Source: Bacteroidetes bacterium GWF2_38_335 (GTDB taxonomy: Bacteria; Bacteroidota; Bacteroidia; Bacteroidales; GWF2-38-335). From it: 64,000 bases of DNA. The position numbers were made by a program, and so were the translations under genes. Below are positions 1 through 64,000 of the stretch, piece by piece; the first letter of the stretch is position 1, and each line of letters opens with the position of its first letter. The notes beneath the pieces are model-generated. The model saw nothing but the letters and a program-made list of their open reading frames with translations, did not search any database and was not told where the DNA came from. The stretch covers positions 1-64,000 of the forward strand of contig MEOH01000018.1 in NCBI GenBank assembly GCA_001769535.1. The letters are read 5' to 3'.

Positions 1-224
1 AAAAACAATATTTCTATAACTCTTTATAATTAAGCGTTGTAATTATATTTTTGTATATTTTTTTATGGATGCTTGTTCACCTTCGGTGAGCTAATCGCAT
101 TGTTGCTTCATCGCATAAGCCTCTGATACAATCCATTAATTTGGTCAAACTCTTCGCAATGACGGCCAGACAGATTTGAAAAAAAGTGCTTATTTGTATT
201 GAACTGCCTTTCAAAAACCAAAAG
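1..224. other. Intergenic stretch with interspersed-repeat look
   Basis: No gene is seen. The segment around 75-175 (read on the minus strand: GTCATTGCGAAGAGTTTG, then GAAGCAACAATGCG) resembles short dispersed repeats that are common between bacterial genes. That resemblance is from memory only. It lies downstream of the minus-strand gene ending at 225. Confidence 0.3.
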
Positions 225-1214
225 TTAAATTTTAACTAATTTATATTCGTATATTTCATTGTTCACAATTATTCTGGCATAATAAAAGCCAGCGGGTAAA
301 AACCCAAGGAATGTCTTTTGCTTTAAATTTTTAAATTTTTCTGTAAATACCTTGTTGCCATTTACATCCATTATCTCAATTACTGCTTCATTAAAGAAAA
401 AAGGGATAACGATATTTATGTATTCAGTAAATGGATTTGGATAAATTGTTAGTGTGTTTGTTTTAAAATCCTGTTCAAAATTAACTGAAAGTGCTTTATT
501 ATAATAAGCCCCGTAGCCCATGCCATCATATAATTCAAAAATTATTTGATGGTAATCTTCTTTTAACCAGAGAAAACTATAACCGTTCAAATTTATTGTA
601 TCGCCACAGTCAGCTATTGTAACTGTATCTATGCAATGAATTCTTATTACATTCTCGTATACAACATCTGGCAGTTCCAAATTCCCGTATCCATCTACTT
701 GACAATGTCGTATTCCGGAATCAGTTCTAAATGTATCTCCAGTTGTTGTATAATAAGTTGAGCTAATTGTATCAATGAATACATCTAAAAAACTTACCGG
801 AAAATGAATCAGCGAAATAGGATTTGAAGAGGTTTGCACAACGTTTCCTGAACCATAACCATCCTCGTTTAAAAAATTATTTTCAATCGAATAATAAATG
901 TATCTTGGCGTAGAAAAGTCAATTACCATACAGTAATCTGAACCTGCAAAATAACTTTCATATGGAGAACCCGCAACTTCCAAACAGGTCATTTCATAAC
1001 TGCTTGAAACCTCAATACCCGACAAATTCCATGTGACATTTTCTCCACCGCTATTGTCAGGATCAACCCATGCATAATTCATGAAATATTTGGTAAAGGT
1101 CTCGCCTGGCAAGGGGGTAATGTCTTCCGGGGTTAATACGGGTTGAGCATTTATAATAAATGACGTTGACAAGCATAATAATGATAATGCTATTTTTGTT
1201 TGCACAATATTCAT
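225..1214 (-). CDS. Secreted protein with T9SS type A sorting domain
   Basis: A 329-residue exported protein of unknown function. Residues 1-23 form a typical signal peptide ending ...FIINAQ. The body has no domain I recognise. The last 75 or so residues carry the type A Por-secretion tail: the TIYPNPF motif, then short beta strands and a final VNNEIYEYKLVKI. This tail is known to direct proteins through the type IX secretion system to the cell surface, where it is usually cleaved. The start is an ATG 4 nt downstream of the stop codon of the preceding membrane-protein gene, so the two are probably cotranscribed. The export route is well supported; the function is not known. Confidence 0.85.
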   Translation of the reverse strand: MNIVQTKIALSLLCLSTSFIINAQPVLTPEDITPLPGETFTKYFMNYAWVDPDNSGGENVTWNLSGIEVSSSYEMTCLEVAGSPYESYFAGSDYCMVIDFSTPRYIYYSIENNFLNEDGYGSGNVVQTSSNPISLIHFPVSFLDVFIDTISSTYYTTTGDTFRTDSGIRHCQVDGYGNLELPDVVYENVIRIHCIDTVTIADCGDTINLNGYSFLWLKEDYHQIIFELYDGMGYGAYYNKALSVNFEQDFKTNTLTIYPNPFTEYINIVIPFFFNEAVIEIMDVNGNKVFTEKFKNLKQKTFLGFLPAGFYYARIIVNNEIYEYKLVKI

Positions 1215-1218
1215 TCTT

Positions 1219-1731
1219 TTAATAATTAGGCTGATATAATTTATATTTCTTTTCTTTTATTATTAACAATACTTTTTCTTCGAGAAATTTTGATATTAAT
1301 TTAATTGCGTTTTTACTTTTTAAAAGCACTTCAAAAGTATAAAAGGCTCCATCATGTGTCTCAATTATAATGTAATTTCGGTTTCCTGCCCTTAGCCCTG
1401 TGCTTAACCCTTTAATATGCTGTCCTTTATATCCAAAATAATAAAAAATGATTTCTTTTATTTGGAGATATTCTATTTTCAATTTTGTTGTTTTTATCTC
1501 TAAATCATTAAAGCATATTTGATCAATAATAACATATTTCCTCTGAAATTTGAGAACAAAAATTAAAACAAAAGAAAACATAAAGGAAGCAATCATAAAA
1601 GGTCTTAAATCAAGATCGCTGAAATCAGACAAATAGGCAAGAAATCCACCTAAGAATAAAAACAGGTAATGTAAAATGAAATAAAGCCAAAACTTTAAAG
1701 ATAACTTTGTTTTTATAATATCTATGGTCAT
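1219..1731 (-). CDS. Small membrane protein with PH-like tail (paralogue of next upstream gene)
   Basis: A 170-residue protein of unknown function. Two hydrophobic segments lie at about residues 15-33 and 43-62. A beta-rich cytoplasmic part follows, with the pattern GYKGQHI...NYIIIE...FYTFEVLLKSK. The neighbour at 1776-2321 has the same layout and shares GYxGxxI, NYI and YEFLVR/TFEVLLK at the same places, so the two are diverged paralogues. The layout resembles bacterial membrane proteins with a PH-like domain of the YcxB type, which is only an inference. It sits between its paralogue and the T9SS gene, all on one strand. An immunity or toxin-resistance role is conceivable because an RHS-like relic lies just upstream, but nothing proves it. 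Confidence 0.6.
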   Translation of the reverse strand: MTIDIIKTKLSLKFWLYFILHYLFLFLGGFLAYLSDFSDLDLRPFMIASFMFSFVLIFVLKFQRKYVIIDQICFNDLEIKTTKLKIEYLQIKEIIFYYFGYKGQHIKGLSTGLRAGNRNYIIIETHDGAFYTFEVLLKSKNAIKLISKFLEEKVLLIIKEKKYKLYQPNY

Positions 1732-1775
1732 ATTTATCTGTCAATTAGTCTTTATAAACAAACTATTGTTTTTTT

Positions 1776-2321
1776 TCAGTTCTTTTCAAAAATAATTTTA
1801 GAATTAGGCATTTTGATTATTTTAAATTTTACTTCTGACCTATTACCCCACAATTGTTTAATATTTTGAACAAAACCTTTCCTGCGAACAAGAAATTCAT
1901 ATTTCACCAATGTTCTATTATAGTTAAATTGAATATAATTATCTATTCCTGTTTTCCATGATAAATAGCCAAAAAGAGAATTTAATGGAATAGTTTCTCC
2001 TTCATAGCCTGTAAAATAAATTTTTAAATCTTGAATTTCTTCGAATAAATAATCATCGGTCGATTCATTTAAATTTATAGAAATTTTATCTGATTTAAGT
2101 TCTAATACACCAATCTTATTATATCTTTTTTTTAATCCCAATATTATAATACAAAAAAAGAAACCAAATAGTCCAATTATCATTACTAATCTAAACTCTA
2201 CTGTTTTTCTATCAAAAATTGCCAAGTCAAAAAAGGGCAATAATCCAAAAACTACAATTAAAACTATTAAAACAATATCAATATTACTGATTTTATTTCT
2301 CCGTATCATATTAAATTTCAT
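1776..2321 (-). CDS. Small membrane protein with PH-like tail
   Basis: A 181-residue protein of unknown function, first of three minus-strand genes. Two transmembrane segments lie at about residues 13-32 and 43-62. A soluble beta-rich domain follows with GYEGETI, DNYIQFNY and YEFLVRRKG, which match positions in the paralogue at 1219-1731. The ATG at 2321 is used; an in-frame ATG five codons in (MIRRNK) is an alternative. The region is AT-rich compared with the genes after 4 kb, which suggests acquired DNA. No enzymatic motif is visible. Confidence 0.6.
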   Translation of the reverse strand: MKFNMIRRNKISNIDIVLIVLIVVFGLLPFFDLAIFDRKTVEFRLVMIIGLFGFFFCIIILGLKKRYNKIGVLELKSDKISINLNESTDDYLFEEIQDLKIYFTGYEGETIPLNSLFGYLSWKTGIDNYIQFNYNRTLVKYEFLVRRKGFVQNIKQLWGNRSEVKFKIIKMPNSKIIFEKN

Positions 2322-2400
2322 AACCTTATATGGTTTTGTCTTAAATCTATTATTTTAAATTTTTACATTATAAACTTATTTTTTAATTACCAAATAACAT

Positions 2401-2496
2401 TTAAATGGATATTACTTTTTTACAGCCAGTATCACCAACTTCGTCATCAACCCCTTTGAACTTATTGCCATTATAAAAATAGGACAATTGGTCCAT
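2401..2496 (-). pseudogene. Relic resembling an RHS/YD-repeat protein
   Basis: A 31-codon open stretch translates to a peptide beginning MDQLSYFYNGNKFKGVDDEV. The pattern LSY-Y-GN--KGVDD is typical of RHS/YD repeats (known family feature). The reading frame is closed on both sides by stops within about 35 codons. There is no further RHS sequence around it, so it is a fragment, not a gene. The call rests on one short motif. Confidence 0.4.
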
Positions 2497-2600
2497 ATTT
2501 CCAAATTGCAGTTTTTCTGCTTTTTACGCCCGATATTCTTAGTTGAAAAAGCAGAATAGCTATTTCCCTGATTCATGAAATATTTGACGACCGACCTTAC

Positions 2601-2634
2601 AACGCCTCAAAAAAAACCAATAAGCAAAATTCTT
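2601..2634. repeat. Left copy of a direct repeat flanking higBA
   Basis: The 18-mer CCAATAAGCAAAATTCTT at 2617-2634 recurs exactly at 3637-3654. The preceding 15 or so bases (AACGCCTCAAAAAA versus AATGCTTCAAAAAA) are also alike. The two copies bracket the toxin-antitoxin genes at 2748-3399. The rest of 2497-2747 holds nothing I can support as a gene. Confidence 0.55.
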
Positions 2635-2747
2635 TATGTGTGTTTTTGTCGAGCATCAATGCACAAAATCCTTGGATTTGTTTTTATGGTTAACTGTTTC
2701 AAAATTGATTTTTCCGAAAAAGTAATCGTTTTTTATCCTGTAAAAAA

Positions 2748-3098
2748 TCACCCCAACAAAACCTGTGCAGGAATTTTTAAATCTTTGTAAAGTGACTTTA
2801 TCATGCCCAATGTCAGTCTTCGCTTTCGGTTAAGGATTTCGCTTACGCGACTTTGACTGCCAAGATATTTCACCATGTCGGCACTGGTCATTCCCATTTG
2901 CTCCATGCGAAACTTTATCGCATCAATCGGATCGGGAGGCATAATGGGAAAATGTTTCATTTCGTATGATTCAACAAGGGTGACCAACAAATCCAATTCA
3001 TCTCCTTCTTTGGTATCTCTTTTTGCCCCCCACAACGCTTCAATCCTGCTAATTGCAACATTATAATCGTGCTCGGTTTTAATGGGTCGTATATTCAT
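2748..3098 (-). CDS. higA: HigA-family antitoxin, helix-turn-helix
   Basis: Antitoxin of a type II toxin-antitoxin pair: it binds and neutralises HigB and represses the operon (family knowledge). About 116 residues from the chosen start. The N-terminus MNIRPIKTEHDYNVAISRIE followed by a short acidic linker (KEGDELDLLVTLVESYE) is the classic HigA (COG5499) layout. An XRE-type HTH follows at about residues 65-115 (MTSADMVKYLGSQSRVSEIL). The ATG at 3098 was chosen because it matches the family N-terminus and sits 1 nt after the toxin stop codon. Upstream ATGs at 3116 and 3128 would overlap the toxin gene. Toxin-first order is usual for higBA. Confidence 0.88.
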   Translation of the reverse strand: MNIRPIKTEHDYNVAISRIEALWGAKRDTKEGDELDLLVTLVESYEMKHFPIMPPDPIDAIKFRMEQMGMTSADMVKYLGSQSRVSEILNRKRRLTLGMIKSLYKDLKIPAQVLLG

Positions 3099-3099
3099 A

Positions 3100-3399
3100 T
3101 CAAATCGTTTTTGCATCAATTTTATCATACTGTTTATGAGTGCCAACAAACCTTATGAAAATCACTTGAAATTCATAATCAATTGCAACAACTAACCTGT
3201 AATTATTGCCTTTAATATTGAAAACCACTCTTCCATCTCCCACAATGCTTGCATTTTTATATTGTTTCTTAAGCTCATTTGAACTTTTCCATTCGGCTGA
3301 TTTAGCATCGTGATACCATGCCCTCAATGAGACTTCGGAATCAGAATATTCGGGTTTTTCAAAAAAGCTTCTTATTGTTCTAAATGCAATAATTCTCAT
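3100..3399 (-). CDS. higB: HigB-family toxin (mRNA interferase)
   Basis: Toxin of the pair, a ribosome-associated mRNA endonuclease in the RelE superfamily (family knowledge). It is 99 residues from the ATG at 3399 and starts MRIIAFRTIRSFFEKP. Family features are LRAWYHDAKSAEWKSSNEL near residue 27, VVFNIKGNNYRLV in the middle and IRFVGTHKQYDKIDA at the C-terminus. The last contains the GTHxxYD signature of the COG4680 HigB group. A longer TTG start at 3414 is possible but not needed. It precedes higA with a 1-nt gap. Confidence 0.88.
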   Translation of the reverse strand: MRIIAFRTIRSFFEKPEYSDSEVSLRAWYHDAKSAEWKSSNELKKQYKNASIVGDGRVVFNIKGNNYRLVVAIDYEFQVIFIRFVGTHKQYDKIDAKTI

Positions 3400-3799
3400 T
3401 TTACAAAGATACAATAATTAATTCTTATTTCCCAATTTGGGATATTTTTTTGTTTATGGCAGTAAACCACTGAATTATCTATAAAAAATCAAAAAAAATA
3501 ACTAGCCTTCTAATTTCCTTAAAGTCAATTATTAAAAACAAACAAAAGTGTATGATATACCAAACATTTTATGAAATAATAATATGTTTTTTCATGCGTG
3601 ATAACTGAACCATTTCATAATGCTTCAAAAAATTCCCCAATAAGCAAAATTCTTGGTGAAAAAAGAAAGGTTTTATTTCCGTTTTGCACTAAAAATGGTG
3701 CATTTCGGAAATAAAAACGGTATTATTTTAATATACTACAATAAAGTATTTCTTTTCAGATTTGTAAGTTTAACTTTGCTTAAATAATCTATTCTAAAA
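3400..3799. other. Intergenic region with repeat copy, hairpin and promoter-like box
   Basis: No gene is seen. It holds the right copy of the direct repeat (3619-3654). It also holds a long hairpin at 3671-3716 whose arms pair as 11 bp (TTTTATTTCCG/CGGAAATAAAA) plus 4 bp (GCAC/GTGC) around a small internal loop. TAACTTTG at 3771-3778, 22 nt before the next start codon, fits the Bacteroidota -7 consensus TAnnTTTG. No clear -33 box is visible. Confidence 0.5.
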
Positions 3800-4417
3800 A
3801 TGAAATATTTTTTTGTATATCTATTGTTTCTTGGCTGCTTGTCTTTTAACACACAAGGCCAATGTTTTTCGGATTGTAAGTATAAACTTGTCAATGCTGA
3901 AGATCAGCGCGATTCTCTTGGTAACCTCGACCCGTTAAAAATTATTGAGCAATCCGAAATAATTCTTAAAGGCCTGATTGGTTGTCAGATACCTGAATTT
4001 TCTTTAACAACAATAGATGGAAAGCTCATTTCTTCATCCGATCTAAAAGGAAAGATTGTTGTATTGAACTTTTGGTTTACATCTTGTGCACCCTGTGTGT
4101 TTGAGATGCCAGCGCTTAACAAGCTTGTTGAAAATTATTCGCCTGATGAAGTTGTGTTTATAGCATTTTCTGTTGACAAAAGCGAAACAATAGAAAAGTT
4201 CCTGCAAAAAACCAGTTTTAATTATCAGCATATTTCATCAGGAAAGGACTTTCTGGCTGAAAAATTCTGCATTATTTTTGGTTACCCCACCAATATGGTG
4301 TTTGATAAAGAAGGAAAACTCAGGCAAATTTTTTGTGGCGGGAGTACTGATAAAAAAGACAAAAATGCTGCATTTGAAAAACTGAAACCTGTCATTGACG
4401 AATGGCTTGTTAAGTAA
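3800..4417 (+). CDS. TlpA-like exported thioredoxin-fold protein
   Basis: An envelope thiol-disulfide oxidoreductase of the TlpA/ResA type, 205 residues. Residues 1-20 are a signal peptide. A 40-residue linker follows, then an AhpC/TSA-thioredoxin fold from about residue 60. The active site is CAPC at residues 96-99 in FWFTSCAPCVFEMP. The cis-proline region reads FGYPTNMVFDKEGK. Such proteins reduce disulfides in exported proteins or cytochrome c apoproteins. The substrate here cannot be told. The gene stands alone on the plus strand and faces ispD tail to tail. The ATG at 3800 puts the signal peptide in place. Confidence 0.85.
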   Translation: MKYFFVYLLFLGCLSFNTQGQCFSDCKYKLVNAEDQRDSLGNLDPLKIIEQSEIILKGLIGCQIPEFSLTTIDGKLISSSDLKGKIVVLNFWFTSCAPCVFEMPALNKLVENYSPDEVVFIAFSVDKSETIEKFLQKTSFNYQHISSGKDFLAEKFCIIFGYPTNMVFDKEGKLRQIFCGGSTDKKDKNAAFEKLKPVIDEWLVK

Positions 4418-4431
4418 TATAATTCGGGTTG

Positions 4432-5106
4432 TTAATTGCTGAGTTTGCTCAATATCCCTTCCGCCACCACCAAATCAATCGGCGAAGTAATCTTAATATT
4501 CTCAATATTTCCCTCAACGAGGTTAATAGTATGCCCCATGCTCTCGACCACCGAGGCATCGTCGGTGTAGGATTCACGGTAGCTTTGGGTGTAGGCCTCA
4601 AGAAGAATGTCTGATTTGAAAACCTGTGGTGTCTGAACAATTTTGAAATGATCGCGGTTTACGGCTTTGCTCCCGGTTTCCTTTATTTGTCTGATGGATT
4701 CGTTGATGCCAACAATCGGAATGGCATTTCCTTTTTCTTCGGCCATTTTAAAACAGCGCTCAATGGTTTGAATGCTGACCAGTGGTCTGACAGCATCATG
4801 AACGGCTACCAGTCCGGGCTCCTGAATGGTTTTCAATGCATTTTTCACCGAATCGAAACGGGTTTTTCTGCCGGCCACCACTTTGTGGATGATATTGCAT
4901 TTATACTGATGGCAGATCACTTCCCAGTGACTAAAATGTTCCTGTGGCAGGGCAAGGATGATCTCAATAAAATTATTGAAATCATAAAACTTTTTCATGC
5001 AGTGCATGATGACAGGTCTGTCGCCAAGCATTAAAAACTGCTTGGGAATATCGGTGCCCATTCTGAGTCCCTGTCCGCCCCCGGTGATTATTACGTATCG
5101 TTTCAT
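4432..5106 (-). CDS. ispD: 2-C-methyl-D-erythritol 4-phosphate cytidylyltransferase
   Basis: IspD transfers CMP from CTP to 2-C-methyl-D-erythritol 4-phosphate in the MEP isoprenoid pathway. It is 224 residues, the usual length. The nucleotide loop is VITGGGQGLRMGTDIPKQFL at residues 5-24, with Arg and Lys in family positions. VHDAVRPLVS and TDDASVVE are further IspD signatures. The ATG at 5106 (MKRYVII) was chosen because a longer reading would need a TTG at 5139 and adds residues the family lacks. A GC-rich repeat cluster lies just upstream. Confidence 0.95.
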   Translation of the reverse strand: MKRYVIITGGGQGLRMGTDIPKQFLMLGDRPVIMHCMKKFYDFNNFIEIILALPQEHFSHWEVICHQYKCNIIHKVVAGRKTRFDSVKNALKTIQEPGLVAVHDAVRPLVSIQTIERCFKMAEEKGNAIPIVGINESIRQIKETGSKAVNRDHFKIVQTPQVFKSDILLEAYTQSYRESYTDDASVVESMGHTINLVEGNIENIKITSPIDLVVAEGILSKLSN

Positions 5107-5183
5107 AGATTTCAATTTGAAAATCCTGCCATAATGCAATGTTATTAAATATTTGCCTTATTGCAAATTATTGGTCTTTTTTT

Positions 5184-5360
5184 CCCCTCCTCGGAGGGGG
5201 CAGGGGGTGGGTATTTGTCGGCACCTACCTTGTGGTGGGAGACGAATACCCACCCCTAGCCCCTCCAAGGAGGGGAAAACCCACCCCTAACCTCCCGATT
5301 TTATCGGGACAGGCTCTCCGGAGGAGGGAAAAACCCACCCCTACCCCTCCGTAGGAGGGG
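5184..5360. repeat. GC-rich hairpin repeat cluster (copy 1)
   Basis: About four units of the form CCCCTCC-nnn-GGAGGGG joined by CAGGGGGTGGGTAT or its complement. Each unit can fold into a 7-bp hairpin. The cluster also contains TCCCGATTTTATCGGGA (5293-5309), a separate short palindrome. The same unit occurs at 44289-44391. The base composition is strikingly different from the AT-rich surroundings, and the type recalls repeats dispersed in Bacteroidota genomes. Confidence 0.85.
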
Positions 5361-5395
5361 AATTAGTGAGAATTGATTAACTTTACGGAAAAAAG

Positions 5396-6070
5396 ATGAT
5401 CACAAATACCATAACCAAATTTTTAAATGGCATTACCGTCAACAACAACAAGGAATGGTTCAATGCCAATAAAGAGCTTTATCTTGAAGCCAAAGCTGAT
5501 TTTGAAAAATTTATTGCCGAGCTGATAGCCGGATTAAGAAAAATGGATCCCGAAATTGGTGACATCAAGCCCTCGGATTGCATTTTCAGGATTTACAAAG
5601 ATGTCCGGTTTTCAAAAGACAAACTACCTTACAAAAACAATTTCGGCGCCTACATGGTAAAAGGCGGAAAGAAAAGCGGCCATGCCGGTTATTATTTTCA
5701 TGTGGAACCCGACAATTCTTTTCTTTCGGGGGGTATTTACATGCCAATGCCTCCGATACTTAATTCGGTTAGAAAGCATATTCATGAAAACGTCGGTACT
5801 TTCCTTAAAATAACAGAAAACCCCGATTTCAAGAAATACTTTGGAGAAGTTCAGGGAAGTAAACTAGTCTCAGCTCCTAAAGGATATGCAAAAGACCTGA
5901 AACACATCGAGCTTCTTAAACTTAAAGATTTCTATGTGTTGCGTGGGTTATCGGACAAAGAGCTGAAAGACAAAAACCTTATTTCATCGGCCCTTGAGGG
6001 TTTTAAAAAAGTAAAGGATTTCAACGGGTTTATTAATGAAGGAATAGTAAATAATAGTTTTATCAGTTGA
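5396..6070 (+). CDS. DUF2461 (TIGR02453) family protein
   Basis: A 224-residue cytoplasmic protein of a widespread family with no known biochemical role. The family signature is visible: FLNGITVNNNKEWFNANKEL near the N-terminus, DCIFRIYKDVRFSKDKLPYK near residue 60, and GGKKSGHAGYYFHVEP. No signal peptide or membrane segment is seen. The ATG at 5396 follows TTAACTTTACGG, which resembles a -7 box. It is tail to tail with tatC, 35 nt apart, and no terminator hairpin is obvious between them. Confidence 0.9.
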   Translation: MITNTITKFLNGITVNNNKEWFNANKELYLEAKADFEKFIAELIAGLRKMDPEIGDIKPSDCIFRIYKDVRFSKDKLPYKNNFGAYMVKGGKKSGHAGYYFHVEPDNSFLSGGIYMPMPPILNSVRKHIHENVGTFLKITENPDFKKYFGEVQGSKLVSAPKGYAKDLKHIELLKLKDFYVLRGLSDKELKDKNLISSALEGFKKVKDFNGFINEGIVNNSFIS

Positions 6071-6105
6071 CAGGAAAAACCAATTAATCGACACCTTCTG
6101 TGCAA

Positions 6106-6918
6106 TTAAATATTTGATTTTTGTTTTCTCAAAACCAAAATACTAACTTCATATAGTCCGTAAAGCGGAATGGTAACCAAAATCTGGCTAAAAACGTCGG
6201 GCGGAGTAATAATTGCAGCAACAATGGCCACAATCACCAGGGCGTGCCTGCGGTATTTTTTCAGAAAACTCCGGGTAAGAAACCCCATTTTGCCAAGAAT
6301 ATGGGCAAGCAAGGGCAACTGGAAGGTGAACCCCACTATCAGCACCAAAGTAGTAACCATGCCGATGTAAGAACGAATGCTGATGTAGTTTTCAACGCCC
6401 GCACTCACTTCGTAGAAATACAAAAAATTTATGGTAAGGGGCACAATAATAAAATATGAAAACGCTGCACCAACAATCATCAATCCGGACGAAATCAGCA
6501 CCGCCCCGCCGAGCTTCTTACCCGCTTCAACCCCAAAGACCCTGGTCACAAAACGTTTGATTTCCCAGATAATATAAGGGAAAATCAATATCAGCGCCAC
6601 AATAAAGGAAACCATAAAATGAAGTGAAAACTGGCCTGATAATTCAAAATTATATAACTGATAATTTACCGGGTTTATACACAAATCAGGAATTCCGGTG
6701 CTTTCACCCAATTCGCAGAAAGTCCGGTTTGAAATAAACTCCGGGTTTTTCGGTGCAAGCAGAATATCATCGAAAACCAGCTCGCGGTTGATAAACACCA
6801 CAACCACCAACACCACGTATATGACCAGTATTCGCTTGAGATTTGACATGAATCCCTCAAGGTAATCATATATTGTATTGTACTTTTTTCTGCGATTTTT
6901 TACGTTAAAAAGGGCCAC
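6106..6918 (-). CDS. tatC: Twin-arginine translocase subunit TatC (GTG start)
   Basis: Core of the Tat protein exporter, the inner-membrane receptor for twin-arginine signal peptides. It is 270 residues with six predicted membrane segments. Key family marks are FMVSFIVALILIFPYIIWE, SYFIIVPLTINFLYF and ITPPDVFSQILVTIPLYGLYE near the end. The N-terminal cytoplasmic box, usually HLxELR, is changed here to YLEGFMSNLKR, so the signal-binding face may be diverged. The first loop is longer than usual and has two cysteines. The start is GTG at 6918; an in-frame stop lies a few codons upstream and no ATG comes before residue 24. No tatA lies next to it. Confidence 0.88.
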   Translation of the reverse strand: MALFNVKNRRKKYNTIYDYLEGFMSNLKRILVIYVVLVVVVFINRELVFDDILLAPKNPEFISNRTFCELGESTGIPDLCINPVNYQLYNFELSGQFSLHFMVSFIVALILIFPYIIWEIKRFVTRVFGVEAGKKLGGAVLISSGLMIVGAAFSYFIIVPLTINFLYFYEVSAGVENYISIRSYIGMVTTLVLIVGFTFQLPLLAHILGKMGFLTRSFLKKYRRHALVIVAIVAAIITPPDVFSQILVTIPLYGLYEVSILVLRKQKSNI

Positions 6919-6987
6919 GATGTATTATTTGATTGCAAAAGTAACTAAAAGAATTGTTAATAATTTCTAAAATTATAAGGGTACAAA

Positions 6988-7017
6988 GCAACCTTTGTGT
7001 AATTAATGTGTCTAATA
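6988..7017 (+). promoter_or_regulatory. Candidate ECF-type promoter (GCAACC...GTCTAATA)
   Basis: GCAACC at 6988-6993, a 16-nt spacer, and GTCTAATA from 7010, 27 nt before the ATG of the 53-codon ORF. A near copy (AAGCAACCTTT, then GTCTATTA) lies 28 nt before the T9SS gene at 32297. AAC in the -35 and GTC in the -10 element are hallmarks of ECF sigma promoters. Confidence 0.5.
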
Positions 7018-7036
7018 TGCAGAAGACCAAATTAAA

Positions 7037-7198
7037 ATGAAAGAAGAAAACAACATAAAAGTGATTAGCCTCGACAGTTTCAGCCGAAGAATGAAGGAAA
7101 TACTCCTTGACATGCTCGGTTCTACCGATAATGAAATTAAAAGGGAGATGATTCTGGAAAAGCTTAATTCACTTGAAGAAAGTAAATCTGCCTGTTAG
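7037..7198 (+). CDS. Small charged protein, 53 residues, unknown function
   Basis: A short ORF with no recognised family. The product starts MKEENNIKVISLDSFSRRM, is rich in Glu and Lys and ends in Cys. It looks helical and soluble, with no signal peptide or membrane segment. Three things support it: an ATG start, a candidate promoter 27 nt upstream, and a strong rho-independent terminator 28 nt after its TAG stop. It is divergent from tatC and convergent with the anti-sigma gene. It could be a small regulatory protein; no function should be assumed. Confidence 0.6.
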   Translation: MKEENNIKVISLDSFSRRMKEILLDMLGSTDNEIKREMILEKLNSLEESKSAC

Positions 7199-7225
7199 AC
7201 AGGTTAATGTTTTGGTTAATGAAAT

Positions 7226-7266
7226 TTCAGCCACGGGTGTAAACACTTCGTGGCTGAATTTTTTTT
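7226..7266 (+). terminator. Rho-independent terminator
   Basis: Arms TTCAGCCACG (7226-7235) and CGTGGCTGAA (7249-7258) pair perfectly over 10 bp, followed by eight T (7259-7266). It closes the 53-codon ORF. Confidence 0.9.
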
Positions 7267-7267
7267 A

Positions 7268-8284
7268 TCAGTTAAAACTTACTGCCATGGTGTAGGTAAT
7301 GGATCCTTTTCCTTTGCCCGGATTAAATCGCGGAAGATTATTGATCACATTTATTATCTGGTTTCTTTGCTCTTCGGTTATTTTACCAATAACCTCGGGA
7401 TTTTCAATTTTTCCTCTGGATGTTACATCAAAGAACACAGTAAGCGTAACCCCAAGCAGATTGTCACGTTCGGCCACCGTTTTCCATATCTGATCATGCA
7501 GGTATGTTTTCAGATATTCGTCGCCACCCCTGAATTCGGGCATGTCTTCAAGTTTATAATTGCCACCCTTGTTTTTTCCTCCTGTAAGCTGTCCGTTTTT
7601 CCTCGTACCCGATGTTGATCCTTCGGGAAGCGAATTTTTACCAATGACTTCCAGTTCAATTTTTGAAACCGTTACCCGCTTGGTGGCTTGTGAATTCCCG
7701 GGCGAGAGGGTGGTTGACTGGTTTTTCCCGGTATTCTGATTCTGGATTTGGGTTGCCGTGCTGTTTTGTTTTGTTTCGGTTCTTTTTTCCTCAACTGTTT
7801 TTTCCTCTGCATCTTGCGTCTTATTGTCTTCATTTGCAAACCCGTTTTCAGCAATAACAGGATTGACATTTTCATGGTTCATGTCAGAATTTCCGCCAAA
7901 TGAAATGGCAATTCGTGAATCTCCCGGATTCAGTGCTTTTCCCTCATATCCGGCATCGTTGAAACGGGTGAGGAAAATCCAGACGGTGATGATTAATACA
8001 GCCGACGACAGGGCAATTACCCTGAATTTTGTATCCCTGAAGATCGGAGTTTTTGGAGCCGGACCGGCAATCGCCGCTATCCTGGCATTCACCCTATCGG
8101 TAACCGAAAGAATTTCTGATATGCTTTCGGGCGATAAAATGTCGATTACTTCATTGCACATGGGGCATTCTGCTGTATGATCATAAATCTGCTTCATTTC
8201 AAGTGAAGACAGACTTCCCATGCTGATCATCTGCATTTGGCCCACGCTGAGACATGGAGTAATATTTTTTGTTTTTCTACTCAT
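7268..8284 (-). CDS. Anti-sigma factor with zinc-binding motif and TonB-like C-terminal domain
   Basis: A 338-residue, single-span membrane protein, probably the anti-sigma factor for the ECF sigma encoded just before it; the genes overlap by 8 nt. The N-terminal cytoplasmic part has HTAECPMC (His36, Cys40, Cys43), the Hx3Cx2C zinc motif of ZAS anti-sigma factors. A membrane segment lies at about 88-106. A long low-complexity linker rich in Glu, Lys, Thr and Asn follows. Residues 255-338 (EFRGGDEYLKTYLHDQIW..., ending ITYTMAVSFN) look like the periplasmic C-terminal domain of TonB. The combination could let an envelope signal reach the sigma factor. Exact TonB relationship is inferred. Confidence 0.75.
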   Translation of the reverse strand: MSRKTKNITPCLSVGQMQMISMGSLSSLEMKQIYDHTAECPMCNEVIDILSPESISEILSVTDRVNARIAAIAGPAPKTPIFRDTKFRVIALSSAVLIITVWIFLTRFNDAGYEGKALNPGDSRIAISFGGNSDMNHENVNPVIAENGFANEDNKTQDAEEKTVEEKRTETKQNSTATQIQNQNTGKNQSTTLSPGNSQATKRVTVSKIELEVIGKNSLPEGSTSGTRKNGQLTGGKNKGGNYKLEDMPEFRGGDEYLKTYLHDQIWKTVAERDNLLGVTLTVFFDVTSRGKIENPEVIGKITEEQRNQIINVINNLPRFNPGKGKGSITYTMAVSFN

Positions 8285-8852
8285 TTACTTCAAAGTATAT
8301 CTTTAAATTTCTTTTACCGTTTTGTATGTAGCTTTTAACCTGATTCTCTGAGAATCCTGTCATGCCCGCAATTTCCTTATAGCTCTTTTCACTGATGTAA
8401 AATAATTCTACACACTTTTTTTGTTCATCAGCCAAAGATTTTATGGCGTTTTCAAGAACTTCGAGACGAATTTCTTTTAATCTTCTGTTATTTAGGTCTT
8501 CCTCGTCATCAAATTCCATAAAAAAAGATTCATTTTTTAATTGATCTCCGTTCTCACCAACGGGTATTTCCTTTTTGTTTTTCTTTTTCAGACAATGGTT
8601 TTTGGTCACACTGTAAAGCCAGTTGCCAAAGTTTTTCACTTCGTGTGATTTCAGATCGCGCACCATTATTTCAAAGACCTCCATAACCGCATCTTCCATG
8701 TCGGCCTTATTTTTCAGGTATTTGTATGAAAGTGCAGTGATCAGGTGTGAATACCTCTGGAAAACAACTCCTGCATAATAAGTGTTGCTTGTGGACTTAT
8801 ATAACTGTATAAGTTCGACATCACTTTTTCCGTTATGCAGGCTTTTACTCAA
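8277..8852 (-). CDS. RNA polymerase ECF-type sigma factor (TTG start)
   Basis: A 191-residue sigma-70 family factor of the ECF group. Region 2 lies at about residues 25-95 (FQRYSHLITALSYKYLKNKA, DMEDAVMEVFEIMVRDL, NFGNWLYSVTKNHCLKK). An acidic linker follows. Region 4 lies at about 130-185 (SLADEQKKCVELFYISEKS and the helix-turn-helix YKEIAGMTGFSENQVKSYI). The start is TTG at 8852: the next in-frame Met would remove part of region 2, and ECF factors usually begin about this far ahead. It overlaps the anti-sigma gene. A matching ECF promoter lies 90 nt upstream, suggesting autoregulation. Confidence 0.9.
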   Translation of the reverse strand: MSKSLHNGKSDVELIQLYKSTSNTYYAGVVFQRYSHLITALSYKYLKNKADMEDAVMEVFEIMVRDLKSHEVKNFGNWLYSVTKNHCLKKKNKKEIPVGENGDQLKNESFFMEFDDEEDLNNRRLKEIRLEVLENAIKSLADEQKKCVELFYISEKSYKEIAGMTGFSENQVKSYIQNGKRNLKIYFEVNE

Positions 8853-8881
8853 TTGATAATTAGGTTTTAAAGTTTGTAAGA

Positions 8882-8972
8882 CAAATATAAACCGTTTTAT
8901 GGTCGCTTGTAATAATTTTTTCGGGTTATATTATTATCAATCATATATTAGGGAGGGGATAATGAAAATTCC
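8882..8972 (-). promoter_or_regulatory. Candidate ECF autoregulatory promoter plus a -7-like box
   Basis: On the minus strand GGAATTTT (8972-8965), 11 nt, then CCCTAATATATG (8953-8942). The same two boxes with the same 11-nt gap occur upstream of the lipoprotein gene at 47917-48090. GGAATTTT resembles the usual ECF -35 element. Nearer the gene, TATATTTG (8889-8882) fits the housekeeping -7 consensus, so two promoters may drive the sigma gene. Confidence 0.6.
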
Positions 8973-9038
8973 ATAAAAAAATATGAACTTTTTTTTTTGA
9001 TTACGAAACCCTTGTCAAAATTAGGAGTTATGGGTTTT

Positions 9039-11300
9039 CTACTTCCTAAACCTACGTTTAATAATATTAAGCAAAGCCAAAGTGCTGACAGGTTTAGAAA
9101 TATGCTCATCGAACCCTGACTCGTGCGATTTTCCAATGTCACTTTCCATCCCGAAAGCAGTTTGCGCAATGATGTATACAGATTTATTAAATTCCCTGAT
9201 TTTTTTAACAGCCTCATAGCCATCCATTTCTGGCATTTTTATGTCCATCAGAATCAGATCTGTTTCCGGATATTCCCCGGCAAGCCTGACTGCCTCTAAA
9301 CCCGTAACAGCAATTCTTACTTTATGGCCGTTTTTTTCCAGAGCCTGGGCAACCAAAAATGCAGAAGGCTCATCGTCCTCAGCAATTAAAATAGATAGAT
9401 TCCTGACCTTGAAATCTTCGGGTTTTTCAATACCGAAGTATTTGATTTCTGTTTTTTTATTTTGTTTTTCTGAAATAAACGGAAGGGAAAAATAAAAACC
9501 TGAACCTTTCCCGGGAACTGAGGAAACGCTGATTTCTCCTCCCAGCATTTCAGTAAATGCCTTTGCTATTGACAATCCCAATCCTGCGCCCTGAAAAGCC
9601 TTTTTGTCTGAAATATCAGCTTGTACAAAACGGTCGAAAATGGCTTCGGTGCGGTCGGGCGGAATGCCGATGCCGGTATCTTTGACAAAAAATTCCAGAA
9701 AACTGTCTTTTTTTGTGTACCCGAAATCAATGGATCCTTTGTCGGTATATTTTATGGCGTTTTTGACCAAATTGGTCAGGATGGCAAAAAACTTTTCGCG
9801 GTCGGTATAAATTATTGCATCACTAGTTTTTAGTCCCGGGAAAATAGACATAAGCAGACCTTTTTTCTCCACTTCGGGTTTAAAAAAATTGTATGCGTTT
9901 TCGAGCTCTTCGTTGACATTGGTCATATTTTGATTGACCATCATCAGTCCCGATTCAATTTTAGAAATATCAATGATATCATTGATGATATTCAGCATTC
10001 GGGCACCCGATTTTTCAATGATGTCAACATATCTTTGCTGCTCTTCACCTGTAAGCATTGGACTTTTAAGAAGATCGGCAAATCCTAGAATGCTGTTCAT
10101 GGGGGTTCTGATTTCATGACTCATATTGGCCAAAAAAGCAGATTTTAAACGGTCACTTTCCTCGGCCTTTTCCTTGGCGGTAATCAGTTCCTGGGCAGCA
10201 ATCTTAAGTGAGGTAATGTCCCTGATACTTTCAATAGCCCCAATGATTTTTCCCGATTCATCATGCAGAGGTGAAACTTTCAGAAAAACCCAGGCACCTT
10301 TATTATTATAAAGTGCCTTGCAATAGGCCTCGGCCATGATGGTGCTACCTTCATGGGTAATCTGAGGGTAACTGGCAGCCGTTTCCATATTGTTTTCAAA
10401 AATAAGATCAAGCAACGGAGCCTTAGGTTCTCCGTAAAAAGGAACAGTATATTCATAATTGCCCTTGCCAATCATTTCAGACGCTTTTATTCCGGTCATC
10501 TCTTCAATGGCCTTGTTCCAGATAATCACTTTTCGGTTAATGTCTACCGTAAAGGTTGCATCCGGCAAAAAATCAATGATGTCTGAAAGCTGTCTTTTGT
10601 GCTTTTCAAGAGCTTGTTCAGCTGCCTCACGGTCTGAAATCTCATTTCGGAGCGACCGGTTTTTTATCCGTATTTGTATGGCAATTATCAGAATTAAAAA
10701 AAGCAGGATGATGAGAATACTCGATTCAACAACCTCATAATATAATTTGTTGTTCCAGGCATTTGCGTTGTAATCAAGTCCCACTACCGCAAATGTTTTT
10801 CCTTTTTTATCTTTTATCGGTACCAGAATGCTGATCCATGTTCCCCAACGGTCATCAACCGGCTCGGTTACAACTGTTTCTCCGGTTATAAAGGGTTCGA
10901 AATAAAAATCTGCCGCTTCGGTATATTCTTGTCCGGGAGGAGATTCGTCTTCTGAATTTTCTGGTTCTGAATCTCCATAAAAGTATATCTTTCCTTTTCG
11001 CAAACAATAAATGTATACAAATCGAGCTTCTTCATTAACCTTGATAATATCCTTAAGTGTTTTTTTTAATTCCCGATATTCTGGCTTGTTAATATCTTCG
11101 GGCACAGCCCCAAGTGAGTCAAGTAATTTTTTATTAATAGAAGCTTCAATGGATTGTACTGTTTGTACCGCAAATTCATGCTCTTCTTCCTCTATCCGGT
11201 CACTGGTATATTTCAAATAAACAAAACCAATAATCGCAATTACAAGAAACAAATGCGTTTCGGGTCGGAGAAATCGTTTTATTGAAAATTTCCTTTTCAT
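9039..11300 (-). CDS. Hybrid sensor histidine kinase with PAS and receiver domains
   Basis: A 753-residue membrane sensor kinase. Membrane segments lie at about 15-30 and 192-211, flanking an extracytoplasmic sensor domain of about 160 residues (Cache-like by layout, inferred). A PAS domain spans about 229-362 (FLPDATFTVDINRKVIIWN). The phosphoacceptor is His395 in ANMSHEIRTPMNS. The ATPase domain has NLVKNAIKYTD, DTGIGIP (about 541) and GAGLGLS (about 571). The C-terminal receiver (635-752) has the acidic pair in AEDDEPS, the phosphorylated Asp686 in LMDIKMPEMDG and a conserved Lys in HISKPVS. No dedicated output regulator is next to it. The ATG at 11300 is well placed before the first membrane segment. 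Confidence 0.92.
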   Translation of the reverse strand: MKRKFSIKRFLRPETHLFLVIAIIGFVYLKYTSDRIEEEEHEFAVQTVQSIEASINKKLLDSLGAVPEDINKPEYRELKKTLKDIIKVNEEARFVYIYCLRKGKIYFYGDSEPENSEDESPPGQEYTEAADFYFEPFITGETVVTEPVDDRWGTWISILVPIKDKKGKTFAVVGLDYNANAWNNKLYYEVVESSILIILLFLILIIAIQIRIKNRSLRNEISDREAAEQALEKHKRQLSDIIDFLPDATFTVDINRKVIIWNKAIEEMTGIKASEMIGKGNYEYTVPFYGEPKAPLLDLIFENNMETAASYPQITHEGSTIMAEAYCKALYNNKGAWVFLKVSPLHDESGKIIGAIESIRDITSLKIAAQELITAKEKAEESDRLKSAFLANMSHEIRTPMNSILGFADLLKSPMLTGEEQQRYVDIIEKSGARMLNIINDIIDISKIESGLMMVNQNMTNVNEELENAYNFFKPEVEKKGLLMSIFPGLKTSDAIIYTDREKFFAILTNLVKNAIKYTDKGSIDFGYTKKDSFLEFFVKDTGIGIPPDRTEAIFDRFVQADISDKKAFQGAGLGLSIAKAFTEMLGGEISVSSVPGKGSGFYFSLPFISEKQNKKTEIKYFGIEKPEDFKVRNLSILIAEDDEPSAFLVAQALEKNGHKVRIAVTGLEAVRLAGEYPETDLILMDIKMPEMDGYEAVKKIREFNKSVYIIAQTAFGMESDIGKSHESGFDEHISKPVSTLALLNIIKRRFRK

Positions 11301-11458
11301 TGTTATACAAATTGCTGGCTTTTCTGCAATTGATTAAGTAAAAGTAAACAATTTTCATATAAATTTAACTTAAAAAATGAAACAGGCAATGTTTTTCAAT
11401 TCATTATTTTCCCGGATGTGAATGTTGTAAATTAATAATCCCCCAATATTTTCTACAG

Positions 11459-11610
11459 TTTAATTCTACTTTAACAGATTAACAAATCAACCTGTTTTTA
11501 CCCTTAATCCCTAAAGGGAACAGGTTGATTTTTCAGTATTCACCCTTTAGGGATGGGGCAAAAAGGCTGAAAAATCCTTAAAAACTCAAATGTGTTAAAG
11601 TAGAATTAAA
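11459..11610. mobile_element. 152-bp MITE-like element with 18-bp terminal inverted repeats
   Basis: The ends, TTTAATTCTACTTTAACA (11459-11476) and its exact reverse complement (11593-11610), are perfect 18-bp inverted repeats. Inside are further pairs: AAATCAACCTGTT with its complement (11484-11496/11519-11531, 13 bp), an 11-bp pair (11508-11518/11543-11553) and GATTTTTCAG with its complement (11527-11536/11567-11576). There is no coding capacity. No clear target-site duplication is seen. It fills much of the 430-bp gap 11301-11731; nothing else is visible there. Confidence 0.75.
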
Positions 11611-11731
11611 AGGTTTTTTTAATTGAGCGCGTCATTTTCTGATACATCGGAAATAAATGATCTGAAAATGAAAAGAATAAAAAAAAGCTGTACCTTTAAT
11701 CCGGTTTATTTACAGTCTTGCTTTTTTTAAT

Positions 11732-14581
11732 ATGAACAGGTGCTTATTTACGGTATTGTTTTTTTGCTTTGTTGTACAGGGCTACACCCAATACTTCAAC
11801 ATGGTTTTTCATAACGGATCAACCGTGTCTGCTTCTTCTGGAAATTTTCTCACCGGAGATTATATTCCGGGTCAAACCTACACCATGACCATCTGCTCTG
11901 ACAGTGATACCTGCCACAATATTTTTATTGTTGCCGACAGCGTGATTACCGGCTCGATAAACTTTTCGGTCTATGATGGAAATTCTGTTTCGGCACCTCT
12001 GATCGGCACCATACCGGGCACAGGTTTCACCTTTAATTCTTCACCCGAAAACATTGAGGGCTGTCTTACCCTGAGCTATACCGCTCCCATATCCGGAGCT
12101 GCCGTGGGTGGCTATATCGGATGCTTTTTCAACTGCCAGCCAATAACTGTTGAACTTGCTGCAACATCTCCCGAATTTACTCTTGATGAAACCGGCTTCT
12201 ACCTGAATACCTGTGGTGAAGAAAATATCTCTTTTACAGCTCAGGCTGTTTACTCGGGCATTTCCTATGAACAAAATGACGAAAACTCACAATATTACTG
12301 GACGGTTGATGGAGAGGTAGCTGATTCGGGACAGATTTTCAATTACATTTTTTCCGGCCCGGGAAATGAAGAAATTGGTGTTTTTGTTGTTGACCAATAT
12401 GGTTGCCAAAATAACATTGATACTCCAATTCACATACATAACCCACAAACCCATGATGTTATTATCAGTCCCGATAATTTTTCTGTTTTTTATAACGGCG
12501 ACTCAATAAACCTGAATGCAAGCTTGCAGGATAAATGGTTTGAGTGTTTTCAATATGATACTGTTTATTTGCCAAATCCGGATTTCGGACTGGAAGATGG
12601 TTCTTTTGAAGATTATGTTGAACTTAATTGTTTCCCCGAGGGTCGCTATATTCAATCAATTGATGAGATCGAGGGAATACTGGTTAATATTGAACACTCC
12701 TGTTTTAGTGATTTGAATATTTTTATAAGATGCGATTATAATGTATTTACCGGCGGAATGGTTATCGTGCCACTCGAAACATCTGCTCCGGGATGCACAT
12801 ATCTGGGTGTTCCCCTTGATGGAGACGACGAATTTCCCAGTCCGGGCGTTGGCTGGGATTACATCTGGACAACCCCCGAAAATGCTGATTACCCGATGAC
12901 AATGGGCGAATATTCCGAAGGAATGTCAACACTGCCATCAGGAAGCTATCTTGCCGAAGGTAATCTGGAACAACTTGTCGGGTGTTTATTAAATGAAAAA
13001 TGGTATTTTACTATAACAGATGATTGGACTGCCGATAACGGATTTGTTTTCAAATGGCAGGTTCTGTTCAAACCCGAAATGTACTACGAAAACGATTTAT
13101 CTTTTGACTCTTGTTACTGGTCCGGATCGAATATTGTCGAAACGGGCACATATTCGGCAATTGCGCTGCCCGATTCGGCAGGAGAATATGTTTATCAGTT
13201 ACATGTGACCGATTTGTCAGGTTGCTCCCATACGCTTGATTTAAATATTACTGTGGTTGATTCTTCAAGTTTATTCACCGGAATTTTGTTTGCCGATGAA
13301 AATCTTGATTGCATCAAGAATGCTGGTGAAAGCGGAATTCCGGGCCGACTGATTGAAATTACCCCCGGACCATTTTATGGAACAACTGATTTAAACGGAA
13401 ATTTTTCGGTACAACTTGAACCGGGAAATTACTCGGCTCACCTTGTCCCATCGCCCTCCGATTCTTTGGTTTGCCCGTTTGACGGCACCATTCCGTTTAC
13501 CATGACAGAAGACATAATTCTGCCACCTGTTTTATACGCAAACCATATTTCTGTTTATAATGATCTCAGTGTTGAAATTGCTTCGGGAATTGCACGGGTG
13601 GGAGCTTCTTACCATTTGGCGATTAAAGTAAAAAACAACGGAATGTTTCTTAGTTCACCTTTTGATCTTACCCTGTCGAACGACACGATAATTAGTTTCT
13701 ATTACTGCGCCCAGACACCGGAATTACTAACCGATTCTACCGTTACTTTTGAAGTTCCGGTGATAAGTCCAGGAGATGATTATCTGTTACAAGTGAAATA
13801 TTTTATTCCCGAAAACCCTGAATTGCTGGGTTATGAGCTGATAACAAAAGCCACCATTTTTCCACCTGTTACAGATTCTGTATCATTAAATAATATTGAC
13901 AGCTGCATTTCAACAATTGTCAGCTCTTTCGATCCAAACATGAAAGAGGTTTTTCCTGAAGGGGAGATTTATTTATCCGACAGTGTGCTTAATTATACCA
14001 TACATTTTCAGAACACGGGAAATGACTCGGCAATAAATATTGTCATTATCGATACGCTTTCATCTTTTCTGGATGTTTCAACCATTTCTTTTGGTCCGTC
14101 AAGCCATTCATATACATGGAATGTATTGGGCGAAGGAATTATCTGTTTCAGGTTTGAGAATATCTTTTTGCCCGATTCAACAACCAACGAACCACTTAGC
14201 CATGGTTTTGTCAGTTATTCTATTGAAACAAAATCAGGATTAACAATCGGTTATGACATTGAAAACAAAGCCGATATTTATTTTGATTATAACATTCCTG
14301 TTTCAACTAATGTTGCATTAAATACTATTGTTGAAGATCTTACGGCAAATGATGAAGTTGAGGTAATTAATGTTACTGTTTACCCAAATCCCACAAATGA
14401 TTTTTTGAATTTCCTGCCCGAAAGGATTATGAGTTATCAAATAACTGATTTAAACGGGAAAAGAGTTGCTGAAGGCAAATCAGACAGGATAAACATTAAA
14501 TTTTTGTCCCCCGGAATTTATATCCTTCAGCTATTTGAAGAAAGCAGACCTGTAGCCGGAATAAAATTTATAAAAGAATAA
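11732..14581 (+). CDS. Secreted multidomain protein with P-domain-like region and T9SS type A tail
   Basis: A 949-residue exported protein. Residues 1-20 are a signal peptide. A CUB-like beta domain follows (about 25-135; TYTMTICSDSDTCHNIFIV). A PKD-like stretch lies about 160-230. A P-domain-like region lies about 300-450 (IEHSCFSDLNIFIRCD ... KWYFTITDDWTADNG). An SdrD B-like carrier domain is near 515-580 (FTGILFADENLDCIKNAGES). A conserved module at about 730-870 has SSFDPNMKEVFPEGEI and YTIHFQNTGNDSA. The last 80 residues are the sorting tail (VTVYPNPTNDFLNFL). The same SFDPNxK/FQNTG module recurs in the protein at 32297. It probably ends at the surface; target unknown. Confidence 0.85.
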   Translation: MNRCLFTVLFFCFVVQGYTQYFNMVFHNGSTVSASSGNFLTGDYIPGQTYTMTICSDSDTCHNIFIVADSVITGSINFSVYDGNSVSAPLIGTIPGTGFTFNSSPENIEGCLTLSYTAPISGAAVGGYIGCFFNCQPITVELAATSPEFTLDETGFYLNTCGEENISFTAQAVYSGISYEQNDENSQYYWTVDGEVADSGQIFNYIFSGPGNEEIGVFVVDQYGCQNNIDTPIHIHNPQTHDVIISPDNFSVFYNGDSINLNASLQDKWFECFQYDTVYLPNPDFGLEDGSFEDYVELNCFPEGRYIQSIDEIEGILVNIEHSCFSDLNIFIRCDYNVFTGGMVIVPLETSAPGCTYLGVPLDGDDEFPSPGVGWDYIWTTPENADYPMTMGEYSEGMSTLPSGSYLAEGNLEQLVGCLLNEKWYFTITDDWTADNGFVFKWQVLFKPEMYYENDLSFDSCYWSGSNIVETGTYSAIALPDSAGEYVYQLHVTDLSGCSHTLDLNITVVDSSSLFTGILFADENLDCIKNAGESGIPGRLIEITPGPFYGTTDLNGNFSVQLEPGNYSAHLVPSPSDSLVCPFDGTIPFTMTEDIILPPVLYANHISVYNDLSVEIASGIARVGASYHLAIKVKNNGMFLSSPFDLTLSNDTIISFYYCAQTPELLTDSTVTFEVPVISPGDDYLLQVKYFIPENPELLGYELITKATIFPPVTDSVSLNNIDSCISTIVSSFDPNMKEVFPEGEIYLSDSVLNYTIHFQNTGNDSAINIVIIDTLSSFLDVSTISFGPSSHSYTWNVLGEGIICFRFENIFLPDSTTNEPLSHGFVSYSIETKSGLTIGYDIENKADIYFDYNIPVSTNVALNTIVEDLTANDEVEVINVTVYPNPTNDFLNFLPERIMSYQITDLNGKRVAEGKSDRINIKFLSPGIYILQLFEESRPVAGIKFIKE

Positions 14582-14585
14582 ACAA

Positions 14586-15605
14586 TTATAATGCCGACTC
14601 AAACTGTTTTAAAAACCTGACATCATTTTCAAAAAACAATCTGATGTCCTTAATCTGGTATTTGAGGATTGTAATTCTTTCAATACCCATTCCAAAAGCA
14701 AAGCCGGTGTATTTTTTGCTATCTATTTTACACTCTTCCAACACATTGGGATCGACCATTCCGCAACCCATAATTTCGACCCAACCGGTATGTTTACACA
14801 TGTTGCAGCCCTTGCCTCCACAAAGATTACAAGAAATATCAACTTCGGCCGATGGCTCGGTAAACGGGAAATAGGAAGGACGCAGACGGATTTGTGTGTT
14901 TTCGCCAAACATCTCTTTGGCAAAATACATCAGGGTTTGCTTGAGATCGGCAAATGATACGTTTTCATCAATATACAAACCTTCAACCTGATGAAATATA
15001 CAATGTGCACGGGCAGAAATGGCTTCGTTTCTAAATACTCTTCCAGGCGAAATTGTACGGATGGGTGGCTTTTCGTTTTCCATTACCCTCACCTGTACCG
15101 ATGAGGTATGCGTGCGCAACAGCACATCGGGTGATTTTTCAATAAAAAATGTATCCTGCATATCCCTGGCAGGGTGTTCTTCCGGAAAATTAAGGGCGGA
15201 GAATACATGCCAGTCATCTTCGATTTCAGGACCTTCAGAAATCACAAAACCCAAACGGTTAAAGATTTCAATAATCTGGTTGCGCACCACCGAAATGGGA
15301 TGGCGTGTACCCAGCTTCATTGACTCGGCAGGTAAAAACAAATCGGTCTCTGATTTGCCTGAACCTGACGTTTCCAAAGCAGTTTTTAACATACTGATTT
15401 TCTCATTGGCAGCATTCTTCAGTTCGTTAAGCTTAAGCCCTACTTCTTTTTTCTGTTCCACAGGCACATTTCTGAACTCCTCGAACAAAGCAGATATTTC
15501 ACCTTTTTTGCTTAACATTTTTATTCTGAACTGCTCCACATCCTGCAAAGATGAAGCATTGAAACCATTTACCTCATTGAGCAGTGTTTTAATCTTATCT
15601 ATCAT
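14586..15605 (-). CDS. pheS: Phenylalanine--tRNA ligase alpha subunit
   Basis: Catalytic alpha chain of PheRS; it pairs with PheT to charge tRNA-Phe. It is 339 residues, normal length. An N-terminal coiled-coil arm spans residues 1-85. Class II motifs are LGTRHPISVVRNQIIEIFNR, motif 2 around FRNEAISARAHCIFHQVEGL, and motif 3 in FAFGMGIERITILKYQI close to the C-terminus. A four-cysteine group (CNLCGGKGCNMC) precedes motif 3. pheT is not adjacent. It converges on the T9SS gene with only 4 nt between stop codons. Confidence 0.97.
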   Translation of the reverse strand: MIDKIKTLLNEVNGFNASSLQDVEQFRIKMLSKKGEISALFEEFRNVPVEQKKEVGLKLNELKNAANEKISMLKTALETSGSGKSETDLFLPAESMKLGTRHPISVVRNQIIEIFNRLGFVISEGPEIEDDWHVFSALNFPEEHPARDMQDTFFIEKSPDVLLRTHTSSVQVRVMENEKPPIRTISPGRVFRNEAISARAHCIFHQVEGLYIDENVSFADLKQTLMYFAKEMFGENTQIRLRPSYFPFTEPSAEVDISCNLCGGKGCNMCKHTGWVEIMGCGMVDPNVLEECKIDSKKYTGFAFGMGIERITILKYQIKDIRLFFENDVRFLKQFESAL

Positions 15606-15646
15606 TGTATTTAAAATATTTAATCTTTTTTACTATTGTACATTCA

Positions 15647-15691
15647 ACATCATACATCAACACCATACATCATACATCATACATCATAAAT
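15647..15691. repeat. Short tandem repeat of CATACAT type
   Basis: Five or so imperfect copies of a CATCATACAT unit lie between the cyclophilin and pheS genes. They could expand or contract; no function is evident. Confidence 0.7.
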
Positions 15692-15695
15692 GTTT

Positions 15696-16544
15696 TCACT
15701 CCTCAACCACCCGAACCTTCATCATGACATCCACAACCGGTCTGTTGTTTTTATCAGTTTTAACAGCGGCAATCTTATCAATAACCTCAAGGCCCGAAAC
15801 CACTTCGCCAAACACTGTGTAATTGCCGTCAAGATGTGGAGCCCCGCCTATTGTGGTGTAAATTTTTACTTGTTCCTCAGAAAATTTAAATGGAGTGATT
15901 TTTTTATAAAGCTCCTGTAAACCTGTTTCCGCTGCCTGAAGCTTCTCAAATTCCTCTGTTTTCCTTTTCTTCATCAGCGAATCTGCTTTATGAAAAAACG
16001 CACTGTTTGCCGGATCACGCACATATTGAACCAGAACCTGCTGTTTTAACTGTTGGTTCATGCTGTTTTCCATGTTGGATATTTGCTCAGGGGTGAAAAC
16101 TTTTCCCTGAACAATATAAAATTGCGAACCTGAAGATCTTTTTTCGGGATTTAAATCATCACTCTCACGTGCGGCAGCAATAACACCTTTTTTGTGAAAA
16201 TATTCGGGAACGAATTCGGCCGGAATGGTATACCCGGGGTCTCCGTTTCCAAGAGCAATACCCTGTTTGGCATTTTTAGAATCGGGATCGCCGCCCTGAA
16301 CCATAAAGGTTTCAATAACCCGGTGGAAAAGCAGACTGTCATAATATCCGCTATCGGCAAGCTTCAGAAAATTATCGCGGTGCAAAGGTGTTTTATCGTA
16401 CAATTTTATTTTGATATCACCATAGGTAGTTGAAACAACAACGAATTTCTCCTTTGCTATCTCATTAACATCTTTTTTTACACCCTTGAAACAGGATGAT
16501 ACAAGAATCATTATTATTAAAACACCTATTGCTTTTACTATCAT
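15696..16544 (-). CDS. Cyclophilin-type peptidyl-prolyl isomerase, lipoprotein
   Basis: A 282-residue PPIase that probably helps fold envelope proteins. The lipobox LVSSC puts the lipidated Cys at residue 18. The cyclophilin fold starts near residue 33 (VVVSTTYGDIKIKLYDKTPL) and includes YYDSLLFHRVIETFMVQGGDP with the catalytic Arg in FHRV, and SSGSQFYIVQG. About 65 residues rich in Lys, Gln and Glu (about 155-220) split the fold before GNYTVFGEVVSGLEVIDKI, longer than in cytoplasmic cyclophilins. It is divergent from the lipoprotein gene at 16643. Confidence 0.92.
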   Translation of the reverse strand: MIVKAIGVLIIMILVSSCFKGVKKDVNEIAKEKFVVVSTTYGDIKIKLYDKTPLHRDNFLKLADSGYYDSLLFHRVIETFMVQGGDPDSKNAKQGIALGNGDPGYTIPAEFVPEYFHKKGVIAAARESDDLNPEKRSSGSQFYIVQGKVFTPEQISNMENSMNQQLKQQVLVQYVRDPANSAFFHKADSLMKKRKTEEFEKLQAAETGLQELYKKITPFKFSEEQVKIYTTIGGAPHLDGNYTVFGEVVSGLEVIDKIAAVKTDKNNRPVVDVMMKVRVVEE

Positions 16545-16591
16545 AAAATTGTATTTTTGTAAATAATAAATTATTGTATTAATATTGTCAT

Positions 16592-16612
16592 TACTTTTGT
16601 TTTACAAAAGTA
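16592..16612. promoter_or_regulatory. Back-to-back -7 elements between divergent genes
   Basis: TACTTTTG on the plus strand (16592-16599) and the same word on the minus strand (16612-16605) both fit TAnnTTTG. They face outward toward the genes starting at 16643 and 16544. Together they form an inverted repeat. -33 boxes are weak. Confidence 0.45.
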
Positions 16613-16642
16613 GAAATTATTTACTAACTAGATTGTAAGATT

Positions 16643-17032
16643 ATGAAGATTTCAACATTTATCCTTCCGTTGAGTGCAATTCTTTTAATATCAGCAGTTC
16701 TCACAGTATCGTCATGCCGTAAACCATCGCCCCCTACCGCAGTAATCACCGTGGTAAATGAGGAAAAAGTTGCCGTTGCCGGAGCTGAAGTAACCATATA
16801 TGTTGGCGGAATCAACCTTGCCCTGGTTGATATTGCTAACGGGAAAAACAAAATCGTTGCAACAACAAATTCGGCTGGTCAGGTAACCCTCGAATTTAAA
16901 TATGAAGCAATTTATGATGTCACCGCAAAACAATTTGACGAAGATGGAAATCTTATGAAACAGGGTGACGGTGTTTTAATTCTTGAAGAAGGAAAAACTT
17001 ACAACGAACAAATCATTTTAAGAGCAGAATAG
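16643..17032 (+). CDS. Small lipoprotein with carboxypeptidase-regulatory-like fold
   Basis: A 129-residue protein with a lipobox ending VSSC (Cys25), so probably lipid-anchored. The mature part begins RKPSPPTAVITVVNEEKVAVAGAEV and carries a beta-sandwich pattern (AVAGAEVTIYVGG, TTNSAGQVTLEFKYEAIYDV) like carboxypeptidase-regulatory or CNA-B domains. No catalytic residues are seen. A strong terminator follows, so it is probably a single-gene transcript. Function unknown. Confidence 0.75.
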   Translation: MKISTFILPLSAILLISAVLTVSSCRKPSPPTAVITVVNEEKVAVAGAEVTIYVGGINLALVDIANGKNKIVATTNSAGQVTLEFKYEAIYDVTAKQFDEDGNLMKQGDGVLILEEGKTYNEQIILRAE

Positions 17033-17074
17033 GTTTTTTATATACTTAGTAATCAAATTTTTATATAAACTGCA

Positions 17075-17103
17075 AACTTCTCCGGTCGGGGAAGTTTTTT
17101 TTA
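17075..17103 (+). terminator. Rho-independent terminator
   Basis: AACTTCTCC and GGGGAAGTT pair (one G-T pair) around a GGTC loop, followed by about eight T. It closes the lipoprotein gene. Confidence 0.85.
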
Positions 17104-17211
17104 CGTGCTTTTATATAGGTTATACTACCTAGTCTAAATACCATATCAATAGTATTGATTACCCCCTCCATCAGAAGTATTATTGTATAGGATTGTTTGC
17201 AAAGCTATTTT

Positions 17212-17610
17212 ATGGTCTCAACAAAGAAAAAAAACCAGCCCGCGTCAACCGGGCCGAATTCAAAAATTGTCGTAAAAACCAAGCGACACACTCATATTTT
17301 TAAATCAGATGATATTGTTCGCTGCGAATCAGACAGAAATTATACCATGATTTACTTTTCGGACGGGAAAAAAATGCTGTCGTCCAAAACATTGAAGTAC
17401 TTTGATGATCACCTTACAAAATCTGGTTTTCTCAGGATTCATCAGTCTCACCTGATCAACCCCGATTTTATGACCCGTTTTGAAAACGGCAAGAATACCG
17501 GCTCTGTAACACTTTCCGACAGTACATCTGTACCCGTTTCCTTTAGAAAAAAAACCAGCATCAGAGAGTTTTTTGAACTATTCGAAATGAAGTACACAAA
17601 TTACGAATGA
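17212..17610 (+). CDS. LytTR DNA-binding regulator without receiver domain
   Basis: A 132-residue stand-alone LytTR-type regulator. Residues 1-25 are basic and low complexity (MVSTKKKNQPASTG). The LytTR domain fills the rest: KIVVKTKRHTHIFKSDDIVR, SDRNYTMIYFSDGKKMLSSK, FLRIHQSHLINPDF and SVPVSFRKK. There is no receiver domain, so it is not a standard response regulator. The ATG at 17212 is preferred to a TTG at 17197. It lies 170 nt upstream of the giant adhesin gene on the same strand and could control it (inference). Confidence 0.88.
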   Translation: MVSTKKKNQPASTGPNSKIVVKTKRHTHIFKSDDIVRCESDRNYTMIYFSDGKKMLSSKTLKYFDDHLTKSGFLRIHQSHLINPDFMTRFENGKNTGSVTLSDSTSVPVSFRKKTSIREFFELFEMKYTNYE

Positions 17611-17650
17611 TAATTTATTATAGGCAAATAATAAATTACTTCTGTTTCAG

Positions 17651-17676
17651 GCAACTATAATTATAACTCGCTCGTC
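17651..17676 (+). promoter_or_regulatory. Weak ECF-type promoter candidate upstream of the adhesin
   Basis: GCAACT (17651-17656), a 17-nt gap and GTCATTTTAA from 17674. It resembles the boxes at 6988 and 32246 but is less exact and sits about 105 nt from the start codon. Confidence 0.3.
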
Positions 17677-17780
17677 ATTTTAATATAAATATTATTATTT
17701 AAAGCAATAGTAATGTTGCTGATAATTTGAATTTTTGCTTAAAATCAGAAATTCAAAAACTTAACCTAAACTAAAACTAT

Positions 17781-20700
17781 ATGACGCGCGTTTTTCTTTT
17801 TATTCCGGTCTTTTTTTTCGGGCTTGTCCTGAACAGTTTTTCACAAACGACAAAAAATCCTCAGGTAAATAATATCAGCTCCCTGCCTTACATGAGCCAA
17901 AACTCAACCTGCGGAAAACCCGATTTGTATTCCATGAACAATTCGGTTTGCAAAAACCGGTTCGTGAACGGTCCTGACATGGTCTATTCAATTACTCCGC
18001 ATACCAATCTGAACATTGACCTGTCTCTGCAAACCACCAGTGATTTTGCAGCAATCAACGTGGTTAAAAACAATCCCGAAAACGGCCTTTTTATTGACTT
18101 CTTTCCTGTTAATGGTGCAAATGCTACCGGAATAGTTTCTCTGGAAGCAAACACAACTTATTATATTATTGTTTCGGGATACAAACAGGATCATTGCATT
18201 GATGATTATATTTTACTCGTTACTGCAAGCAATACTGAGGTTTCTTCCCTCCCTGATGAAAACATCCACCCCATTTTGCCCGACAGGGCCCTGACCGTTG
18301 ACAACACAACCTACACACCTACACAACTGGTGCAGGATTTTCTCGTAACCGGATGCCTCGAAGCATACAATGTTACTTATACCGGCGACCCTACTGCAAT
18401 TGGATTGTTTAATGCAACCGGAACCCCGTTGGCTTTTAATCAGGGAATTATTCTGGCTTCAGGAAATGCTCAAAATGCCATCGGACCAAATAATTTGAGC
18501 AGCGCAGGAAATTCACTTTTGACCGCCGGAGATATTAACCTTGATGCTATATGCGTTGCAACAACCTATGATGCTGCCATCCTGGAATTCGACTTCGTAC
18601 CGCAATCAAATTTACTTGAGTTCAATTATATTTTTGGATCTGAAGAATATGCCGAGTTCATTGACGCCGGATTTAATGATGTCTTTGCCTTTTTCCTCAG
18701 CGGCGGCCCCGAAGGATATGTTAACCAGAACATCGCTATTATTCCCGGATCTGGTGGCGTTCCGGTTGCCATTGATAATCTGAATGCCGGTAATCCTGTA
18801 GGAAGTGCATGCGATTATTGCGCCTATTATATTAATAATGGCGACGGATATGACCCAACAACTTATAACACGGTTCAATATGACGGTCTGACTACCTCCC
18901 TCACCGCATCAAAAGCTGTTACGCCTTGTCAAACTTACCACCTTAAAATTGCCATAGCCGATGCCGGTGATGGCGTCTATGATTCAGGTGTCTTTCTTCA
19001 GGCAGGAAGTTTTTCTTCAGGCGACGCCGCAAGCGTTGAACTGGCCGATATTAATGGTCTGAGCTCCGTTGTTGAGGGTTGTGATTATATACTTACATTT
19101 TCTCGTCTCGACCCTACAAACACCACCAATTCGGTTACGCTAAACTATACAGTTACCGGATCGGCCACACCGGGCGGTGATTACCAGTCTCTGCCATCTT
19201 CAATGACCATTCCAATTGGTCAACCATCTGTGTCAACCACCATTCCCACCTATCTTGATGCACTTACCGAAGGAAACGAAATGATCATCGTTACCATTAT
19301 CAACGCTGTTTGTCCGTGCGGTGGCACCACAACATATTCTGATACCATTTTTATTATTGATAACCTGTTCAATGCAGGCATTGTCAATAATAATATGTCT
19401 GTTTGTTCATCACAAACCGTTACCCTTACTACTTCAATCATCACGCCATCAACAGGTCCTTATACATATGCATGGAGCACCGGTGCAACATCTTCTTCAA
19501 TAACAGTGAACCCCACGGCTACCACTACTTATACGGTAACGATCACTGATGCCTGCGGAAAATCAGTCACAGATAATGTCACCATTACCATTCAGCCACT
19601 CAATATTACCGTGACCGGAACAAATGTGACCTGCAACGGCGGTTCAAATGGCTCTGTGACCGTTACACCAACCACAGGAACAACACCATACTCCTATACA
19701 TGGTCACCGGCGGTCTCAACTACCAATACGGCCACCGGATTGGCAGCAAACACATATAATATAACAGTTTCGGATGCAAACAGCTGTACCGCCTCAGGAA
19801 GCTATACCGTTACGCAACCGGCAGCAATGTCACTGAATATTACAAACACACCCGAAGATTGCGGGGCATGTGATGGCACTGCCACGGTTACCTCAGTAGT
19901 TAACGGCACAGCTCCTTATATATATTCCTGGAGCAACGCCACTTCGATCAATCCGGCAATTAACCTGTGCAGCGGACTAATAAATGTTACTGTGACCGGA
20001 GCAAACGGATGTACGGCCACCGGATCTACAACCATCACGGGCACCGGAACAACAAACGCAAATTTTATCTTTAATGGCAATCAATGTCTGGCAGGCAACA
20101 GTTTTGCATTTACCAACACCGGAGATACCGGAGGAACCTATACTTATTCCTGGTCATTTGGTGACGGTACAGGTACATCCACGCTCGAAAATCCAACTTA
20201 TACCTATAGCTCTGCCGGAACCTACACCGTGACCCAAACCATTTTTGACGGATCATGCATGGATATCCAAACCATGACCATCACCGTCTATTCCCATCCA
20301 ACTGTCTCAGTTTCTCAAACACAACCATCCTGTTTTGGCGGCTGTAACGGACAGACATTGGCAGCTTTCACCGGGGGAACTGGACCTTATGCCACAACCT
20401 GGAGTAATGGCCAGACTTCAAACCCAGCCATTAATCTGTGTGCCGGAAACTATTCAGTTGTTGTTTCAGATGCCAATGGCTGCACAGGCACGGGTTCGGT
20501 TACCGTTACACAACCAACAGCTGTAACAACATCTCTTGTGCCGGTAAATGAATCATGCTTTGGTTATTGCGATGGAACTATTACCGCAACTGGTTCAGGA
20601 GGAACACCGCCCTACAACGGTCTTTGGTCAAATACAGCAGTGACAATGGTTGCAACCGGACTATGTGCCGGACCATATTCTGTAACTGTTAGCGATATTA

Positions 20701-23381
20701 ATGGCTGCACTGCCGTTCAATCTTCAACTGTAGGGAGCCCCACTCAGGTTAATGTAACTTTGGTTTCTGTTACCGAAGCCCATTGTAATTTGGCTGATGG
20801 AGGAGGTTCGGTGAGTGCATCGGGAGGTACACCGCCCTACTCTTATTCCTGGCCGGGCGGAATCAGCAGTACAGAAACAATCACAAATGTGATGTCGGGC
20901 AGCTATGTAGTTACAGTTTCAGATTTTCACAGCTGTACAAGTACCCTGCCTGTAAATATTGCTGATATGGGCGCTCCCCAGATTGATAATATTACCTTTA
21001 CCGATGCCTCATGTTTTGGTTACAGCGACGGCTCGGCTGAAGTTTTTTATTCACAAGCCGTTCCCGACCCGCCATATATTATTACCTGGTCAAGCGGAGG
21101 AAATGCTGCTCTGGAAACCGGACTTTCAGCAGACACCTATTCAGTAAATATCGAAGATGCTTCAGGTTGTGAAACCTTTGGGTCAATAGTAATTTCTGAA
21201 CCTTCCCTGCTCACTTCTGTTATCAGCACTTCAACACCTGTTCTTTGTTATGGTGATTGCAATGGAACAGCTATGGTTATGGCCAATGGAGGAACGCCTT
21301 CGTACACTTATTTATGGGATAATTCAGAAAATACCCAAACCGCCGCTGCACTTTGCACCGGAACACATTATGTTACTGTTTCCGACAGCCATTCATGTAC
21401 TTCGGTTTCAACCGTAACTATTAATACACCACTCGAAATGCAGATGACATCCTCGGTAACTGATGCTTCCTGTTTCGGTTATTCTGACGGAAGCATTTCA
21501 GTAATGGTAATAAATGGCACGCCTCCTTACAATTATTATTGGACTGGCGACAGCGCCTCGTCTTCAACAGTGGGTGGATTAACCGCAGGGACTGGAAATA
21601 ATCTTCTTGTTGAGGACAGTAATGGCTGTACCATCACTTCTTCGTTTACTGTAAACCAGCCATCACAAATTGTTATAACTACCGCCTCGGATCCGGCAAC
21701 CTGTAATCTGGCAAATGGGTCGGCCTATATTGATGTTGTTACCGGCGGAACTGGCAGCTACTCATATTTATGGACAGGAGGTAGTACTTCGAGTATGGCA
21801 ACCGGACTATCAAGTGGAAATTATATTGTTACGGTCACAGACACCAATGGATGTACCCAAACGGCCACACAAACGGTTGGATTTATTCCCGCAGTTGACA
21901 TTCTTTCAATAGTAACATCCAACCCGCTTTGCAACGGACAGGGCAATGGAACAGCCACAGCATCTGCATCCGGAGGTGTTTCTCCATACAGTTATTCATG
22001 GTCAAATGGTGATTCCGGAGCAACCGCCGACGGACTATTTGCCGGTATAAATTATACGGTTGTTGTTACCGATGCCAACAGCTGTACATTAAGTATGAGC
22101 ACTTCCCTGACCCAGCCATCAATAATATCCTTACAAACAGCCGGCGAGGGATTTGCATGCTCGGGACAACCGGTAAACATCACTGCAATTGCTTCGGGTG
22201 GCACGCCTCCGTATGTATCATATTCCTGGAGCACTTCACAAACAGGAAATGTGATTACAGTTTACCCTGAAACAGCATCAACCTATTTTGTTACAGTGAC
22301 TGATATTAACGGATGCACCGCCACAGGGTCATTCCATGTGGACATTTATCCGCCAATAGTTTTAACGCTTTCCGCCAGCGACTACATTATTTGTCCGGGC
22401 GACAACACCTCCCTGTTTGCCACAATAAGTGGCGGAGACGGGGCACCCTATGAACTTTACATGGAAGGCCTGATGGTTGTTCCTCCTGTTAGTGTCAATC
22501 CGGACGAAACAACCACCTACAGTTTTACCGCCCAAGACGGCTGCTCAAGTCCGGCCACCGGAATAATTACAATTGAGGTAATAGAAAACCCGGTTGTGGT
22601 ATTTACCGCAGATATTCTGTCGGGTTGCGAACCTTTGATGGTTCATTTTAGTTCAGAGGGATCTGATGCAGATTGCGAATACGACTGGGATTTTGGTCCT
22701 ACAGGTTCATTTTCAGAAGACTATAATCCAGAATATGAATATAACTACCCGGGAACCTTTGATGTAAGCCTGACACTTACCTCGACCGAGGGCTGTGTTA
22801 CCACCTTGGTTGTTGATGACATGATCAATGTCTATCCTGTTCCTGAAGCTGGTTATATTGCATTTCCTCAGGTAGTCAGCATTTTGGAACCCGAAATCAG
22901 TTTTGTTAATACTTCTGACAATACCTACATCACGCTTTGGGATTTTGATGATGGAAGTATATCCAATATCATCAATCCGTATCATGAGTTTAACGATACC
23001 GGCAGTTATAATGTACAGCTTGTGGTAATAAATGAATTTGGTTGCACTGATACTGTTGTTTCACCAATATATGTAAACGAGGAGTATACTTTTTATGCGC
23101 CAACAGCTATAACCACAATGGATTACACCAACAATTATTTTTATCCTGTAGGATATGGCATTGATCCGGCAAACTTTTTGATGATCATTTACGACCGCTG
23201 GGGAGAAGTGATTTACGAAACCAGGGATTATGATCCTGAACATCCAAAAACCTATGGATGGAATGGCAGGGTCAAGGACCGTGGCGATGCAGAAACAGGA
23301 ACTTATACATGGCTTATCGTATATCGCGATAAGGCAGGCAGGCAGCACGAGGAGGCTGGGAGTGTGACTGTAGTCAGGTAG
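17781..23381 (+). CDS. Giant SprB-repeat surface adhesin, T9SS type B sorted
   Basis: A 1866-residue surface protein. Residues 1-22 are a signal peptide. About 165-405 match the choice-of-anchor-L type (FNQGIILASGNAQNAIGPNN, FNYIFGSEEYAEFIDAGFND). A Calx-beta-like stretch lies near 420-525. From about 610 to 1530 run some ten SprB repeats of about 75 residues, each with a Cys-rich opening (SCFGYCDG), GGTPPYSYxWS and a close such as VTVSDxNGC. One PKD domain interrupts them after the second repeat (WSFGDGTGTSTLENPTYTY). PKD domains follow near 1610-1780 (WDFDDGSISNIINPYHEF). The end (IIYDRWGEVIYET ... GTYTWLIVYRDKAG) is the gliding-type, type B sorting domain. SprB-type adhesins act in gliding or attachment. 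Confidence 0.93.
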   Translation: MTRVFLFIPVFFFGLVLNSFSQTTKNPQVNNISSLPYMSQNSTCGKPDLYSMNNSVCKNRFVNGPDMVYSITPHTNLNIDLSLQTTSDFAAINVVKNNPENGLFIDFFPVNGANATGIVSLEANTTYYIIVSGYKQDHCIDDYILLVTASNTEVSSLPDENIHPILPDRALTVDNTTYTPTQLVQDFLVTGCLEAYNVTYTGDPTAIGLFNATGTPLAFNQGIILASGNAQNAIGPNNLSSAGNSLLTAGDINLDAICVATTYDAAILEFDFVPQSNLLEFNYIFGSEEYAEFIDAGFNDVFAFFLSGGPEGYVNQNIAIIPGSGGVPVAIDNLNAGNPVGSACDYCAYYINNGDGYDPTTYNTVQYDGLTTSLTASKAVTPCQTYHLKIAIADAGDGVYDSGVFLQAGSFSSGDAASVELADINGLSSVVEGCDYILTFSRLDPTNTTNSVTLNYTVTGSATPGGDYQSLPSSMTIPIGQPSVSTTIPTYLDALTEGNEMIIVTIINAVCPCGGTTTYSDTIFIIDNLFNAGIVNNNMSVCSSQTVTLTTSIITPSTGPYTYAWSTGATSSSITVNPTATTTYTVTITDACGKSVTDNVTITIQPLNITVTGTNVTCNGGSNGSVTVTPTTGTTPYSYTWSPAVSTTNTATGLAANTYNITVSDANSCTASGSYTVTQPAAMSLNITNTPEDCGACDGTATVTSVVNGTAPYIYSWSNATSINPAINLCSGLINVTVTGANGCTATGSTTITGTGTTNANFIFNGNQCLAGNSFAFTNTGDTGGTYTYSWSFGDGTGTSTLENPTYTYSSAGTYTVTQTIFDGSCMDIQTMTITVYSHPTVSVSQTQPSCFGGCNGQTLAAFTGGTGPYATTWSNGQTSNPAINLCAGNYSVVVSDANGCTGTGSVTVTQPTAVTTSLVPVNESCFGYCDGTITATGSGGTPPYNGLWSNTAVTMVATGLCAGPYSVTVSDINGCTAVQSSTVGSPTQVNVTLVSVTEAHCNLADGGGSVSASGGTPPYSYSWPGGISSTETITNVMSGSYVVTVSDFHSCTSTLPVNIADMGAPQIDNITFTDASCFGYSDGSAEVFYSQAVPDPPYIITWSSGGNAALETGLSADTYSVNIEDASGCETFGSIVISEPSLLTSVISTSTPVLCYGDCNGTAMVMANGGTPSYTYLWDNSENTQTAAALCTGTHYVTVSDSHSCTSVSTVTINTPLEMQMTSSVTDASCFGYSDGSISVMVINGTPPYNYYWTGDSASSSTVGGLTAGTGNNLLVEDSNGCTITSSFTVNQPSQIVITTASDPATCNLANGSAYIDVVTGGTGSYSYLWTGGSTSSMATGLSSGNYIVTVTDTNGCTQTATQTVGFIPAVDILSIVTSNPLCNGQGNGTATASASGGVSPYSYSWSNGDSGATADGLFAGINYTVVVTDANSCTLSMSTSLTQPSIISLQTAGEGFACSGQPVNITAIASGGTPPYVSYSWSTSQTGNVITVYPETASTYFVTVTDINGCTATGSFHVDIYPPIVLTLSASDYIICPGDNTSLFATISGGDGAPYELYMEGLMVVPPVSVNPDETTTYSFTAQDGCSSPATGIITIEVIENPVVVFTADILSGCEPLMVHFSSEGSDADCEYDWDFGPTGSFSEDYNPEYEYNYPGTFDVSLTLTSTEGCVTTLVVDDMINVYPVPEAGYIAFPQVVSILEPEISFVNTSDNTYITLWDFDDGSISNIINPYHEFNDTGSYNVQLVVINEFGCTDTVVSPIYVNEEYTFYAPTAITTMDYTNNYFYPVGYGIDPANFLMIIYDRWGEVIYETRDYDPEHPKTYGWNGRVKDRGDAETGTYTWLIVYRDKAGRQHEEAGSVTVVR

Positions 23382-23395
23382 TTTAGTATAAAAGA

Positions 23396-23444
23396 AAAGC
23401 CGTTAATACGCTAATTTAAAACGCATTAACGGCTTTATTTTTTT
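23396..23444. terminator. Terminator, possibly bidirectional
   Basis: AAAGCCGTTAATACG (23396-23410) pairs with CGCATTAACGGCTTT (23422-23436). T-rich tracts follow on both strands, stronger on the plus strand. It separates the adhesin from the convergent sdhB gene. Confidence 0.85.
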
Positions 23445-23453
23445 ATTCAATTA

Positions 23454-24224
23454 TTACGAAGAAAGCTTAGCGCAAAGATATTCCCTGTTCATTCTGGCGA
23501 TGTGTGAAATTGAAACGCTTTTCGGACATTCAACCTCACAGGCACCGGTATTGGTGCAGCTTCCAAAGCCGAGTTCATCCATTTTAGCAACCATTTTCTG
23601 AACTCTTTCCTTTGCTTCAACCTTTCCCTGGGGAAGTAAAGCCAGTTGAGAAACCTTTGCGGCAACAAACAACATCGCTGATGCGTTTTTACAGGTTGCA
23701 ACACAAGCTCCGCAACCAATACAGGCAGCAGCGTCCATTGCTTCATCGGCATTTGGTTTCGGAATGGGAATGCAGTTGGCATCGGGAACGCCGCCGGTGT
23801 TGACATTTACATAGCCTCCGGCCTGAATGATCTGGTCAAAGGCACTGCGGTCGACCACCAAATCTTTGATGATAGGAAAAGGTTTGGCGCGCCAGGGTTC
23901 CACCACGATGGTGTCTTTATCTTTAAACCTACGCATGTGCAGTTGACAGGTTGTGATACCGGTGTCGGCGCCGTGGGCACGGCCGTTGATGAACATTCCG
24001 CACATCCCGCAAATGCCTTCGCGGCAGTCGTGGTCGAATGACACACCACAATCGCCACGGGCAAAAGCCACGGGATCTTTTTGTTCCGAAATGAGTTTCT
24101 CATTCAGCTGGTCCAGCATCTCCAGAAAAGAACAATCGGGAGAAATACCGGTTACCTGGTAAGTTTCGAATTTACCTTTTGATTTGGAATCTTTTTGTCG
24201 CCAGATTTTTAATGTCAGATCCAT
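23454..24224 (-). CDS. sdhB: Succinate dehydrogenase/fumarate reductase iron-sulfur subunit
   Basis: Electron-transfer subunit linking the flavoprotein to the membrane quinone site. It is 256 residues. The 2Fe-2S ligands lie in [20 protein letters not shown]. The 4Fe-4S and 3Fe-4S clusters are bound by [12 protein letters not shown] and [15 protein letters not shown]. The N-terminus [10 protein letters not shown] is typical of the Bacteroidota enzyme. It is last in the operon sdhC-sdhA-unknown-sdhB, 31 nt after the unknown gene. Direction (succinate oxidation or fumarate reduction) cannot be told from sequence. Confidence 0.96.
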
Positions 24225-24255
24225 AGTTTCAATATTATTGTGTTGCTAAAATCAA

Positions 24256-24804
24256 TTAAAATGTACTTAAAAATATTCTTTTTATCTCATTTGCTTCCTT
24301 AATCAGATCTTCGCTGTCGGGCAAACCGGCAGAGGTTTCCTGATTAATCATGTAGCGTATTACCTGTTCATCTTTTAAATAGTAACGGTATTCGATTTTT
24401 CCCTCATAGGCATCTTCGACCTTATAGATAAAAATCAGCTGATCATTGTCAAAGAGGTATTCGGTATAAAACTTCATACTGGCAGCGGCTTCAGATGAGA
24501 TTTCTGCTTTCACCAACGCTCCGCTTTCAGTAGAATTTTCATTTACCTGTACATACTGGGCAGGGTCATCGGAATACCAAAAAACGGATTTTTTCGAGTA
24601 ATTTCCTACAGCCCGCCAAGAGCCGTTGTTTGAGTTAACAGTGATCTCATTGCTGTATAAACCGCCACCTTCCTGAGTTTTGGAAACGGCAATCAATTCG
24701 TTGGTTGACTGATAAATTTTCCTGATGGAAGCAATATCATCATCCTGCGAAAAGACTGCAGAAAAACAGACAGAAGCAATTAATATGAAGATGAGTTTAA
24801 TCAC
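24256..24804 (-). CDS. Exported protein of unknown function inside the sdh operon (GTG start)
   Basis: A 182-residue protein with a signal peptide (IKLIFILIASVCFSAVFSQ) and no recognised domain. The mature part is polar, with YYLKDEQVIRYMINQE and repeated Tyr/Trp strands (SKKSVFWYSDDPAQYVQV), suggesting a beta-rich periplasmic or surface protein. The start is GTG at 24804, overlapping the sdhA TAG stop by 1 nt, so it is translationally coupled to sdhA. An internal Met would remove the signal peptide. Its place between sdhA and sdhB is unusual. Nothing in it suggests an assembly factor for the cytoplasmic enzyme. Confidence 0.75.
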   Translation of the reverse strand: MIKLIFILIASVCFSAVFSQDDDIASIRKIYQSTNELIAVSKTQEGGGLYSNEITVNSNNGSWRAVGNYSKKSVFWYSDDPAQYVQVNENSTESGALVKAEISSEAAASMKFYTEYLFDNDQLIFIYKVEDAYEGKIEYRYYLKDEQVIRYMINQETSAGLPDSEDLIKEANEIKRIFLSTF

Positions 24805-26744
24805 TATTTATAGTTCCTTGTAACAAGTTTAACTTCTTCAAATTTGAGTTCTTCCTTGTGAAGGACGGGCTCGGCATTTTCACCTTTATATTCCCAGGCA
24901 GCCACATAAGCAAACTCATTATCGTTACGCATGGCTTCGCCGTCGGGAGTTTGTGATTCTTCGCGGAAATGGCCTCCACAGGATTCTTTTCTGTTGAGGG
25001 CATCGCGCATCATCAGTTCACCCAGTTCGATAAAGTCGGCTACGCGGTTGGCTTTTTCAAGTTCGGGGTTAAAAACATCTGAAGTTTCGGTAATTTTCAC
25101 GTCTCTCCAGAATTCTTCTTTCAGTTTTTTAATAAGCTCGATGCCTTCTTTTAATCCGGCTTCGTTTCGGCCCATTCCACAGTGCTCCCACATGATGTGG
25201 CCAAGTTTTTTATGGAATGAATCGACCGACTGAGATCCTTTAATTGAGAAAAGCTTGTTGATGCGGTCTTCAACACCTTTTTTGGCCTGTTCAAATTCGG
25301 GCAGGTCGGTGCTGAATCTTTTGGTGTGAATTTCATCAGCCAGAAAATCAGAGATTGTATATGGCAGCACGAAATATCCGTCAGCCAGACCCTGCATAAG
25401 AGCCGAAGCACCCAGTCGGTTGGCGCCATGATCAGAGAAATTGGCTTCACCGAGACAATACAGTCCGGGAATGGTAGTCATCAGATTATAGTCAACCCAG
25501 GTGCCGCCCATGGTGTAATGAACAGCAGGATAAATCATCATCGGCATGGTATAAGGATCCTGATCAACGATTTTTTCGTACATCTGGATGAGATTTCCAT
25601 AACGCTCTTCGATTACATCTTTTCCAAGGCGGTTGATGGCATCTTTCAGGCAAAGGAAAACAGCAAGACCTTCGGAGTTAACTCCAAAACCGGCATCGCA
25701 TCTTTCCTTGGCAGCTCTTGAGGCCACGTCGCGCGGAACAAGGTTTCCGAATGCCGGATATCTTCTTTCGAGGAAATAATCGCGGTCTTCGTCTTTAATA
25801 TCATTGGGGTGCAGTTCATGTTTGCGGACTTTTTCCACATCTTCTTTTTTCTTGGGAACCCAGATTTTTCCATCGTTTCTCAAACTTTCGCTCATGAGAG
25901 TCAGTTTGGACTGGAATTTACCGTGAACCGGAATACAGGTTGGGTGAATCTGAGTATAGCATGGGTTTGCAAAGAATGCGCCTTTTTTGTAGGCCTGCCA
26001 TGTTGGAGACACGTTTGATCCCATGGCGTTGGTCGAAAGGTAAAAAACGTTTCCATAACCGCCGGTGGCCAAAACCACTGCGTGGGCAGAATGTTTTTCA
26101 ATTTCACCGTTGGTAAGGTTGCGTACGATGATACCGCGGGCTTTGCCTTCAACAAGCACCATATCGAGCATATCGCGACGGTTGTAAAGCTTAACGTTTC
26201 CTTTTTTAACCTGACGACTTAATGCGCTGTAAGCACCCAAAAGCAGTTGCTGGCCGGTTTGACCGCGGGCATAGAAAGTACGGGAAACCTGAGCTCCTCC
26301 GAATGAGCGGTTGTCGAGCAATCCGCCGTAATCGCGGGCAAAGGGAACGCCTTGGGCAACACACTGGTCGATAATGCTGTTACTTACTTCGGCGAGACGA
26401 TATACGTTTGCTTCGCGGGCGCGGTAGTCGCCACCTTTGATCGTATCATAAAACAAACGATATACACTATCTCCATCGTTTTGGTAGTTTTTTGCAGCGT
26501 TGATACCGCCCTGTGCGGCGATACTGTGAGCGCGGCGCGGGCTATCCTGATAGCAGAATGCTTTCACGTTATAGCCAAGTTCGGCCAGTGAAGCGGCAGC
26601 CGATGCTCCGGCCAATCCGGTACCCACAACAATAATATCAATTTTTCTTTTGTTTGCCGGGTTAACCAAACGGCATTTTGCACGGTAGTCTGACCATTTC
26701 TGTGGTAATGGTCCTTCCGGTATTTTTGAATTTAATGTACTCAT
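24804..26744 (-). CDS. sdhA: Succinate dehydrogenase/fumarate reductase flavoprotein subunit
   Basis: Catalytic subunit that interconverts succinate and fumarate with covalent FAD. It is 646 residues. The Rossmann loop is [20 protein letters not shown]. The FAD-linking His lies in [15 protein letters not shown]. Substrate-site regions include [16 protein letters not shown] and [16 protein letters not shown], followed by [19 protein letters not shown]. Length and sequence fit the Bacteroidota/epsilon type enzyme that works with a single cytochrome b chain. It lies 9 nt after sdhC and overlaps the next gene by 1 nt. Confidence 0.97.
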
Positions 26745-26753
26745 ATATCTTGC

Positions 26754-27404
26754 TTAAATAAGTTCTTTAACTAAAAAATATAATGGTATAATGGCAAAGC
26801 CGAGACCAATGATCAGGGAATAAATCAATCCGATAACGTCCCACCTTTTTCTCCAGATGCTGTTGTTTAGCCCGAGGGTTTGGAAAGCCGACTGGAAAGC
26901 ATGGTACAGATGCAGGCCAAGGAAAATTGCGCCCACAACATAAATCACAACAATGTACCAGTATTCCTGGGTAAACATTCCGGTTACCAGTTGATATTCT
27001 GTTACTTTAATGTCGGTAAATTTTATCTTGTAAAAGAAATTCACAAGATGAATTGCCAAAAAAGCAACAATCAGGATGCCCAGCACGATCATGTTTCTTG
27101 AAGACCATGTGCTTGATTCGCTTTGGTCAACCATTTTGTATTTCACCGGGCGGGCTTTCTGGTTTTGGAACCAGAGAATAATTGAATAGATGATGTGGAT
27201 GATAAATCCGGCACCTAACACAGGTTCAATAATTTTCATGATGATGTTTGAACCCATAAATCCGGCTGCGGCATTATAAATATCTGCCCCGGCAAATAAA
27301 AGTAAATTAAGGGTTAAGTGAACACATAGGAATGCAATTAAAAACAGTCCGCTTATGCTCATGATTAACTTCTTTCCGATGGATGATGTCAGAAAAGTAC
27401 TCAT
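26754..27404 (-). CDS. sdhC: Succinate dehydrogenase cytochrome b subunit (single-chain b558 type)
   Basis: Membrane anchor and quinone-reactive diheme subunit, 216 residues with five membrane helices. Candidate heme His ligands lie in FLCVHLTLNLLLF, GFIIHIIYSI, AFLAIHLVNFFYK and GLHLYHAFQSAFQTLG. The N-terminus SSIGKKLIMSISGLFLI is characteristic of the Bacteroidota group. It is first in the operon and divergent from the peptidase gene at 27557, with 152 nt between starts. Confidence 0.95.
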   Translation of the reverse strand: MSTFLTSSIGKKLIMSISGLFLIAFLCVHLTLNLLLFAGADIYNAAAGFMGSNIIMKIIEPVLGAGFIIHIIYSIILWFQNQKARPVKYKMVDQSESSTWSSRNMIVLGILIVAFLAIHLVNFFYKIKFTDIKVTEYQLVTGMFTQEYWYIVVIYVVGAIFLGLHLYHAFQSAFQTLGLNNSIWRKRWDVIGLIYSLIIGLGFAIIPLYFLVKELI

Positions 27405-27556
27405 AGGGTCGTTTGTTTTTTAAAAATTAATTAAATTGCAACAATTGCAGAAAATACGATTTACGAATATAATTTTTAGCAGTTTTAAAAGATATGTTCA
27501 TCAGCATAAGATGGAATATTCTGCAAAATTTATATACAATCTAAATAAACAAAAAG

Positions 27557-28885
27557 ATGAAGAATTCAAAGATAAGTGCCGGATTGTATAAAAAAAACAG
27601 AGAGAAAATTTGTTCTTCTGCCGAAAAGAATTCTGTAATTATTGTTCATTCCGGATATCAATATCCGCGAAATGCAGACCAGTTTTATAAATACCGGCCA
27701 CACTCAGATTTTTATTATCTGACAGGGATTGAGCAGGAAAAATCCATTCTGGTGATGTGCCCCGGACACCCCGATGAAAAGTACCGTGAAATTCTTTATA
27801 TTCTCAGGCCCGATGAAAAAATGCAGATATGGGAGGGGTATAAACTTACAAGAGAAGAGGCATCCGGAATATCCGGAATAAATGAAATAAATGAAATAAA
27901 ATGGGGAAACGAATTTGAAAACGATGTGGATTTTCTGGTAAAAAACAAACCTCCCGTTTACCTCAACATGCCCGAAAAGCAAAACTGTGAACCTGTTTTA
28001 AGTCAGGATTTCAATTATTCAAAAATTTTATTTGAAAAACATCCTTTGCTCAGGAGCATCCGGCTTTCGACCATAACCACACCAAACCGGTTAATAAAAG
28101 AATATGAGGAACTGGCGCTTATTAAAAAAGCAGTTGAGGTTACCGGAGAGGCATTTAAAAGGGTTTGCAGAACTACTAAACCAGAAATGTTTGAGTATGA
28201 AATCGAAGCAGAAATTAACTATGTTTTTTCTAAAAACGGATGCGGTCATGCCTATCTTCCCATAGTTGCCTCGGGAGCAAATGCCTGCGTGCTGCATTAT
28301 ATCACCAACAGGGAAAAATGCAAAAAAGGCGATCTTGTATTGCTTGATTTTGGGGCAGAGTTTGAAAATTACGCATCAGACTGTTCGCGAACCATTCCTG
28401 TTTCAGGCAAATTCACAAAAAGGCAAAAGGATTGTTATAATGCAGTTTTGAGGGTTTTCAGAAAAACTGTACCGCTTTTTGTTCCGGGCAACACGATAAA
28501 CAAAATAAACCAACAGGTGAAACAATGGCTTGGAGAAGAAATGATCGGACTGGGTTTGTTTACCTCAGAAGATGTGAAAAAGCAATCTTCCTTGGCTGAA
28601 GCTTCGGAGGATAATATCCCGGAAAATCCTCTGGTGACAAAATATTTTATGCACGGCGTTTCGCATTTTATGGGTTTGGATGTGCATGACCCCGGCAGCA
28701 AGGACGAGCCACTGAAGAAGGGTATGGTGGTGACCTGTGAGCCCGGACTCTACATCAAAGAAGAGGGCATCGGCATCCGCATTGAAAACAACATCCTGGT
28801 TGATGAGATGCCCGTGGATCTGATGGCGGGAATTCCGATTGGGGTTGAAGAGGTTGAGCGGATGATGGGAAAGTCCGGGGATTGA
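27557..28885 (+). CDS. pepP: Xaa-Pro aminopeptidase (peptidase M24B)
   Basis: Metallopeptidase that removes an N-terminal residue before proline, 442 residues, cytoplasmic. The N-terminal domain (1-170) includes SDFYYLTGIEQEKSILVMCP. The pita-bread domain carries two-metal ligands in LLDFGAEFENYASDCSRT (both Asp), HGVSHFMGLDVHDPG (His), VTCEPGLYI (Glu) and GIGIRIENNILV (Glu). About residue 343 an extra loop SSLAEASEDN interrupts the family sequence; it is encoded by a palindrome-like repeat (28586-28612). It does not disturb the active-site motifs. Confidence 0.93.
   Translation: MKNSKISAGLYKKNREKICSSAEKNSVIIVHSGYQYPRNADQFYKYRPHSDFYYLTGIEQEKSILVMCPGHPDEKYREILYILRPDEKMQIWEGYKLTREEASGISGINEINEIKWGNEFENDVDFLVKNKPPVYLNMPEKQNCEPVLSQDFNYSKILFEKHPLLRSIRLSTITTPNRLIKEYEELALIKKAVEVTGEAFKRVCRTTKPEMFEYEIEAEINYVFSKNGCGHAYLPIVASGANACVLHYITNREKCKKGDLVLLDFGAEFENYASDCSRTIPVSGKFTKRQKDCYNAVLRVFRKTVPLFVPGNTINKINQQVKQWLGEEMIGLGLFTSEDVKKQSSLAEASEDNIPENPLVTKYFMHGVSHFMGLDVHDPGSKDEPLKKGMVVTCEPGLYIKEEGIGIRIENNILVDEMPVDLMAGIPIGVEEVERMMGKSGD
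28586..28612. repeat. Short palindromic repeat inserted in frame in pepP
   Basis: TCTTCCTTGGCTGAAGCTTC followed by GGAGGA, centred on the palindrome GAAGCTTC. It encodes SSLAEASED. The form recalls a widely dispersed intergenic repeat of Bacteroidota (CTTCGCTAAAGCTTCGGAGG type, from memory). Only one copy is in this window. Confidence 0.4.
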
Positions 28886-28991
28886 TGTACCCGCTCCGAT
28901 TTTACCAACCATCTCATGTTTATTACTTGTCAATTTAGGGAGTGCGCCATTTAAAAAAAATAAGTAGGTTTACCGGATAAAAGTTAAAGTT

Positions 28992-30434
28992 TTGAACCCG
29001 CTAAAAAAGCTTGCCGGACAAACCATGATTTACGGACTGGGGACGATTGTCCCACGGGTTCTGAATTACCTGTTGCTTACACCCTTTTTTACCTATATTT
29101 TCTGGCAAAACGAGTATGGTGTTTTTTCAGAATTGTATGCGTATGTGGCCATTTTTTTGGTTGTTCTCACTTTTGGAATGGAAACCACCTATTTCAGATT
29201 TGCCGTTAGCGAACCCAACAAAAACAAGGTTTTTACAACAGCCCTGGGAAGTGTATTAAGCACTTCACTTTTATTTTTTATTGTAATTTTGCTTTTTGCA
29301 GATCCTGTTGCCTCGCTGATGTCTTACCCCGGACAGGGAAATTTTATCATCTGGATTGCTGCGATTGTGGCCACCGATGCCATCGTGTCCATTCCTTTTG
29401 CAAAATTGCGTCAGGAAAATAAAGCCATGAAATTTGCAGCAATCAAATTTCTTTCCGTTGTGGTCAATATTGCCCTGAATGCATATTTTTACTATGAAAA
29501 ATGGTCGGCTTCCGATCCCCATTCGGTTCAGATTAGTGTGGAATACATATTTATTGCCAACTTTATTTCATCCGCCTTTACCCTTGTTTGTTTGCTGCCC
29601 GAGTTTGTAAAAATGAAGCCCGAATTTGATTTTGTTCTTCTGAAAAAAATGCTTTCATATACATTTCCCCTTCTTATTGTTGGGGCATCCGGAATGATCA
29701 ACGAGCATGGTGATAAAATCATGTTGAAATATCTTGTGGATGATTCTGAAGACCAGCTAAAACAGCTGGGAATTTACAGCGCCAATTACCGGCTTGCCGT
29801 ACTCATGACAATATTCACCCAAATGTTCAGGTATGCCGCCGAACCATTCTTCTTTGCCCAGTCAAAGGAAAAAGATTCAAAGGAGACCTACGCCAAAGTG
29901 CTGAAATATTTTGTGATTTTCGGTCTGATCATTTTCCTTGGTGTAATGCTTTATATTGACATTGTGAAATATTTTATCGGCAGTTTATTTCACGAAGGAC
30001 TCGATATTGTTCCGGTTATTTTGCTGGCAAATTTATTCTTCGGGATTTTTTACAACCTGTCCCTGTGGTATAAACTGGCTAACCTGACAAAATACGGGGC
30101 CGTAATTGCCATCATTGGTGCAGTGGTCACCATCTTACTGAATATTGTTCTGGTACCCGAGTTTGGTTATCGCGGAGCAGCCTGGGCTACTATTGCCTGC
30201 TATTTCCTTATGACAGCCATTTCATACTTCTGGGGGCAGAAGCACTTCCCCGTAAAATATGATTTTATTTCCATCGGATTTTATTTTGCAGTGGCTTTGG
30301 GATTGTATTTTGGAAGCACACTTATTGAAATCGATTCCATGACTGTTTCCCTGATTGTCAACACGCTCCTTTTTGGTGTTTTCTTTGCCGTGGTATTTTA
30401 TAAGGAAAAGCTTTATCGGTATTTAAAACGGTAG
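28992..30434 (+). CDS. Polysaccharide flippase (MATE/Wzx superfamily), TTG start
   Basis: A 480-residue integral membrane protein with 12-14 helices of the oligosaccharide flippase family, which moves lipid-linked sugars across the inner membrane. The N-terminus NPLKKLAGQTMIYGLGTIVPRVLNYL is the family start, so the TTG at 28992 is preferred over the ATG at 29025. NEYGVFSELYAYVAIFLV, GDKIMLKYL and EFGYRGAAWATIACYFLM are typical. No glycosyltransferases are near; it may serve a dispersed O-antigen or exopolysaccharide pathway. Confidence 0.88.
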   Translation: MNPLKKLAGQTMIYGLGTIVPRVLNYLLLTPFFTYIFWQNEYGVFSELYAYVAIFLVVLTFGMETTYFRFAVSEPNKNKVFTTALGSVLSTSLLFFIVILLFADPVASLMSYPGQGNFIIWIAAIVATDAIVSIPFAKLRQENKAMKFAAIKFLSVVVNIALNAYFYYEKWSASDPHSVQISVEYIFIANFISSAFTLVCLLPEFVKMKPEFDFVLLKKMLSYTFPLLIVGASGMINEHGDKIMLKYLVDDSEDQLKQLGIYSANYRLAVLMTIFTQMFRYAAEPFFFAQSKEKDSKETYAKVLKYFVIFGLIIFLGVMLYIDIVKYFIGSLFHEGLDIVPVILLANLFFGIFYNLSLWYKLANLTKYGAVIAIIGAVVTILLNIVLVPEFGYRGAAWATIACYFLMTAISYFWGQKHFPVKYDFISIGFYFAVALGLYFGSTLIEIDSMTVSLIVNTLLFGVFFAVVFYKEKLYRYLKR

Positions 30435-30513
30435 AACGGTCCAAAACATCGAACCATCGTCCCATCAACCTATAAACCCATCAACCAACAAACTATCAGA
30501 CTTTCAACTATAC

Positions 30514-31221
30514 TTATCCCAGCAAAAAGCTGAAATCATCACCGGCATTTAATTCGATCGGCTGTTTACCAAACTTGAAAATACGGCATGGTTTTTTACC
30601 GATGAGCTGAATGTTTTTATCATGAATATCGAACATACATCCTTCGCGCAATCCTGCAATATAAACATCTTTATTTACCACCTGATATTCTTCAATTCTT
30701 TGTTCTCTGGTTTCGCCGGCATGTCCGTCGGGATTGGCATCCAGATAATGCGGGTTGATCTGAAAGGGGACAAAATTGAATGCGTGGAAACCCAGTGGGT
30801 CGATGATGGGCATATCGTTGGTGGTTTTGATGGTGGGACAGGCCACGTTTGAGCCGGCCGACCAGCCAATGAAAGGAGTTCCGGAAAGGACTTTTTCTCT
30901 TACTGCATCAATCAGGTTGTTATCGTGGATCAGACGGAGCAGGTGCCAGGTGTTTCCTCCGCCAACAACTATGGCATCGGCATCTTTAACTGCTTTAACA
31001 GGATCTGAAAAGCGGTGAATCGAAATTATATCATGACCAATTTCGTTGAAGCGGTTTTTAACTTTAGCTTCATATTCGCTGAAACTAAAACTTACTCCGG
31101 CATAGGGAATAAACAATGCCTTTACGGGTTTATCTCCAAGAAATGCTTTTATATTTTGTTTTGGATAATCGAGGTAAGCTTCACCTGCGTTGGTCGAGTT
31201 GCTGATAAGTAATAATTTCAT
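30514..31221 (-). CDS. pepE: Dipeptidase E (peptidase S51)
   Basis: Serine peptidase that cleaves Asp-X dipeptides, cytoplasmic, 235 residues. The nucleophile is Ser121 in FIGWSAGSNVACPT, a class-I-amidotransferase-like elbow. IVVGGGNTWHLLRLI and FNFVPFQINPHYLDANPDGHAGETREQR, the latter with the catalytic His, match PepE. It is 35 nt downstream of the e(P4) phosphatase gene on the same strand. Confidence 0.95.
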   Translation of the reverse strand: MKLLLISNSTNAGEAYLDYPKQNIKAFLGDKPVKALFIPYAGVSFSFSEYEAKVKNRFNEIGHDIISIHRFSDPVKAVKDADAIVVGGGNTWHLLRLIHDNNLIDAVREKVLSGTPFIGWSAGSNVACPTIKTTNDMPIIDPLGFHAFNFVPFQINPHYLDANPDGHAGETREQRIEEYQVVNKDVYIAGLREGCMFDIHDKNIQLIGKKPCRIFKFGKQPIELNAGDDFSFLLG

Positions 31222-31256
31222 ATTGTTTTTTGTTAGATTTTAAATAAAAAATTGTT

Positions 31257-32087
31257 TTAATATCCTATTAAAGCATTTCTGCGGATGCTGTCTTTTTGTT
31301 GTTCGGTAAGGTCTTTATTATATTTATACAAGGCGTTTTCCCATTCGCCGTACATTGGATTGGGCAGGATGATGTATTCGGTTCCGAATTTATCCTTGTC
31401 TTTTTCCACGATGTTTTTAGCCAGTTGGTCGTCGCGGTTTTCGTACAATTCAGAAAAATCGGCAAGGTTGTCGCCAATAAGGAGGATGACATCAAATTTT
31501 TCGGCCACCATTTTCCGGCGCGGCTCTTTTCCCGAACCATCTGTTCTGAAAAGGATGTGGGCGGTATCGGCAGAGGGAATGTTCAATTGTTGCATGTTTG
31601 TAAGTGTCCATTCTTTTTCGGCAGTTTTCCGGTTTGTGATGTAGAAAATCTCCACACCTTTTGATTTGGCATAGTTAAGAAAATCAATGGTTCCGGGCAG
31701 CGGAGTAGCTTTCATCATAGCACTCCATTCATTCCATGATTCAGATGAATAACCCATTCCGGTTGCAATGCAATTGGCTTCGAATGGTGAATTGTCGAGA
31801 ACTGTTTCATCAATATCCAGGATCACAGCGGGTTTTTTTGCTGATTTTTTGCTGATTTTTTCGTCAATAATTCTTTTAGCCCAGTTGTATGACTGGATAT
31901 ACAGCGCCTGCATTTCAGCAGATTTCTGGTACCACAAAGTTGCCAGAATCAGATGATCAGCCGACAATTTATTTTCGGTTATAACCTTAGTTTCCTTTTT
32001 GGTTTCTTTCTTTTCTTGTTGTTTTTCGCCGCATCCTGTAACCATAATGATTACTGCGAAAGGCAAAAGGACGAATAATTTTTTCAT
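31257..32087 (-). CDS. e(P4) family 5'-nucleotidase/acid phosphatase lipoprotein
   Basis: An outer-membrane-type lipoprotein phosphatase of the HAD superfamily (class C acid phosphatase/OmpP4), 276 residues. The lipobox is IMVTGC (Cys19). Catalytic motif I is ILDIDETVLDN with Asp91 and Asp93. Motif II is YITNR. A later acidic motif is LLIGDNLADFSEL. Known relatives dephosphorylate nucleotides such as NMN outside the cytoplasm. Together with the PiT/porin cluster 4 kb away it may serve phosphate scavenging; that link is inferred. Confidence 0.93.
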   Translation of the reverse strand: MKKLFVLLPFAVIIMVTGCGEKQQEKKETKKETKVITENKLSADHLILATLWYQKSAEMQALYIQSYNWAKRIIDEKISKKSAKKPAVILDIDETVLDNSPFEANCIATGMGYSSESWNEWSAMMKATPLPGTIDFLNYAKSKGVEIFYITNRKTAEKEWTLTNMQQLNIPSADTAHILFRTDGSGKEPRRKMVAEKFDVILLIGDNLADFSELYENRDDQLAKNIVEKDKDKFGTEYIILPNPMYGEWENALYKYNKDLTEQQKDSIRRNALIGY

Positions 32088-32245
32088 ATTAATGATGTTT
32101 TTTGCGGGTTTAAAGATAGGGAATTTTTAAAAAACTTCTTGGTTCAAAATTATCAAATTCAGAAACCAATTTTACAATTTTTGAATTGCCCTTAGCTTTC
32201 CAAATGCAGATCAATGCCTGCATTTTTTTAATTGGTTGATATTAA

Positions 32246-32276
32246 GCAACCTTTTGTTTGTTTTTGGAGTCTATTA
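32246..32276 (+). promoter_or_regulatory. Candidate ECF-type promoter (GCAACC...GTCTATTA)
   Basis: GCAACC (32246-32251), a 17-nt spacer and GTCTATTA from 32269, 28 nt before the ATG of the T9SS gene. It is closely like the site at 6988. Confidence 0.5.
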
Positions 32277-32296
32277 ATTAACTAATTCCTATTACT

Positions 32297-35089
32297 ATGA
32301 AAAAAATCTACACTCTTTTGGCAGGGGTTCTGTTTTATACTTATTTTATTAATGCTCAGGGATGGAACTACCAATATCCGATTCCCTCAAGTCAGAATCC
32401 TTTGAATATTTATCAAAACACCGATTCATCATATATTGTATTATGCGAAGAGGGATCTTTAATTGCCGGGTGGGATATTCGAATAATGCATATTGATAAA
32501 TATGGACAACTTCTGAATTCCAGATTATATGAGCTTGGAAATGTTCGGCCAAAAAAAATGGTCAGGGATTTTGATGGTGATTATATGATTGTGAGCAACA
32601 ACCTTACAACAGATGAAGCAATTCTGATAAAAACAAATTCTCAAGGTGACAGTTTATGGTCAAGAATTATTGATTTTTCTGACATTCTTGATGCAAAGTC
32701 CATTACACGGGCTTATGACAATACCTTTGTCTGCATCGCTCAAAGCAACGCTGATAAATACCTCATAAAACTAAATCCTTCGGGTGATACCTTGTGGACA
32801 AAAAATGTCGGTTATATTTATAATTATAAAAATCTTATTGAAACGGCTAATCATGATTTAATTGTTTATGGAACATATTCCTCCTTTAACGACGCAATCA
32901 TCAGGTATGATGAGTTTGGAAACATTATATACTGGAATGATCTTGACTGGCAATGGGGTTCAGCAAATTTTATTGAATCCAAAGATTTCGGATTGATGTT
33001 CGGAGGATATGATACCGAAACCGGAGGCCCTCTTTTATTGAAAACCAATGGGATCAGCGAACCAATCTGGAACATATTATTTGACACAAATTGTGACAGG
33101 ATATACGACATTGACACTTCTTATTTTGATTTTTATTATGCGGTTGGAGCAGATTTTTCAGATATCTCTGATTCAAGTGATATTGTGATTATTAAATTTA
33201 CCGGTTCAGGGGATACTTTATGGGTTAAAAATATCGTAAATGATGACTCGGAGTTTCCTGTCAGGATTTGTTCAACAAAAGATGGAGGATGTATTGTTGC
33301 CGGGTATAAAAATTCTGATTTGATGCTCTATAAGTTTGACGCTTTTGGAAATACTTTCACCAATTATATCTCAGGAACAGTTTTTATTGATGAAAACAGC
33401 AATTGTATTTTTGATTCCGGTGAAGTTCCCTTTCCTTTGGCATTTATTGAAAGAAATGGAGGTCAGGATTTTTGCATAGCCAATGACCAAGGAAAGTTTT
33501 TTATTGATTGTGAGTCTGGAGAACAGCACCTTACTGTTATTACTCCCGGTAATTTATGGGGAGTGGCATGTCCTGCCACAGGGTTCATTGACTATAATTT
33601 TGCTTCAACATACGACACCCTGCTTAATGCTGATTTTGGTTTAGAACCTAATATCGATTGCCAGTTACTGAATGTCAACATAGCTTCAAGTTTAATAAGA
33701 CCGTGTTTCGGGACTCAATACTATGTATCATATTCAAATATCGGTTCTGTAACTGCAAGCGATGCTTATGTTCTGATTGAATTTGATCCCTATATTGTTC
33801 CCGTAAGCTGCGCACTTCCCTGGACACAGGTTTCAGATAATAACTATGAATTTCAACTGGGCGATATTTCGATTTTTGAAAGTGGTAATTTTACTATTTT
33901 CTGTGAAGTTTCATGTGATGCGGAAGTTGGAAACACATATTGTTCACAGGCCCATATTTTCCCCGATTCGGTTTGTATAACGGATTCGGAATGGGATCAC
34001 TCAAGCGTAATGGTTGAAGGCACATGTGTTGAGGATTCCGTTTTTCTGGCTTGTTTTACCATCACCAACACAGGCGATCCGGGCGATGGTGATATGGTTA
34101 CCGCCAGTGAATATCGAATTTACGAGAATAATATTTTAGTTTTTACCGGAACATTCCAACTAACAGGTGGAGAAACCGTCGAAATCTGTCATCCTACTAA
34201 CGGCTTGGCAATCAGATTGGAGGCAGACCAAAATCCAGGTCATCCCGGCAATTCACATCCACAGGAGACTGTAGAGGATTGTGGTGATCTTACCGGCGAA
34301 TCATTGGGTCAGATTATTGTTGTTCCTGAGGATGACAACGATAGTTTTATTGATATTTTTTGTGGTATAGCTACCTTGTCAAGTGATCCAAATGAAAAGA
34401 TTGTCTACCCAGCCGGTGTCTCTGATATGCACCTTGTGGAGTCAAACCTTGAAATGGAGTATGTAATATATTTTCAGAATACGGGAACAGATACCGCATT
34501 CAATGTAGTCATTTACGACACAATTCCAAACACGCTTGATATTACCAGTTTTGTTCACGGGATCAGTTCACACCCCTGCACTTATAACATTTTAGGGTCT
34601 AATATCCTTAAATACACCTTTACCGATATTTTACTGCCCGATTCAAACATAAACGAGCCTATGAGCCATGGAATGGTAACCTTCAGTATCAATCAGCACA
34701 ACAACCTTTTACCGGGCACTTTAATTGAAAACAGGGCCGGTATTGTTTTCGATTATAATGATCCGGTTATTACCAACTATGCATGGAATATTGTTTCCGA
34801 TAGTTTGTTTATCATTACCGAAAACACATTGCCAGTATCCAAAGAGCAGAAAGTACTGGTATATCCAAATCCATTTGTCAATGAAACAAATGTGTTTTTT
34901 CCGAATCCAGGAAATAATCTGCACATAGTTGAATTGTATGATGTTACAGGAAACAGGGTTTTTGAAAAAACGACAAACTACAACAAGGTAATTATAAACA
35001 GAACCAATCTTTCGGATGGTATATATTTCTTAAAACTTTATGATGTGAAAACCGGGGAAGTTAATTCTGAAAAGCTGATAGTAAAATAG
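32297..35089 (+). CDS. Secreted T9SS type A protein with repeat domain
   Basis: A 930-residue exported protein. The signal peptide ends FINAQG. Residues 25-350 hold repeats of about 45-50 residues with TNSQGDSLW, NPSGDTLWTKNV and DEFGNIIYWN, probably a beta-propeller. An SdrD B-like domain spans about 355-430 (ISGTVFIDENSNCIFDSGEV). A module at about 695-850 has LSSDPNEKIVYPAG and YVIYFQNTGTDTAFNVVIYD, homologous to that in the protein at 11732. The tail VLVYPNPFVNETNVFFPNPG is the type A sorting signal. It converges on the histidine kinase gene with a 6-nt gap. Ligand or role unknown. Confidence 0.85.
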   Translation: MKKIYTLLAGVLFYTYFINAQGWNYQYPIPSSQNPLNIYQNTDSSYIVLCEEGSLIAGWDIRIMHIDKYGQLLNSRLYELGNVRPKKMVRDFDGDYMIVSNNLTTDEAILIKTNSQGDSLWSRIIDFSDILDAKSITRAYDNTFVCIAQSNADKYLIKLNPSGDTLWTKNVGYIYNYKNLIETANHDLIVYGTYSSFNDAIIRYDEFGNIIYWNDLDWQWGSANFIESKDFGLMFGGYDTETGGPLLLKTNGISEPIWNILFDTNCDRIYDIDTSYFDFYYAVGADFSDISDSSDIVIIKFTGSGDTLWVKNIVNDDSEFPVRICSTKDGGCIVAGYKNSDLMLYKFDAFGNTFTNYISGTVFIDENSNCIFDSGEVPFPLAFIERNGGQDFCIANDQGKFFIDCESGEQHLTVITPGNLWGVACPATGFIDYNFASTYDTLLNADFGLEPNIDCQLLNVNIASSLIRPCFGTQYYVSYSNIGSVTASDAYVLIEFDPYIVPVSCALPWTQVSDNNYEFQLGDISIFESGNFTIFCEVSCDAEVGNTYCSQAHIFPDSVCITDSEWDHSSVMVEGTCVEDSVFLACFTITNTGDPGDGDMVTASEYRIYENNILVFTGTFQLTGGETVEICHPTNGLAIRLEADQNPGHPGNSHPQETVEDCGDLTGESLGQIIVVPEDDNDSFIDIFCGIATLSSDPNEKIVYPAGVSDMHLVESNLEMEYVIYFQNTGTDTAFNVVIYDTIPNTLDITSFVHGISSHPCTYNILGSNILKYTFTDILLPDSNINEPMSHGMVTFSINQHNNLLPGTLIENRAGIVFDYNDPVITNYAWNIVSDSLFIITENTLPVSKEQKVLVYPNPFVNETNVFFPNPGNNLHIVELYDVTGNRVFEKTTNYNKVIINRTNLSDGIYFLKLYDVKTGEVNSEKLIVK

Positions 35090-35095
35090 CTGATT

Positions 35096-36136
35096 TTACC
35101 CTTTCTTAAGCGTAAAAGCAAACGAAGTTCCCTCGCCGATTTTGCTTCGCACGTGGATTGTCTGGTTATGAGCTTCGATGATGTGTTTAACTATGGCCAA
35201 ACCCAGTCCGGTTCCCCCAATTTCACGGGAGCGGCTTTTGTCAACCCTGAAGAACCTCTCAAACAACCGGGGCAGATGCTTTTCCTCAATGCCAATGCCG
35301 TTGTCGGTGACTTCAACCAGGATATTGGAATCCATGTCAAAGAAATCAATAGCTGTGGTTCCGCCTTCCTTGCCGTATTTGATCGAGTTTACAATCAGGT
35401 TGGTGATAACCTGAAAAATCTGTTTTTTATCTGCTTCTACAAATACTTGTTTTTCGGCATTTTTTCCGATCACCAGTTGCACATTGAAGGAGTTTGACTT
35501 TATTTCCTGAAATTCAAATATATCACGCACAAGTTGCACGATATCGAATCTTTCAATTTTTAAATCCAGCTCGCCCACTTCGAGTTTTGAAATGGTTTCA
35601 AGATCTTCCACAATGGAAATTAGCCGGTTTATACTTTTTTCGGTACGCTCGAGATAGGGTCTTGCAATCGTATCGTCTTCAAGTCCGCCGTCAAGTAAAG
35701 TAAGCACATAACCCTGAATGTTAAAGATTGGTGTTTTCATTTCATGGGAAACGTTGCCAAGAAATTCCTTGCGGTATTTTTCAAGTTTTTTCAGTTCGGA
35801 TATCTGTCTTGTTTTATTTTTTGCCCAATCGCTCACCTCCTGCGAAACCATTCCGATTATGTCTTTGTCTTCAAATTTTTCGGTGAGTTTTTCATCGGTA
35901 ATGCTGATGCTGTGGATGGTTTTATAAATGGGTTTGATCTTTTCCAGAATAAAACTTTTGAAAATATAGTAAGAAAGCACATAAGCAACAATAAAAACAG
36001 ATAAAGAAGAAACGATTATAAATTTCGCCAAGACATTTTCATCGGTAAAAATGAAAAGGACCTGAAAGCCTGCCGAGAGCAGTGCAACCACAAAAGCAAT
36101 AATCAGGGCCAGTTGTTTGGGTGAAAAAGTCTTCAT
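35096..36136 (-). CDS. PhoR-like sensor histidine kinase
   Basis: A 346-residue membrane kinase. Two membrane segments (about 9-29 and 37-59) leave only a tiny periplasmic loop, as in PhoR. A short linker follows, then the H-box with His131 in FLGNVSHEMKTPIFNIQGY, a form typical of Bacteroidota PhoR homologues. ATPase boxes are NLIVNSIKYGKEGG, EVTDNGIGIEEKHLPRLFERF and GGTGLGLAIVKHI. No response regulator is adjacent; two PhoB-type regulators lie 12 and 18 kb away. The neighbouring PiT transporter and phosphate-porin-like gene on the same strand support a phosphate role (inference). Confidence 0.88.
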   Translation of the reverse strand: MKTFSPKQLALIIAFVVALLSAGFQVLFIFTDENVLAKFIIVSSLSVFIVAYVLSYYIFKSFILEKIKPIYKTIHSISITDEKLTEKFEDKDIIGMVSQEVSDWAKNKTRQISELKKLEKYRKEFLGNVSHEMKTPIFNIQGYVLTLLDGGLEDDTIARPYLERTEKSINRLISIVEDLETISKLEVGELDLKIERFDIVQLVRDIFEFQEIKSNSFNVQLVIGKNAEKQVFVEADKKQIFQVITNLIVNSIKYGKEGGTTAIDFFDMDSNILVEVTDNGIGIEEKHLPRLFERFFRVDKSRSREIGGTGLGLAIVKHIIEAHNQTIHVRSKIGEGTSFAFTLKKG

Positions 36137-36180
36137 AAAGTGCTTTTTTCAAAGATATAAAGAATTTTGTACAGACAAAA

Positions 36181-37176
36181 CTAAAACTTGAATTCCAGAT
36201 CTATGTTTATGGCAGTAATTTTATCATTATCAGGATTGTCGGGAAGATTGTGGGTAATATTTGCCGAAAACCGCACATATTCTCTGGGTGCATACTGCAC
36301 TCCGCCGATAATCAGTTGCCCGTCTTTTGAATAGTTCCATGGGTTGAAATCGGTTTCGAAAACTTTGTTTGATGAAATCATATCGTATCTGCCAAAAACC
36401 TCCCATTTCTTGTACACGTTTGCCATTAAAAATGCAGATACACCTCCATAGTTGTTGTTTTCGTTGAATTTATTATGGGACTGATATGAGTATTCAATGC
36501 CCGCAGTAGCTTTTTCCTTAAATTTATATCCGGCAAAACCGACCAAAGTATATTTGCTCACGTTTTTTATTGCAAGGTCGCCATATCCTCTTATTGTTAA
36601 TCCTTTAATTGGTTTTATAGTTACTCCTACTGCTCCTTCGTAAGTATTATCGGCTTGCAGATCTTTATATCCCTCTCCGTTAAAAAACGAGCCATCGGCC
36701 GAAATTTTTTCAGTAAAATTGTATTTAACACCTACACCTAGATCGGCGCTTGATCCCATTTTGTGCTGATCCTGAAATGTTTTGTACACATAACGATGCG
36801 ACCAAAACTCTTCAGTAGTTTTAAACTGATACAGGTCAATTAACCCGAACTGCATGCACAGTTTGTTTTTTTTGTAATCCAGGAAAGCATTTTTAAAATA
36901 GGAGTATCTTCTGATCAGGGCATACTGCGATTCATCGTTTATTGAGCCGATGTCGAGTTTGACAGTAGCACTGAAATTTTCATCCATCTGATATTTATGT
37001 CCCAGATACGCCCGTGTGATCTCGAAAGACGAGGCATGGTCGCCTTCAGAAAGGATTCCTGAGAAGTTTGTAAAAACAGTTCCGAATGTTTTTCCGGATG
37101 GTTTGAATTCAGTGTTATCCTGCGCACTAATTTTAAGGAAAAACAGCATAGCTAATGGCAAAAAAAGTAGTCTCAT
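36181..37176 (-). CDS. OprO/OprP-like outer-membrane porin
   Basis: A 331-residue outer-membrane beta-barrel of the phosphate-selective porin type. A signal peptide (MRLLFLPLAMLFFLKISAQ) is followed by alternating amphipathic strands (SFEITRAYLGHKYQMDENFS, KNAFLDYKKNKLCMQFGLID, FGRYDMI) and a C-terminal aromatic, IDLEFKF. Its ATG overlaps the TGA of the PiT gene (ATGA), so the two are coupled and probably pass phosphate across both membranes. Anion specificity is not visible from sequence. Confidence 0.82.
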   Translation of the reverse strand: MRLLFLPLAMLFFLKISAQDNTEFKPSGKTFGTVFTNFSGILSEGDHASSFEITRAYLGHKYQMDENFSATVKLDIGSINDESQYALIRRYSYFKNAFLDYKKNKLCMQFGLIDLYQFKTTEEFWSHRYVYKTFQDQHKMGSSADLGVGVKYNFTEKISADGSFFNGEGYKDLQADNTYEGAVGVTIKPIKGLTIRGYGDLAIKNVSKYTLVGFAGYKFKEKATAGIEYSYQSHNKFNENNNYGGVSAFLMANVYKKWEVFGRYDMISSNKVFETDFNPWNYSKDGQLIIGGVQYAPREYVRFSANITHNLPDNPDNDKITAINIDLEFKF

Positions 37177-39461
37177 TCAGATTCAGATTTATATTTGGAA
37201 TAGATAATAAAATCGCGTTGCGCCTTAAGCAGATTAACTGAAAAGAGCAGCATATTTTTTGTTTCGTGGAGCATATTGAGGTAAAGCAGGCTGACTTTTG
37301 TTCCGGTTTCATCATTTTTAATCATTTTAACCTGATTGATCCTGATTTCCTGAATTTTATCGAGCAACTCCTGCTGTTTTCTGATAACAAGGTCAATTTT
37401 TGAAAAATTATTTTCTTCTATGAGGAACATCAGGTCGTCCATAAAATCGACAAATCTGATTTTTATCTGGTTGATTTCCGACACCTGAAATGACGAAAGT
37501 CCGCCATGATTGTTGTCTACATGATTAAATGCCGGTTCGGTGATGTAGGTGAGGCAATGTGCGGTTTCTCTTAAGTAATCAAGCACCTGAACATAGAAAT
37601 GACCGGTTTCTACCGAATCTTCCTTGAGCAGGGAAATAGTAAAATGAACATTGTCTTTTTGCCGTTTGGTTTTCTGATTTACTTCATGGATGGTTTTAAG
37701 CAGTTCTTTGAGTTTTTTGCGGTCTTCATTAATAAGTCCATCAATTGTACTTGAATATATAGCCGATGATTGCTCAAGAATCTTAAGAACAGTTGTTGAG
37801 CATTTCATTCGGATATTTTCATTTTCCCATAATTCGGGGGATGTTTCATTCTCGGTTTCCTCCATTTCCTTTTGCCGTGTGCGGTGAATCTTCCAGGATC
37901 TGATCATCAGGAAAACAAAAACGAGAAAGAGGATGATAATTGCCGGAAGTTTTCCAAAAAACAAAATCAAAGCCAACAGCAGAGAAATTGTGAAAGCTGA
38001 AAAAGCAGTAAAAAACCACCCTCCAATAATGGTAATCACTCCGGTTACCCTGTAAACAGCACTTTCTCGTCCCCATGCCCCGTCGGCCAGCGAAGCACCC
38101 ATAGCCACAATAAAAGTGACGTAGGTAGTTGAAACAGGAAGTCCGAGGGATGTTCCAAAAGCAATGATAATTGCTGAAACGAGTAGACTTGATGATGCCC
38201 TTACCATATCAAAGGAAGGCGCATCACGATCAAGGTGTTTATTGGAGCCCAGAGGAGGTTCAAACCTTTTTTTGATTTTTTGCTTTATAGCTTGTGGTAT
38301 AATGGCTGCTATGCTGTTTCCGGTCGACCGGCTGATTCTGACAATGGATCTTGAAAACATTGATGAACCAAATCTTTCAAACCCGTCTTGCTGTCTGCTT
38401 AAGTCGACCGATGTTTTTATGACTGTGCGCGCTTTAACCGAAAGCCATAAGGTGGCTACCATAATCAATCCGCCAATTAGCAGCATAAAAGAATCGGTTT
38501 TTATGGGGTTTGATAAAAATGTCATCAGGATGTTTTCGGGGTCATGATTGTCCCCCGGTGTTAAATGCCCCAATGAGTCCATTCCCGATAGCGGGACCCC
38601 GATGAAGTTTACCATGTCGTTGCCTGCAAAAGCCATTGCCAGTGCAAAAGTTCCGGCAAGAACAATAAACTTAAAAATATTGATTTTTAAGACAATAAAA
38701 AGCAATTGAATCAGCAAAGTCCAGAAAATAAAACTTGATAAAACAATTTCGACCGTATATTTTTCGATATAGTAAAGTGTGTTTTCGCTCAGAAAAGATG
38801 TTCCTTCAGCCCCTTTGATAACGATAAAATAGGTTAGAAAGGTGATGGCCATTCCGCCCCAAACCGAGCCAAAATATTTCAGTTTTCTTTCGTAACTGAA
38901 TGAGAAAAGTAAGCGGGAAAACCACTGAACCAATGCACCCAACACCAATGAAATGATTATGGAAACAAGTATTCCGGAAATTATTAGCAAAGCCCTTTCG
39001 GTATTGATATAATCGCCCATATCTGCTATTTTCCTGACACCATCTTCGGAGATGATCATCTGCGGGCCTTCATTCATTTTCAAAAACGAAACGGTTACCG
39101 CAGCCCCCAGCAGGGCAAAAACGAGAGAAACTGTGGTTGAAGTAGGCAATCCGAAAGTATTGAAAAAATCCAGCAACAACACATTAGTGAGCATAACGGC
39201 CAGAAAGATTATCATTATTTCATCGAAATAGAAATTTTGCGGATAAAAAATCCCTTTTCGCGCAACTTCCATCATTCCGCCGGAAAATACAGCGCCGGCA
39301 ATTATTCCAAGTGCCGCAACAATAAGGATGGTTCTGAAACTGGCTGTTTTTGAACCCATGGCCGGACCAAGGAAGTTAACGGCATCATTGCTTACCCCGA
39401 CAATCAGCGAAAAAACGCCCAGGGCAACAAGAATAACCACCATGATCAGGATAATGTCCAT
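37173..39461 (-). CDS. PiT-family inorganic phosphate transporter fused to PhoU-like domain
   Basis: A 762-residue inner-membrane cation-phosphate symporter. The two PiT signatures are GVSNDAVNFLGPAMGSKTAS near the N-terminus and the related FAGNDMVNFIGVPLSGMDS near residue 280. About 11-12 helices extend to residue 520. After a charged linker (HRTRQKEMEETENETSPELW) come about 210 helical residues of PhoU/DUF47 type. The extra domain makes it longer than ordinary PiT (about 400-500 residues). It is first in a two-gene unit with the porin. A triple 11-bp direct repeat lies 42 nt upstream. Confidence 0.92.
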   Translation of the reverse strand: MDIILIMVVILVALGVFSLIVGVSNDAVNFLGPAMGSKTASFRTILIVAALGIIAGAVFSGGMMEVARKGIFYPQNFYFDEIMIIFLAVMLTNVLLLDFFNTFGLPTSTTVSLVFALLGAAVTVSFLKMNEGPQMIISEDGVRKIADMGDYINTERALLIISGILVSIIISLVLGALVQWFSRLLFSFSYERKLKYFGSVWGGMAITFLTYFIVIKGAEGTSFLSENTLYYIEKYTVEIVLSSFIFWTLLIQLLFIVLKINIFKFIVLAGTFALAMAFAGNDMVNFIGVPLSGMDSLGHLTPGDNHDPENILMTFLSNPIKTDSFMLLIGGLIMVATLWLSVKARTVIKTSVDLSRQQDGFERFGSSMFSRSIVRISRSTGNSIAAIIPQAIKQKIKKRFEPPLGSNKHLDRDAPSFDMVRASSSLLVSAIIIAFGTSLGLPVSTTYVTFIVAMGASLADGAWGRESAVYRVTGVITIIGGWFFTAFSAFTISLLLALILFFGKLPAIIILFLVFVFLMIRSWKIHRTRQKEMEETENETSPELWENENIRMKCSTTVLKILEQSSAIYSSTIDGLINEDRKKLKELLKTIHEVNQKTKRQKDNVHFTISLLKEDSVETGHFYVQVLDYLRETAHCLTYITEPAFNHVDNNHGGLSSFQVSEINQIKIRFVDFMDDLMFLIEENNFSKIDLVIRKQQELLDKIQEIRINQVKMIKNDETGTKVSLLYLNMLHETKNMLLFSVNLLKAQRDFIIYSKYKSESE

Positions 39462-39502
39462 TCAAAAAATTTTGTGCAAGGTATTATGAACATTTTAAAA
39501 AA

Positions 39503-39535
39503 ATGTTTAGACAATGTTAATTTAATGTTAGGTTA
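39503..39535. promoter_or_regulatory. Candidate PHO box: three 11-bp direct repeats
   Basis: ATGTTTAGACA, ATGTTAATTTA and ATGTTAGGTTA follow each other without gaps in the region between the PiT gene (start 39461) and the T9SS gene (start 39662). The 18-mer AATGTTAATTTAATGTTA (39513-39530) matches 17/18 a site upstream of the gene at 54259-54609. Direct repeats with an 11-bp period are the usual binding pattern of PhoB/PhoP-type regulators. Confidence 0.6.
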
Positions 39536-39661
39536 TTACTCTGATATCATTACGGTGTTTTTCGTATAATATTAAGCCATATTCAGATGATAAGTGCGTT
39601 GGCAGTGATCTTTTTTAGTATTTTTGCCTTCTGATTTTATTATTACACAGATTTTCAATTT

Positions 39662-42600
39662 ATGAAGACAATTTTTGTATTCTCTCTTGCTCTGATTTTT
39701 TCGGCCGCAACTTATTCGCAGCCATGGATGAAATCCCTTGAAAAGAAAGACGGCCTTACCACAACCTATAATTTCTATGATATTCAGAAAGCTTTCAATG
39801 ATTACTGGAAAGATAGAAAAATCGAAAAAGGCAAAGGGTGGAAACAATTTAAACGCTGGGAAAATTTCATGGAACCCCGGGTTTATCCATCCGGAAATTT
39901 TAATCCGGATGCCCTCTGGAATGCCTGGCTCGAAGAGCAGAAAAGAAATGGTTCCAAAGATGTTACAGCAACCTGGTCGTTGCTAGGACCTGTGGATGTA
40001 CCACTTGACAATGGCGGTACAAAAAGAGGAGCCGGCAGGATTAATTGTATCGAATTTCATCCCTCCAATCCGAATATTTTCTGGATTGGTACGCCATCCG
40101 GAGGATTGTGGAAAACAACCGATGGTGGAATTACCTGGACTGTGCTGACCGAAAACCTGCCTTCTCTTGGGGTCTCTGATATAGCCGTTGATTATACAAA
40201 TCCCGACATCATATATATTGCCACAGGCGACGGAGATGCCAGCGATACCCACAGCATCGGGGTATTAAAAAGTACTGATGGCGGACTGACCTGGAATACC
40301 ACCGGACTGACCTATGGTGTGTCAAGTTTTAAAATCACCCGCAGGCTGATCATGCATCCCTCCGATCCTTTAACACTGATCGCTGCAACAAACGGCGGAA
40401 TTGAAAAAACCACCGACGGGGGCGTTACCTGGGATAACAAAATTATGGGACACTTTAAAGATGTTGAATTCAAACCCGGAGATCCTTCTGTTGTTTATGC
40501 CGGCAAATACAGCTCATCAAGGTTTTATAAATCAGTGGACGGCGGTGAGCTTTTTTCTGTTTCATCAGATAGTCTGCCTTATCCTGAAATCGGAAGACTT
40601 GAAATTGCCGTTACTCCGGCCAATCCAAATTATGTTTATGCTTTAGCATGCAACAGTGACGACTATGGTTTTCTGGGCTTTTACAAATCAACCGATCAGG
40701 GTGTTACCTGGACCGAAATGATTGATGCCTCATCCATTAACCTGTTGGGATGGTCTTCGAACGGAGATGATGCCGGAGGTCAGGGATGGTATGACCTTTC
40801 CATAGCCGCATCACCAACCAATGCAAATGAGGTATATGTCGGTGGAGTTAACCAGTGGAAAACCACTGATGGCGGAACAACCTGGGAGATTAATTCACAC
40901 TGGTATGGCGACAATGCAGCCTATGTACACGCCGATGTTCACACCCTCGATTACAATTACCTTAACAACACACTGTATTCGGGAAATGACGGAGGATTAT
41001 ACAAAACCACCGATGGAGGAAACAATTGGACAGATATCAGCGATGGACTGTCAATTCTGCAAATTTACCGCATGGGAACCTCCGTTACCAATCCCGATAT
41101 CCTGGCAGTGGGAGCACAGGACAACGGCTCCATGAAAATGGACGGCACCAACTGGTCGGCAATCCTTGGCGGTGACGGAATGGAATGTATTGTTGATTAT
41201 ACAAATCCTGATATCATCTATGCCGAGTATTATTATGGAGACATGTACCGTTCGGATAACGGTGGACTGGACTGGACGGGTATTAAACCAGCCGGAGCCG
41301 GTGATGGAGGATGGGTTACTCCATTTGTAATGCACCCAACAAACCCCGATATTCTTTATGCAGGTTTTACCAAACTGTACAAATCACTGAATAAGGGTAT
41401 TTCATGGGAAGCTATTTCGGGAACTTATGCAACCATAGTTGCTATTGCTGTTGCCCCATCAAATCCCGATTATATTTATATTGCAACATCAAGTAATGTA
41501 TATAGGACAAAGAACGGCGGACTGACATGGACAAACGTTAGCTCGGGATTTTCTCCAAATAATATAACCTATCTTTCTGTTTCACAATACGATCCCGAAA
41601 AAGTATTTGTATCCTTTTCGGGTTATACAACCGGACAGCGTTTCTATAAATCAGAAAATGCAGGCACCAACTGGACAAATTATTCATCCGGTCTGCCTAA
41701 CATCCCCATTAATTGCAGTGTTTATCAAAAAAATTCAAACGATGCTCTTTATGCAGGAACCGACCTGGGTGTATATTATATAAACAAGGCAATGAGTGAA
41801 TGGATTCCATTTAATGACGGGTTGCCCAATGTCATCGTAAACGAACTGGAAATTCAGTATGCCACTGGAAAATTGCGCGCTGCGACTTACGGAAGAGGTG
41901 TTTGGGAATCAGATTTGTACTCGCTGCAATATGCTCCGGTTGCCGAATTTGACTATTCAGTAGCTTTGGCCTGTGAAGGAAAAGTGCAGTTTATTGATTT
42001 ATCTGCTGGAGAAGCAGACTCCTGGAACTGGACTTTTGGAGATGGAAACACAAGTACCTTGCAAAACCCTTTGCATACTTATGCTTCGCTGGGAACATAC
42101 GACGTTCAGCTCATTGTGTCAAATAGTTTTGATTCTGATACCTTTAACCTGACTATTACCATTGATGCAGATGAAGTGACCAGTCTGTTTACCTTAGGCA
42201 ACGGAACTTTCTGTGCAAATCCCGTGACCATTACCTTTATGAATCAGAGTACCAACTCTGAAATCTGGCTTTGGGATTTTGGTGACGGAACCACCAGCAC
42301 CGAAGAAAATCCTGTTCACACCTATACTTCTCAGGGTATTTATTCTGTTACACTTACTTCTTCATCCGGACTTTGTGGTGAAGCAACCTATACAATTACT
42401 GATGCTGTAAATATTAGCTCTGATAACACAGGTTCGGCTTTAATGCCCGAAACCGGAGAAGGCTCTGTTCAAACATGTTGTTCAGGTGTTCTGAAAGACA
42501 GTGGCGGAGATGGAAATTACCAAAACAACACATACAGCTTTATCACCATTGACCCCGAAGGAGACACACCGCTTGTACTCACTTTTACATTATTTGATTT

Positions 42601-43060
42601 TCAGGAAGGAACAGACTGCAACAACGACAACATTAGGATTTATGACGGACCCGATTCCGATTCTCCCTCTTTTGGTAAATTCTGTAACACTACCGGCAGT
42701 CCGGGTACCATTGTTGCCACAAACGGAAGTCTGACCATCCGTCAGAGAACAAACTCCACAACAACCGGAGAAGGTTTTATTGCTGAATGGAATTGCGATC
42801 CGTCGGTTGTTATCCAGCCAAAAGACGAAAATTTTAAAGTATATCCAAATCCTTTCCGCAATGAATTCAATGTCATCTACACTGCAAAAAATGAAAACGC
42901 AAGTATTTATGTGTACGATGCCTCAGGCCGCATCATATATTCCGACACTTTCTCAGGCAAACTGGAAAAAACTGTAACTACCCGGGGTGGTGACGGACTG
43001 TTTCTTGTTAGAATTATTGATGGAAATGATTGTATAAGCAAAAAGGTAATTGCAGAGTAA
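39662..43060 (+). CDS. Secreted BNR/VPS10-like, PKD and CUB protein, T9SS type A
   Basis: A 1132-residue surface or secreted protein. After an 18-residue signal peptide, residues 90-755 hold many BNR/sortilin-type repeats (GGLWKTTDGGITWTVL, GVLKSTDGGLTWN, NGGIEKTTDGGVTW), likely one or two beta-propellers. Two PKD domains follow at about 765-925 (WTFGDGNTSTLQNPLHTYA, WDFGDGTTSTEENPVHTYT). A CUB-like domain lies at about 940-1045 (DNIRIYDGPDSDSPSFGKFC). The end has the type A sorting tail (KVYPNPFRNEFNVIY). Similar proteins bind or degrade polymers, but no catalytic site is seen. It is divergent from the PiT gene and may share its control region. Confidence 0.87.
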   Translation: MKTIFVFSLALIFSAATYSQPWMKSLEKKDGLTTTYNFYDIQKAFNDYWKDRKIEKGKGWKQFKRWENFMEPRVYPSGNFNPDALWNAWLEEQKRNGSKDVTATWSLLGPVDVPLDNGGTKRGAGRINCIEFHPSNPNIFWIGTPSGGLWKTTDGGITWTVLTENLPSLGVSDIAVDYTNPDIIYIATGDGDASDTHSIGVLKSTDGGLTWNTTGLTYGVSSFKITRRLIMHPSDPLTLIAATNGGIEKTTDGGVTWDNKIMGHFKDVEFKPGDPSVVYAGKYSSSRFYKSVDGGELFSVSSDSLPYPEIGRLEIAVTPANPNYVYALACNSDDYGFLGFYKSTDQGVTWTEMIDASSINLLGWSSNGDDAGGQGWYDLSIAASPTNANEVYVGGVNQWKTTDGGTTWEINSHWYGDNAAYVHADVHTLDYNYLNNTLYSGNDGGLYKTTDGGNNWTDISDGLSILQIYRMGTSVTNPDILAVGAQDNGSMKMDGTNWSAILGGDGMECIVDYTNPDIIYAEYYYGDMYRSDNGGLDWTGIKPAGAGDGGWVTPFVMHPTNPDILYAGFTKLYKSLNKGISWEAISGTYATIVAIAVAPSNPDYIYIATSSNVYRTKNGGLTWTNVSSGFSPNNITYLSVSQYDPEKVFVSFSGYTTGQRFYKSENAGTNWTNYSSGLPNIPINCSVYQKNSNDALYAGTDLGVYYINKAMSEWIPFNDGLPNVIVNELEIQYATGKLRAATYGRGVWESDLYSLQYAPVAEFDYSVALACEGKVQFIDLSAGEADSWNWTFGDGNTSTLQNPLHTYASLGTYDVQLIVSNSFDSDTFNLTITIDADEVTSLFTLGNGTFCANPVTITFMNQSTNSEIWLWDFGDGTTSTEENPVHTYTSQGIYSVTLTSSSGLCGEATYTITDAVNISSDNTGSALMPETGEGSVQTCCSGVLKDSGGDGNYQNNTYSFITIDPEGDTPLVLTFTLFDFQEGTDCNNDNIRIYDGPDSDSPSFGKFCNTTGSPGTIVATNGSLTIRQRTNSTTTGEGFIAEWNCDPSVVIQPKDENFKVYPNPFRNEFNVIYTAKNENASIYVYDASGRIIYSDTFSGKLEKTVTTRGGDGLFLVRIIDGNDCISKKVIAE

Positions 43061-43098
43061 TTGATTTTCCTTTCTGCCGCAAAGCAGCGGAAAATCAA
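43061..43098. other. Hairpin between convergent genes
   Basis: TTGATTTTCC and GGAAAATCAA form a 10-bp stem right after the T9SS stop codon, around an inner GCTG-rich loop. It lacks a U-tract on either strand, so termination is uncertain. Confidence 0.45.
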
Positions 43099-43154
43099 GT
43101 TTGCGAGCTAAGAGAAGCCCGCTTAGCAATTTCAGCAATGCAAATATACAACAT

Positions 43155-44240
43155 CTATTTCCCCATAACCAAGGTCTGCCTGTTAATCGATTCCTGATGA
43201 ATGGCCTGCAGTAGTTTGGTCATGAAATCGCGGCTAAGGCCCTTTTTTGTTCCGTTTTTCAGGCGTTTTTCCATGATTTCATTCCACCGGTCTGATTGCA
43301 AAATGGTAATGCCGCTTTCCTTTTTATAACCGCCAATGATGTCGGCAATCACCATGCGTTGGGCCAGAGTGTCGATGAGATCGGCATCCAGACTGTCGAT
43401 ATGCTGGCGCAGTTCGCCCAGGGTGGTTTTTAAGATGCGGTCGTCAACCTGAATTTTTCTCAGGATCAGACTTTCAATTATCTCGGTCATTTCAGATGGC
43501 GTTACCTGTTGGTTTTTATCGCTGAGCGCTTCATCGGGATTGATGTGTGCTTCGATCATCAATCCATCGAAATTCAGGTCCATGGCCTTTTGTGAGACTT
43601 CCCTGAGAAGAGATTTATCACCGGTGATATGGCTTGGATCGCAAATCAAAGGCAATTGCGGCATCCTTCTCTTCATTTCGACCGGAATTTGCCATTGGGG
43701 AAGATTTCTGAAACGACCTGGTCCATAAGATGAAAAACCCCTGTGGATGCCAGCCAGTTTTCTGATTCCCGCTTTATTCAGCCGTTCGAGGGCACCGATC
43801 CACAGATCCACATCAGGATTTACGGGATTTTTTACCATCACCGGGATGTCAACGCCTTGCAGACTGTCGGCAATTTCCTGAACAGCGAAAGGGTTTGCGG
43901 TGGTGCGGGCGCCAATCCAGAGCACGTCCACTCCGTACCTTAGACATTCGTACACGTGTTTCACGTTGGCCACTTCGGTTGCAATTTTCATCCCTGTTTC
44001 CTGCTTCACTTGCAGCAACCATTTGAGTCCTTCGGATCCCACTCCCTCGAATGTGTCGGGACGAGTACGGGGTTTCCAGATTCCGGCGCGGTACACATCA
44101 ACGTTTCTTTTTTTCAGTTCCAGGGCTGTTTCCATGACCTGACTGCATGATTCGGCACTGCAAGGCCCGGCAATGATCACCGGTCTGCTGGCCTCTTGTA
44201 TCCATTCGGATAAAAGTTCGATTTTGAGATTTTCTTCCAT
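43155..44240 (-). CDS. DAHP synthase fused to type II chorismate mutase
   Basis: Bifunctional enzyme of aromatic biosynthesis, 361 residues. The N-terminal domain (about 1-255) is the KDO8PS-like DAHP synthase: IIAGPCSAESCSQVMETAL, DVYRAGIWKPRTRPDTFEG, LWIGARTTANPFAVQEIAD, PQLPLICDPSHITGDKSLL and IEAHINPDEALSD. The C-terminal 90 residues are an AroQ chorismate mutase (LRQHIDSLDADLIDTLAQRM, GITILQSDRWNEIMEKRLKN). It makes DAHP from PEP and erythrose 4-phosphate and converts chorismate to prephenate, feeding the two upstream genes. It lies 36 nt after tyrA and ends the operon. Confidence 0.95.
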   Translation of the reverse strand: MEENLKIELLSEWIQEASRPVIIAGPCSAESCSQVMETALELKKRNVDVYRAGIWKPRTRPDTFEGVGSEGLKWLLQVKQETGMKIATEVANVKHVYECLRYGVDVLWIGARTTANPFAVQEIADSLQGVDIPVMVKNPVNPDVDLWIGALERLNKAGIRKLAGIHRGFSSYGPGRFRNLPQWQIPVEMKRRMPQLPLICDPSHITGDKSLLREVSQKAMDLNFDGLMIEAHINPDEALSDKNQQVTPSEMTEIIESLILRKIQVDDRILKTTLGELRQHIDSLDADLIDTLAQRMVIADIIGGYKKESGITILQSDRWNEIMEKRLKNGTKKGLSRDFMTKLLQAIHQESINRQTLVMGK

Positions 44241-44276
44241 ATTATTTGACTTATTTATTTGTTTCAGACAATGCTC

Positions 44277-45248
44277 TTATGAAAACTGAGCCACTCCCCT
44301 CCTTTGGAGGGGCTGGGGGTGGGTTGACCCACCCCCGACCCCTCCGAGGGAGGGGATACCCACCCCCGACCCCTCCATGGGAGGGGAGTTGTTTGGGGCT
44401 AAATAATCCTCTATGGTATTAGCGGAGGATATTAGTTCGCGGCATTTTTCAGAATTGCCAGACTGTATGGCGTTTTTAAAAGCGCACATTTTTTCAATAC
44501 AGGTTTCAATGCCGGCAATGAGATTTTTTTGATTCTGCATGAAGATGGGCACCCACATGTCGGGCGAGCTGGCAGCAATTCTCACAGTGGATTTAAATCC
44601 GCCGCCTGCTAAAACCGAAATGGTTTCTTTGTCAACTGACTTTTCAAGTACGCTGAGCGCCAGCGCATAAGCACACACATGCGACAGATGGGAAATCAGT
44701 CCGCACCCGTAATCATGGCTTTCAGAATCCATATAGACAATTTGCATTTCAAGACTTTTGTACATTCCGGATACAAGAGTGAGCGCATCAGAATCGCTTT
44801 TTTCTTTGTTGCAGATGATGGCGGTTTTATGGGTAAACAGATTCGGGATTGCGGCATCCGGACCTGATTTTTCTGTTCCGGCCATGGGGTGCGAGGCCAC
44901 ATATCTTGATCTGTTCGGATGGTTTTCGAGCAAATATTCAATTTCATGCTTGGCCGATCCCAAATCAGTAACTACCTGATTGGTACAACGGTCCAGGACT
45001 TGTTTAAGCAGATCAGGAATATGATTCACGGGCACTGCAATTACAATCAGGTCGCAGCATTGGGGCATATTCGCGGGATGAACGATGGCGTCGGCATAAC
45101 CAAGTGAAATTGCAGCAGAAGAATGAGTGGGATTGATGTCCCATCCCATAATTTTTGCAGCAAATCCCGATTTTTTCAGGGAAATGGCCAGACTGCATCC
45201 CATGAGGCCGAGGCCGGCAATACCAATTATGTTTTTTTCTCTTTTCAT
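44277..45248 (-). CDS. tyrA: Prephenate dehydrogenase with repeat-encoded C-terminal tail
   Basis: Converts prephenate to 4-hydroxyphenylpyruvate for tyrosine, 323 residues. The NAD loop is IIGIAGLGLMGCSLAISLKK. Catalytic-region motifs are VTDLGSAKHEIEYLLE, RYVASHPMAGTEKSGPDAA and CGLISHLSHVCAYALA. Residues 286-323 (from NNSPPMEGSG to GVAQFS) are encoded by a GC-rich hairpin repeat and are unlike any TyrA tail; the normal enzyme ends near IEDYLAP. The ATG overlaps the pheA TGA (ATGA). There is no ACT domain. Confidence 0.93.
   Translation of the reverse strand: MKREKNIIGIAGLGLMGCSLAISLKKSGFAAKIMGWDINPTHSSAAISLGYADAIVHPANMPQCCDLIVIAVPVNHIPDLLKQVLDRCTNQVVTDLGSAKHEIEYLLENHPNRSRYVASHPMAGTEKSGPDAAIPNLFTHKTAIICNKEKSDSDALTLVSGMYKSLEMQIVYMDSESHDYGCGLISHLSHVCAYALALSVLEKSVDKETISVLAGGGFKSTVRIAASSPDMWVPIFMQNQKNLIAGIETCIEKMCAFKNAIQSGNSEKCRELISSANTIEDYLAPNNSPPMEGSGVGIPSLGGVGGGSTHPQPLQRRGVAQFS
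44289..44391. repeat. GC-rich hairpin repeat (copy 2), inside tyrA
   Basis: Three units of CCCCTCC-nnn-GGAGGGG with GGGGGTGGG linkers, the same type as at 5184-5360. It forms the 3' end of the tyrA reading frame and supplies Gly/Pro-rich codons. Confidence 0.88.
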
Positions 45249-46177
45249 TTCTCACTGTATTCTCCAAGTATTTTCAAGTTTCCTGTAAGTGGTTTGATTG
45301 CAGAGATTGCCGAACGATAGGTTTTATAATCGTCAAACAGCAAGTCGGTGTAGAAATCGTATTTCCATTCTTTTCCGGGAATTGGCACCGACTGGATTTT
45401 AGAAAGATTGACACCATAAAAAGACAAAACGGACAACACGGCAGCCAGACTTCCTTTTTCGTGTCTCAGGCAGAAAGTCAGAGAGGCCTTGTTTGCGTTT
45501 TCATTGGAGGAATTGTCATTTTTTTTAAGAACCAGAAAACGGGTATAATTGTTTTTATTCGTTTCGATACCGGCTTTAATAATTGGAAGACCGTATTTTT
45601 CGCTGGCATTTTTTCCGGCAATGGTGGCCACTCCCAAAAGTTTTTCACGGCTGATTTTGATGGCATTGGTCGCTGTGTCGCCACCCGGAATAATTTCAAT
45701 GCCGTTTAATTTGTCGAGAAACCCACGACATTGTTCAATGGCCATGTAATGAGAGCATATTTTTTTGATATTGCTCAGATTTTGTCCGGGCAGGGCCATC
45801 AGGTTTTGCTGAACATGGATGATGATTTCACCAGAAATGCACAAAGAAGAATTTTTAAGCAGCGGATAATTGGATATCAGTGAGCCGGCAACCGAATTTT
45901 CAATGGCCATCAGTCCGGACACCGCCTCACCAGAACTAACTGTTTCAATGAGCTTTTCGAACGAGTGACAAAAGATTTTCCCGGAATTTTTCCCGAAATA
46001 TTTATCAGCAGCCAGTTCATGAAAAGATCCTTCGTTGCCGAGGATGGCGGTTTTATTTACTAATAAAGTTGCCGCGAATGCGCTAATTTTGGTTTTATTG
46101 TTATTGCAATGAATGTCGGGCAGAATTATCTTCTCGGATTCCTCAGTGATGGTTTTTTGTGTTATCATTTTTTTCAT
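45245..46177 (-). CDS. pheA: Prephenate dehydratase with ACT domain
   Basis: Converts prephenate to phenylpyruvate for phenylalanine, 310 residues. The catalytic domain starts near residue 43 (KTAILGNEGSFHELAADKYF) and includes GLMAIENSVAGSLISNYPLL and the Thr-containing NNYTRFLVLKK. A C-terminal ACT domain (about 228-305; ASLTFCLRHEKGSLAAVLSVL, KIQSVPIPGKEWKYDFYTDL) binds phenylalanine for feedback control. There is no chorismate mutase here; that activity is fused to the DAHP synthase. The first 40 residues are extra, and diverged copies of their coding DNA occur twice upstream. The ATG at 46177 (MKKMITQ) is used; 46168 is possible. First gene of the pheA-tyrA-DAHPS operon. Confidence 0.93.
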   Translation of the reverse strand: MKKMITQKTITEESEKIILPDIHCNNNKTKISAFAATLLVNKTAILGNEGSFHELAADKYFGKNSGKIFCHSFEKLIETVSSGEAVSGLMAIENSVAGSLISNYPLLKNSSLCISGEIIIHVQQNLMALPGQNLSNIKKICSHYMAIEQCRGFLDKLNGIEIIPGGDTATNAIKISREKLLGVATIAGKNASEKYGLPIIKAGIETNKNNYTRFLVLKKNDNSSNENANKASLTFCLRHEKGSLAAVLSVLSFYGVNLSKIQSVPIPGKEWKYDFYTDLLFDDYKTYRSAISAIKPLTGNLKILGEYSEK

Positions 46178-46234
46178 TTTAAAATTATTCGAGCATTTCT
46201 TGCTTCGCTGCGAGAAATTGCTTTGCTATATTAT

Positions 46235-46383
46235 AGCCGCTAATGGGCGAATGTTGGTTTTAATGTTTTTGCAAAGAATGCCAGAAAGTAATATTCTCCC
46301 GGAATCTTCAGAATTGTTTAATGTGTAATTCATATATTTTTTCATTCATCTTTTTATAAAAATTCATTCACGCATTAGCGGCT
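46235..46383 (-). repeat. Decayed copy of the pheA 5' end (copy nearest the gene)
   Basis: The segment aligns with the start of pheA and with 46500-46640. Shared blocks on the plus strand include GGTTTTAATGTTTTT(G/A)CAA and CTCCCGGAATCTTCAG. A frame starting MNEKIYELHIKQF stops after 13 codons, so it no longer encodes a pheA-like peptide. The ends carry an imperfect inverted repeat: AGCCGCTAATG then (G/C)G(C/T)GAATG (46235-46253/46365-46383). Confidence 0.7.
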
Positions 46384-46387
46384 AAAC

Positions 46388-46416
46388 AAAAAAAAGTCCC
46401 GGAGTATTTCCGGGAC
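46388..46416 (-). terminator. Attenuator 2 terminator of the pheA operon
   Basis: On the minus strand GTCCCGG (46416-46410), a 7-nt loop, CCGGGAC (46402-46396) and eight T. The antiterminator segment CCGGGAC lies at 46457-46451, inside the end of leader ORF 2, and can pair with the GTCCCGG arm instead. Confidence 0.85.
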
Positions 46417-46442
46417 CTTTTAAATATCTTTATATTAATATC

Positions 46443-46616
46443 TTATGGCAGTCCCGGTTTTGGTCTGTAATAGAAGAAAAAGAAAAAATTAGCCGCGTTC
46501 CGACAGTTATCGGGAGTGCAGTTTTTGGTTTTAATGTTTTTACAATGAGTACCGGGCATTATAATCCTCCCGGAATCTTCAGTATTGTTTAATATGTCAA
46601 TTCTATGTTTTTTCAT
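46443..46616 (-). CDS. Leader peptide 2 with Phe5-Tyr2 run, pheA-derived N-terminus
   Basis: A 57-residue regulatory ORF. It begins MKKHRIDILNNTEDSGRIIM. Residues 11-30 (NTEDSGRIIMPGTHCKNIKT) align with the PheA stretch TEESEKIILPDIHCNNNKTK. It then runs into AANFFFFFYYRPKPGLP and stops. The codons for five Phe and two Tyr come just before CCG GGA CTG, which is the antiterminator segment. Stalling there when Phe-tRNA or Tyr-tRNA is scarce would block the terminator at 46388-46416. An inner ATG at 46559 with GGGAGG 7 nt ahead could be the actual start, giving 38 residues. Confidence 0.7.
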   Translation of the reverse strand: MKKHRIDILNNTEDSGRIIMPGTHCKNIKTKNCTPDNCRNAANFFFFFYYRPKPGLP

Positions 46617-46681
46617 TTATCTTTTTTAATAATTCATTCGCGCTCCCGATCGCTATCGGGAATCGGCCAAACAGCGGCAAG

Positions 46682-46712
46682 AAAAAAAAAGTCCCGAAAA
46701 ATTTCCGGGACC
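46682..46712 (-). terminator. Attenuator 1 terminator of the pheA operon
   Basis: On the minus strand GGTCCCGG (46712-46705), an AAATTTTT loop region, CGGGAC (46696-46691) and nine T. The competing segment CCGGGAC is at 46745-46739, directly after the stop codon of leader peptide 1. Confidence 0.85.
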
Positions 46713-46745
46713 TGTATATAATAAGTTTTTGCATAACAGTCCCGG

Positions 46746-46790
46746 TCATGTTTTAAAGAAAAAGAAATAATATTTTACAAATTGTTTCAC
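46746..46790 (-). CDS. Leader peptide 1, MKQFVKYYFFFFKT
   Basis: A 14-codon ORF with a GTG start about 16 nt after the predicted transcription start. It reads M-K-Q-F-V-K-Y-Y-F-F-F-F-K-T and ends in TGA. Seven of its 14 codons are Phe or Tyr, the products of the operon. Its stop codon abuts the CCGGGAC antiterminator segment, which is the geometry of ribosome-controlled attenuation as in enterobacterial pheA. Upstream bases are A-rich, without a Shine-Dalgarno sequence. Confidence 0.8.
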   Translation of the reverse strand: MKQFVKYYFFFFKT

Positions 46791-46812
46791 TTTTGTTTTT
46801 TTTAATCAGCCA

Positions 46813-46844
46813 CAAACATAATATATGAAAAGGGGGTTTGTCAA
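46813..46844 (-). promoter_or_regulatory. Promoter of the pheA operon
   Basis: TTGACA (46844-46839), an 18-nt spacer and TATGTTTG (46820-46813) on the minus strand. It fits the Bacteroidota consensus of a TTG-containing -33 and TAnnTTTG -7. Transcription should begin near 46806. Confidence 0.8.
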
Positions 46845-46955
46845 GCATTTTTTGAAATATTTTCAGTTTTTGGTAAAAAATACGCACTGCTACTGATGTA
46901 CTAAGGGGTCAAAAAAACACCGTTCAGCTGTCCTCTATCGCGACCATTCACCAAA

Positions 46956-47006
46956 AAAATAAGCCATTTTGTCACTACAGTCTGTCAAAATAAGCCATTT
47001 TGTCAC
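46956..47006 (+). repeat. 20-bp direct repeat upstream of hsp20
   Basis: AAAATAAGCCATTTTGTCAC occurs exactly at 46956-46975 and 46987-47006, a 31-bp period (about three helical turns). It may be an operator for the heat-shock gene starting at 47127. The 46861-47126 gap otherwise shows only GTCA-rich sequence. Confidence 0.7.
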
Positions 47007-47126
47007 CAAAAAAAGTAAAATTCCGGTCAAAAATGTCAATTTTCACCTTTGGTATTTAATTTGAAATATCTCCATCAGAAATAAAAAAAATTAAAAGTTT
47101 AACTAAAAATTATGGAGGACAAAGCC

Positions 47127-47567
47127 ATGACAATAGTAAAAAGAACCAACAATGTGTTACCGACTTTCTTTGATGATTTCTTCACAGACAGTTTCTTTAA
47201 CACACCCGTATACAGGAGATTTAGCAACCAGGCTCCGGCAGTGAACATCAGAGAAAGCGAAAATGACTTTCAGATTGAGGTAGCCGCACCGGGATTTGGA
47301 AAAGATGATTTTAAGGTTGAATTTGAAAACAACCGTCTCACAATTTCTTCAAAAAATGAGATCAACAATGAGGAGCAGGATGATAGCAAAGGGTTTATCA
47401 GAAGGGAGTTTAGCTATCAATCGTTCGAAAGATCTTTCACCGTTGATGAAAAAAGCATCGATAGCGAAAAGATTCAGGCTAAGTATGAAAATGGGATTCT
47501 GACCTTATCGCTTCCCAAACGTGAAGAGCTTAAGCCAAAACCTGCAAGGATGATTCAGATCTCATAA
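47127..47567 (+). CDS. Hsp20/alpha-crystallin small heat-shock protein
   Basis: An ATP-independent chaperone that holds unfolded proteins, 146 residues from the chosen start. The N-terminus MTIVKRTNNVLPTFFDDFFT is family-like. The alpha-crystallin domain runs from VNIRESENDFQIEVAAPGFG to YENGILTLSLPKREE, with the usual GxLTLxLPK signature. The ATG at 47127 is preferred to 47112 because GGAGG (47114-47118) lies 8 nt before it and overlaps the upstream candidate start. A strong terminator follows. Confidence 0.95.
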   Translation: MTIVKRTNNVLPTFFDDFFTDSFFNTPVYRRFSNQAPAVNIRESENDFQIEVAAPGFGKDDFKVEFENNRLTISSKNEINNEEQDDSKGFIRREFSYQSFERSFTVDEKSIDSEKIQAKYENGILTLSLPKREELKPKPARMIQIS

Positions 47568-47577
47568 AGATCAGAAG

Positions 47578-47607
47578 AACCCCGGCCTTAAAACCGGGGT
47601 TTTTTTT
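47578..47607 (+). terminator. Rho-independent terminator of hsp20
   Basis: AACCCCGG (47578-47585) and CCGGGGTT pair over 8 bp, followed by eight T. Confidence 0.93.
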
Positions 47608-47676
47608 AAATTGAAATTAGCAAACCATCATAATATTATATGGAGACTATAAAAACCTTTAAAAAAGGAAAATATC

Positions 47677-47744
47677 GAACAAGGAACACCGATCTAAGAA
47701 TATTGAAGTCAAATTCTAAAATCACAAATCGTTGTTCCTTGTTC
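47677..47744. repeat. Inverted repeat GAACAAGGAACA...TGTTCCTTGTTC
   Basis: Arms at 47677-47693 and 47728-47744 match 16/17. Flanking TATATGGA and TCCATATA (near 47638 and 47750) also pair. The gap 47608-47835 has no gene; it may hold a small non-coding RNA or a dispersed repeat. Confidence 0.6.
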
Positions 47745-47835
47745 TTAAATCCATATACTTACTTATTAGGAATTAGCTATTTTAATAACTCAGACATTTA
47801 AGAAAACTGAATTTTAAGATATTTTTTAAAAGCCA

Positions 47836-47867
47836 AAAGCATCAGCCGGGGAGACTGATGCTTTTTT
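47836..47867 (+). terminator. Rho-independent terminator without an obvious gene
   Basis: AAGCATCAG and CTGATGCTT form a 9-bp stem around CCGGGGAGA, followed by six T. It ends whatever transcript crosses 47608-47835. Confidence 0.85.
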
Positions 47868-47916
47868 GGTTTCAAAGTTTACTGGTTAAGAAAGGACCGC
47901 TGCGTATGGCGGTGTC

Positions 47917-48090
47917 TTAGGAATATATTTGGCCGTTATCAAAGGCAAGTTCAACTGCTTTTTCAGCAGGGGTTATTTGTGTTTTTGGTTTGTCGTTTGA
48001 GGTATAGGCTTCACAATGTTTAACCGGAGTACATGATGAAATCATTAATCCGAAAGCTGCGATAATTCCGAGGGTTTTTAAAGCGTTCAT
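47917..48090 (-). CDS. Tiny lipoprotein, 57 residues
   Basis: A small exported protein with ATG at 48090. MNALKTLGIIAAFGLMISSC is a clear lipoprotein signal with Cys20. The 37-residue mature part is polar (PVKHCEAYTSNDKPKTQITP) and has no domain I recognise. An ECF-type promoter identical in layout to that of the sigma gene at 8852 lies 41-71 nt upstream, so it probably belongs to that sigma factor's regulon. It may be an envelope-stress reporter or structural lipoprotein; function unknown. Confidence 0.75.
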   Translation of the reverse strand: MNALKTLGIIAAFGLMISSCTPVKHCEAYTSNDKPKTQITPAEKAVELAFDNGQIYS

Positions 48091-48130
48091 GTTAGTTTAG
48101 TTTAGGCGTTATAGATAAATTTTCGTTTCA

Positions 48131-48161
48131 CACATATTAGGGAAAAGGATTTTAAAATTCC
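48131..48161 (-). promoter_or_regulatory. Candidate ECF promoter (GGAATTTT-N11-CCCTAATATGTG)
   Basis: GGAATTTT (48161-48154), 11 nt, CCCTAATATGTG (48142-48131), with the start codon 41 nt further on. It matches the site at 8942-8972 in both boxes and in spacing. The remaining 48162-48413 holds no gene; a small palindrome CGACAAAATGTCG is at 48366-48378. Confidence 0.65.
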
Positions 48162-48413
48162 ATAAGAAAAAAATGAAAAATTGATGAAAAAAATGCACCA
48201 TTTTGCTAATGATCAGATTTTGAGATTTGTGTGCCGGAAAATATTAACCCACCTGTCTTAATTTATCTTCAGGATGATCATTTAGGAGTGTCTTTGTATA
48301 AAAAAACGGAGCGTTACTTTATTTACCACGGCAATTTTCTTTGTCGAAGGCTGTTCAGCTTATTCCGACAAAATGTCGAGAACTTTCAAAAATTTAGTTA
48401 CAATAAAAATACC

Positions 48414-49106
48414 CTATTCATTCATAAACTTATACCCAACCCCCTTAATTGTGACAATATGATCTTCGCCGATTTTTTCGCGCAGTTTGCGTATGTGAAC
48501 ATCAATGGTGCGGTCGCCCACAATAATATCTGAACCCCATACAAGTTGATAAATTTCCTCACGGGTAAATACCTTCTCGGGTTTTGAAACAAGCAATGCA
48601 AGCAGTTCGAATTCTTTTCTTGGCAGAATCAGATCCTGACCATTTTTTGTTACCAGATATTTCTCTCTGTTTATGATTATTCTGCTGTTTTTACCATTCA
48701 TTTCATATACCGGTTCTTCGGTTTCAATTGTAAATCGCTTTAACAGCGCATTTATTCGGCTGATTAATACTTTTGGCTTTATCGGCTTGGTGATATAATC
48801 ATCTGCCCCGGCTTCAAATCCTGCAATCTGCGAATAATCCTCGCCACGGGCTGTTAAAAATGTAATCACGGTTTTTTTCAGATTGCTGATCTGTCTGATG
48901 GAACTGCAGGTTTCTATTCCATCCATGCCCGGCATCATTACATCCAGAATTATCAGATGTGGCTCAATCTGTTTGGCAATTTCAATGGCTTTGATCCCGT
49001 TTTCTGCATGGTACACCTCGAAACCTTCCTTTATTAAATTGTATCTGATAAATTCAATTATATCCGGTTCATCGTCCACAAGTAAAATCTTGTATTTCTT
49101 TTCCAT
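48414..49106 (-). CDS. PhoB/OmpR-type response regulator (first paralogue)
   Basis: A 230-residue transcription regulator. The receiver domain (1-120) has the acidic pair in LLVDDEPDI, phosphoacceptor Asp55 in ILDVMMPGMDG, and the Thr/Lys positions in FLTARGEDYS and YITKPIKP. The winged-helix domain (about 135-228) has PRKEFELLALLVSKPEKVF, TREEIYQLVWGSDIIVGDRT and RKLREKIGEDHIVTIKGVGY. It is very close to the protein at 54741-55430. No kinase gene is adjacent. It is divergent from the lipoprotein/TonB-receptor pair that starts at 49286. Confidence 0.93.
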   Translation of the reverse strand: MEKKYKILLVDDEPDIIEFIRYNLIKEGFEVYHAENGIKAIEIAKQIEPHLIILDVMMPGMDGIETCSSIRQISNLKKTVITFLTARGEDYSQIAGFEAGADDYITKPIKPKVLISRINALLKRFTIETEEPVYEMNGKNSRIIINREKYLVTKNGQDLILPRKEFELLALLVSKPEKVFTREEIYQLVWGSDIIVGDRTIDVHIRKLREKIGEDHIVTIKGVGYKFMNE

Positions 49107-49160
49107 AAAAAGGTTTATGAGTTTTTTCTTTGCGAAATTATACCCCGGGGTTTACCAAAT

Positions 49161-49183
49161 TGTTAAGCGTACTTTAAGATATT
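49161..49183 (+). promoter_or_regulatory. Weak 11-bp direct repeat in the divergent region
   Basis: GTTAAG (49162) and TTTAAG (49173) are 11 bp apart, like the repeats at 39503 and 54684 but with poorer similarity. It could be a binding site for the adjacent PhoB-like regulator. Confidence 0.25.
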
Positions 49184-49285
49184 ATATACAAAGTCTTTTT
49201 TTATTAACCTTTTCATAATCATTAGCTAAAACTCAAGTCACTTTACCTCGCTTACTTTGCATCAGAAATACTTGATAACAATAAA

Positions 49286-50692
49286 ATGAAAATAAAAATG
49301 AAAAGAGCTTATTTAAAAAACACACTGATAATTGCAGGTGCAATTATGCTTGGATTTTCATCATGCAAGAAAAAAGATGATCCTGAACCGACCTCCGAAA
49401 CAATAACTATAAATGATGACGGATCTGGAACCGGAACCGTTACATGGAAAACAGGAAACACTTATATTCTCGAAGGAATGGTGTTTGTGAATGACGGACA
49501 GGTATTGACCATTGAGCCGGGAGTTATTATTAAAGGGAAACCCGGAACAGGTGAAGATGCCAGCGCTCTCATCGTTTCAAGAGGCGCAAAAATTTATGCC
49601 GAAGGAACAGCTTCGCAACCCATAATTTTTACCGCTGAAGCTGATAACCTAAACGGAAATGTGGATAATCTTGCCCGTGGATTGTGGGGCGGTGTAATCA
49701 TCCTGGGTAATGCAACATTAAACTCAACTCCGGGCGAAACCGCTGTCGAAGGCATTCCTACCAGCGAACCCAGAGGCATCTACGGTGGCACCGATGATGC
49801 TGATAATTCAGGTGTGTTTAAATATGTATCCATCCGTCACGGCGGAAGCGACATTGGCGAAGGCAATGAAATAAACGGACTTACCCTCGGTGCTGTGGGA
49901 AGCGGAACAACAATTGAATACGTTGAAGTTATTGCAAACAAAGACGACGGATTTGAATTTTTTGGCGGTGCTGTTACAGCCAAACACCTTATTTCTGCTT
50001 TCAACGGAGATGATTCTTTCGACTATGATGAAGGATTTCATGGAAAAGGTCAGTATTGGCTTGCTGTTCAGGATTTCACCAATGATGATGCCGGCGACAG
50101 AATGGGCGAACATGACGGCGGAACTGATCCAGAAAACGGAACACCATATTCTACTCCAAAAATTTATAACGTTACCTACATCGGAAAAGGTGCCGGAAAA
50201 GGTTTGAAAATGATTACCTTAAGAGACAACAGTGGCGGAACTTATGCCAATTCAATTTTCCTTAACCAGGAAAAAGGCATTGACATCGAAATGCTGGCGA
50301 CTTCTGACCACAGCTATGCAAGACTTCAGGCCGGTGATCTGGCTTTAAAAAACAATATTTTCTGGAATGTTGCTGCAAACGACACTGCCAATCTGATTAA
50401 AATTGTTACCGATGCTGCAAGTGCCAATGCTGCCGACGCCACAGCCCTCGCTGCTGCAAACACAGCCATTGAAAATTATTTTGTTGACAACAATAACAAT
50501 GTTGCAGACCCGGGACTTACCGCTCCCGATGCTTCAAACCAATTCAGGGTACTGCCAACTTCAGGCGGAGTGGCTTTCTCAAATGTTGCTGCTGCGCCAT
50601 CCGGACTGGAATCTGCCGGGTTCAGGGGTGCTTTTGGTACTGTTAACTGGACTGAAGGATGGACTTTGGTAAACACATACATTATTGACTAA
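49286..50692 (+). CDS. Lipoprotein with right-handed beta-helix features
   Basis: A 468-residue protein with a lipobox (LGFSSC, Cys27), likely surface or periplasmic. After an Asp/Glu-rich spacer, residues 50-330 show the repeating short-strand pattern of a right-handed beta-helix (GQVLTIEPGVIIKGKPGTG, AKIYAEGTASQPIIFTAEAD, FKYVSIRHGGSDI, NEINGLTLGAVGSGTTIEYV). I do not recognise a catalytic site. The TonB-dependent receptor follows 67 nt later, across a terminator-like hairpin, so the lipoprotein may work as its surface partner. The start may be the ATG at 49286 or at 49298. Confidence 0.78.
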   Translation: MKIKMKRAYLKNTLIIAGAIMLGFSSCKKKDDPEPTSETITINDDGSGTGTVTWKTGNTYILEGMVFVNDGQVLTIEPGVIIKGKPGTGEDASALIVSRGAKIYAEGTASQPIIFTAEADNLNGNVDNLARGLWGGVIILGNATLNSTPGETAVEGIPTSEPRGIYGGTDDADNSGVFKYVSIRHGGSDIGEGNEINGLTLGAVGSGTTIEYVEVIANKDDGFEFFGGAVTAKHLISAFNGDDSFDYDEGFHGKGQYWLAVQDFTNDDAGDRMGEHDGGTDPENGTPYSTPKIYNVTYIGKGAGKGLKMITLRDNSGGTYANSIFLNQEKGIDIEMLATSDHSYARLQAGDLALKNNIFWNVAANDTANLIKIVTDAASANAADATALAAANTAIENYFVDNNNNVADPGLTAPDASNQFRVLPTSGGVAFSNVAAAPSGLESAGFRGAFGTVNWTEGWTLVNTYIID

Positions 50693-50706
50693 TAGGATTT
50701 TTAATA

Positions 50707-50746
50707 AAGCCGCCGGTGATGCCGGGCATTACCGGCGCGCTTTTTT
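50707..50746 (+). terminator. Terminator-like hairpin between lipoprotein and receptor genes
   Basis: AAGCCGCCGGTGATGCC pairs with GGGCATTACCGGCGCGCTT, with two small mismatches, followed by six T. It would lower or control readthrough into the receptor gene. Confidence 0.75.
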
Positions 50747-50759
50747 ATATTGATATTTT

Positions 50760-53558
50760 ATGCGAAAGATATTTTTTACGGGACTTCTGATAATTCTTAG
50801 CAATTTTCTATACTCCCAGGGCACGATCAGGGGAAAAGTAATTGACAAATCAACTGGCGACGATCTTATCGGCGCCAATGTGTTTTTAGTGGGTACCACC
50901 TATGGGGCAATGGCCGATTTTGACGGAAACTTTACCATTTCAGGAATTCCTGAAGGCTCCTACACCTTAAGATGCTCTTTTATCTCCTATGAAACTCAGG
51001 ATGTGAAAAATGTAACCATCAAAAAAGGTGATGTGACTGTAATAAATTTTACCCTGGGCGAAGCCTCCTTCGAGCTTCAAGCGGTAGTTGTTGTGCGAAA
51101 ACAAGTCACTCACACAGAAACAGCAATTGACAGGGCAAAAATAAAATCACCTACCCTGCTCGACGGAATCTCTTCTCAACAAATTTCACGCTCGGGCGAC
51201 TCTGACGCTGCCGGAGCACTGAAAAGGGTTACCGGAATCTCAGTTGAAGGAGGAAAATATATTTATGTGCGCGGACTGGGCGACCGTTATAGTAAAACAC
51301 TGCTTAACGGGGCTGAAATACCCGGACTCGATCCAAACAAAAACTCTGTACAAATGGACCTTTTTCCTTCAAACCTCATTGACAACATGATGGTTTATAA
51401 ATCATTTTCGCCTGAATTGCCGGGGAGTTTTACCGGCGGTCTGGTAGACATCATCACGAAAGATTTTCCCGAGAAATATACCTTTCAGTTTTCAACTTCC
51501 TTCGGATACAATACCAACGCATCATTAAACAAAGATTTTCTGTCATATAAAGGAGGAAGTCTCGATTGGCTTGGCATTGACGATGGATCAAGGAAAATTC
51601 CCGATGCTGCCGAAGGAAAAATCCCCTACCTCTATTTTGACAATACCACGCTTGATGAGATCACCAGATCTTTCAATAAACAAATGGATCCCGAAAAAAT
51701 TCCATCCTTCCTCAACCATTCCCATTCAATTTCTGTGGGAAATCAGGACAGCCTTTTTGGAAAACCCTTCGGGTATGTTTTTGGCTTGACTTATCAACGT
51801 GATTTTCAGTTTTATGATGACGGGCTTACCGGACGGTTTAAACTCACCGACCATGTGGATGAAGTAGAGTTTCTTAACACTGAGCTCAATCTCAATGATA
51901 CTAAAGGCACTCAGGAAGTCCTTATGGGTGCAATAGCAAATCTTCATTTCAAAATCTCCGAAAACAGTAAAATTGGGTTTAACTTTATTCGTAATCAGGG
52001 CGGACAAACAACTGCGCGTTTTCAGGAAGGAAGAAAACCCTCCGATGATCCGGATATGGTTTACCAGACACGAACTATTCAATATCTTCAACGGGCATTT
52101 ACTTCAGGACAAATCAAAGGAAAACATCTGCTGAAAAACCTGGGAAACACCGAAATAAACTGGATCAGCTCGGTTACCGTTTCGCAACAGGATGAGCCCG
52201 ATCTTAGATTTTTCTCAACCGACTATAATATCAACTCCGAAGGCGATACGCTTTTTCATATCAGACCATCGGTATACGGAGTGCCGGTAAGGTATTTCAG
52301 GGAGATGTGGGAACGAAATTCGGACAATAAAGTGAACTTTGAAAAGCCATTTACCTTTTTGGGAGATAAATCAAAATTAAAATTTGGCGCCTCCTATGTG
52401 GAAAAATACAGGATTTTTACCGAGCGAAGGATTGACTATAAAGACCAGAACGGATCATACAACGGAATTATTGATGATTACCTCTCCGATGAAAATATCG
52501 GTCCGGGCTCATCAGGAACCTATGGCCTCTATGTCGAAGATGCCACTGATATAAAAAACAGTTATGAAGCTTCCCAAAATGTTGTGGGGGCTTATCTCAT
52601 GGCAGATATGCCACTTGGCCTTAAACTTAGGGCAACCTATGGTTTGCGCCTGGAATCAACCGGAATGCTGGTCGAAAGTTATGACACCGAAAAAGAACCC
52701 GGCGAACTTAATGAGGCAGATTTGTTACCTGCTGTCAACCTGACTTATTTTCTGAAAGAGGATACCACAAACCTTCGTTTTGCCTACGCCCGAACACTGG
52801 CGCGGCCAACTTTCAGGGAACTGGCTCCGTATTCTTCTTTCGATTTTCTGGGTGACTTCACAATTATTGGAAATCCGGAGCTTGAGCGAACCATTATTGA
52901 CAACCTGGATATCAGATGGGAAACATTCAGAAAAAGAGGAGAAATAATATCTTTCAGCGGTTTCTTTAAAAGATTTAACAACCCCATTGAACGAACATTC
53001 AATCCCATGGCAGCCAATCCTGAACTTACATACAGGAATGTGAAAACAGCAATTGTGGGAGGTGTAGAGGCTGAGTTCAGAAAAAGCCTTGACTTTATCG
53101 GAATTCTCAGAAATATAAAACTCGGGGTTAATATTACACTGGTTAAATCAAAAGTAAGCATTGATTCGCTGGAACTTGTGGCTATACACGCAACCAACCC
53201 TTACCACAAAAACACCCGCCTGATGTTTGGTCAGCCCCCGTATATTATAAATATTTCGGCCAATTACCAGCACGACAGCACCGGCATTTCTTCAACAATA
53301 AGCTACAATGTAACAGGTGAAAAACTATCGGTGGTTGTGGTTGGCGGAACACCCAGCATTTACGAACAGCCCAGACATCAGTTGGATTTTAACATCAGTA
53401 AAAAATTCGGGAAAAACATTTCTATGAAACTTTCAGTTGCCAATCTGTTGAACGACACTTACCTGAAAACATATACCTACAAAGAAAAACAGTATGTGTT
53501 TGAGAGTTACAGCATGGGAAGAACATTTTCCATCGGATTTAGTTATTTGATTGATTGA
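50760..53558 (+). CDS. TonB-dependent receptor with carboxypeptidase-regulatory domain
   Basis: A 932-residue outer-membrane active transporter. Residues 1-19 are a signal peptide. The regulatory-like domain (21-105) has GTIRGKVIDKSTGDDLIGAN and FDGNFTISGIPEGSYTLRCS. The plug (about 120-245) contains ALKRVTGISVEGGKYIYVRG and DRYSKTLLNGAEIPGLDPNK. The barrel ends FSIGFSYLID. There is no SusD-like partner; the beta-helix lipoprotein upstream takes that place. The substrate cannot be read from sequence. The PhoB-like regulators on either side hint at phosphate-linked compounds (inference). Confidence 0.93.
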   Translation: MRKIFFTGLLIILSNFLYSQGTIRGKVIDKSTGDDLIGANVFLVGTTYGAMADFDGNFTISGIPEGSYTLRCSFISYETQDVKNVTIKKGDVTVINFTLGEASFELQAVVVVRKQVTHTETAIDRAKIKSPTLLDGISSQQISRSGDSDAAGALKRVTGISVEGGKYIYVRGLGDRYSKTLLNGAEIPGLDPNKNSVQMDLFPSNLIDNMMVYKSFSPELPGSFTGGLVDIITKDFPEKYTFQFSTSFGYNTNASLNKDFLSYKGGSLDWLGIDDGSRKIPDAAEGKIPYLYFDNTTLDEITRSFNKQMDPEKIPSFLNHSHSISVGNQDSLFGKPFGYVFGLTYQRDFQFYDDGLTGRFKLTDHVDEVEFLNTELNLNDTKGTQEVLMGAIANLHFKISENSKIGFNFIRNQGGQTTARFQEGRKPSDDPDMVYQTRTIQYLQRAFTSGQIKGKHLLKNLGNTEINWISSVTVSQQDEPDLRFFSTDYNINSEGDTLFHIRPSVYGVPVRYFREMWERNSDNKVNFEKPFTFLGDKSKLKFGASYVEKYRIFTERRIDYKDQNGSYNGIIDDYLSDENIGPGSSGTYGLYVEDATDIKNSYEASQNVVGAYLMADMPLGLKLRATYGLRLESTGMLVESYDTEKEPGELNEADLLPAVNLTYFLKEDTTNLRFAYARTLARPTFRELAPYSSFDFLGDFTIIGNPELERTIIDNLDIRWETFRKRGEIISFSGFFKRFNNPIERTFNPMAANPELTYRNVKTAIVGGVEAEFRKSLDFIGILRNIKLGVNITLVKSKVSIDSLELVAIHATNPYHKNTRLMFGQPPYIINISANYQHDSTGISSTISYNVTGEKLSVVVVGGTPSIYEQPRHQLDFNISKKFGKNISMKLSVANLLNDTYLKTYTYKEKQYVFESYSMGRTFSIGFSYLID

Positions 53559-53580
53559 GGGTCTTGATATTATGAATAAA

Positions 53581-53609
53581 AAACCTCCGATTTTGCCGGA
53601 GGTTTTTTT
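53581..53609 (+). terminator. Rho-independent terminator of the receptor gene
   Basis: AAACCTCCG and CGGAGGTTT pair over 9 bp, followed by a T-run. Confidence 0.92.
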
Positions 53610-53640
53610 ATTGGAAACACATTTGATTATACGGAGGCGT

Positions 53641-53725
53641 AAAATATTGATTGATAGAGGCGCAAAATATGGTTGGATAGAGGCAAATATTGATTGATAG
53701 AGGCGCAAAATATTGCGCCTCTACC
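53641..53725. repeat. Tandem 22-bp repeat ending in a palindrome
   Basis: Three imperfect units of AAAATATTGATTGATAGAGG(CGC) at 53641, 53664 and 53685. The last runs into AGAGGCGCAAAATATTGCGC, then CTCT, a near-perfect palindrome abutting the stop codon of the minus-strand gene at 53727. Confidence 0.75.
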
Positions 53726-53726
53726 A

Positions 53727-54185
53727 TCAATATTTTTTTTCGCTGGTTAAAACCCCGGTTTCATCCCACATTTTCCAAACGCCTGTTTTATTGCCATCGG
53801 CGTAATACATTTCATATCGCAGGGTTCCTTTTTCATCCCATATCAACCATTGACCATCCTTTTTGTCTTTTTTATAAAGAGCCTTGGCAGTTTTTATGCC
53901 TGTTTCATTGTATGTTGTCCATTCGCCATCCATTACACCTTCACTGTATGACCTTATTTCGTTCACATTTCCTGTTTCAAAATAAAGGGTTACGGTTCCG
54001 CTCTTTTTGCCATCAATGAGATTGAGTTCAATTTTTTTATTTCCGTTTGCATAAAACTCGGTATATGTACCGGTATACAAATTGCCTTTTTCGTCTTGGT
54101 AAATGCCGTCTTCACTAATGGTAATCTGCGAAAAAACAGGATATACAAATAGAAAAAGCGATATAAATAATAAAAGATTTTTCAT
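53727..54185 (-). CDS. MORN-repeat (YwqK-like) exported protein
   Basis: A 152-residue protein with a signal peptide (MKNLLLFISLFLFVYPVFSQ). Five or so MORN-type repeats of about 22 residues follow (YTGTYTEFYANGNKKIELNL, GTVTLYFETGNVNEIRSY, GQWLIWDEKGTLRYEMYYADG, GVWKMWDETGVL). Such repeats make an elongated beta-hairpin stack. The YwqK antitoxin label used for relatives is not supported by any toxin here. The ATG at 54185 is preferred to an upstream TTG. It is third in a minus-strand run after the regulator and the small beta-domain protein. Confidence 0.82.
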   Translation of the reverse strand: MKNLLLFISLFLFVYPVFSQITISEDGIYQDEKGNLYTGTYTEFYANGNKKIELNLIDGKKSGTVTLYFETGNVNEIRSYSEGVMDGEWTTYNETGIKTAKALYKKDKKDGQWLIWDEKGTLRYEMYYADGNKTGVWKMWDETGVLTSEKKY

Positions 54186-54258
54186 GCTCAAATTTAATTA
54201 AAAAAAAAGCCAAACTAAACTGTTTGACCTTTCATTGTATATAAATAAAATTAAAACT

Positions 54259-54609
54259 TTATTTTGTTGACACAACCTGCATTTCAACTTTCACAGTATT
54301 GTTATCTATGCTGGTGAGGTTAACTTCCCTGAGTGTGTTTGACTGATAGGAGATATAACTTGTTTCGATGTTATATTTGCCGGGCTGAATGTTTTGAATG
54401 ACAAAATTTCCATCAAAATCAGTATAAACCACCTGATTTGTTCCTGAAATTTTTACCTGTACTCCGGCAAGTGATTCTCCGGTTACGACGTCAACAACTT
54501 TTCCTTTAACCTGAGTGGTTTTTACGGCTGTTTTATCGTTGTCGCCAGAATTTGCGTTCATACTTACTGCCAGAAAAACAATGCTTAATACTAAAATTAT
54601 TTTTTTCAT
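54259..54609 (-). CDS. Stand-alone carboxypeptidase-regulatory-like domain protein
   Basis: A 116-residue exported protein: a signal peptide (about 1-20) followed by one CarboxypepD_reg-like beta-sandwich (QVKGKVVDVVTGESLAGVQV, VYTDFDGNFVIQNIQPGKYN, TSYISYQSNTLREVNL). It looks like the N-terminal domain of the TonB receptor at 50760, detached. It has no barrel or catalytic part. A direct-repeat array resembling the site upstream of the PiT gene lies 75-126 nt before the start, so it is probably a target of the PhoB-type regulators. Confidence 0.8.
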   Translation of the reverse strand: MKKIILVLSIVFLAVSMNANSGDNDKTAVKTTQVKGKVVDVVTGESLAGVQVKISGTNQVVYTDFDGNFVIQNIQPGKYNIETSYISYQSNTLREVNLTSIDNNTVKVEMQVVSTK

Positions 54610-54683
54610 CTTTTTGTAATTTTGTTACAAGGCAAAGATAGGGCATGTTTTACTGGCAAGTGATTAGCTAATTATTACGAATT

Positions 54684-54735
54684 GGTTAAATGATGGTTAA
54701 CAAAAACAGAAATCGGATAACAATAAATTAACATT
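54684..54735 (-). promoter_or_regulatory. Candidate PHO box array
   Basis: On the minus strand AATGTTAATTTATTGTTA (54735-54718) matches 17/18 the site at 39513-39530 and has an 11-bp repeat of TGTTA. Downstream, GTTAACCATCATTTAACC (54701-54684) is another pair with 11-bp period. It lies upstream of the gene starting at 54609. Confidence 0.6.
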
Positions 54736-54740
54736 GCAGT

Positions 54741-55430
54741 TTACACATTCACAAACTTATACCCAACACCCTTAATGGTAACAATGCGGTCATCGCCCAA
54801 TTTTTCGCGTAGTTTGCGGATGTGCACGTCGATGGTACGGTCGCCTACAATCACCTCATCGCCCCAGATAATATCATAAATTTCTTCGCGGGTAAAAACC
54901 CTGCCAGGCTTTGATTCGAGCAGTGACAACAATTCAAATTCCTTTTTTGGCAGGTTAAGCTCCTCGCCCTTGAAAATTACCAGATATCGCTCCCGGTCAA
55001 TGACCAGAACTTTGTTTGCTTGTGAAGTCTGAGAAAAAGTTGTTTCGCTTGTTTGATCGTATCTTTTGAGAAGCGCTTTAATCCTTGAAATAAGCACTTT
55101 TGGTCTGATTGGTTTGGAAATATAATCATCAGCGCCGGCTTCAAAGCCTGCTATCTGGGAGTAATCTTCACTGCGTGCTGTCAGAAAGGCAATAACGGTT
55201 TTCTGCATGTCTTTCAGTTTTCTTAATTCGCCGCATGTTTCAATACCGTCCATTTCGGGCATCATCACATCAAGCAGGATCAGGTGGGGCTTTACTTTTA
55301 CGGCTTCTTCAAGTGCCTGCAGCCCGTTGGTGGCCGAAAATACCTGGAAACCCTCTTTTTTAAGGTTATAGCAGATAAACTCAATGATATCCTGTTCATC
55401 ATCAACTATCAGAATCCTGAAATTTTCCAT
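54741..55430 (-). CDS. PhoB/OmpR-type response regulator (second paralogue)
   Basis: A 229-residue regulator nearly parallel to the one at 48414. Receiver: LIVDDEQDI, Asp54 in LLDVMMPEMDG, FLTARSEDYSQIAGFEAGAD and DYISKPIRPK. Winged helix: LPKKEFELLSLLESKPGRVF, IIWGDEVIVGDRTIDVHIRK and IVTIKGVGYKFVN. The linker differs (QTSETTFSQTSQANK), so the copies have had time to diverge. No kinase is adjacent; the PhoR-like kinase at 35096 is a candidate partner (inference). Confidence 0.93.
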   Translation of the reverse strand: MENFRILIVDDEQDIIEFICYNLKKEGFQVFSATNGLQALEEAVKVKPHLILLDVMMPEMDGIETCGELRKLKDMQKTVIAFLTARSEDYSQIAGFEAGADDYISKPIRPKVLISRIKALLKRYDQTSETTFSQTSQANKVLVIDRERYLVIFKGEELNLPKKEFELLSLLESKPGRVFTREEIYDIIWGDEVIVGDRTIDVHIRKLREKLGDDRIVTIKGVGYKFVNV

Positions 55431-55514
55431 GAATTTTTTTCTTTAAAAATACATTTTTTTGGAGAATTCAATGGGTTGTTTCGCAGATTTTTCGTTCGGG
55501 TTAAGATTTCGTGA

Positions 55515-56336
55515 CTATTGTTTCTTCACAACTATTGAACTTTGCTTATACCTGAGACCTTCGGCTTTTTCAAGATAAACCTTAATGGCCCCGATGAAAA
55601 TATTGGCAGTTATCATTAAGGGAATTTTATTCTCATCGTCGGTAAGCCAGAAATAATGCCCTTCGCCTTCGTTGAAAATGGTGCCATCGGGCATGTAGGC
55701 GCTGAACTTAAGGCATCGGTATTTTTTCTTGTCCCGTCCGGTGATGATCTTTTTCCCCAGGTATTTGACGTACACACTGTAAGTCTGGTTTTCGATGATG
55801 AAGGTAACCGGAATCTTTTTATCTATCTCGGCCTTTGAAAAATCCATGTTGCGCACGTAATACAGCGCTGAAAGCACATCATTGATGCAGGTACTGATAT
55901 TGAGTGTGTCGAGGGTAAATGGCTCATCGGAGGTTTCTGTCTGGGTATAAATTTTTTTCTTTTTGTAATCAAAGGTGTATGCAGCCGATGTTTTATATCC
56001 TCCCTCGGAGGTTTTACATTTGAAGCTTAATGGTCTTAGTGTTTCGCGGTCAACCCAGGTTTCGTAATAATCGCGCACGGCAAAAAGCCAGTCGTAGTCT
56101 TTATGTGTCCATCCGTAGCTTTTTATATAATACGCCGGTTTATTGTTTTTCTGTGCCGTATCAACTTTAAAAAACACTTCCCCGGCATTCACCCAGATCA
56201 ATCCCCACTGGTAATAAATTTCATATTCCAGTTTTTCCCCGGGCGAAAAGGTTGTGTTTTTTGATTCACACTGTGCCCGTGATGAAAAAGTCATTCCCGA
56301 AAGGAACAGCAGGATGATCAGGTGCCTGATGGTCAT
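55515..56336 (-). CDS. DUF3108 family exported protein
   Basis: A 273-residue protein with a signal peptide (about 1-21) of a family without a proven role. Family-like stretches are FSPGEKLEYEIYYQWGLIWV, NAGEVFFKVD, DWLFAVRDYYETWVDRETLR and GEGHYFWLTDDENKIPLMI. The predicted all-beta fold suggests an envelope carrier or structural protein. Its ATG overlaps the preceding stop codon by 1 nt (TAATG), so it is coupled to the small upstream gene. Confidence 0.85.
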   Translation of the reverse strand: MTIRHLIILLFLSGMTFSSRAQCESKNTTFSPGEKLEYEIYYQWGLIWVNAGEVFFKVDTAQKNNKPAYYIKSYGWTHKDYDWLFAVRDYYETWVDRETLRPLSFKCKTSEGGYKTSAAYTFDYKKKKIYTQTETSDEPFTLDTLNISTCINDVLSALYYVRNMDFSKAEIDKKIPVTFIIENQTYSVYVKYLGKKIITGRDKKKYRCLKFSAYMPDGTIFNEGEGHYFWLTDDENKIPLMITANIFIGAIKVYLEKAEGLRYKQSSIVVKKQ

Positions 56337-56647
56337 TATTTGTTCACTTTGCCTATTTTTGCCTCGATGGAGTCAATTTTTCCGGTCATACAGTTTTTTC
56401 TTCCTTTGCGGATGTCAAGCTTGATGTTCGAATAAACCCTGCCCGAATCTTTTTCGAGTATCTCGTATGATTTTTTTACAATTTCCAGTGCTTCGTCAAG
56501 GGTTTCGGTTTCGATAATAGTGCCCATTGGGGTAAGCTTGTAACTGACTCCCGAATTGCGGATCATCTCAATGACCCTGCTCACGTATTCGCTTACGCTT
56601 CCTCCTTTGTCGGTGGGAAACATGGCATATTCCAAAAGTACGGACAT
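56336..56647 (-). CDS. MTH1187/YkoF-type thiamine-binding family protein
   Basis: A 103-residue cytoplasmic protein of the DUF77/MTH1187 family. Family marks are SVLLEYAMFPTDKGGSVSEY, VSYKLTPMGTIIETETLDEA and VYSNIKLDIRKGRKN. Relatives are small ferredoxin-like tetramers, some of which bind thiamine; this one's ligand is unknown. It overlaps the DUF3108 gene by 1 nt. Confidence 0.85.
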   Translation of the reverse strand: MSVLLEYAMFPTDKGGSVSEYVSRVIEMIRNSGVSYKLTPMGTIIETETLDEALEIVKKSYEILEKDSGRVYSNIKLDIRKGRKNCMTGKIDSIEAKIGKVNK

Positions 56648-56733
56648 AAATTAGTTTTTAAAGTTTTAAAGTTCACTGTTGAAAGTACAAATTTAAGGAT
56701 AAAAGCAATAGGAAATATTTTATTAACTCAAAA

Positions 56734-57963
56734 CTAATTGGCAAGCCACAGGGCAGGATTCATTTTGGTAAACTCTTTCCAGATTTCAAAATGAACAATC
56801 GTTTGATTGTCATCAGGGTCGGTATAGGCAACGCCCACCGATTCTTTGCGGTCGAGCTTGTCGCCAACCACCACGTAAACTTCCTTCAGGTTCGAATACA
56901 GTGTAAAATACACACCATGTTGCATCAGCACGGCTTTGGTGCCTGTGGGGAGTGAAATGATCTGAATCACTTTTCCTTCAAATACAGATCTTACATTGGC
57001 TCCTTTGGTGGTTGTAATGTCAACGCCTGAGTTGTCGACCCACACATCCAGACCTTCGACCTTTTTCTTTCCAAAACCTGATGAAATAACCCCGCGCTCG
57101 GTGGGCCAGGGCAGTCCGCCCATATTCGAACCCAGCTGGTCCGATACAATTTTCTCCTGTTTGGTGAGCGATTCATACATGGTTCTTGCATCTGCTTTTG
57201 GATTGGTCTTTTTCAAAGTTGCCTGTGCCTCGGCAATGGCTTTTTGAATGGCGGCTTCGATTTTCTGTGCTTCTTTTCTTTTCTCGGCAAGCTTTTCCCT
57301 GATTTCCTTTTCCTTTTTCTTCAGACTGTTGATTTCCTGTGCCTGGACAGCTTTTTCATTGCTGAGTTTTATGGTTTCGGCTTCTTTTTCTTTTATCAGG
57401 TTGTCTTTTTGTTTTCTTTTATTTTCGAGCGACGAAATTTTTTCAGCAAGCATTTTCTGGGTGGTCTGAATGATGGAGATCTGCTTTTTCCGGTATTTGG
57501 TGTATTCCTTGATGTACATCAGTCTTTTATAGGCCTGATTGAAATTGTCGGCAGCAAGGATGAACATAAGCTGGTAATAGGAATGCCGGTGTTTGTAAGC
57601 AAAATACAACATTTTTGCATAACGGTCCTTCAGTTTTTTGAAATCGCCCTCGAGCGAAACGATGACCTCGGTGTTTTCTTCGATTTTTTCCTGAATAATC
57701 CCTATTTCACTGGATATGATTGTTACCTGTTCCTTCCTTACTTCAATGTTTTTATTGATAAGGTTAAGCTTGTTTTCGGAGAGCGATTTTGATTTTTCGG
57801 CTTCGGCAAGAATCTCCTTCAGCTTTTTCAGTTCCTGTTGATTTTTCTTTTTTTGCGACTCCAGTTCTTTCTGTGATTGTCCGGACAACGTACCCAAAGC
57901 ACCGAAGATAAACACGACCATCATCAGGAATACTATTTTTGGTATGTTTATTTTTCGGTTCAT
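56734..57963 (-). CDS. EnvC-like murein hydrolase activator with degenerate LytM domain
   Basis: A 409-residue exported protein. A signal peptide (about 1-29) precedes about 220 residues of coiled coil rich in Lys, Glu and Gln. The LytM/M23 domain is at 285-409 (GLPWPTERGVISSGFGKKKV). Catalytic zinc ligands are missing: the HxGxDI position reads NSGVDI and the usual HL position reads LYSNL, although HFEIW is kept. Such proteins activate amidases at the division septum and do not cut murein themselves. It lies 2 nt downstream of the DUF4292 gene. Confidence 0.9.
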   Translation of the reverse strand: MNRKINIPKIVFLMMVVFIFGALGTLSGQSQKELESQKKKNQQELKKLKEILAEAEKSKSLSENKLNLINKNIEVRKEQVTIISSEIGIIQEKIEENTEVIVSLEGDFKKLKDRYAKMLYFAYKHRHSYYQLMFILAADNFNQAYKRLMYIKEYTKYRKKQISIIQTTQKMLAEKISSLENKRKQKDNLIKEKEAETIKLSNEKAVQAQEINSLKKKEKEIREKLAEKRKEAQKIEAAIQKAIAEAQATLKKTNPKADARTMYESLTKQEKIVSDQLGSNMGGLPWPTERGVISSGFGKKKVEGLDVWVDNSGVDITTTKGANVRSVFEGKVIQIISLPTGTKAVLMQHGVYFTLYSNLKEVYVVVGDKLDRKESVGVAYTDPDDNQTIVHFEIWKEFTKMNPALWLAN

Positions 57964-57965
57964 AA

Positions 57966-58832
57966 TTACTTTATCTTTTTAAAATCCTCGGGAATCACAA
58001 AATTAAAATTTATATCCTTCTTGTTAACTGCAGGTTTACTGTATTTTAATGATATCTGTATGACTTCCTTTCCGTACTTTACCTCGATTCGTGAATGGTT
58101 GGGAAACAAACTGTTTTCCTCCAGCTGTTCAAAATCAGAGTAATCTATCTCAAATATTAACTCAGCTCCATAGTCATTTATTTCACAATGTTCAATTTTA
58201 AATGTTTCGGGAATGATTTTTATATTTTGCTCCACCAGTCCGTCAAGCCTGTTTTTCTTAAGCTGACGTTTGATTTTACGCTCACGTGTCGACTCAAGAA
58301 TATAGTTTGATGAATCTACTTCCGATTTAAAATACTGCCTGAGTTTGATCGAGTCGTCGGGGCTCGGATAGATAAACAATTCGTTCATGAGCAGGGCTTG
58401 CAAAACCTCATAATTGAGATCAAGATGAAACATTTCGGAGACATATTTATAGTCGCCCACAAAATATTCGTTCGACATGCGGTTAATGAATTTCACGCTG
58501 TCCATTGAAAACTGCGCCCGGGCAAACTCGATTCCAAGGGCCGGAATTATTGAAATCCAGATCAGACTGTCTTTTTGAATTTTAATCTGGGCTTTAACAG
58601 ACTGGTCTTTGTCCTTATAGACAAATTTCACATTGACTTTTGCCGAAAAATTATCGTATTTCAAGTAGTTTTCCTGAAGATGTGAAATGAGTTTTTTCTC
58701 AGGAATCTGTTTGAGTTTTTTATCCCGTTCCTTTTCAACGGTAACAGTTTTTTTAGTGGTGTTGCACGAAGAAATAAATGCGGCAATACATAAAACAAAA
58801 ATGAATTTTAAAATGGTCTTCTTTTCCTTCAT
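57966..58832 (-). CDS. DUF4292 lipoprotein
   Basis: A 288-residue lipoprotein with lipobox FISSC (about Cys23). The family is Bacteroidota-specific. The predicted half-barrel beta fold (DNFSAKVNVKFVYKDKDQSV, SLIWISIIPALGIEFARAQF, VKFINRMSNEYFVGDYKYVS) is reminiscent of LolA/LolB carriers, which is an inference. It is packed between the TPR gene (start abuts its stop) and the EnvC-like gene (2-nt gap), so all are one transcription unit for envelope assembly. Confidence 0.85.
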   Translation of the reverse strand: MKEKKTILKFIFVLCIAAFISSCNTTKKTVTVEKERDKKLKQIPEKKLISHLQENYLKYDNFSAKVNVKFVYKDKDQSVKAQIKIQKDSLIWISIIPALGIEFARAQFSMDSVKFINRMSNEYFVGDYKYVSEMFHLDLNYEVLQALLMNELFIYPSPDDSIKLRQYFKSEVDSSNYILESTRERKIKRQLKKNRLDGLVEQNIKIIPETFKIEHCEINDYGAELIFEIDYSDFEQLEENSLFPNHSRIEVKYGKEVIQISLKYSKPAVNKKDINFNFVIPEDFKKIK

Positions 58833-60551
58833 TTACATTTTTTCAATTAATTTCCCCTGTTCAATTTTTCTGTCAAGCAATTCGGTTCCTTTTCCCATTT
58901 CCCTGGCTTTTTTCCATTGGATCAGGGCTTCATCATTAAGGCCATTCATAAATAATATATCACCGTAATGTTCAATTATTACTGCTGAATTTCCGCCCCC
59001 AAAATTAATTGCTTTTTCAATTATTTCCTTGGCTTCTTTATAACTTTTTAAATTAAACAGCACCCATGCGTATGTATCAAGATATACGGGGTTTTCAGGT
59101 TCTCCCTCCAACGCTTTTTTTATCATAACAGTGGCTTTGTCAAGGTTTACTTTGCGCTCGGCAAGACTGAGACTGTAGCTATTTAGAATAAACCTGTCTG
59201 TGGGAAAATCATCCAATGCCTGCAGATAAATACTGTCTGATTTTTCAAACTGTTTAAGGTTTTTATAGGCCTCGCCCATGAAGGAATAAAATTGTACCAC
59301 CATGAGGTCGTTTTCAACAACCAGGTCAATTCCTTTGTTTAAAGTAATCAGGGCTTGTTCGTTTTTGCCTGATTTTGTGGCAGCCAAACCGTTAAACAGG
59401 TAAAGCTCGGGTTGCCCCGGAAACAATTCAAGGGCTTTTTGGCTTTCGACATACATCGATTCAAAATCTTCCAATTCATTATTGATGAGCAACAGCTGTT
59501 CCCAGATGATATACTTATCTGTAACCTGACTAAGCACATACTGATATTCGGTGCGGGCTTCCTTCAGTTTTCCTATTATTGAAAGGTAATCGGCATTGAT
59601 ATTATGGGCTTTGACTTCGTTGGGATGGGTGTTCAGGAGTATTTCAATGAGAGCAGCCGACTGGGTTTTAACATCTTGGTTTTCCTGGGCATAAGGAATA
59701 AAACCCGAAAGCATTTTTACTTTGGTATCAATATCCATCATATCGCTGGAAAAAGCTTTTTTAAGATGTTCAAAAGATTTATCGAACTTGCCTGTTTTGT
59801 TGTAAAATTCGGCTAAGGAAAGATGAGCAAGTCCGTGTCCCGGATCAATCTCCAGAATTTTATTATAAGACTCCAGTGCTTTGTCAAACTGATTGTTTTC
59901 CATATAACTTTCGGCCAGATATCCATGATATTTGGGTTCTCCGGGATTGGCATTTATTAGTTTGATGATCTCATTTTGTGCTTTTTCTTTTTCTCCCTGC
60001 AACAGATAAATCCGTTCCTTTTCCAAACTTACCGCTTCATTGATTCCTCCTTTTTTTTCAGCAATGTCATAGGTTTTAATGGCCTCCTTGTGTTTTTCCT
60101 GTTTTGTCAGTAACATTCCAAGCTCCAGATACAACTGCACATCATCGGGATGGTATTTGATGATCTGTTTATAAATATCTGCTGCTTTTTCGGGCAAACT
60201 GTTTTGCTTATACAGTGAAGCAAGCTGTAAATGATACCAGATATTTGTCTGATCAAGTGAGGCTGCTTTTTCGGAATGCATCAGGGCGCCCATGTAATTG
60301 CCCTGGACCATGTATACATTTGCAAGCTCGTAATAGGAAGCGGCACTGTTATTATCAATTTGTATGCACTTACTGAAATATAAAGCTGCCTCGCTTAAAT
60401 TACCAAGCATTTTTTGCTTGTTCCCTTCATAAAAGGCATTTTTGAATTCAATTTTCTCGTTTTCAGTAAGCTCCTTTTTCTTCTTTGGCATAGCCATAGA
60501 AACGTTGACGGCAATAATCAGGGCAAGGACCGGAATAATAAATCTGTACAT
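58833..60551 (-). CDS. Exported tetratricopeptide-repeat protein
   Basis: A 572-residue protein with a signal peptide (MYRFIIPVLALIIAVNVSMA) and about 13-14 TPR units along its whole length (AALYFSKCIQIDNNSAASYY, ADIYKQIIKYHPDDVQLYLE, ALESYNKILEIDPGHGLAHL). It is a protein-interaction scaffold, probably periplasmic or tethered to the outer membrane. It abuts the DUF4292 gene and lies 6 nt after the nucleotidyltransferase. The partner is not known. Confidence 0.9.
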   Translation of the reverse strand: MYRFIIPVLALIIAVNVSMAMPKKKKELTENEKIEFKNAFYEGNKQKMLGNLSEAALYFSKCIQIDNNSAASYYELANVYMVQGNYMGALMHSEKAASLDQTNIWYHLQLASLYKQNSLPEKAADIYKQIIKYHPDDVQLYLELGMLLTKQEKHKEAIKTYDIAEKKGGINEAVSLEKERIYLLQGEKEKAQNEIIKLINANPGEPKYHGYLAESYMENNQFDKALESYNKILEIDPGHGLAHLSLAEFYNKTGKFDKSFEHLKKAFSSDMMDIDTKVKMLSGFIPYAQENQDVKTQSAALIEILLNTHPNEVKAHNINADYLSIIGKLKEARTEYQYVLSQVTDKYIIWEQLLLINNELEDFESMYVESQKALELFPGQPELYLFNGLAATKSGKNEQALITLNKGIDLVVENDLMVVQFYSFMGEAYKNLKQFEKSDSIYLQALDDFPTDRFILNSYSLSLAERKVNLDKATVMIKKALEGEPENPVYLDTYAWVLFNLKSYKEAKEIIEKAINFGGGNSAVIIEHYGDILFMNGLNDEALIQWKKAREMGKGTELLDRKIEQGKLIEKM

Positions 60552-60557
60552 TTTGTC

Positions 60558-61562
60558 TTATTTTGAGAATGAGGTATAGTCTCCAACGTTCATTTCAGAG
60601 ACGTCACCTTTTATATCAACGTAATTACCCACCATTGAATTTTCCAGGTTCATACTTTTAACTTTTGAATTCCGCTGGATAATACTGTTTTTTATCATAC
60701 AGTTATTTACCTCAGAATTCCTTCCGACCGAGGTATACGGACCAATAATTGAATTGGTTATTAAGGCGTTGTCTCCAATAAAACTGGGTTCAATGATAAT
60801 GGAATTGATTATTTTTGAGGAATCCGAAACCAGTTTTTCACAGCGGTGATGTTCCAGAATGCGTTGGTTTGCATAAATGGTGGCATTTTTATTTCCACAG
60901 TCGAGCCATTCATCAACTTTTCCTGTTGTAAATCCAACGCCTTTGTTTTTCATGTTCTCCAGTGCATCGGTAAGCTGGTATTCATTGTTTACAATAACTT
61001 TGTGGTCAATCAGGTACTGCAGTTCGTTTTTCAGTCTTTCCCCATCCCTGAAATAATAGATTCCGATGATGGCCAGATCAGAAACAAACTCTTTTGGTTT
61101 TTCAATAAAATCGGTGATAAAACCCTTGTCATTCAGTTTAACCACCCCAAAAGCCGACGGATCTTCCACTTTATGCACCCAAATGCTGGCTTCGGCTGTG
61201 TTGTCAAGTTTAAAGTCGGCTTTAAAAAGCGTATCCGCAAAGGCAACAATCACTTTGCCCTCAAGGGATTCTTTGGCACATAGCACGGCATGACCTGTTC
61301 CAAGCGCCTCATGCTGATAATAAATCTTAGGATTGGCCCCCAATGTTTTGGCTATGGAGCATAAACTGTCTTCAATTTCGGGACCGAAATCACCGATAAT
61401 AAAACCTATTTCGGTAATTTTTTCGGAACAAACCTTTGACAGCTCTTCAACAAGTCTTTGAACGATTGGCTTTCCGGCGATCGGTATCAGTGGTTTGGGA
61501 ATGGTGAGTGTGTGTGGCCTCATCCGCTTTCCCATACCTGCCATGGGGATTATTATTTTCAT
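60558..61562 (-). CDS. NDP-sugar pyrophosphorylase with left-handed beta-helix tail
   Basis: A 334-residue sugar-1-phosphate nucleotidyltransferase. The nucleotide site is IIIPMAGMGKRMRPHTLTIP followed by KPLIPIAGKPIV. Later motifs are GTGHAVLCAKESLEGKVIVAFADT and FGVVKLNDKGFITDFIEKPKE. The last 80 residues show hexapeptide repeats (INSIIIEPSFIGDNALITNS, NCMIKNSIIQRNSKVKS). The reaction is NTP plus sugar-1-phosphate to NDP-sugar; glucose-1-phosphate with dTTP or UTP is plausible. It is first in the envelope operon. Confidence 0.92.
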   Translation of the reverse strand: MKIIIPMAGMGKRMRPHTLTIPKPLIPIAGKPIVQRLVEELSKVCSEKITEIGFIIGDFGPEIEDSLCSIAKTLGANPKIYYQHEALGTGHAVLCAKESLEGKVIVAFADTLFKADFKLDNTAEASIWVHKVEDPSAFGVVKLNDKGFITDFIEKPKEFVSDLAIIGIYYFRDGERLKNELQYLIDHKVIVNNEYQLTDALENMKNKGVGFTTGKVDEWLDCGNKNATIYANQRILEHHRCEKLVSDSSKIINSIIIEPSFIGDNALITNSIIGPYTSVGRNSEVNNCMIKNSIIQRNSKVKSMNLENSMVGNYVDIKGDVSEMNVGDYTSFSK

Positions 61563-61749
61563 TTTTATACTGTATAAAGTGAGCTAAAGTACTTAAAGTA
61601 CTTGAAAAAACGAAAAATATGGGAATTTTTCATTGAGATAAAGATATGGGGGTATTCTTTTTTGTTGTTGCAGATGCAATTCAAGACAGGTTGGTCCATA
61701 CTTCGCACCGGATAGAACTAAAAGGCGAAAGTTTAAAAGGAAAAAAACT

Positions 61750-61769
61750 AAAAAAATGTCAGGAGACAT
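61750..61769 (-). terminator. Weak terminator candidate
   Basis: On the minus strand ATGTC-TCCT-GACAT followed by seven T, 62 nt after the stop of the gene at 61831. The stem is only 5 bp. The remaining 61563-61830 shows an AAGTACTTAAAGTACTT repeat near 61588 and no gene. Confidence 0.35.
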
Positions 61770-61830
61770 CTATTCTTTGAAGTAAAACCTTCAAGGTGTC
61801 AATATCACCGGAGTATCCAAAAATTATAAA

Positions 61831-62985
61831 TTAATCCAATAATTTAGCTAAAATGTCTTCTTTATTCAAATCAGGGGCTCCTTGTCGAGAATAATAATTT
61901 GAAAATTTTGCAACAATATCTTTAATGAATGAAGACGAAATAGAAGCTATTCTTTTATATTCTGAAATGCTAGAATCAATTAAATCTTTCTTTACTGTTG
62001 TTATTTCCTGAAAATTAATTAAGCCACCAACTATTTCTTTTGTTGATGGTAAATAGTAATACTTTGGAGAATAGTTATTACAAATAAGGTTTGATAAATC
62101 AGCTTTAACCTTATCATATTCCTTTTTTTTATCAGGAATTTCTTGTTGAGATTTAAGCTTTTTTATACTACTAATTAATGTCAAAATTAAACCATTTGAA
62201 TTAGGTATTATTTTTACTATTAAGACAACTTTTGTTTTACCAGCATGAGCGAGATCACATGATGGAGTTAAAACTACAAAATGTTCTTCTGAGCCATTCT
62301 TTAATAATATATCACCTGTACTTAATTTATCAAGAACTGGGGGAATTGAATAAAATTCAGCTTGGTGGAATTGTTCATACTCACCTGTTGACTCGTCAAA
62401 CCCCAAATACTGTAATATATATTCAGAAACATGTCTTAGTAACATTTTCTCATTTTTGTCTTTTGTGACATCAAACCAATTTCCTAAAGAAGTTGAAATG
62501 TGTCTCCAAAATATTTTATCAAGCACATTTTCGATATGGCCTCTTTTACCTAATATTTCAACAATTCCGGTATTATTAATGTTTTTAATTTCATTTAAAA
62601 TATCAACAAAGTTCTTATTTCCTTTGTTATATGTGTTAAAAAAAACTCCTCTCCTATCCTCAAATTTGGGATCTAGAAGAGTAGTATTTTTTGAGTAAAC
62701 AAAAATTGGGATTCTGTATTTATCAAGAATTAAACCCACTAACTCATTTCCTTTTCCTTCATCAGCAGTTCTTTCTTGATTAAGCTTTAAATCAACAATA
62801 GCAGAATGAAAAGAAATCTCAGAGTTTAATAATTTTCCTGCATCCTCAACAGTTCTCGCACGATGATCCGTCACTCTTACCTTATTTGAATTATTGGTTT
62901 TGTTGAAAGATTCAATACTAGTTAAATGAATATCTTTATAATCAGAATCACTATCTTCCAATATCAAAATGTTAATTTGTTCCAT
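61831..62985 (-). CDS. Receiver-like protein with unknown C-terminal domain
   Basis: A 384-residue protein. Residues 1-135 look like a receiver domain: ILILEDSDSDYKDI (acidic pocket), SAIVDLKLNQ with Asp65 as likely phosphoacceptor, and IPIFVYSKNTT. The C-terminal 240 residues match no family I know; landmarks are FWRHISTSLGNWFDVTKDKN, EEHFVVLTPSCDLAHAGKTK with a conserved-looking Cys-Asp, and SIKKLKSQQEIPDKKKEYDK. It lacks a DNA-binding domain. Its start overlaps the end of the kinase gene by 14 nt, so they form a two-component pair. AT-rich composition suggests acquired DNA; a defence role is possible but unproved. Confidence 0.75.
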   Translation of the reverse strand: MEQINILILEDSDSDYKDIHLTSIESFNKTNNSNKVRVTDHRARTVEDAGKLLNSEISFHSAIVDLKLNQERTADEGKGNELVGLILDKYRIPIFVYSKNTTLLDPKFEDRRGVFFNTYNKGNKNFVDILNEIKNINNTGIVEILGKRGHIENVLDKIFWRHISTSLGNWFDVTKDKNEKMLLRHVSEYILQYLGFDESTGEYEQFHQAEFYSIPPVLDKLSTGDILLKNGSEEHFVVLTPSCDLAHAGKTKVVLIVKIIPNSNGLILTLISSIKKLKSQQEIPDKKKEYDKVKADLSNLICNNYSPKYYYLPSTKEIVGGLINFQEITTVKKDLIDSSISEYKRIASISSSFIKDIVAKFSNYYSRQGAPDLNKEDILAKLLD

Positions 62986-64000
62986 TGTTTATTTTTTTTG
63001 ATTCAATAATAAAATGTACTCCTACTTCTGCTTCTTCTGCTTTCAAAAGGCAATTATTGCGGTCCATTGCTTCCCCTGCTATAGCAAGGCCAAGACCAGT
63101 TCCATCCGTCTTTGTCGTAAATCCAGGTTCAAAAATTAATTTGTCCTCAATAAATTTGACATCTATTCCTAAACCATTATCGTAATAATCTAAAATGAAA
63201 CATCCGTCAACCATTTTAACATCAATTTTGATTGTTTTATTGGTCTGTTTAGATTCCTTTAACCAATAGATACTATTTTCAACCAAATTTGTGATTGTAA
63301 TATAAAAATCACTTTGCCAGCCAATAAATTTTATGTCTAAGTGACAATTAACTTCAAATCGAATGCCATATCGAATTAATTCACTTTCAAATACCAACCT
63401 AACTGTTTCAATAGCCTCGAAAATGCAAAATTCTTTTTTATTATCACGTCTTTTTGCAGCAAGAGGATCAATTTTTTCAAATAAATCAACCAGAATTTCT
63501 GACTGGAATTGAATGTCTTCAATCTTTTTTATTATAGACTCAAATAGTACTTGCTCAAATTTACTTTTAAGAGATTGGCTTTCAGCTTTAAGAAGAGGTA
63601 TATGATTTGTATAATACATAAATGGTTTACGCCCTTCGTGTAAAATGATATTTATTATTTTGCCCAATGTTACCTGACCCTGATATTCTGCTATTTTTTT
63701 CTTTAATTCCTCTGCAATTGCATTATTTTGAAGTTCTTTTTGTTCAATTAAATTTGCAACTTTATTCTTTACATCTTCAGCAAGGCTAACTTTATTAAAT
63801 TCTTCATTAATTTCAGATTTTAAATCTGATAAATTGAATAATTTCTCAACTAATTGATCTGTTTTATCATGAGATCTTCCTTTCCCGGTCTTCGATCGAA
63901 ATGCAAACCTTTTTTCTTCAAGTCGATTTAAACAAATAGTTGCAATCTTTAATAATCCATAAAAAGCAGCATTTTCTTTTAGCCCATCTCTAGCACTTTT
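62972..64000 (-). CDS. Soluble histidine kinase, truncated by the window edge
   Basis: The reading frame stays open to the end of the window, so the N-terminus is missing; 342 residues are visible. A TTG at 63667 is not the true start, since the frame continues upstream with helical sequence (LKENAAFYGLLKIATICLNR, SEINEEFNKVSLAEDVKNKV). The H-box is IINIILHEGRKPFMYYTNHI with a phosphoacceptor-like His. ATPase boxes are NLVENSIYWLKESKQTNKT, DYYDNGLGIDVKFIEDKL and TKTDGTGLGLAIAGEAMDRN. No membrane segment is seen. It is coupled to the receiver-like gene downstream. Confidence 0.85.
   Translation of the reverse strand, partial: KSARDGLKENAAFYGLLKIATICLNRLEEKRFAFRSKTGKGRSHDKTDQLVEKLFNLSDLKSEINEEFNKVSLAEDVKNKVANLIEQKELQNNAIAEELKKKIAEYQGQVTLGKIINIILHEGRKPFMYYTNHIPLLKAESQSLKSKFEQVLFESIIKKIEDIQFQSEILVDLFEKIDPLAAKRRDNKKEFCIFEAIETVRLVFESELIRYGIRFEVNCHLDIKFIGWQSDFYITITNLVENSIYWLKESKQTNKTIKIDVKMVDGCFILDYYDNGLGIDVKFIEDKLIFEPGFTTKTDGTGLGLAIAGEAMDRNNCLLKAEEAEVGVHFIIESKKINNGTN

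Follow-up and report, generated by a model that had tools for sequence, protein, structure and literature searches.

On the minus strand of the window (the whole stretch of 64,000 nucleotides analysed here), two leader peptides with runs of Phe and Tyr codons, each with a terminator behind it, lie between a single promoter and the pheA-tyrA-DAHP synthase operon, which raises the question of how one operon would be controlled by two such units and what each of them would sense. The classical anatomy of ribosome-controlled attenuation of amino-acid operons is that of E. coli pheA, trp and his, and in textbooks attenuation usually means one switch per operon; among the relatives of this bacterium single units are common and doubled ones occur in several families. 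We consider it probable that the operon is under two ribosome-controlled transcription attenuators in series behind the one promoter, both of them sensing both amino acids, and that the second unit came from a local duplication of ~290 bp. The series arrangement had been put forward in the original prediction, and it is now backed by its geometry, by controls and by a comparison over 161 pheA loci.

Two leader and terminator units before pheA

The pheA leader is confirmed to hold two complete predicted leader/terminator units behind one promoter, with the promoter, both leaders, their CCGGGAC strands and both terminators all lying where the original prediction had placed them; every feature of the locus described below is on the minus strand. 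The promoter (46813-46844) combines TTGACA at 46839-46844 with TATGTTTG at 46813-46820. TAnnTTTG is the Bacteroidota promoter consensus, and its single occurrence on the minus strand between 46100 and 47110 is that of the pheA promoter. A second promoter between the units was considered and rejected, as no TAnnTTTG is found there and a TTGACA at 46600 is without such a partner; a weak sigma-70-like match at 46629-46600, also between the units, is not above chance level. Further upstream, the interval that separates the pheA promoter from the divergent Hsp20 gene (47112) contains a perfect 20-nt direct repeat, AAAATAAGCCATTTTGTCAC, at 46956-46975 and 46987-47006 (spaced 31 nt), which is a possible protein-binding site.

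Unit 1 (46681-46790) begins with leader peptide 1 (46746-46790), which has a GTG start, reads (V/M)KQFVKYYFFFFKT up to its stop and contains the aromatic run YYFFFF. Directly after its TGA, and 9 nt past the last Phe codon, lies the putative antiterminator strand, region 2, with the sequence CCGGGACT (46738-46745), and this is followed by terminator 1 (46681-46713), a stem at 46689-46713 (-14.2 kcal/mol) with a T run, the 5' arm of which is complementary to region 2. Likewise, unit 2 (46387-46616) begins with leader ORF 2 (46443-46616), a 57 amino acid reading frame that starts MKKHRIDILNNTEDSGRIIMPGTHC and ends FFFFFYYRPKPGLP before its stop, with the aromatic run FFFFFYY and an alternative ATG at 46557-46559 that is preceded by GGAGG. 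Here the same region 2 (46450-46457) lies within the final leader codons, 9 nt past the last Tyr codon, so that the spacing between the last aromatic codon and region 2 is identical in the two units, and its complementarity to the 5' arm of terminator 2 is perfect. Terminator 2 (46387-46421) is a 13-bp stem at 46391-46421 (-19.5 kcal/mol) with a T run. Across 46000-47200, both strands included, we found five terminator-like sites against a shuffle mean of 0.9, while a stricter scan of the 633-nt leader returned two sites against a shuffle mean of 0.03, with two reached in none of 300 shuffles.

Downstream of the leader lie pheA (45245-46177; prephenate dehydratase, PF00800), tyrA (44277-45248; prephenate dehydrogenase, PF02153 and PF20463) and a DAHP synthase-chorismate mutase fusion (43155-44240; PF00793 and PF01817), and the products of this operon make the very amino acids that are encoded in the leader runs. 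The 3' end of tyrA (44277-44400) carries an odd low-complexity tail, PPMEGSGVGIPSLGGVGGGSTHPQPLQRRGVAQFS, as though the gene had entered a repeat.

The pair of units looks like the result of a local duplication of about 290 bp. Local alignment of unit 1 with unit 2 scores 100 over most of their length (maximum of 21 in 300 shuffles), and the leader parts alone score 20 (maximum of 16.5 in 500 shuffles). The start of leader 2 is a copy of pheA's own 5' end, a 102-nt repeat (D1) present in three copies. The first, D1a (46525-46626), provides the leader 2 start and is 81% identical to D1b (46254-46355), which lies between terminator 2 and pheA and contains a short ORF, MKKYMNYTLNNSEDSGRILLSGILCKNIKTNIRPLAAII, from 46345, while D1c (46089-46190), 62% identical to D1b, is the 5' end of pheA itself and encodes an N-terminal extension. 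D1a and D1b differ at 19% of positions, yet the two units share the same region 2, 5' arm and 9-nt spacing. The D1a/D1b differences fall about equally on the three codon positions (6, 5 and 7), so that coding constraint on these repeats, which we looked for, was not detected by this measure, and the N-terminal part of leader 2 appears to be free of it.

The extension of PheA covers ~41 residues (46055-46177) and was absent in all 18 relatives read. Since the similarity of these 18 proteins to PheA begins only at window residue 32-42, with the nearest ATG at most 11 residues off (the starts being those that we assigned), the extension seems to be particular to this lineage; its first part resembles the start of leader 2, of which it is a diverged copy. 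In the simplest history, the pheA 5' end would have been duplicated first, and leader, terminator and D1 would later have been copied together in a tandem duplication of ~290 bp. The locus would thereby illustrate one way in which such a switch may be copied, the new leader taking its start from a duplicate of that of the gene under control. Long inverted repeats flank both D1a (46489-46519 and 46640-46670; predicted fold -50.4 kcal/mol) and D1b (46234-46253 and 46365-46384; -39.2 kcal/mol), and their arms resemble dispersed repeats of this genome, with CATTAGCGGCTA found at 65 places with at most one mismatch, compared with 29 for a reversed control.

RNA folding and the proposed mode of control

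We propose that, when Phe-tRNA and Tyr-tRNA are both ample, the ribosome would reach the leader stop and cover region 2, leaving the terminator 5' arm free and allowing the terminator to form. With either tRNA short, the ribosome would stall on the Phe/Tyr codons with 9 nt or more to go before region 2, which could then pair with the 5' arm once this had been transcribed, and the polymerase would continue to the second unit, where leader 2 would now be translated from its copied pheA start. According to the accessible text of PMC4833913, a ribosome at a stop codon covers up to 12 nt downstream. In unit 1 the TGA is directly 5' of region 2 and in unit 2 region 2 is within the last codons, and with such cover a ribosome finishing the leader should therefore hide region 2 in both. 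As the polymerase must pass both units to reach pheA, expression would be the product of two read-through probabilities (p1 times p2), and by simple arithmetic a ten-fold switch, if doubled, would become a hundred-fold one, with repression tighter and the response steeper than with a single unit.

Folding of both units recovered the two terminators as well as the alternative pairing of region 2 with the terminator 5' arm (arm 3), as had been anticipated. The terminator parts gave fold z-scores of -4.05 (unit 1) and -4.39 (unit 2), and when whole regions were folded unit 2 reached -4.14 and unit 1 only -0.70, which is no better than shuffles. In nascent RNA ending at the 5' arm, with the upstream leader included, the pairing between region 2 and arm 3 forms in both units (-15.8 and -26.6 kcal/mol for units 1 and 2, respectively), persists when a stalled ribosome is masked (-15.0 and -19.5 kcal/mol) and is lost when a ribosome at the stop codon is masked (-0.4 and -12.3 kcal/mol). 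Shorter pieces, beginning inside the leaders, gave the same picture. In unit 2, the minimum-energy fold with the terminator formed, a single fold, joins region 2 to GCACTCCCG (46511-46519), a candidate for the remaining strand and thus for a possible 1:2 hairpin.

Compared as helices, the terminators (3:4) are stronger than the antiterminators (2:3), at -14.2 versus -13.5 kcal/mol in unit 1 and -19.5 versus -13.2 kcal/mol in unit 2, and it is the terminators that full folds display. Antitermination must therefore be kinetic, with the choice falling during transcription; the kinetics of ribosome-controlled attenuation are treated in PMC1183508, as far as its accessible text goes. We count this preference at equilibrium against our own explanation, together with the GTG start of leader 1, the length of leader 2, its position partly inside a strong predicted hairpin, the even spread of differences in its D1a part, the fold of the unit 1 region (z -0.70), the 19 of 161 pheA loci in which no unit was found and the poor conservation of unit 2 in families f93, f25 and f62.

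Leader units across the order and at other operons

We scanned 1 kb upstream of pheA at 163 loci, two of which were too short at contig ends (L030 and L110), leaving 161 loci that comprise 151 genomes of the same order and 10 loci from named metagenome-assembled genomes (MAGs). One or more units, each an F/Y leader and a terminator whose 5' arm pairs with a strand past the aromatic codons, were present at 142 of the 161, and two units with separate terminators at 22, so that the leader-terminator pairs sought among relatives were indeed found. Among the 160 loci with 400 nt or more, forward sequences gave 141 hits, reverse complements none and dinucleotide shuffles 2 in 800. Region 2 scored at least 12 against its own terminator in 72% of 162 units, compared with 17% against arms of other families and 7% when region 2 was shuffled; the first figure is inflated by the selection of units for having some pairing, and the weight thus rests on the contrast with mismatched arms and on placement, region 2 lying 7-16 nt past the last aromatic codon in 151 of the 162. 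The strict script required at least five aromatic residues in eight and a strict U tail, and tandems are therefore probably under-counted.

Seven loci were dropped as repeat matches of genomes already counted (L040, L045, L049, L058, L063, L065 and L070), and 26 of the 177 genomes of the order with PF00800, among them G238, are outside the counts. L011 and L087 share their leader and probably come from a single organism. In a wider sample of the phylum 258 of 296 genomes had a match, and none of the 30 best-scoring loci, the ones read, carried an F/Y unit, these being a biased sample of which 29 fall outside the class by the kinship table and one, also without a unit, within it; a MAG labelled Ignavibacteria (L016) does have an F/Y unit. 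The only congeneric genome compared (G001) has no PF00800, and so offers no pheA leader to set beside the window pair; its DAHP synthase, at another locus, has no leader. This 95% complete assembly also contains no PF00920, though hisG and DAHP synthase are present, and if it is correct the organism may lack the ability to make Phe and branched-chain amino acids.

The 22 tandem loci are spread over 11 numbered families (f1, which is that of the window, f15, f23, f25, f60, f62, f68, f80, f93, f96 and f117) and two MAGs, one labelled Bacteroidales and one Salinivirgaceae. Two units are also present in G007 (f7), outside this count, as seen through L039, which was first set aside as a fragment and later recognised as the 5' end of the pheA of that genome. 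A relaxed count of leaders alone found two at 29 of 160 loci (in reverse complements, none with two and two with one), which adds f70, f78, f88, f99, f106 and more members of f60 and f62 to the strict set and loses L015, L138 and L144; L107, L130 and L150 are single in the strict scan and have two leaders in the relaxed one. Between species of f15, unit 1 matches unit 1 at 0.80-0.94 and unit 2 matches unit 2 at 0.72-0.89, compared with cross matches of 0.59-0.64, and in f117 the corresponding values are 0.97, 0.96 and 0.68-0.69. As like matches like clearly above the cross match, both units have been kept since the species split in these two families. In f60 the excess is small (0.72 and 0.74 versus 0.66-0.67), while in f93, f25 and f62 unit 1 is conserved between species (0.75-0.88) and unit 2 poorly so (0.52-0.74). 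Single-unit congeners occur in g68 (L146, L147 and L149) and g117 (L173), and L141 in g15 has a possible remnant of a second unit.

These comparisons bear on whether unit 2 works at all. Unit 1 might be the sole working attenuator, with unit 2 a duplicate that is drifting or acts as a constitutive extra stop, its 57-residue fused leader being poorly translated. Such a reading would suit a leader that is long, duplicated, free of codon-position bias in its D1a part and partly inside a hairpin that is predicted to be strong (-50.4 kcal/mol for 46486-46682), as it would a terminator much stronger than its antiterminator and the weaker conservation of unit 2 in the three families just named. We none-the-less think it unlikely, since unit 2 retains its aromatic run, the 9-nt spacing and perfect complementarity between region 2 and arm 3, its start copies that of pheA, and both units are retained between species in f15 and f117.

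For two working units, the original prediction had offered either multiplied repression or separate sensing of the two amino acids, and multiplied repression appears to be the best reading of the doubling. A division of labour, with unit 1 sensing mainly Tyr and unit 2 mainly Phe in the manner of the two-signal tandem of Salmonella mgtCBR, was suggested by the codon order (YYFFFF in unit 1, FFFFFYY in unit 2) and agrees with a Tyr fraction that is higher in unit 1 at 14 of the 22 tandem loci. However, this trend is not significant (14 versus 6 with 2 ties, sign test p = 0.12, at loci that are not independent), both residues occur in both leaders at all 22 tandem loci, and in the window each leader has five Phe and two Tyr codons. 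Because each aromatic run stops 9 nt short of region 2, stalling on either Phe or Tyr codons should leave region 2 free to pair, and we judge separate sensing to be distinctly improbable.

A coupling of the two units, in which read-through of unit 1 would free its terminator 3' arm (arm 4) to pair with the 5' arm of terminator 2 and so ease the second passage, has favourable energies in the window, at -17.0 kcal/mol for arm 4 of unit 1 with arm 3 of unit 2 and -16.0 kcal/mol for region 2 of unit 1 with the same arm. The identity of the 5' arms, though, follows from the duplication, the strands are nearly 300 nt apart, and at 20 of the 21 other tandem loci region 2 of unit 1 fits terminator 2 worse than its own terminator (L021 is a tie, 9 and 9); pairing of arm 4 across units was compared in the window only. 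We consider such coupling very unlikely.

With two attenuators in series acting as successive gates on the same signal, the second could bring a lower basal level, a steeper response or less noise, and the natural contrast between one-unit and two-unit operons, sometimes within one genus, makes the gain from a second switch testable.

The same design is found at two further operons of this genome (G000). Before hisG (L293; contig C23, reverse strand, leader starts at 8744 and 8509, hisG start at 8374) there are two His units, with leaders MRNLYFNNNHHYLPENR and MRNYFNINHFNYHHPMEKVQR, and the terminator after each pairs with a 7-nt strand. Before ilvD (L217; contig C16, leader starts at 266205 and 266352, ilvD start at 266537) there are two Ile/Leu/Val units, with leaders MKKFNIIISIIIFSIIVKC and MIKHLIANIIIVIIILTYPPG; the pairing in the first is 11 bp, and in the second 5 bp by script and longer, with one mismatch, by manual reading. 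Both the hisG and the ilvD leader contain two terminators, a number reached in none of 300 shuffles. The scripts caught a single unit at each of these two operons, the other being found by reading. No leader was seen at two further loci of the genome, those of a second DAHP synthase (L182) and of a weak PF04715 match (L216). With F/Y at pheA, His at hisG and Ile/Leu/Val at ilvD, the leader codons follow the product of the pathway.

Order-wide, a His unit was present at 55 of the 71 hisG loci read (from 118 genomes; reverse complements 0/71) and an Ile/Leu/Val unit at 22 of the 31 ilvD loci read (from 103 genomes; reverse complements 0/31). Two units precede hisG at five loci by script, six when the genome of the window is counted, with some pairings of only 5 bp, and the hisG of the congeneric G001 (L218) has one unit by script. 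Besides the window's genome, one other ilvD locus (L320) convincingly has two units; what looked like an ilv tandem in L307 was discarded, its pairing being 3 bp.

Doubling at pheA, hisG and ilvD within one genome looks unusual. We regard it as evenly balanced whether serial attenuation by the same amino acids is a recurrent design for the amino-acid operons of this order, in which pairs would arise by local duplication, come and go within genera, persist from species to species, and work as a two-step gate whose repression ratio is the square of that of one unit, the genome of the window having it at all three operons. If it is, the threefold doubling would suggest that selection in this lineage favoured near-zero basal expression.

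No Rfam family reached its gathering score in the window or at eight other loci. Phe_leader (RF01859) covers 46387-46508 at 23.0 bits (E 0.25), short of its gathering score of 55, and together with His_leader and Trp_leader it ranks as a sub-threshold hit among chance matches, so that no known RNA family was accepted here. Of the 11 matches up to E = 1 in 46100-46900, none is to Bacteroid-trp (RF01692), a Bacteroidetes motif listed in PMC2864571. The idea that the operon is merely preceded by two ordinary terminators or a ligand-binding RNA would accord with the lack of an Rfam family at gathering score in the window, and is hardly credible given that leader, spacing and pairing recur at 142 of 161 pheA loci, with His codons at 55 of 71 hisG and Ile/Leu/Val codons at 22 of 31 ilvD loci. 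These counts suggest instead that leader peptides which Rfam leaves unannotated control much of amino-acid biosynthesis in this order.

Comparison with known systems

Like the classical attenuators, each unit of the window has a leader peptide rich in codons for the product, an adjoining strand that would compete for the 5' arm of the terminator, and an intrinsic terminator before the genes. Unlike them, the window has a series of two complete units, in which Phe and Tyr codons are mixed, and a 1:2 hairpin of the classical kind has a candidate in unit 2, from one fold. The mechanism would thus be of a classical type, and tandem attenuators as such are known; a pair that reads the same signal before an amino-acid operon was not found described in the open-licence literature, supplements aside, and Lopatovskaya et al. 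2010 may cover Bacteroidetes attenuators.

The original prediction knew of no described tandem pheA attenuator in Bacteroidota, and we found none in the open-licence papers searched; leader-peptide attenuation before amino-acid operons is mentioned in print for the phylum. For Flavobacterium psychrophilum and the Flavobacteriaceae, PMC9723704 gives strong clues for it before amino-acid operons, with structured 5' elements before pheA and hisG that are conserved in the family and have no Rfam matches; these elements are from the same phylum, and the accessible text describes neither a tandem arrangement nor the pairing anatomy. In B. thetaiotaomicron, the transcriptome map of PMC7366714 includes leader-peptide-like ORFs in long 5' UTRs. 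For the same pathway, PMC6429828, a study of five genomes, none of them Bacteroidota, shows two candidate F/Y upstream ORFs near shikimate genes, and its accessible text does not place both in one leader.

A further parallel is Salmonella mgtCBR, in which tandem attenuators sense ATP and proline; its authors call it a "singular example" and give a single attenuator as the usual state for such genes (PMC3641672, accessible text). The window resembles it in having two leader ORFs in one leader mRNA, each of which would control transcription into the same operon, and differs in that its units appear to read the same amino acids and have an intrinsic terminator each. Serial doubling is also known from tandem riboswitches, where the available passages of PMC3641672 and PMC2864571 tie it to more digital control; those RNAs sense their ligand directly, whereas the sensor at each unit of the window would be a translating ribosome.
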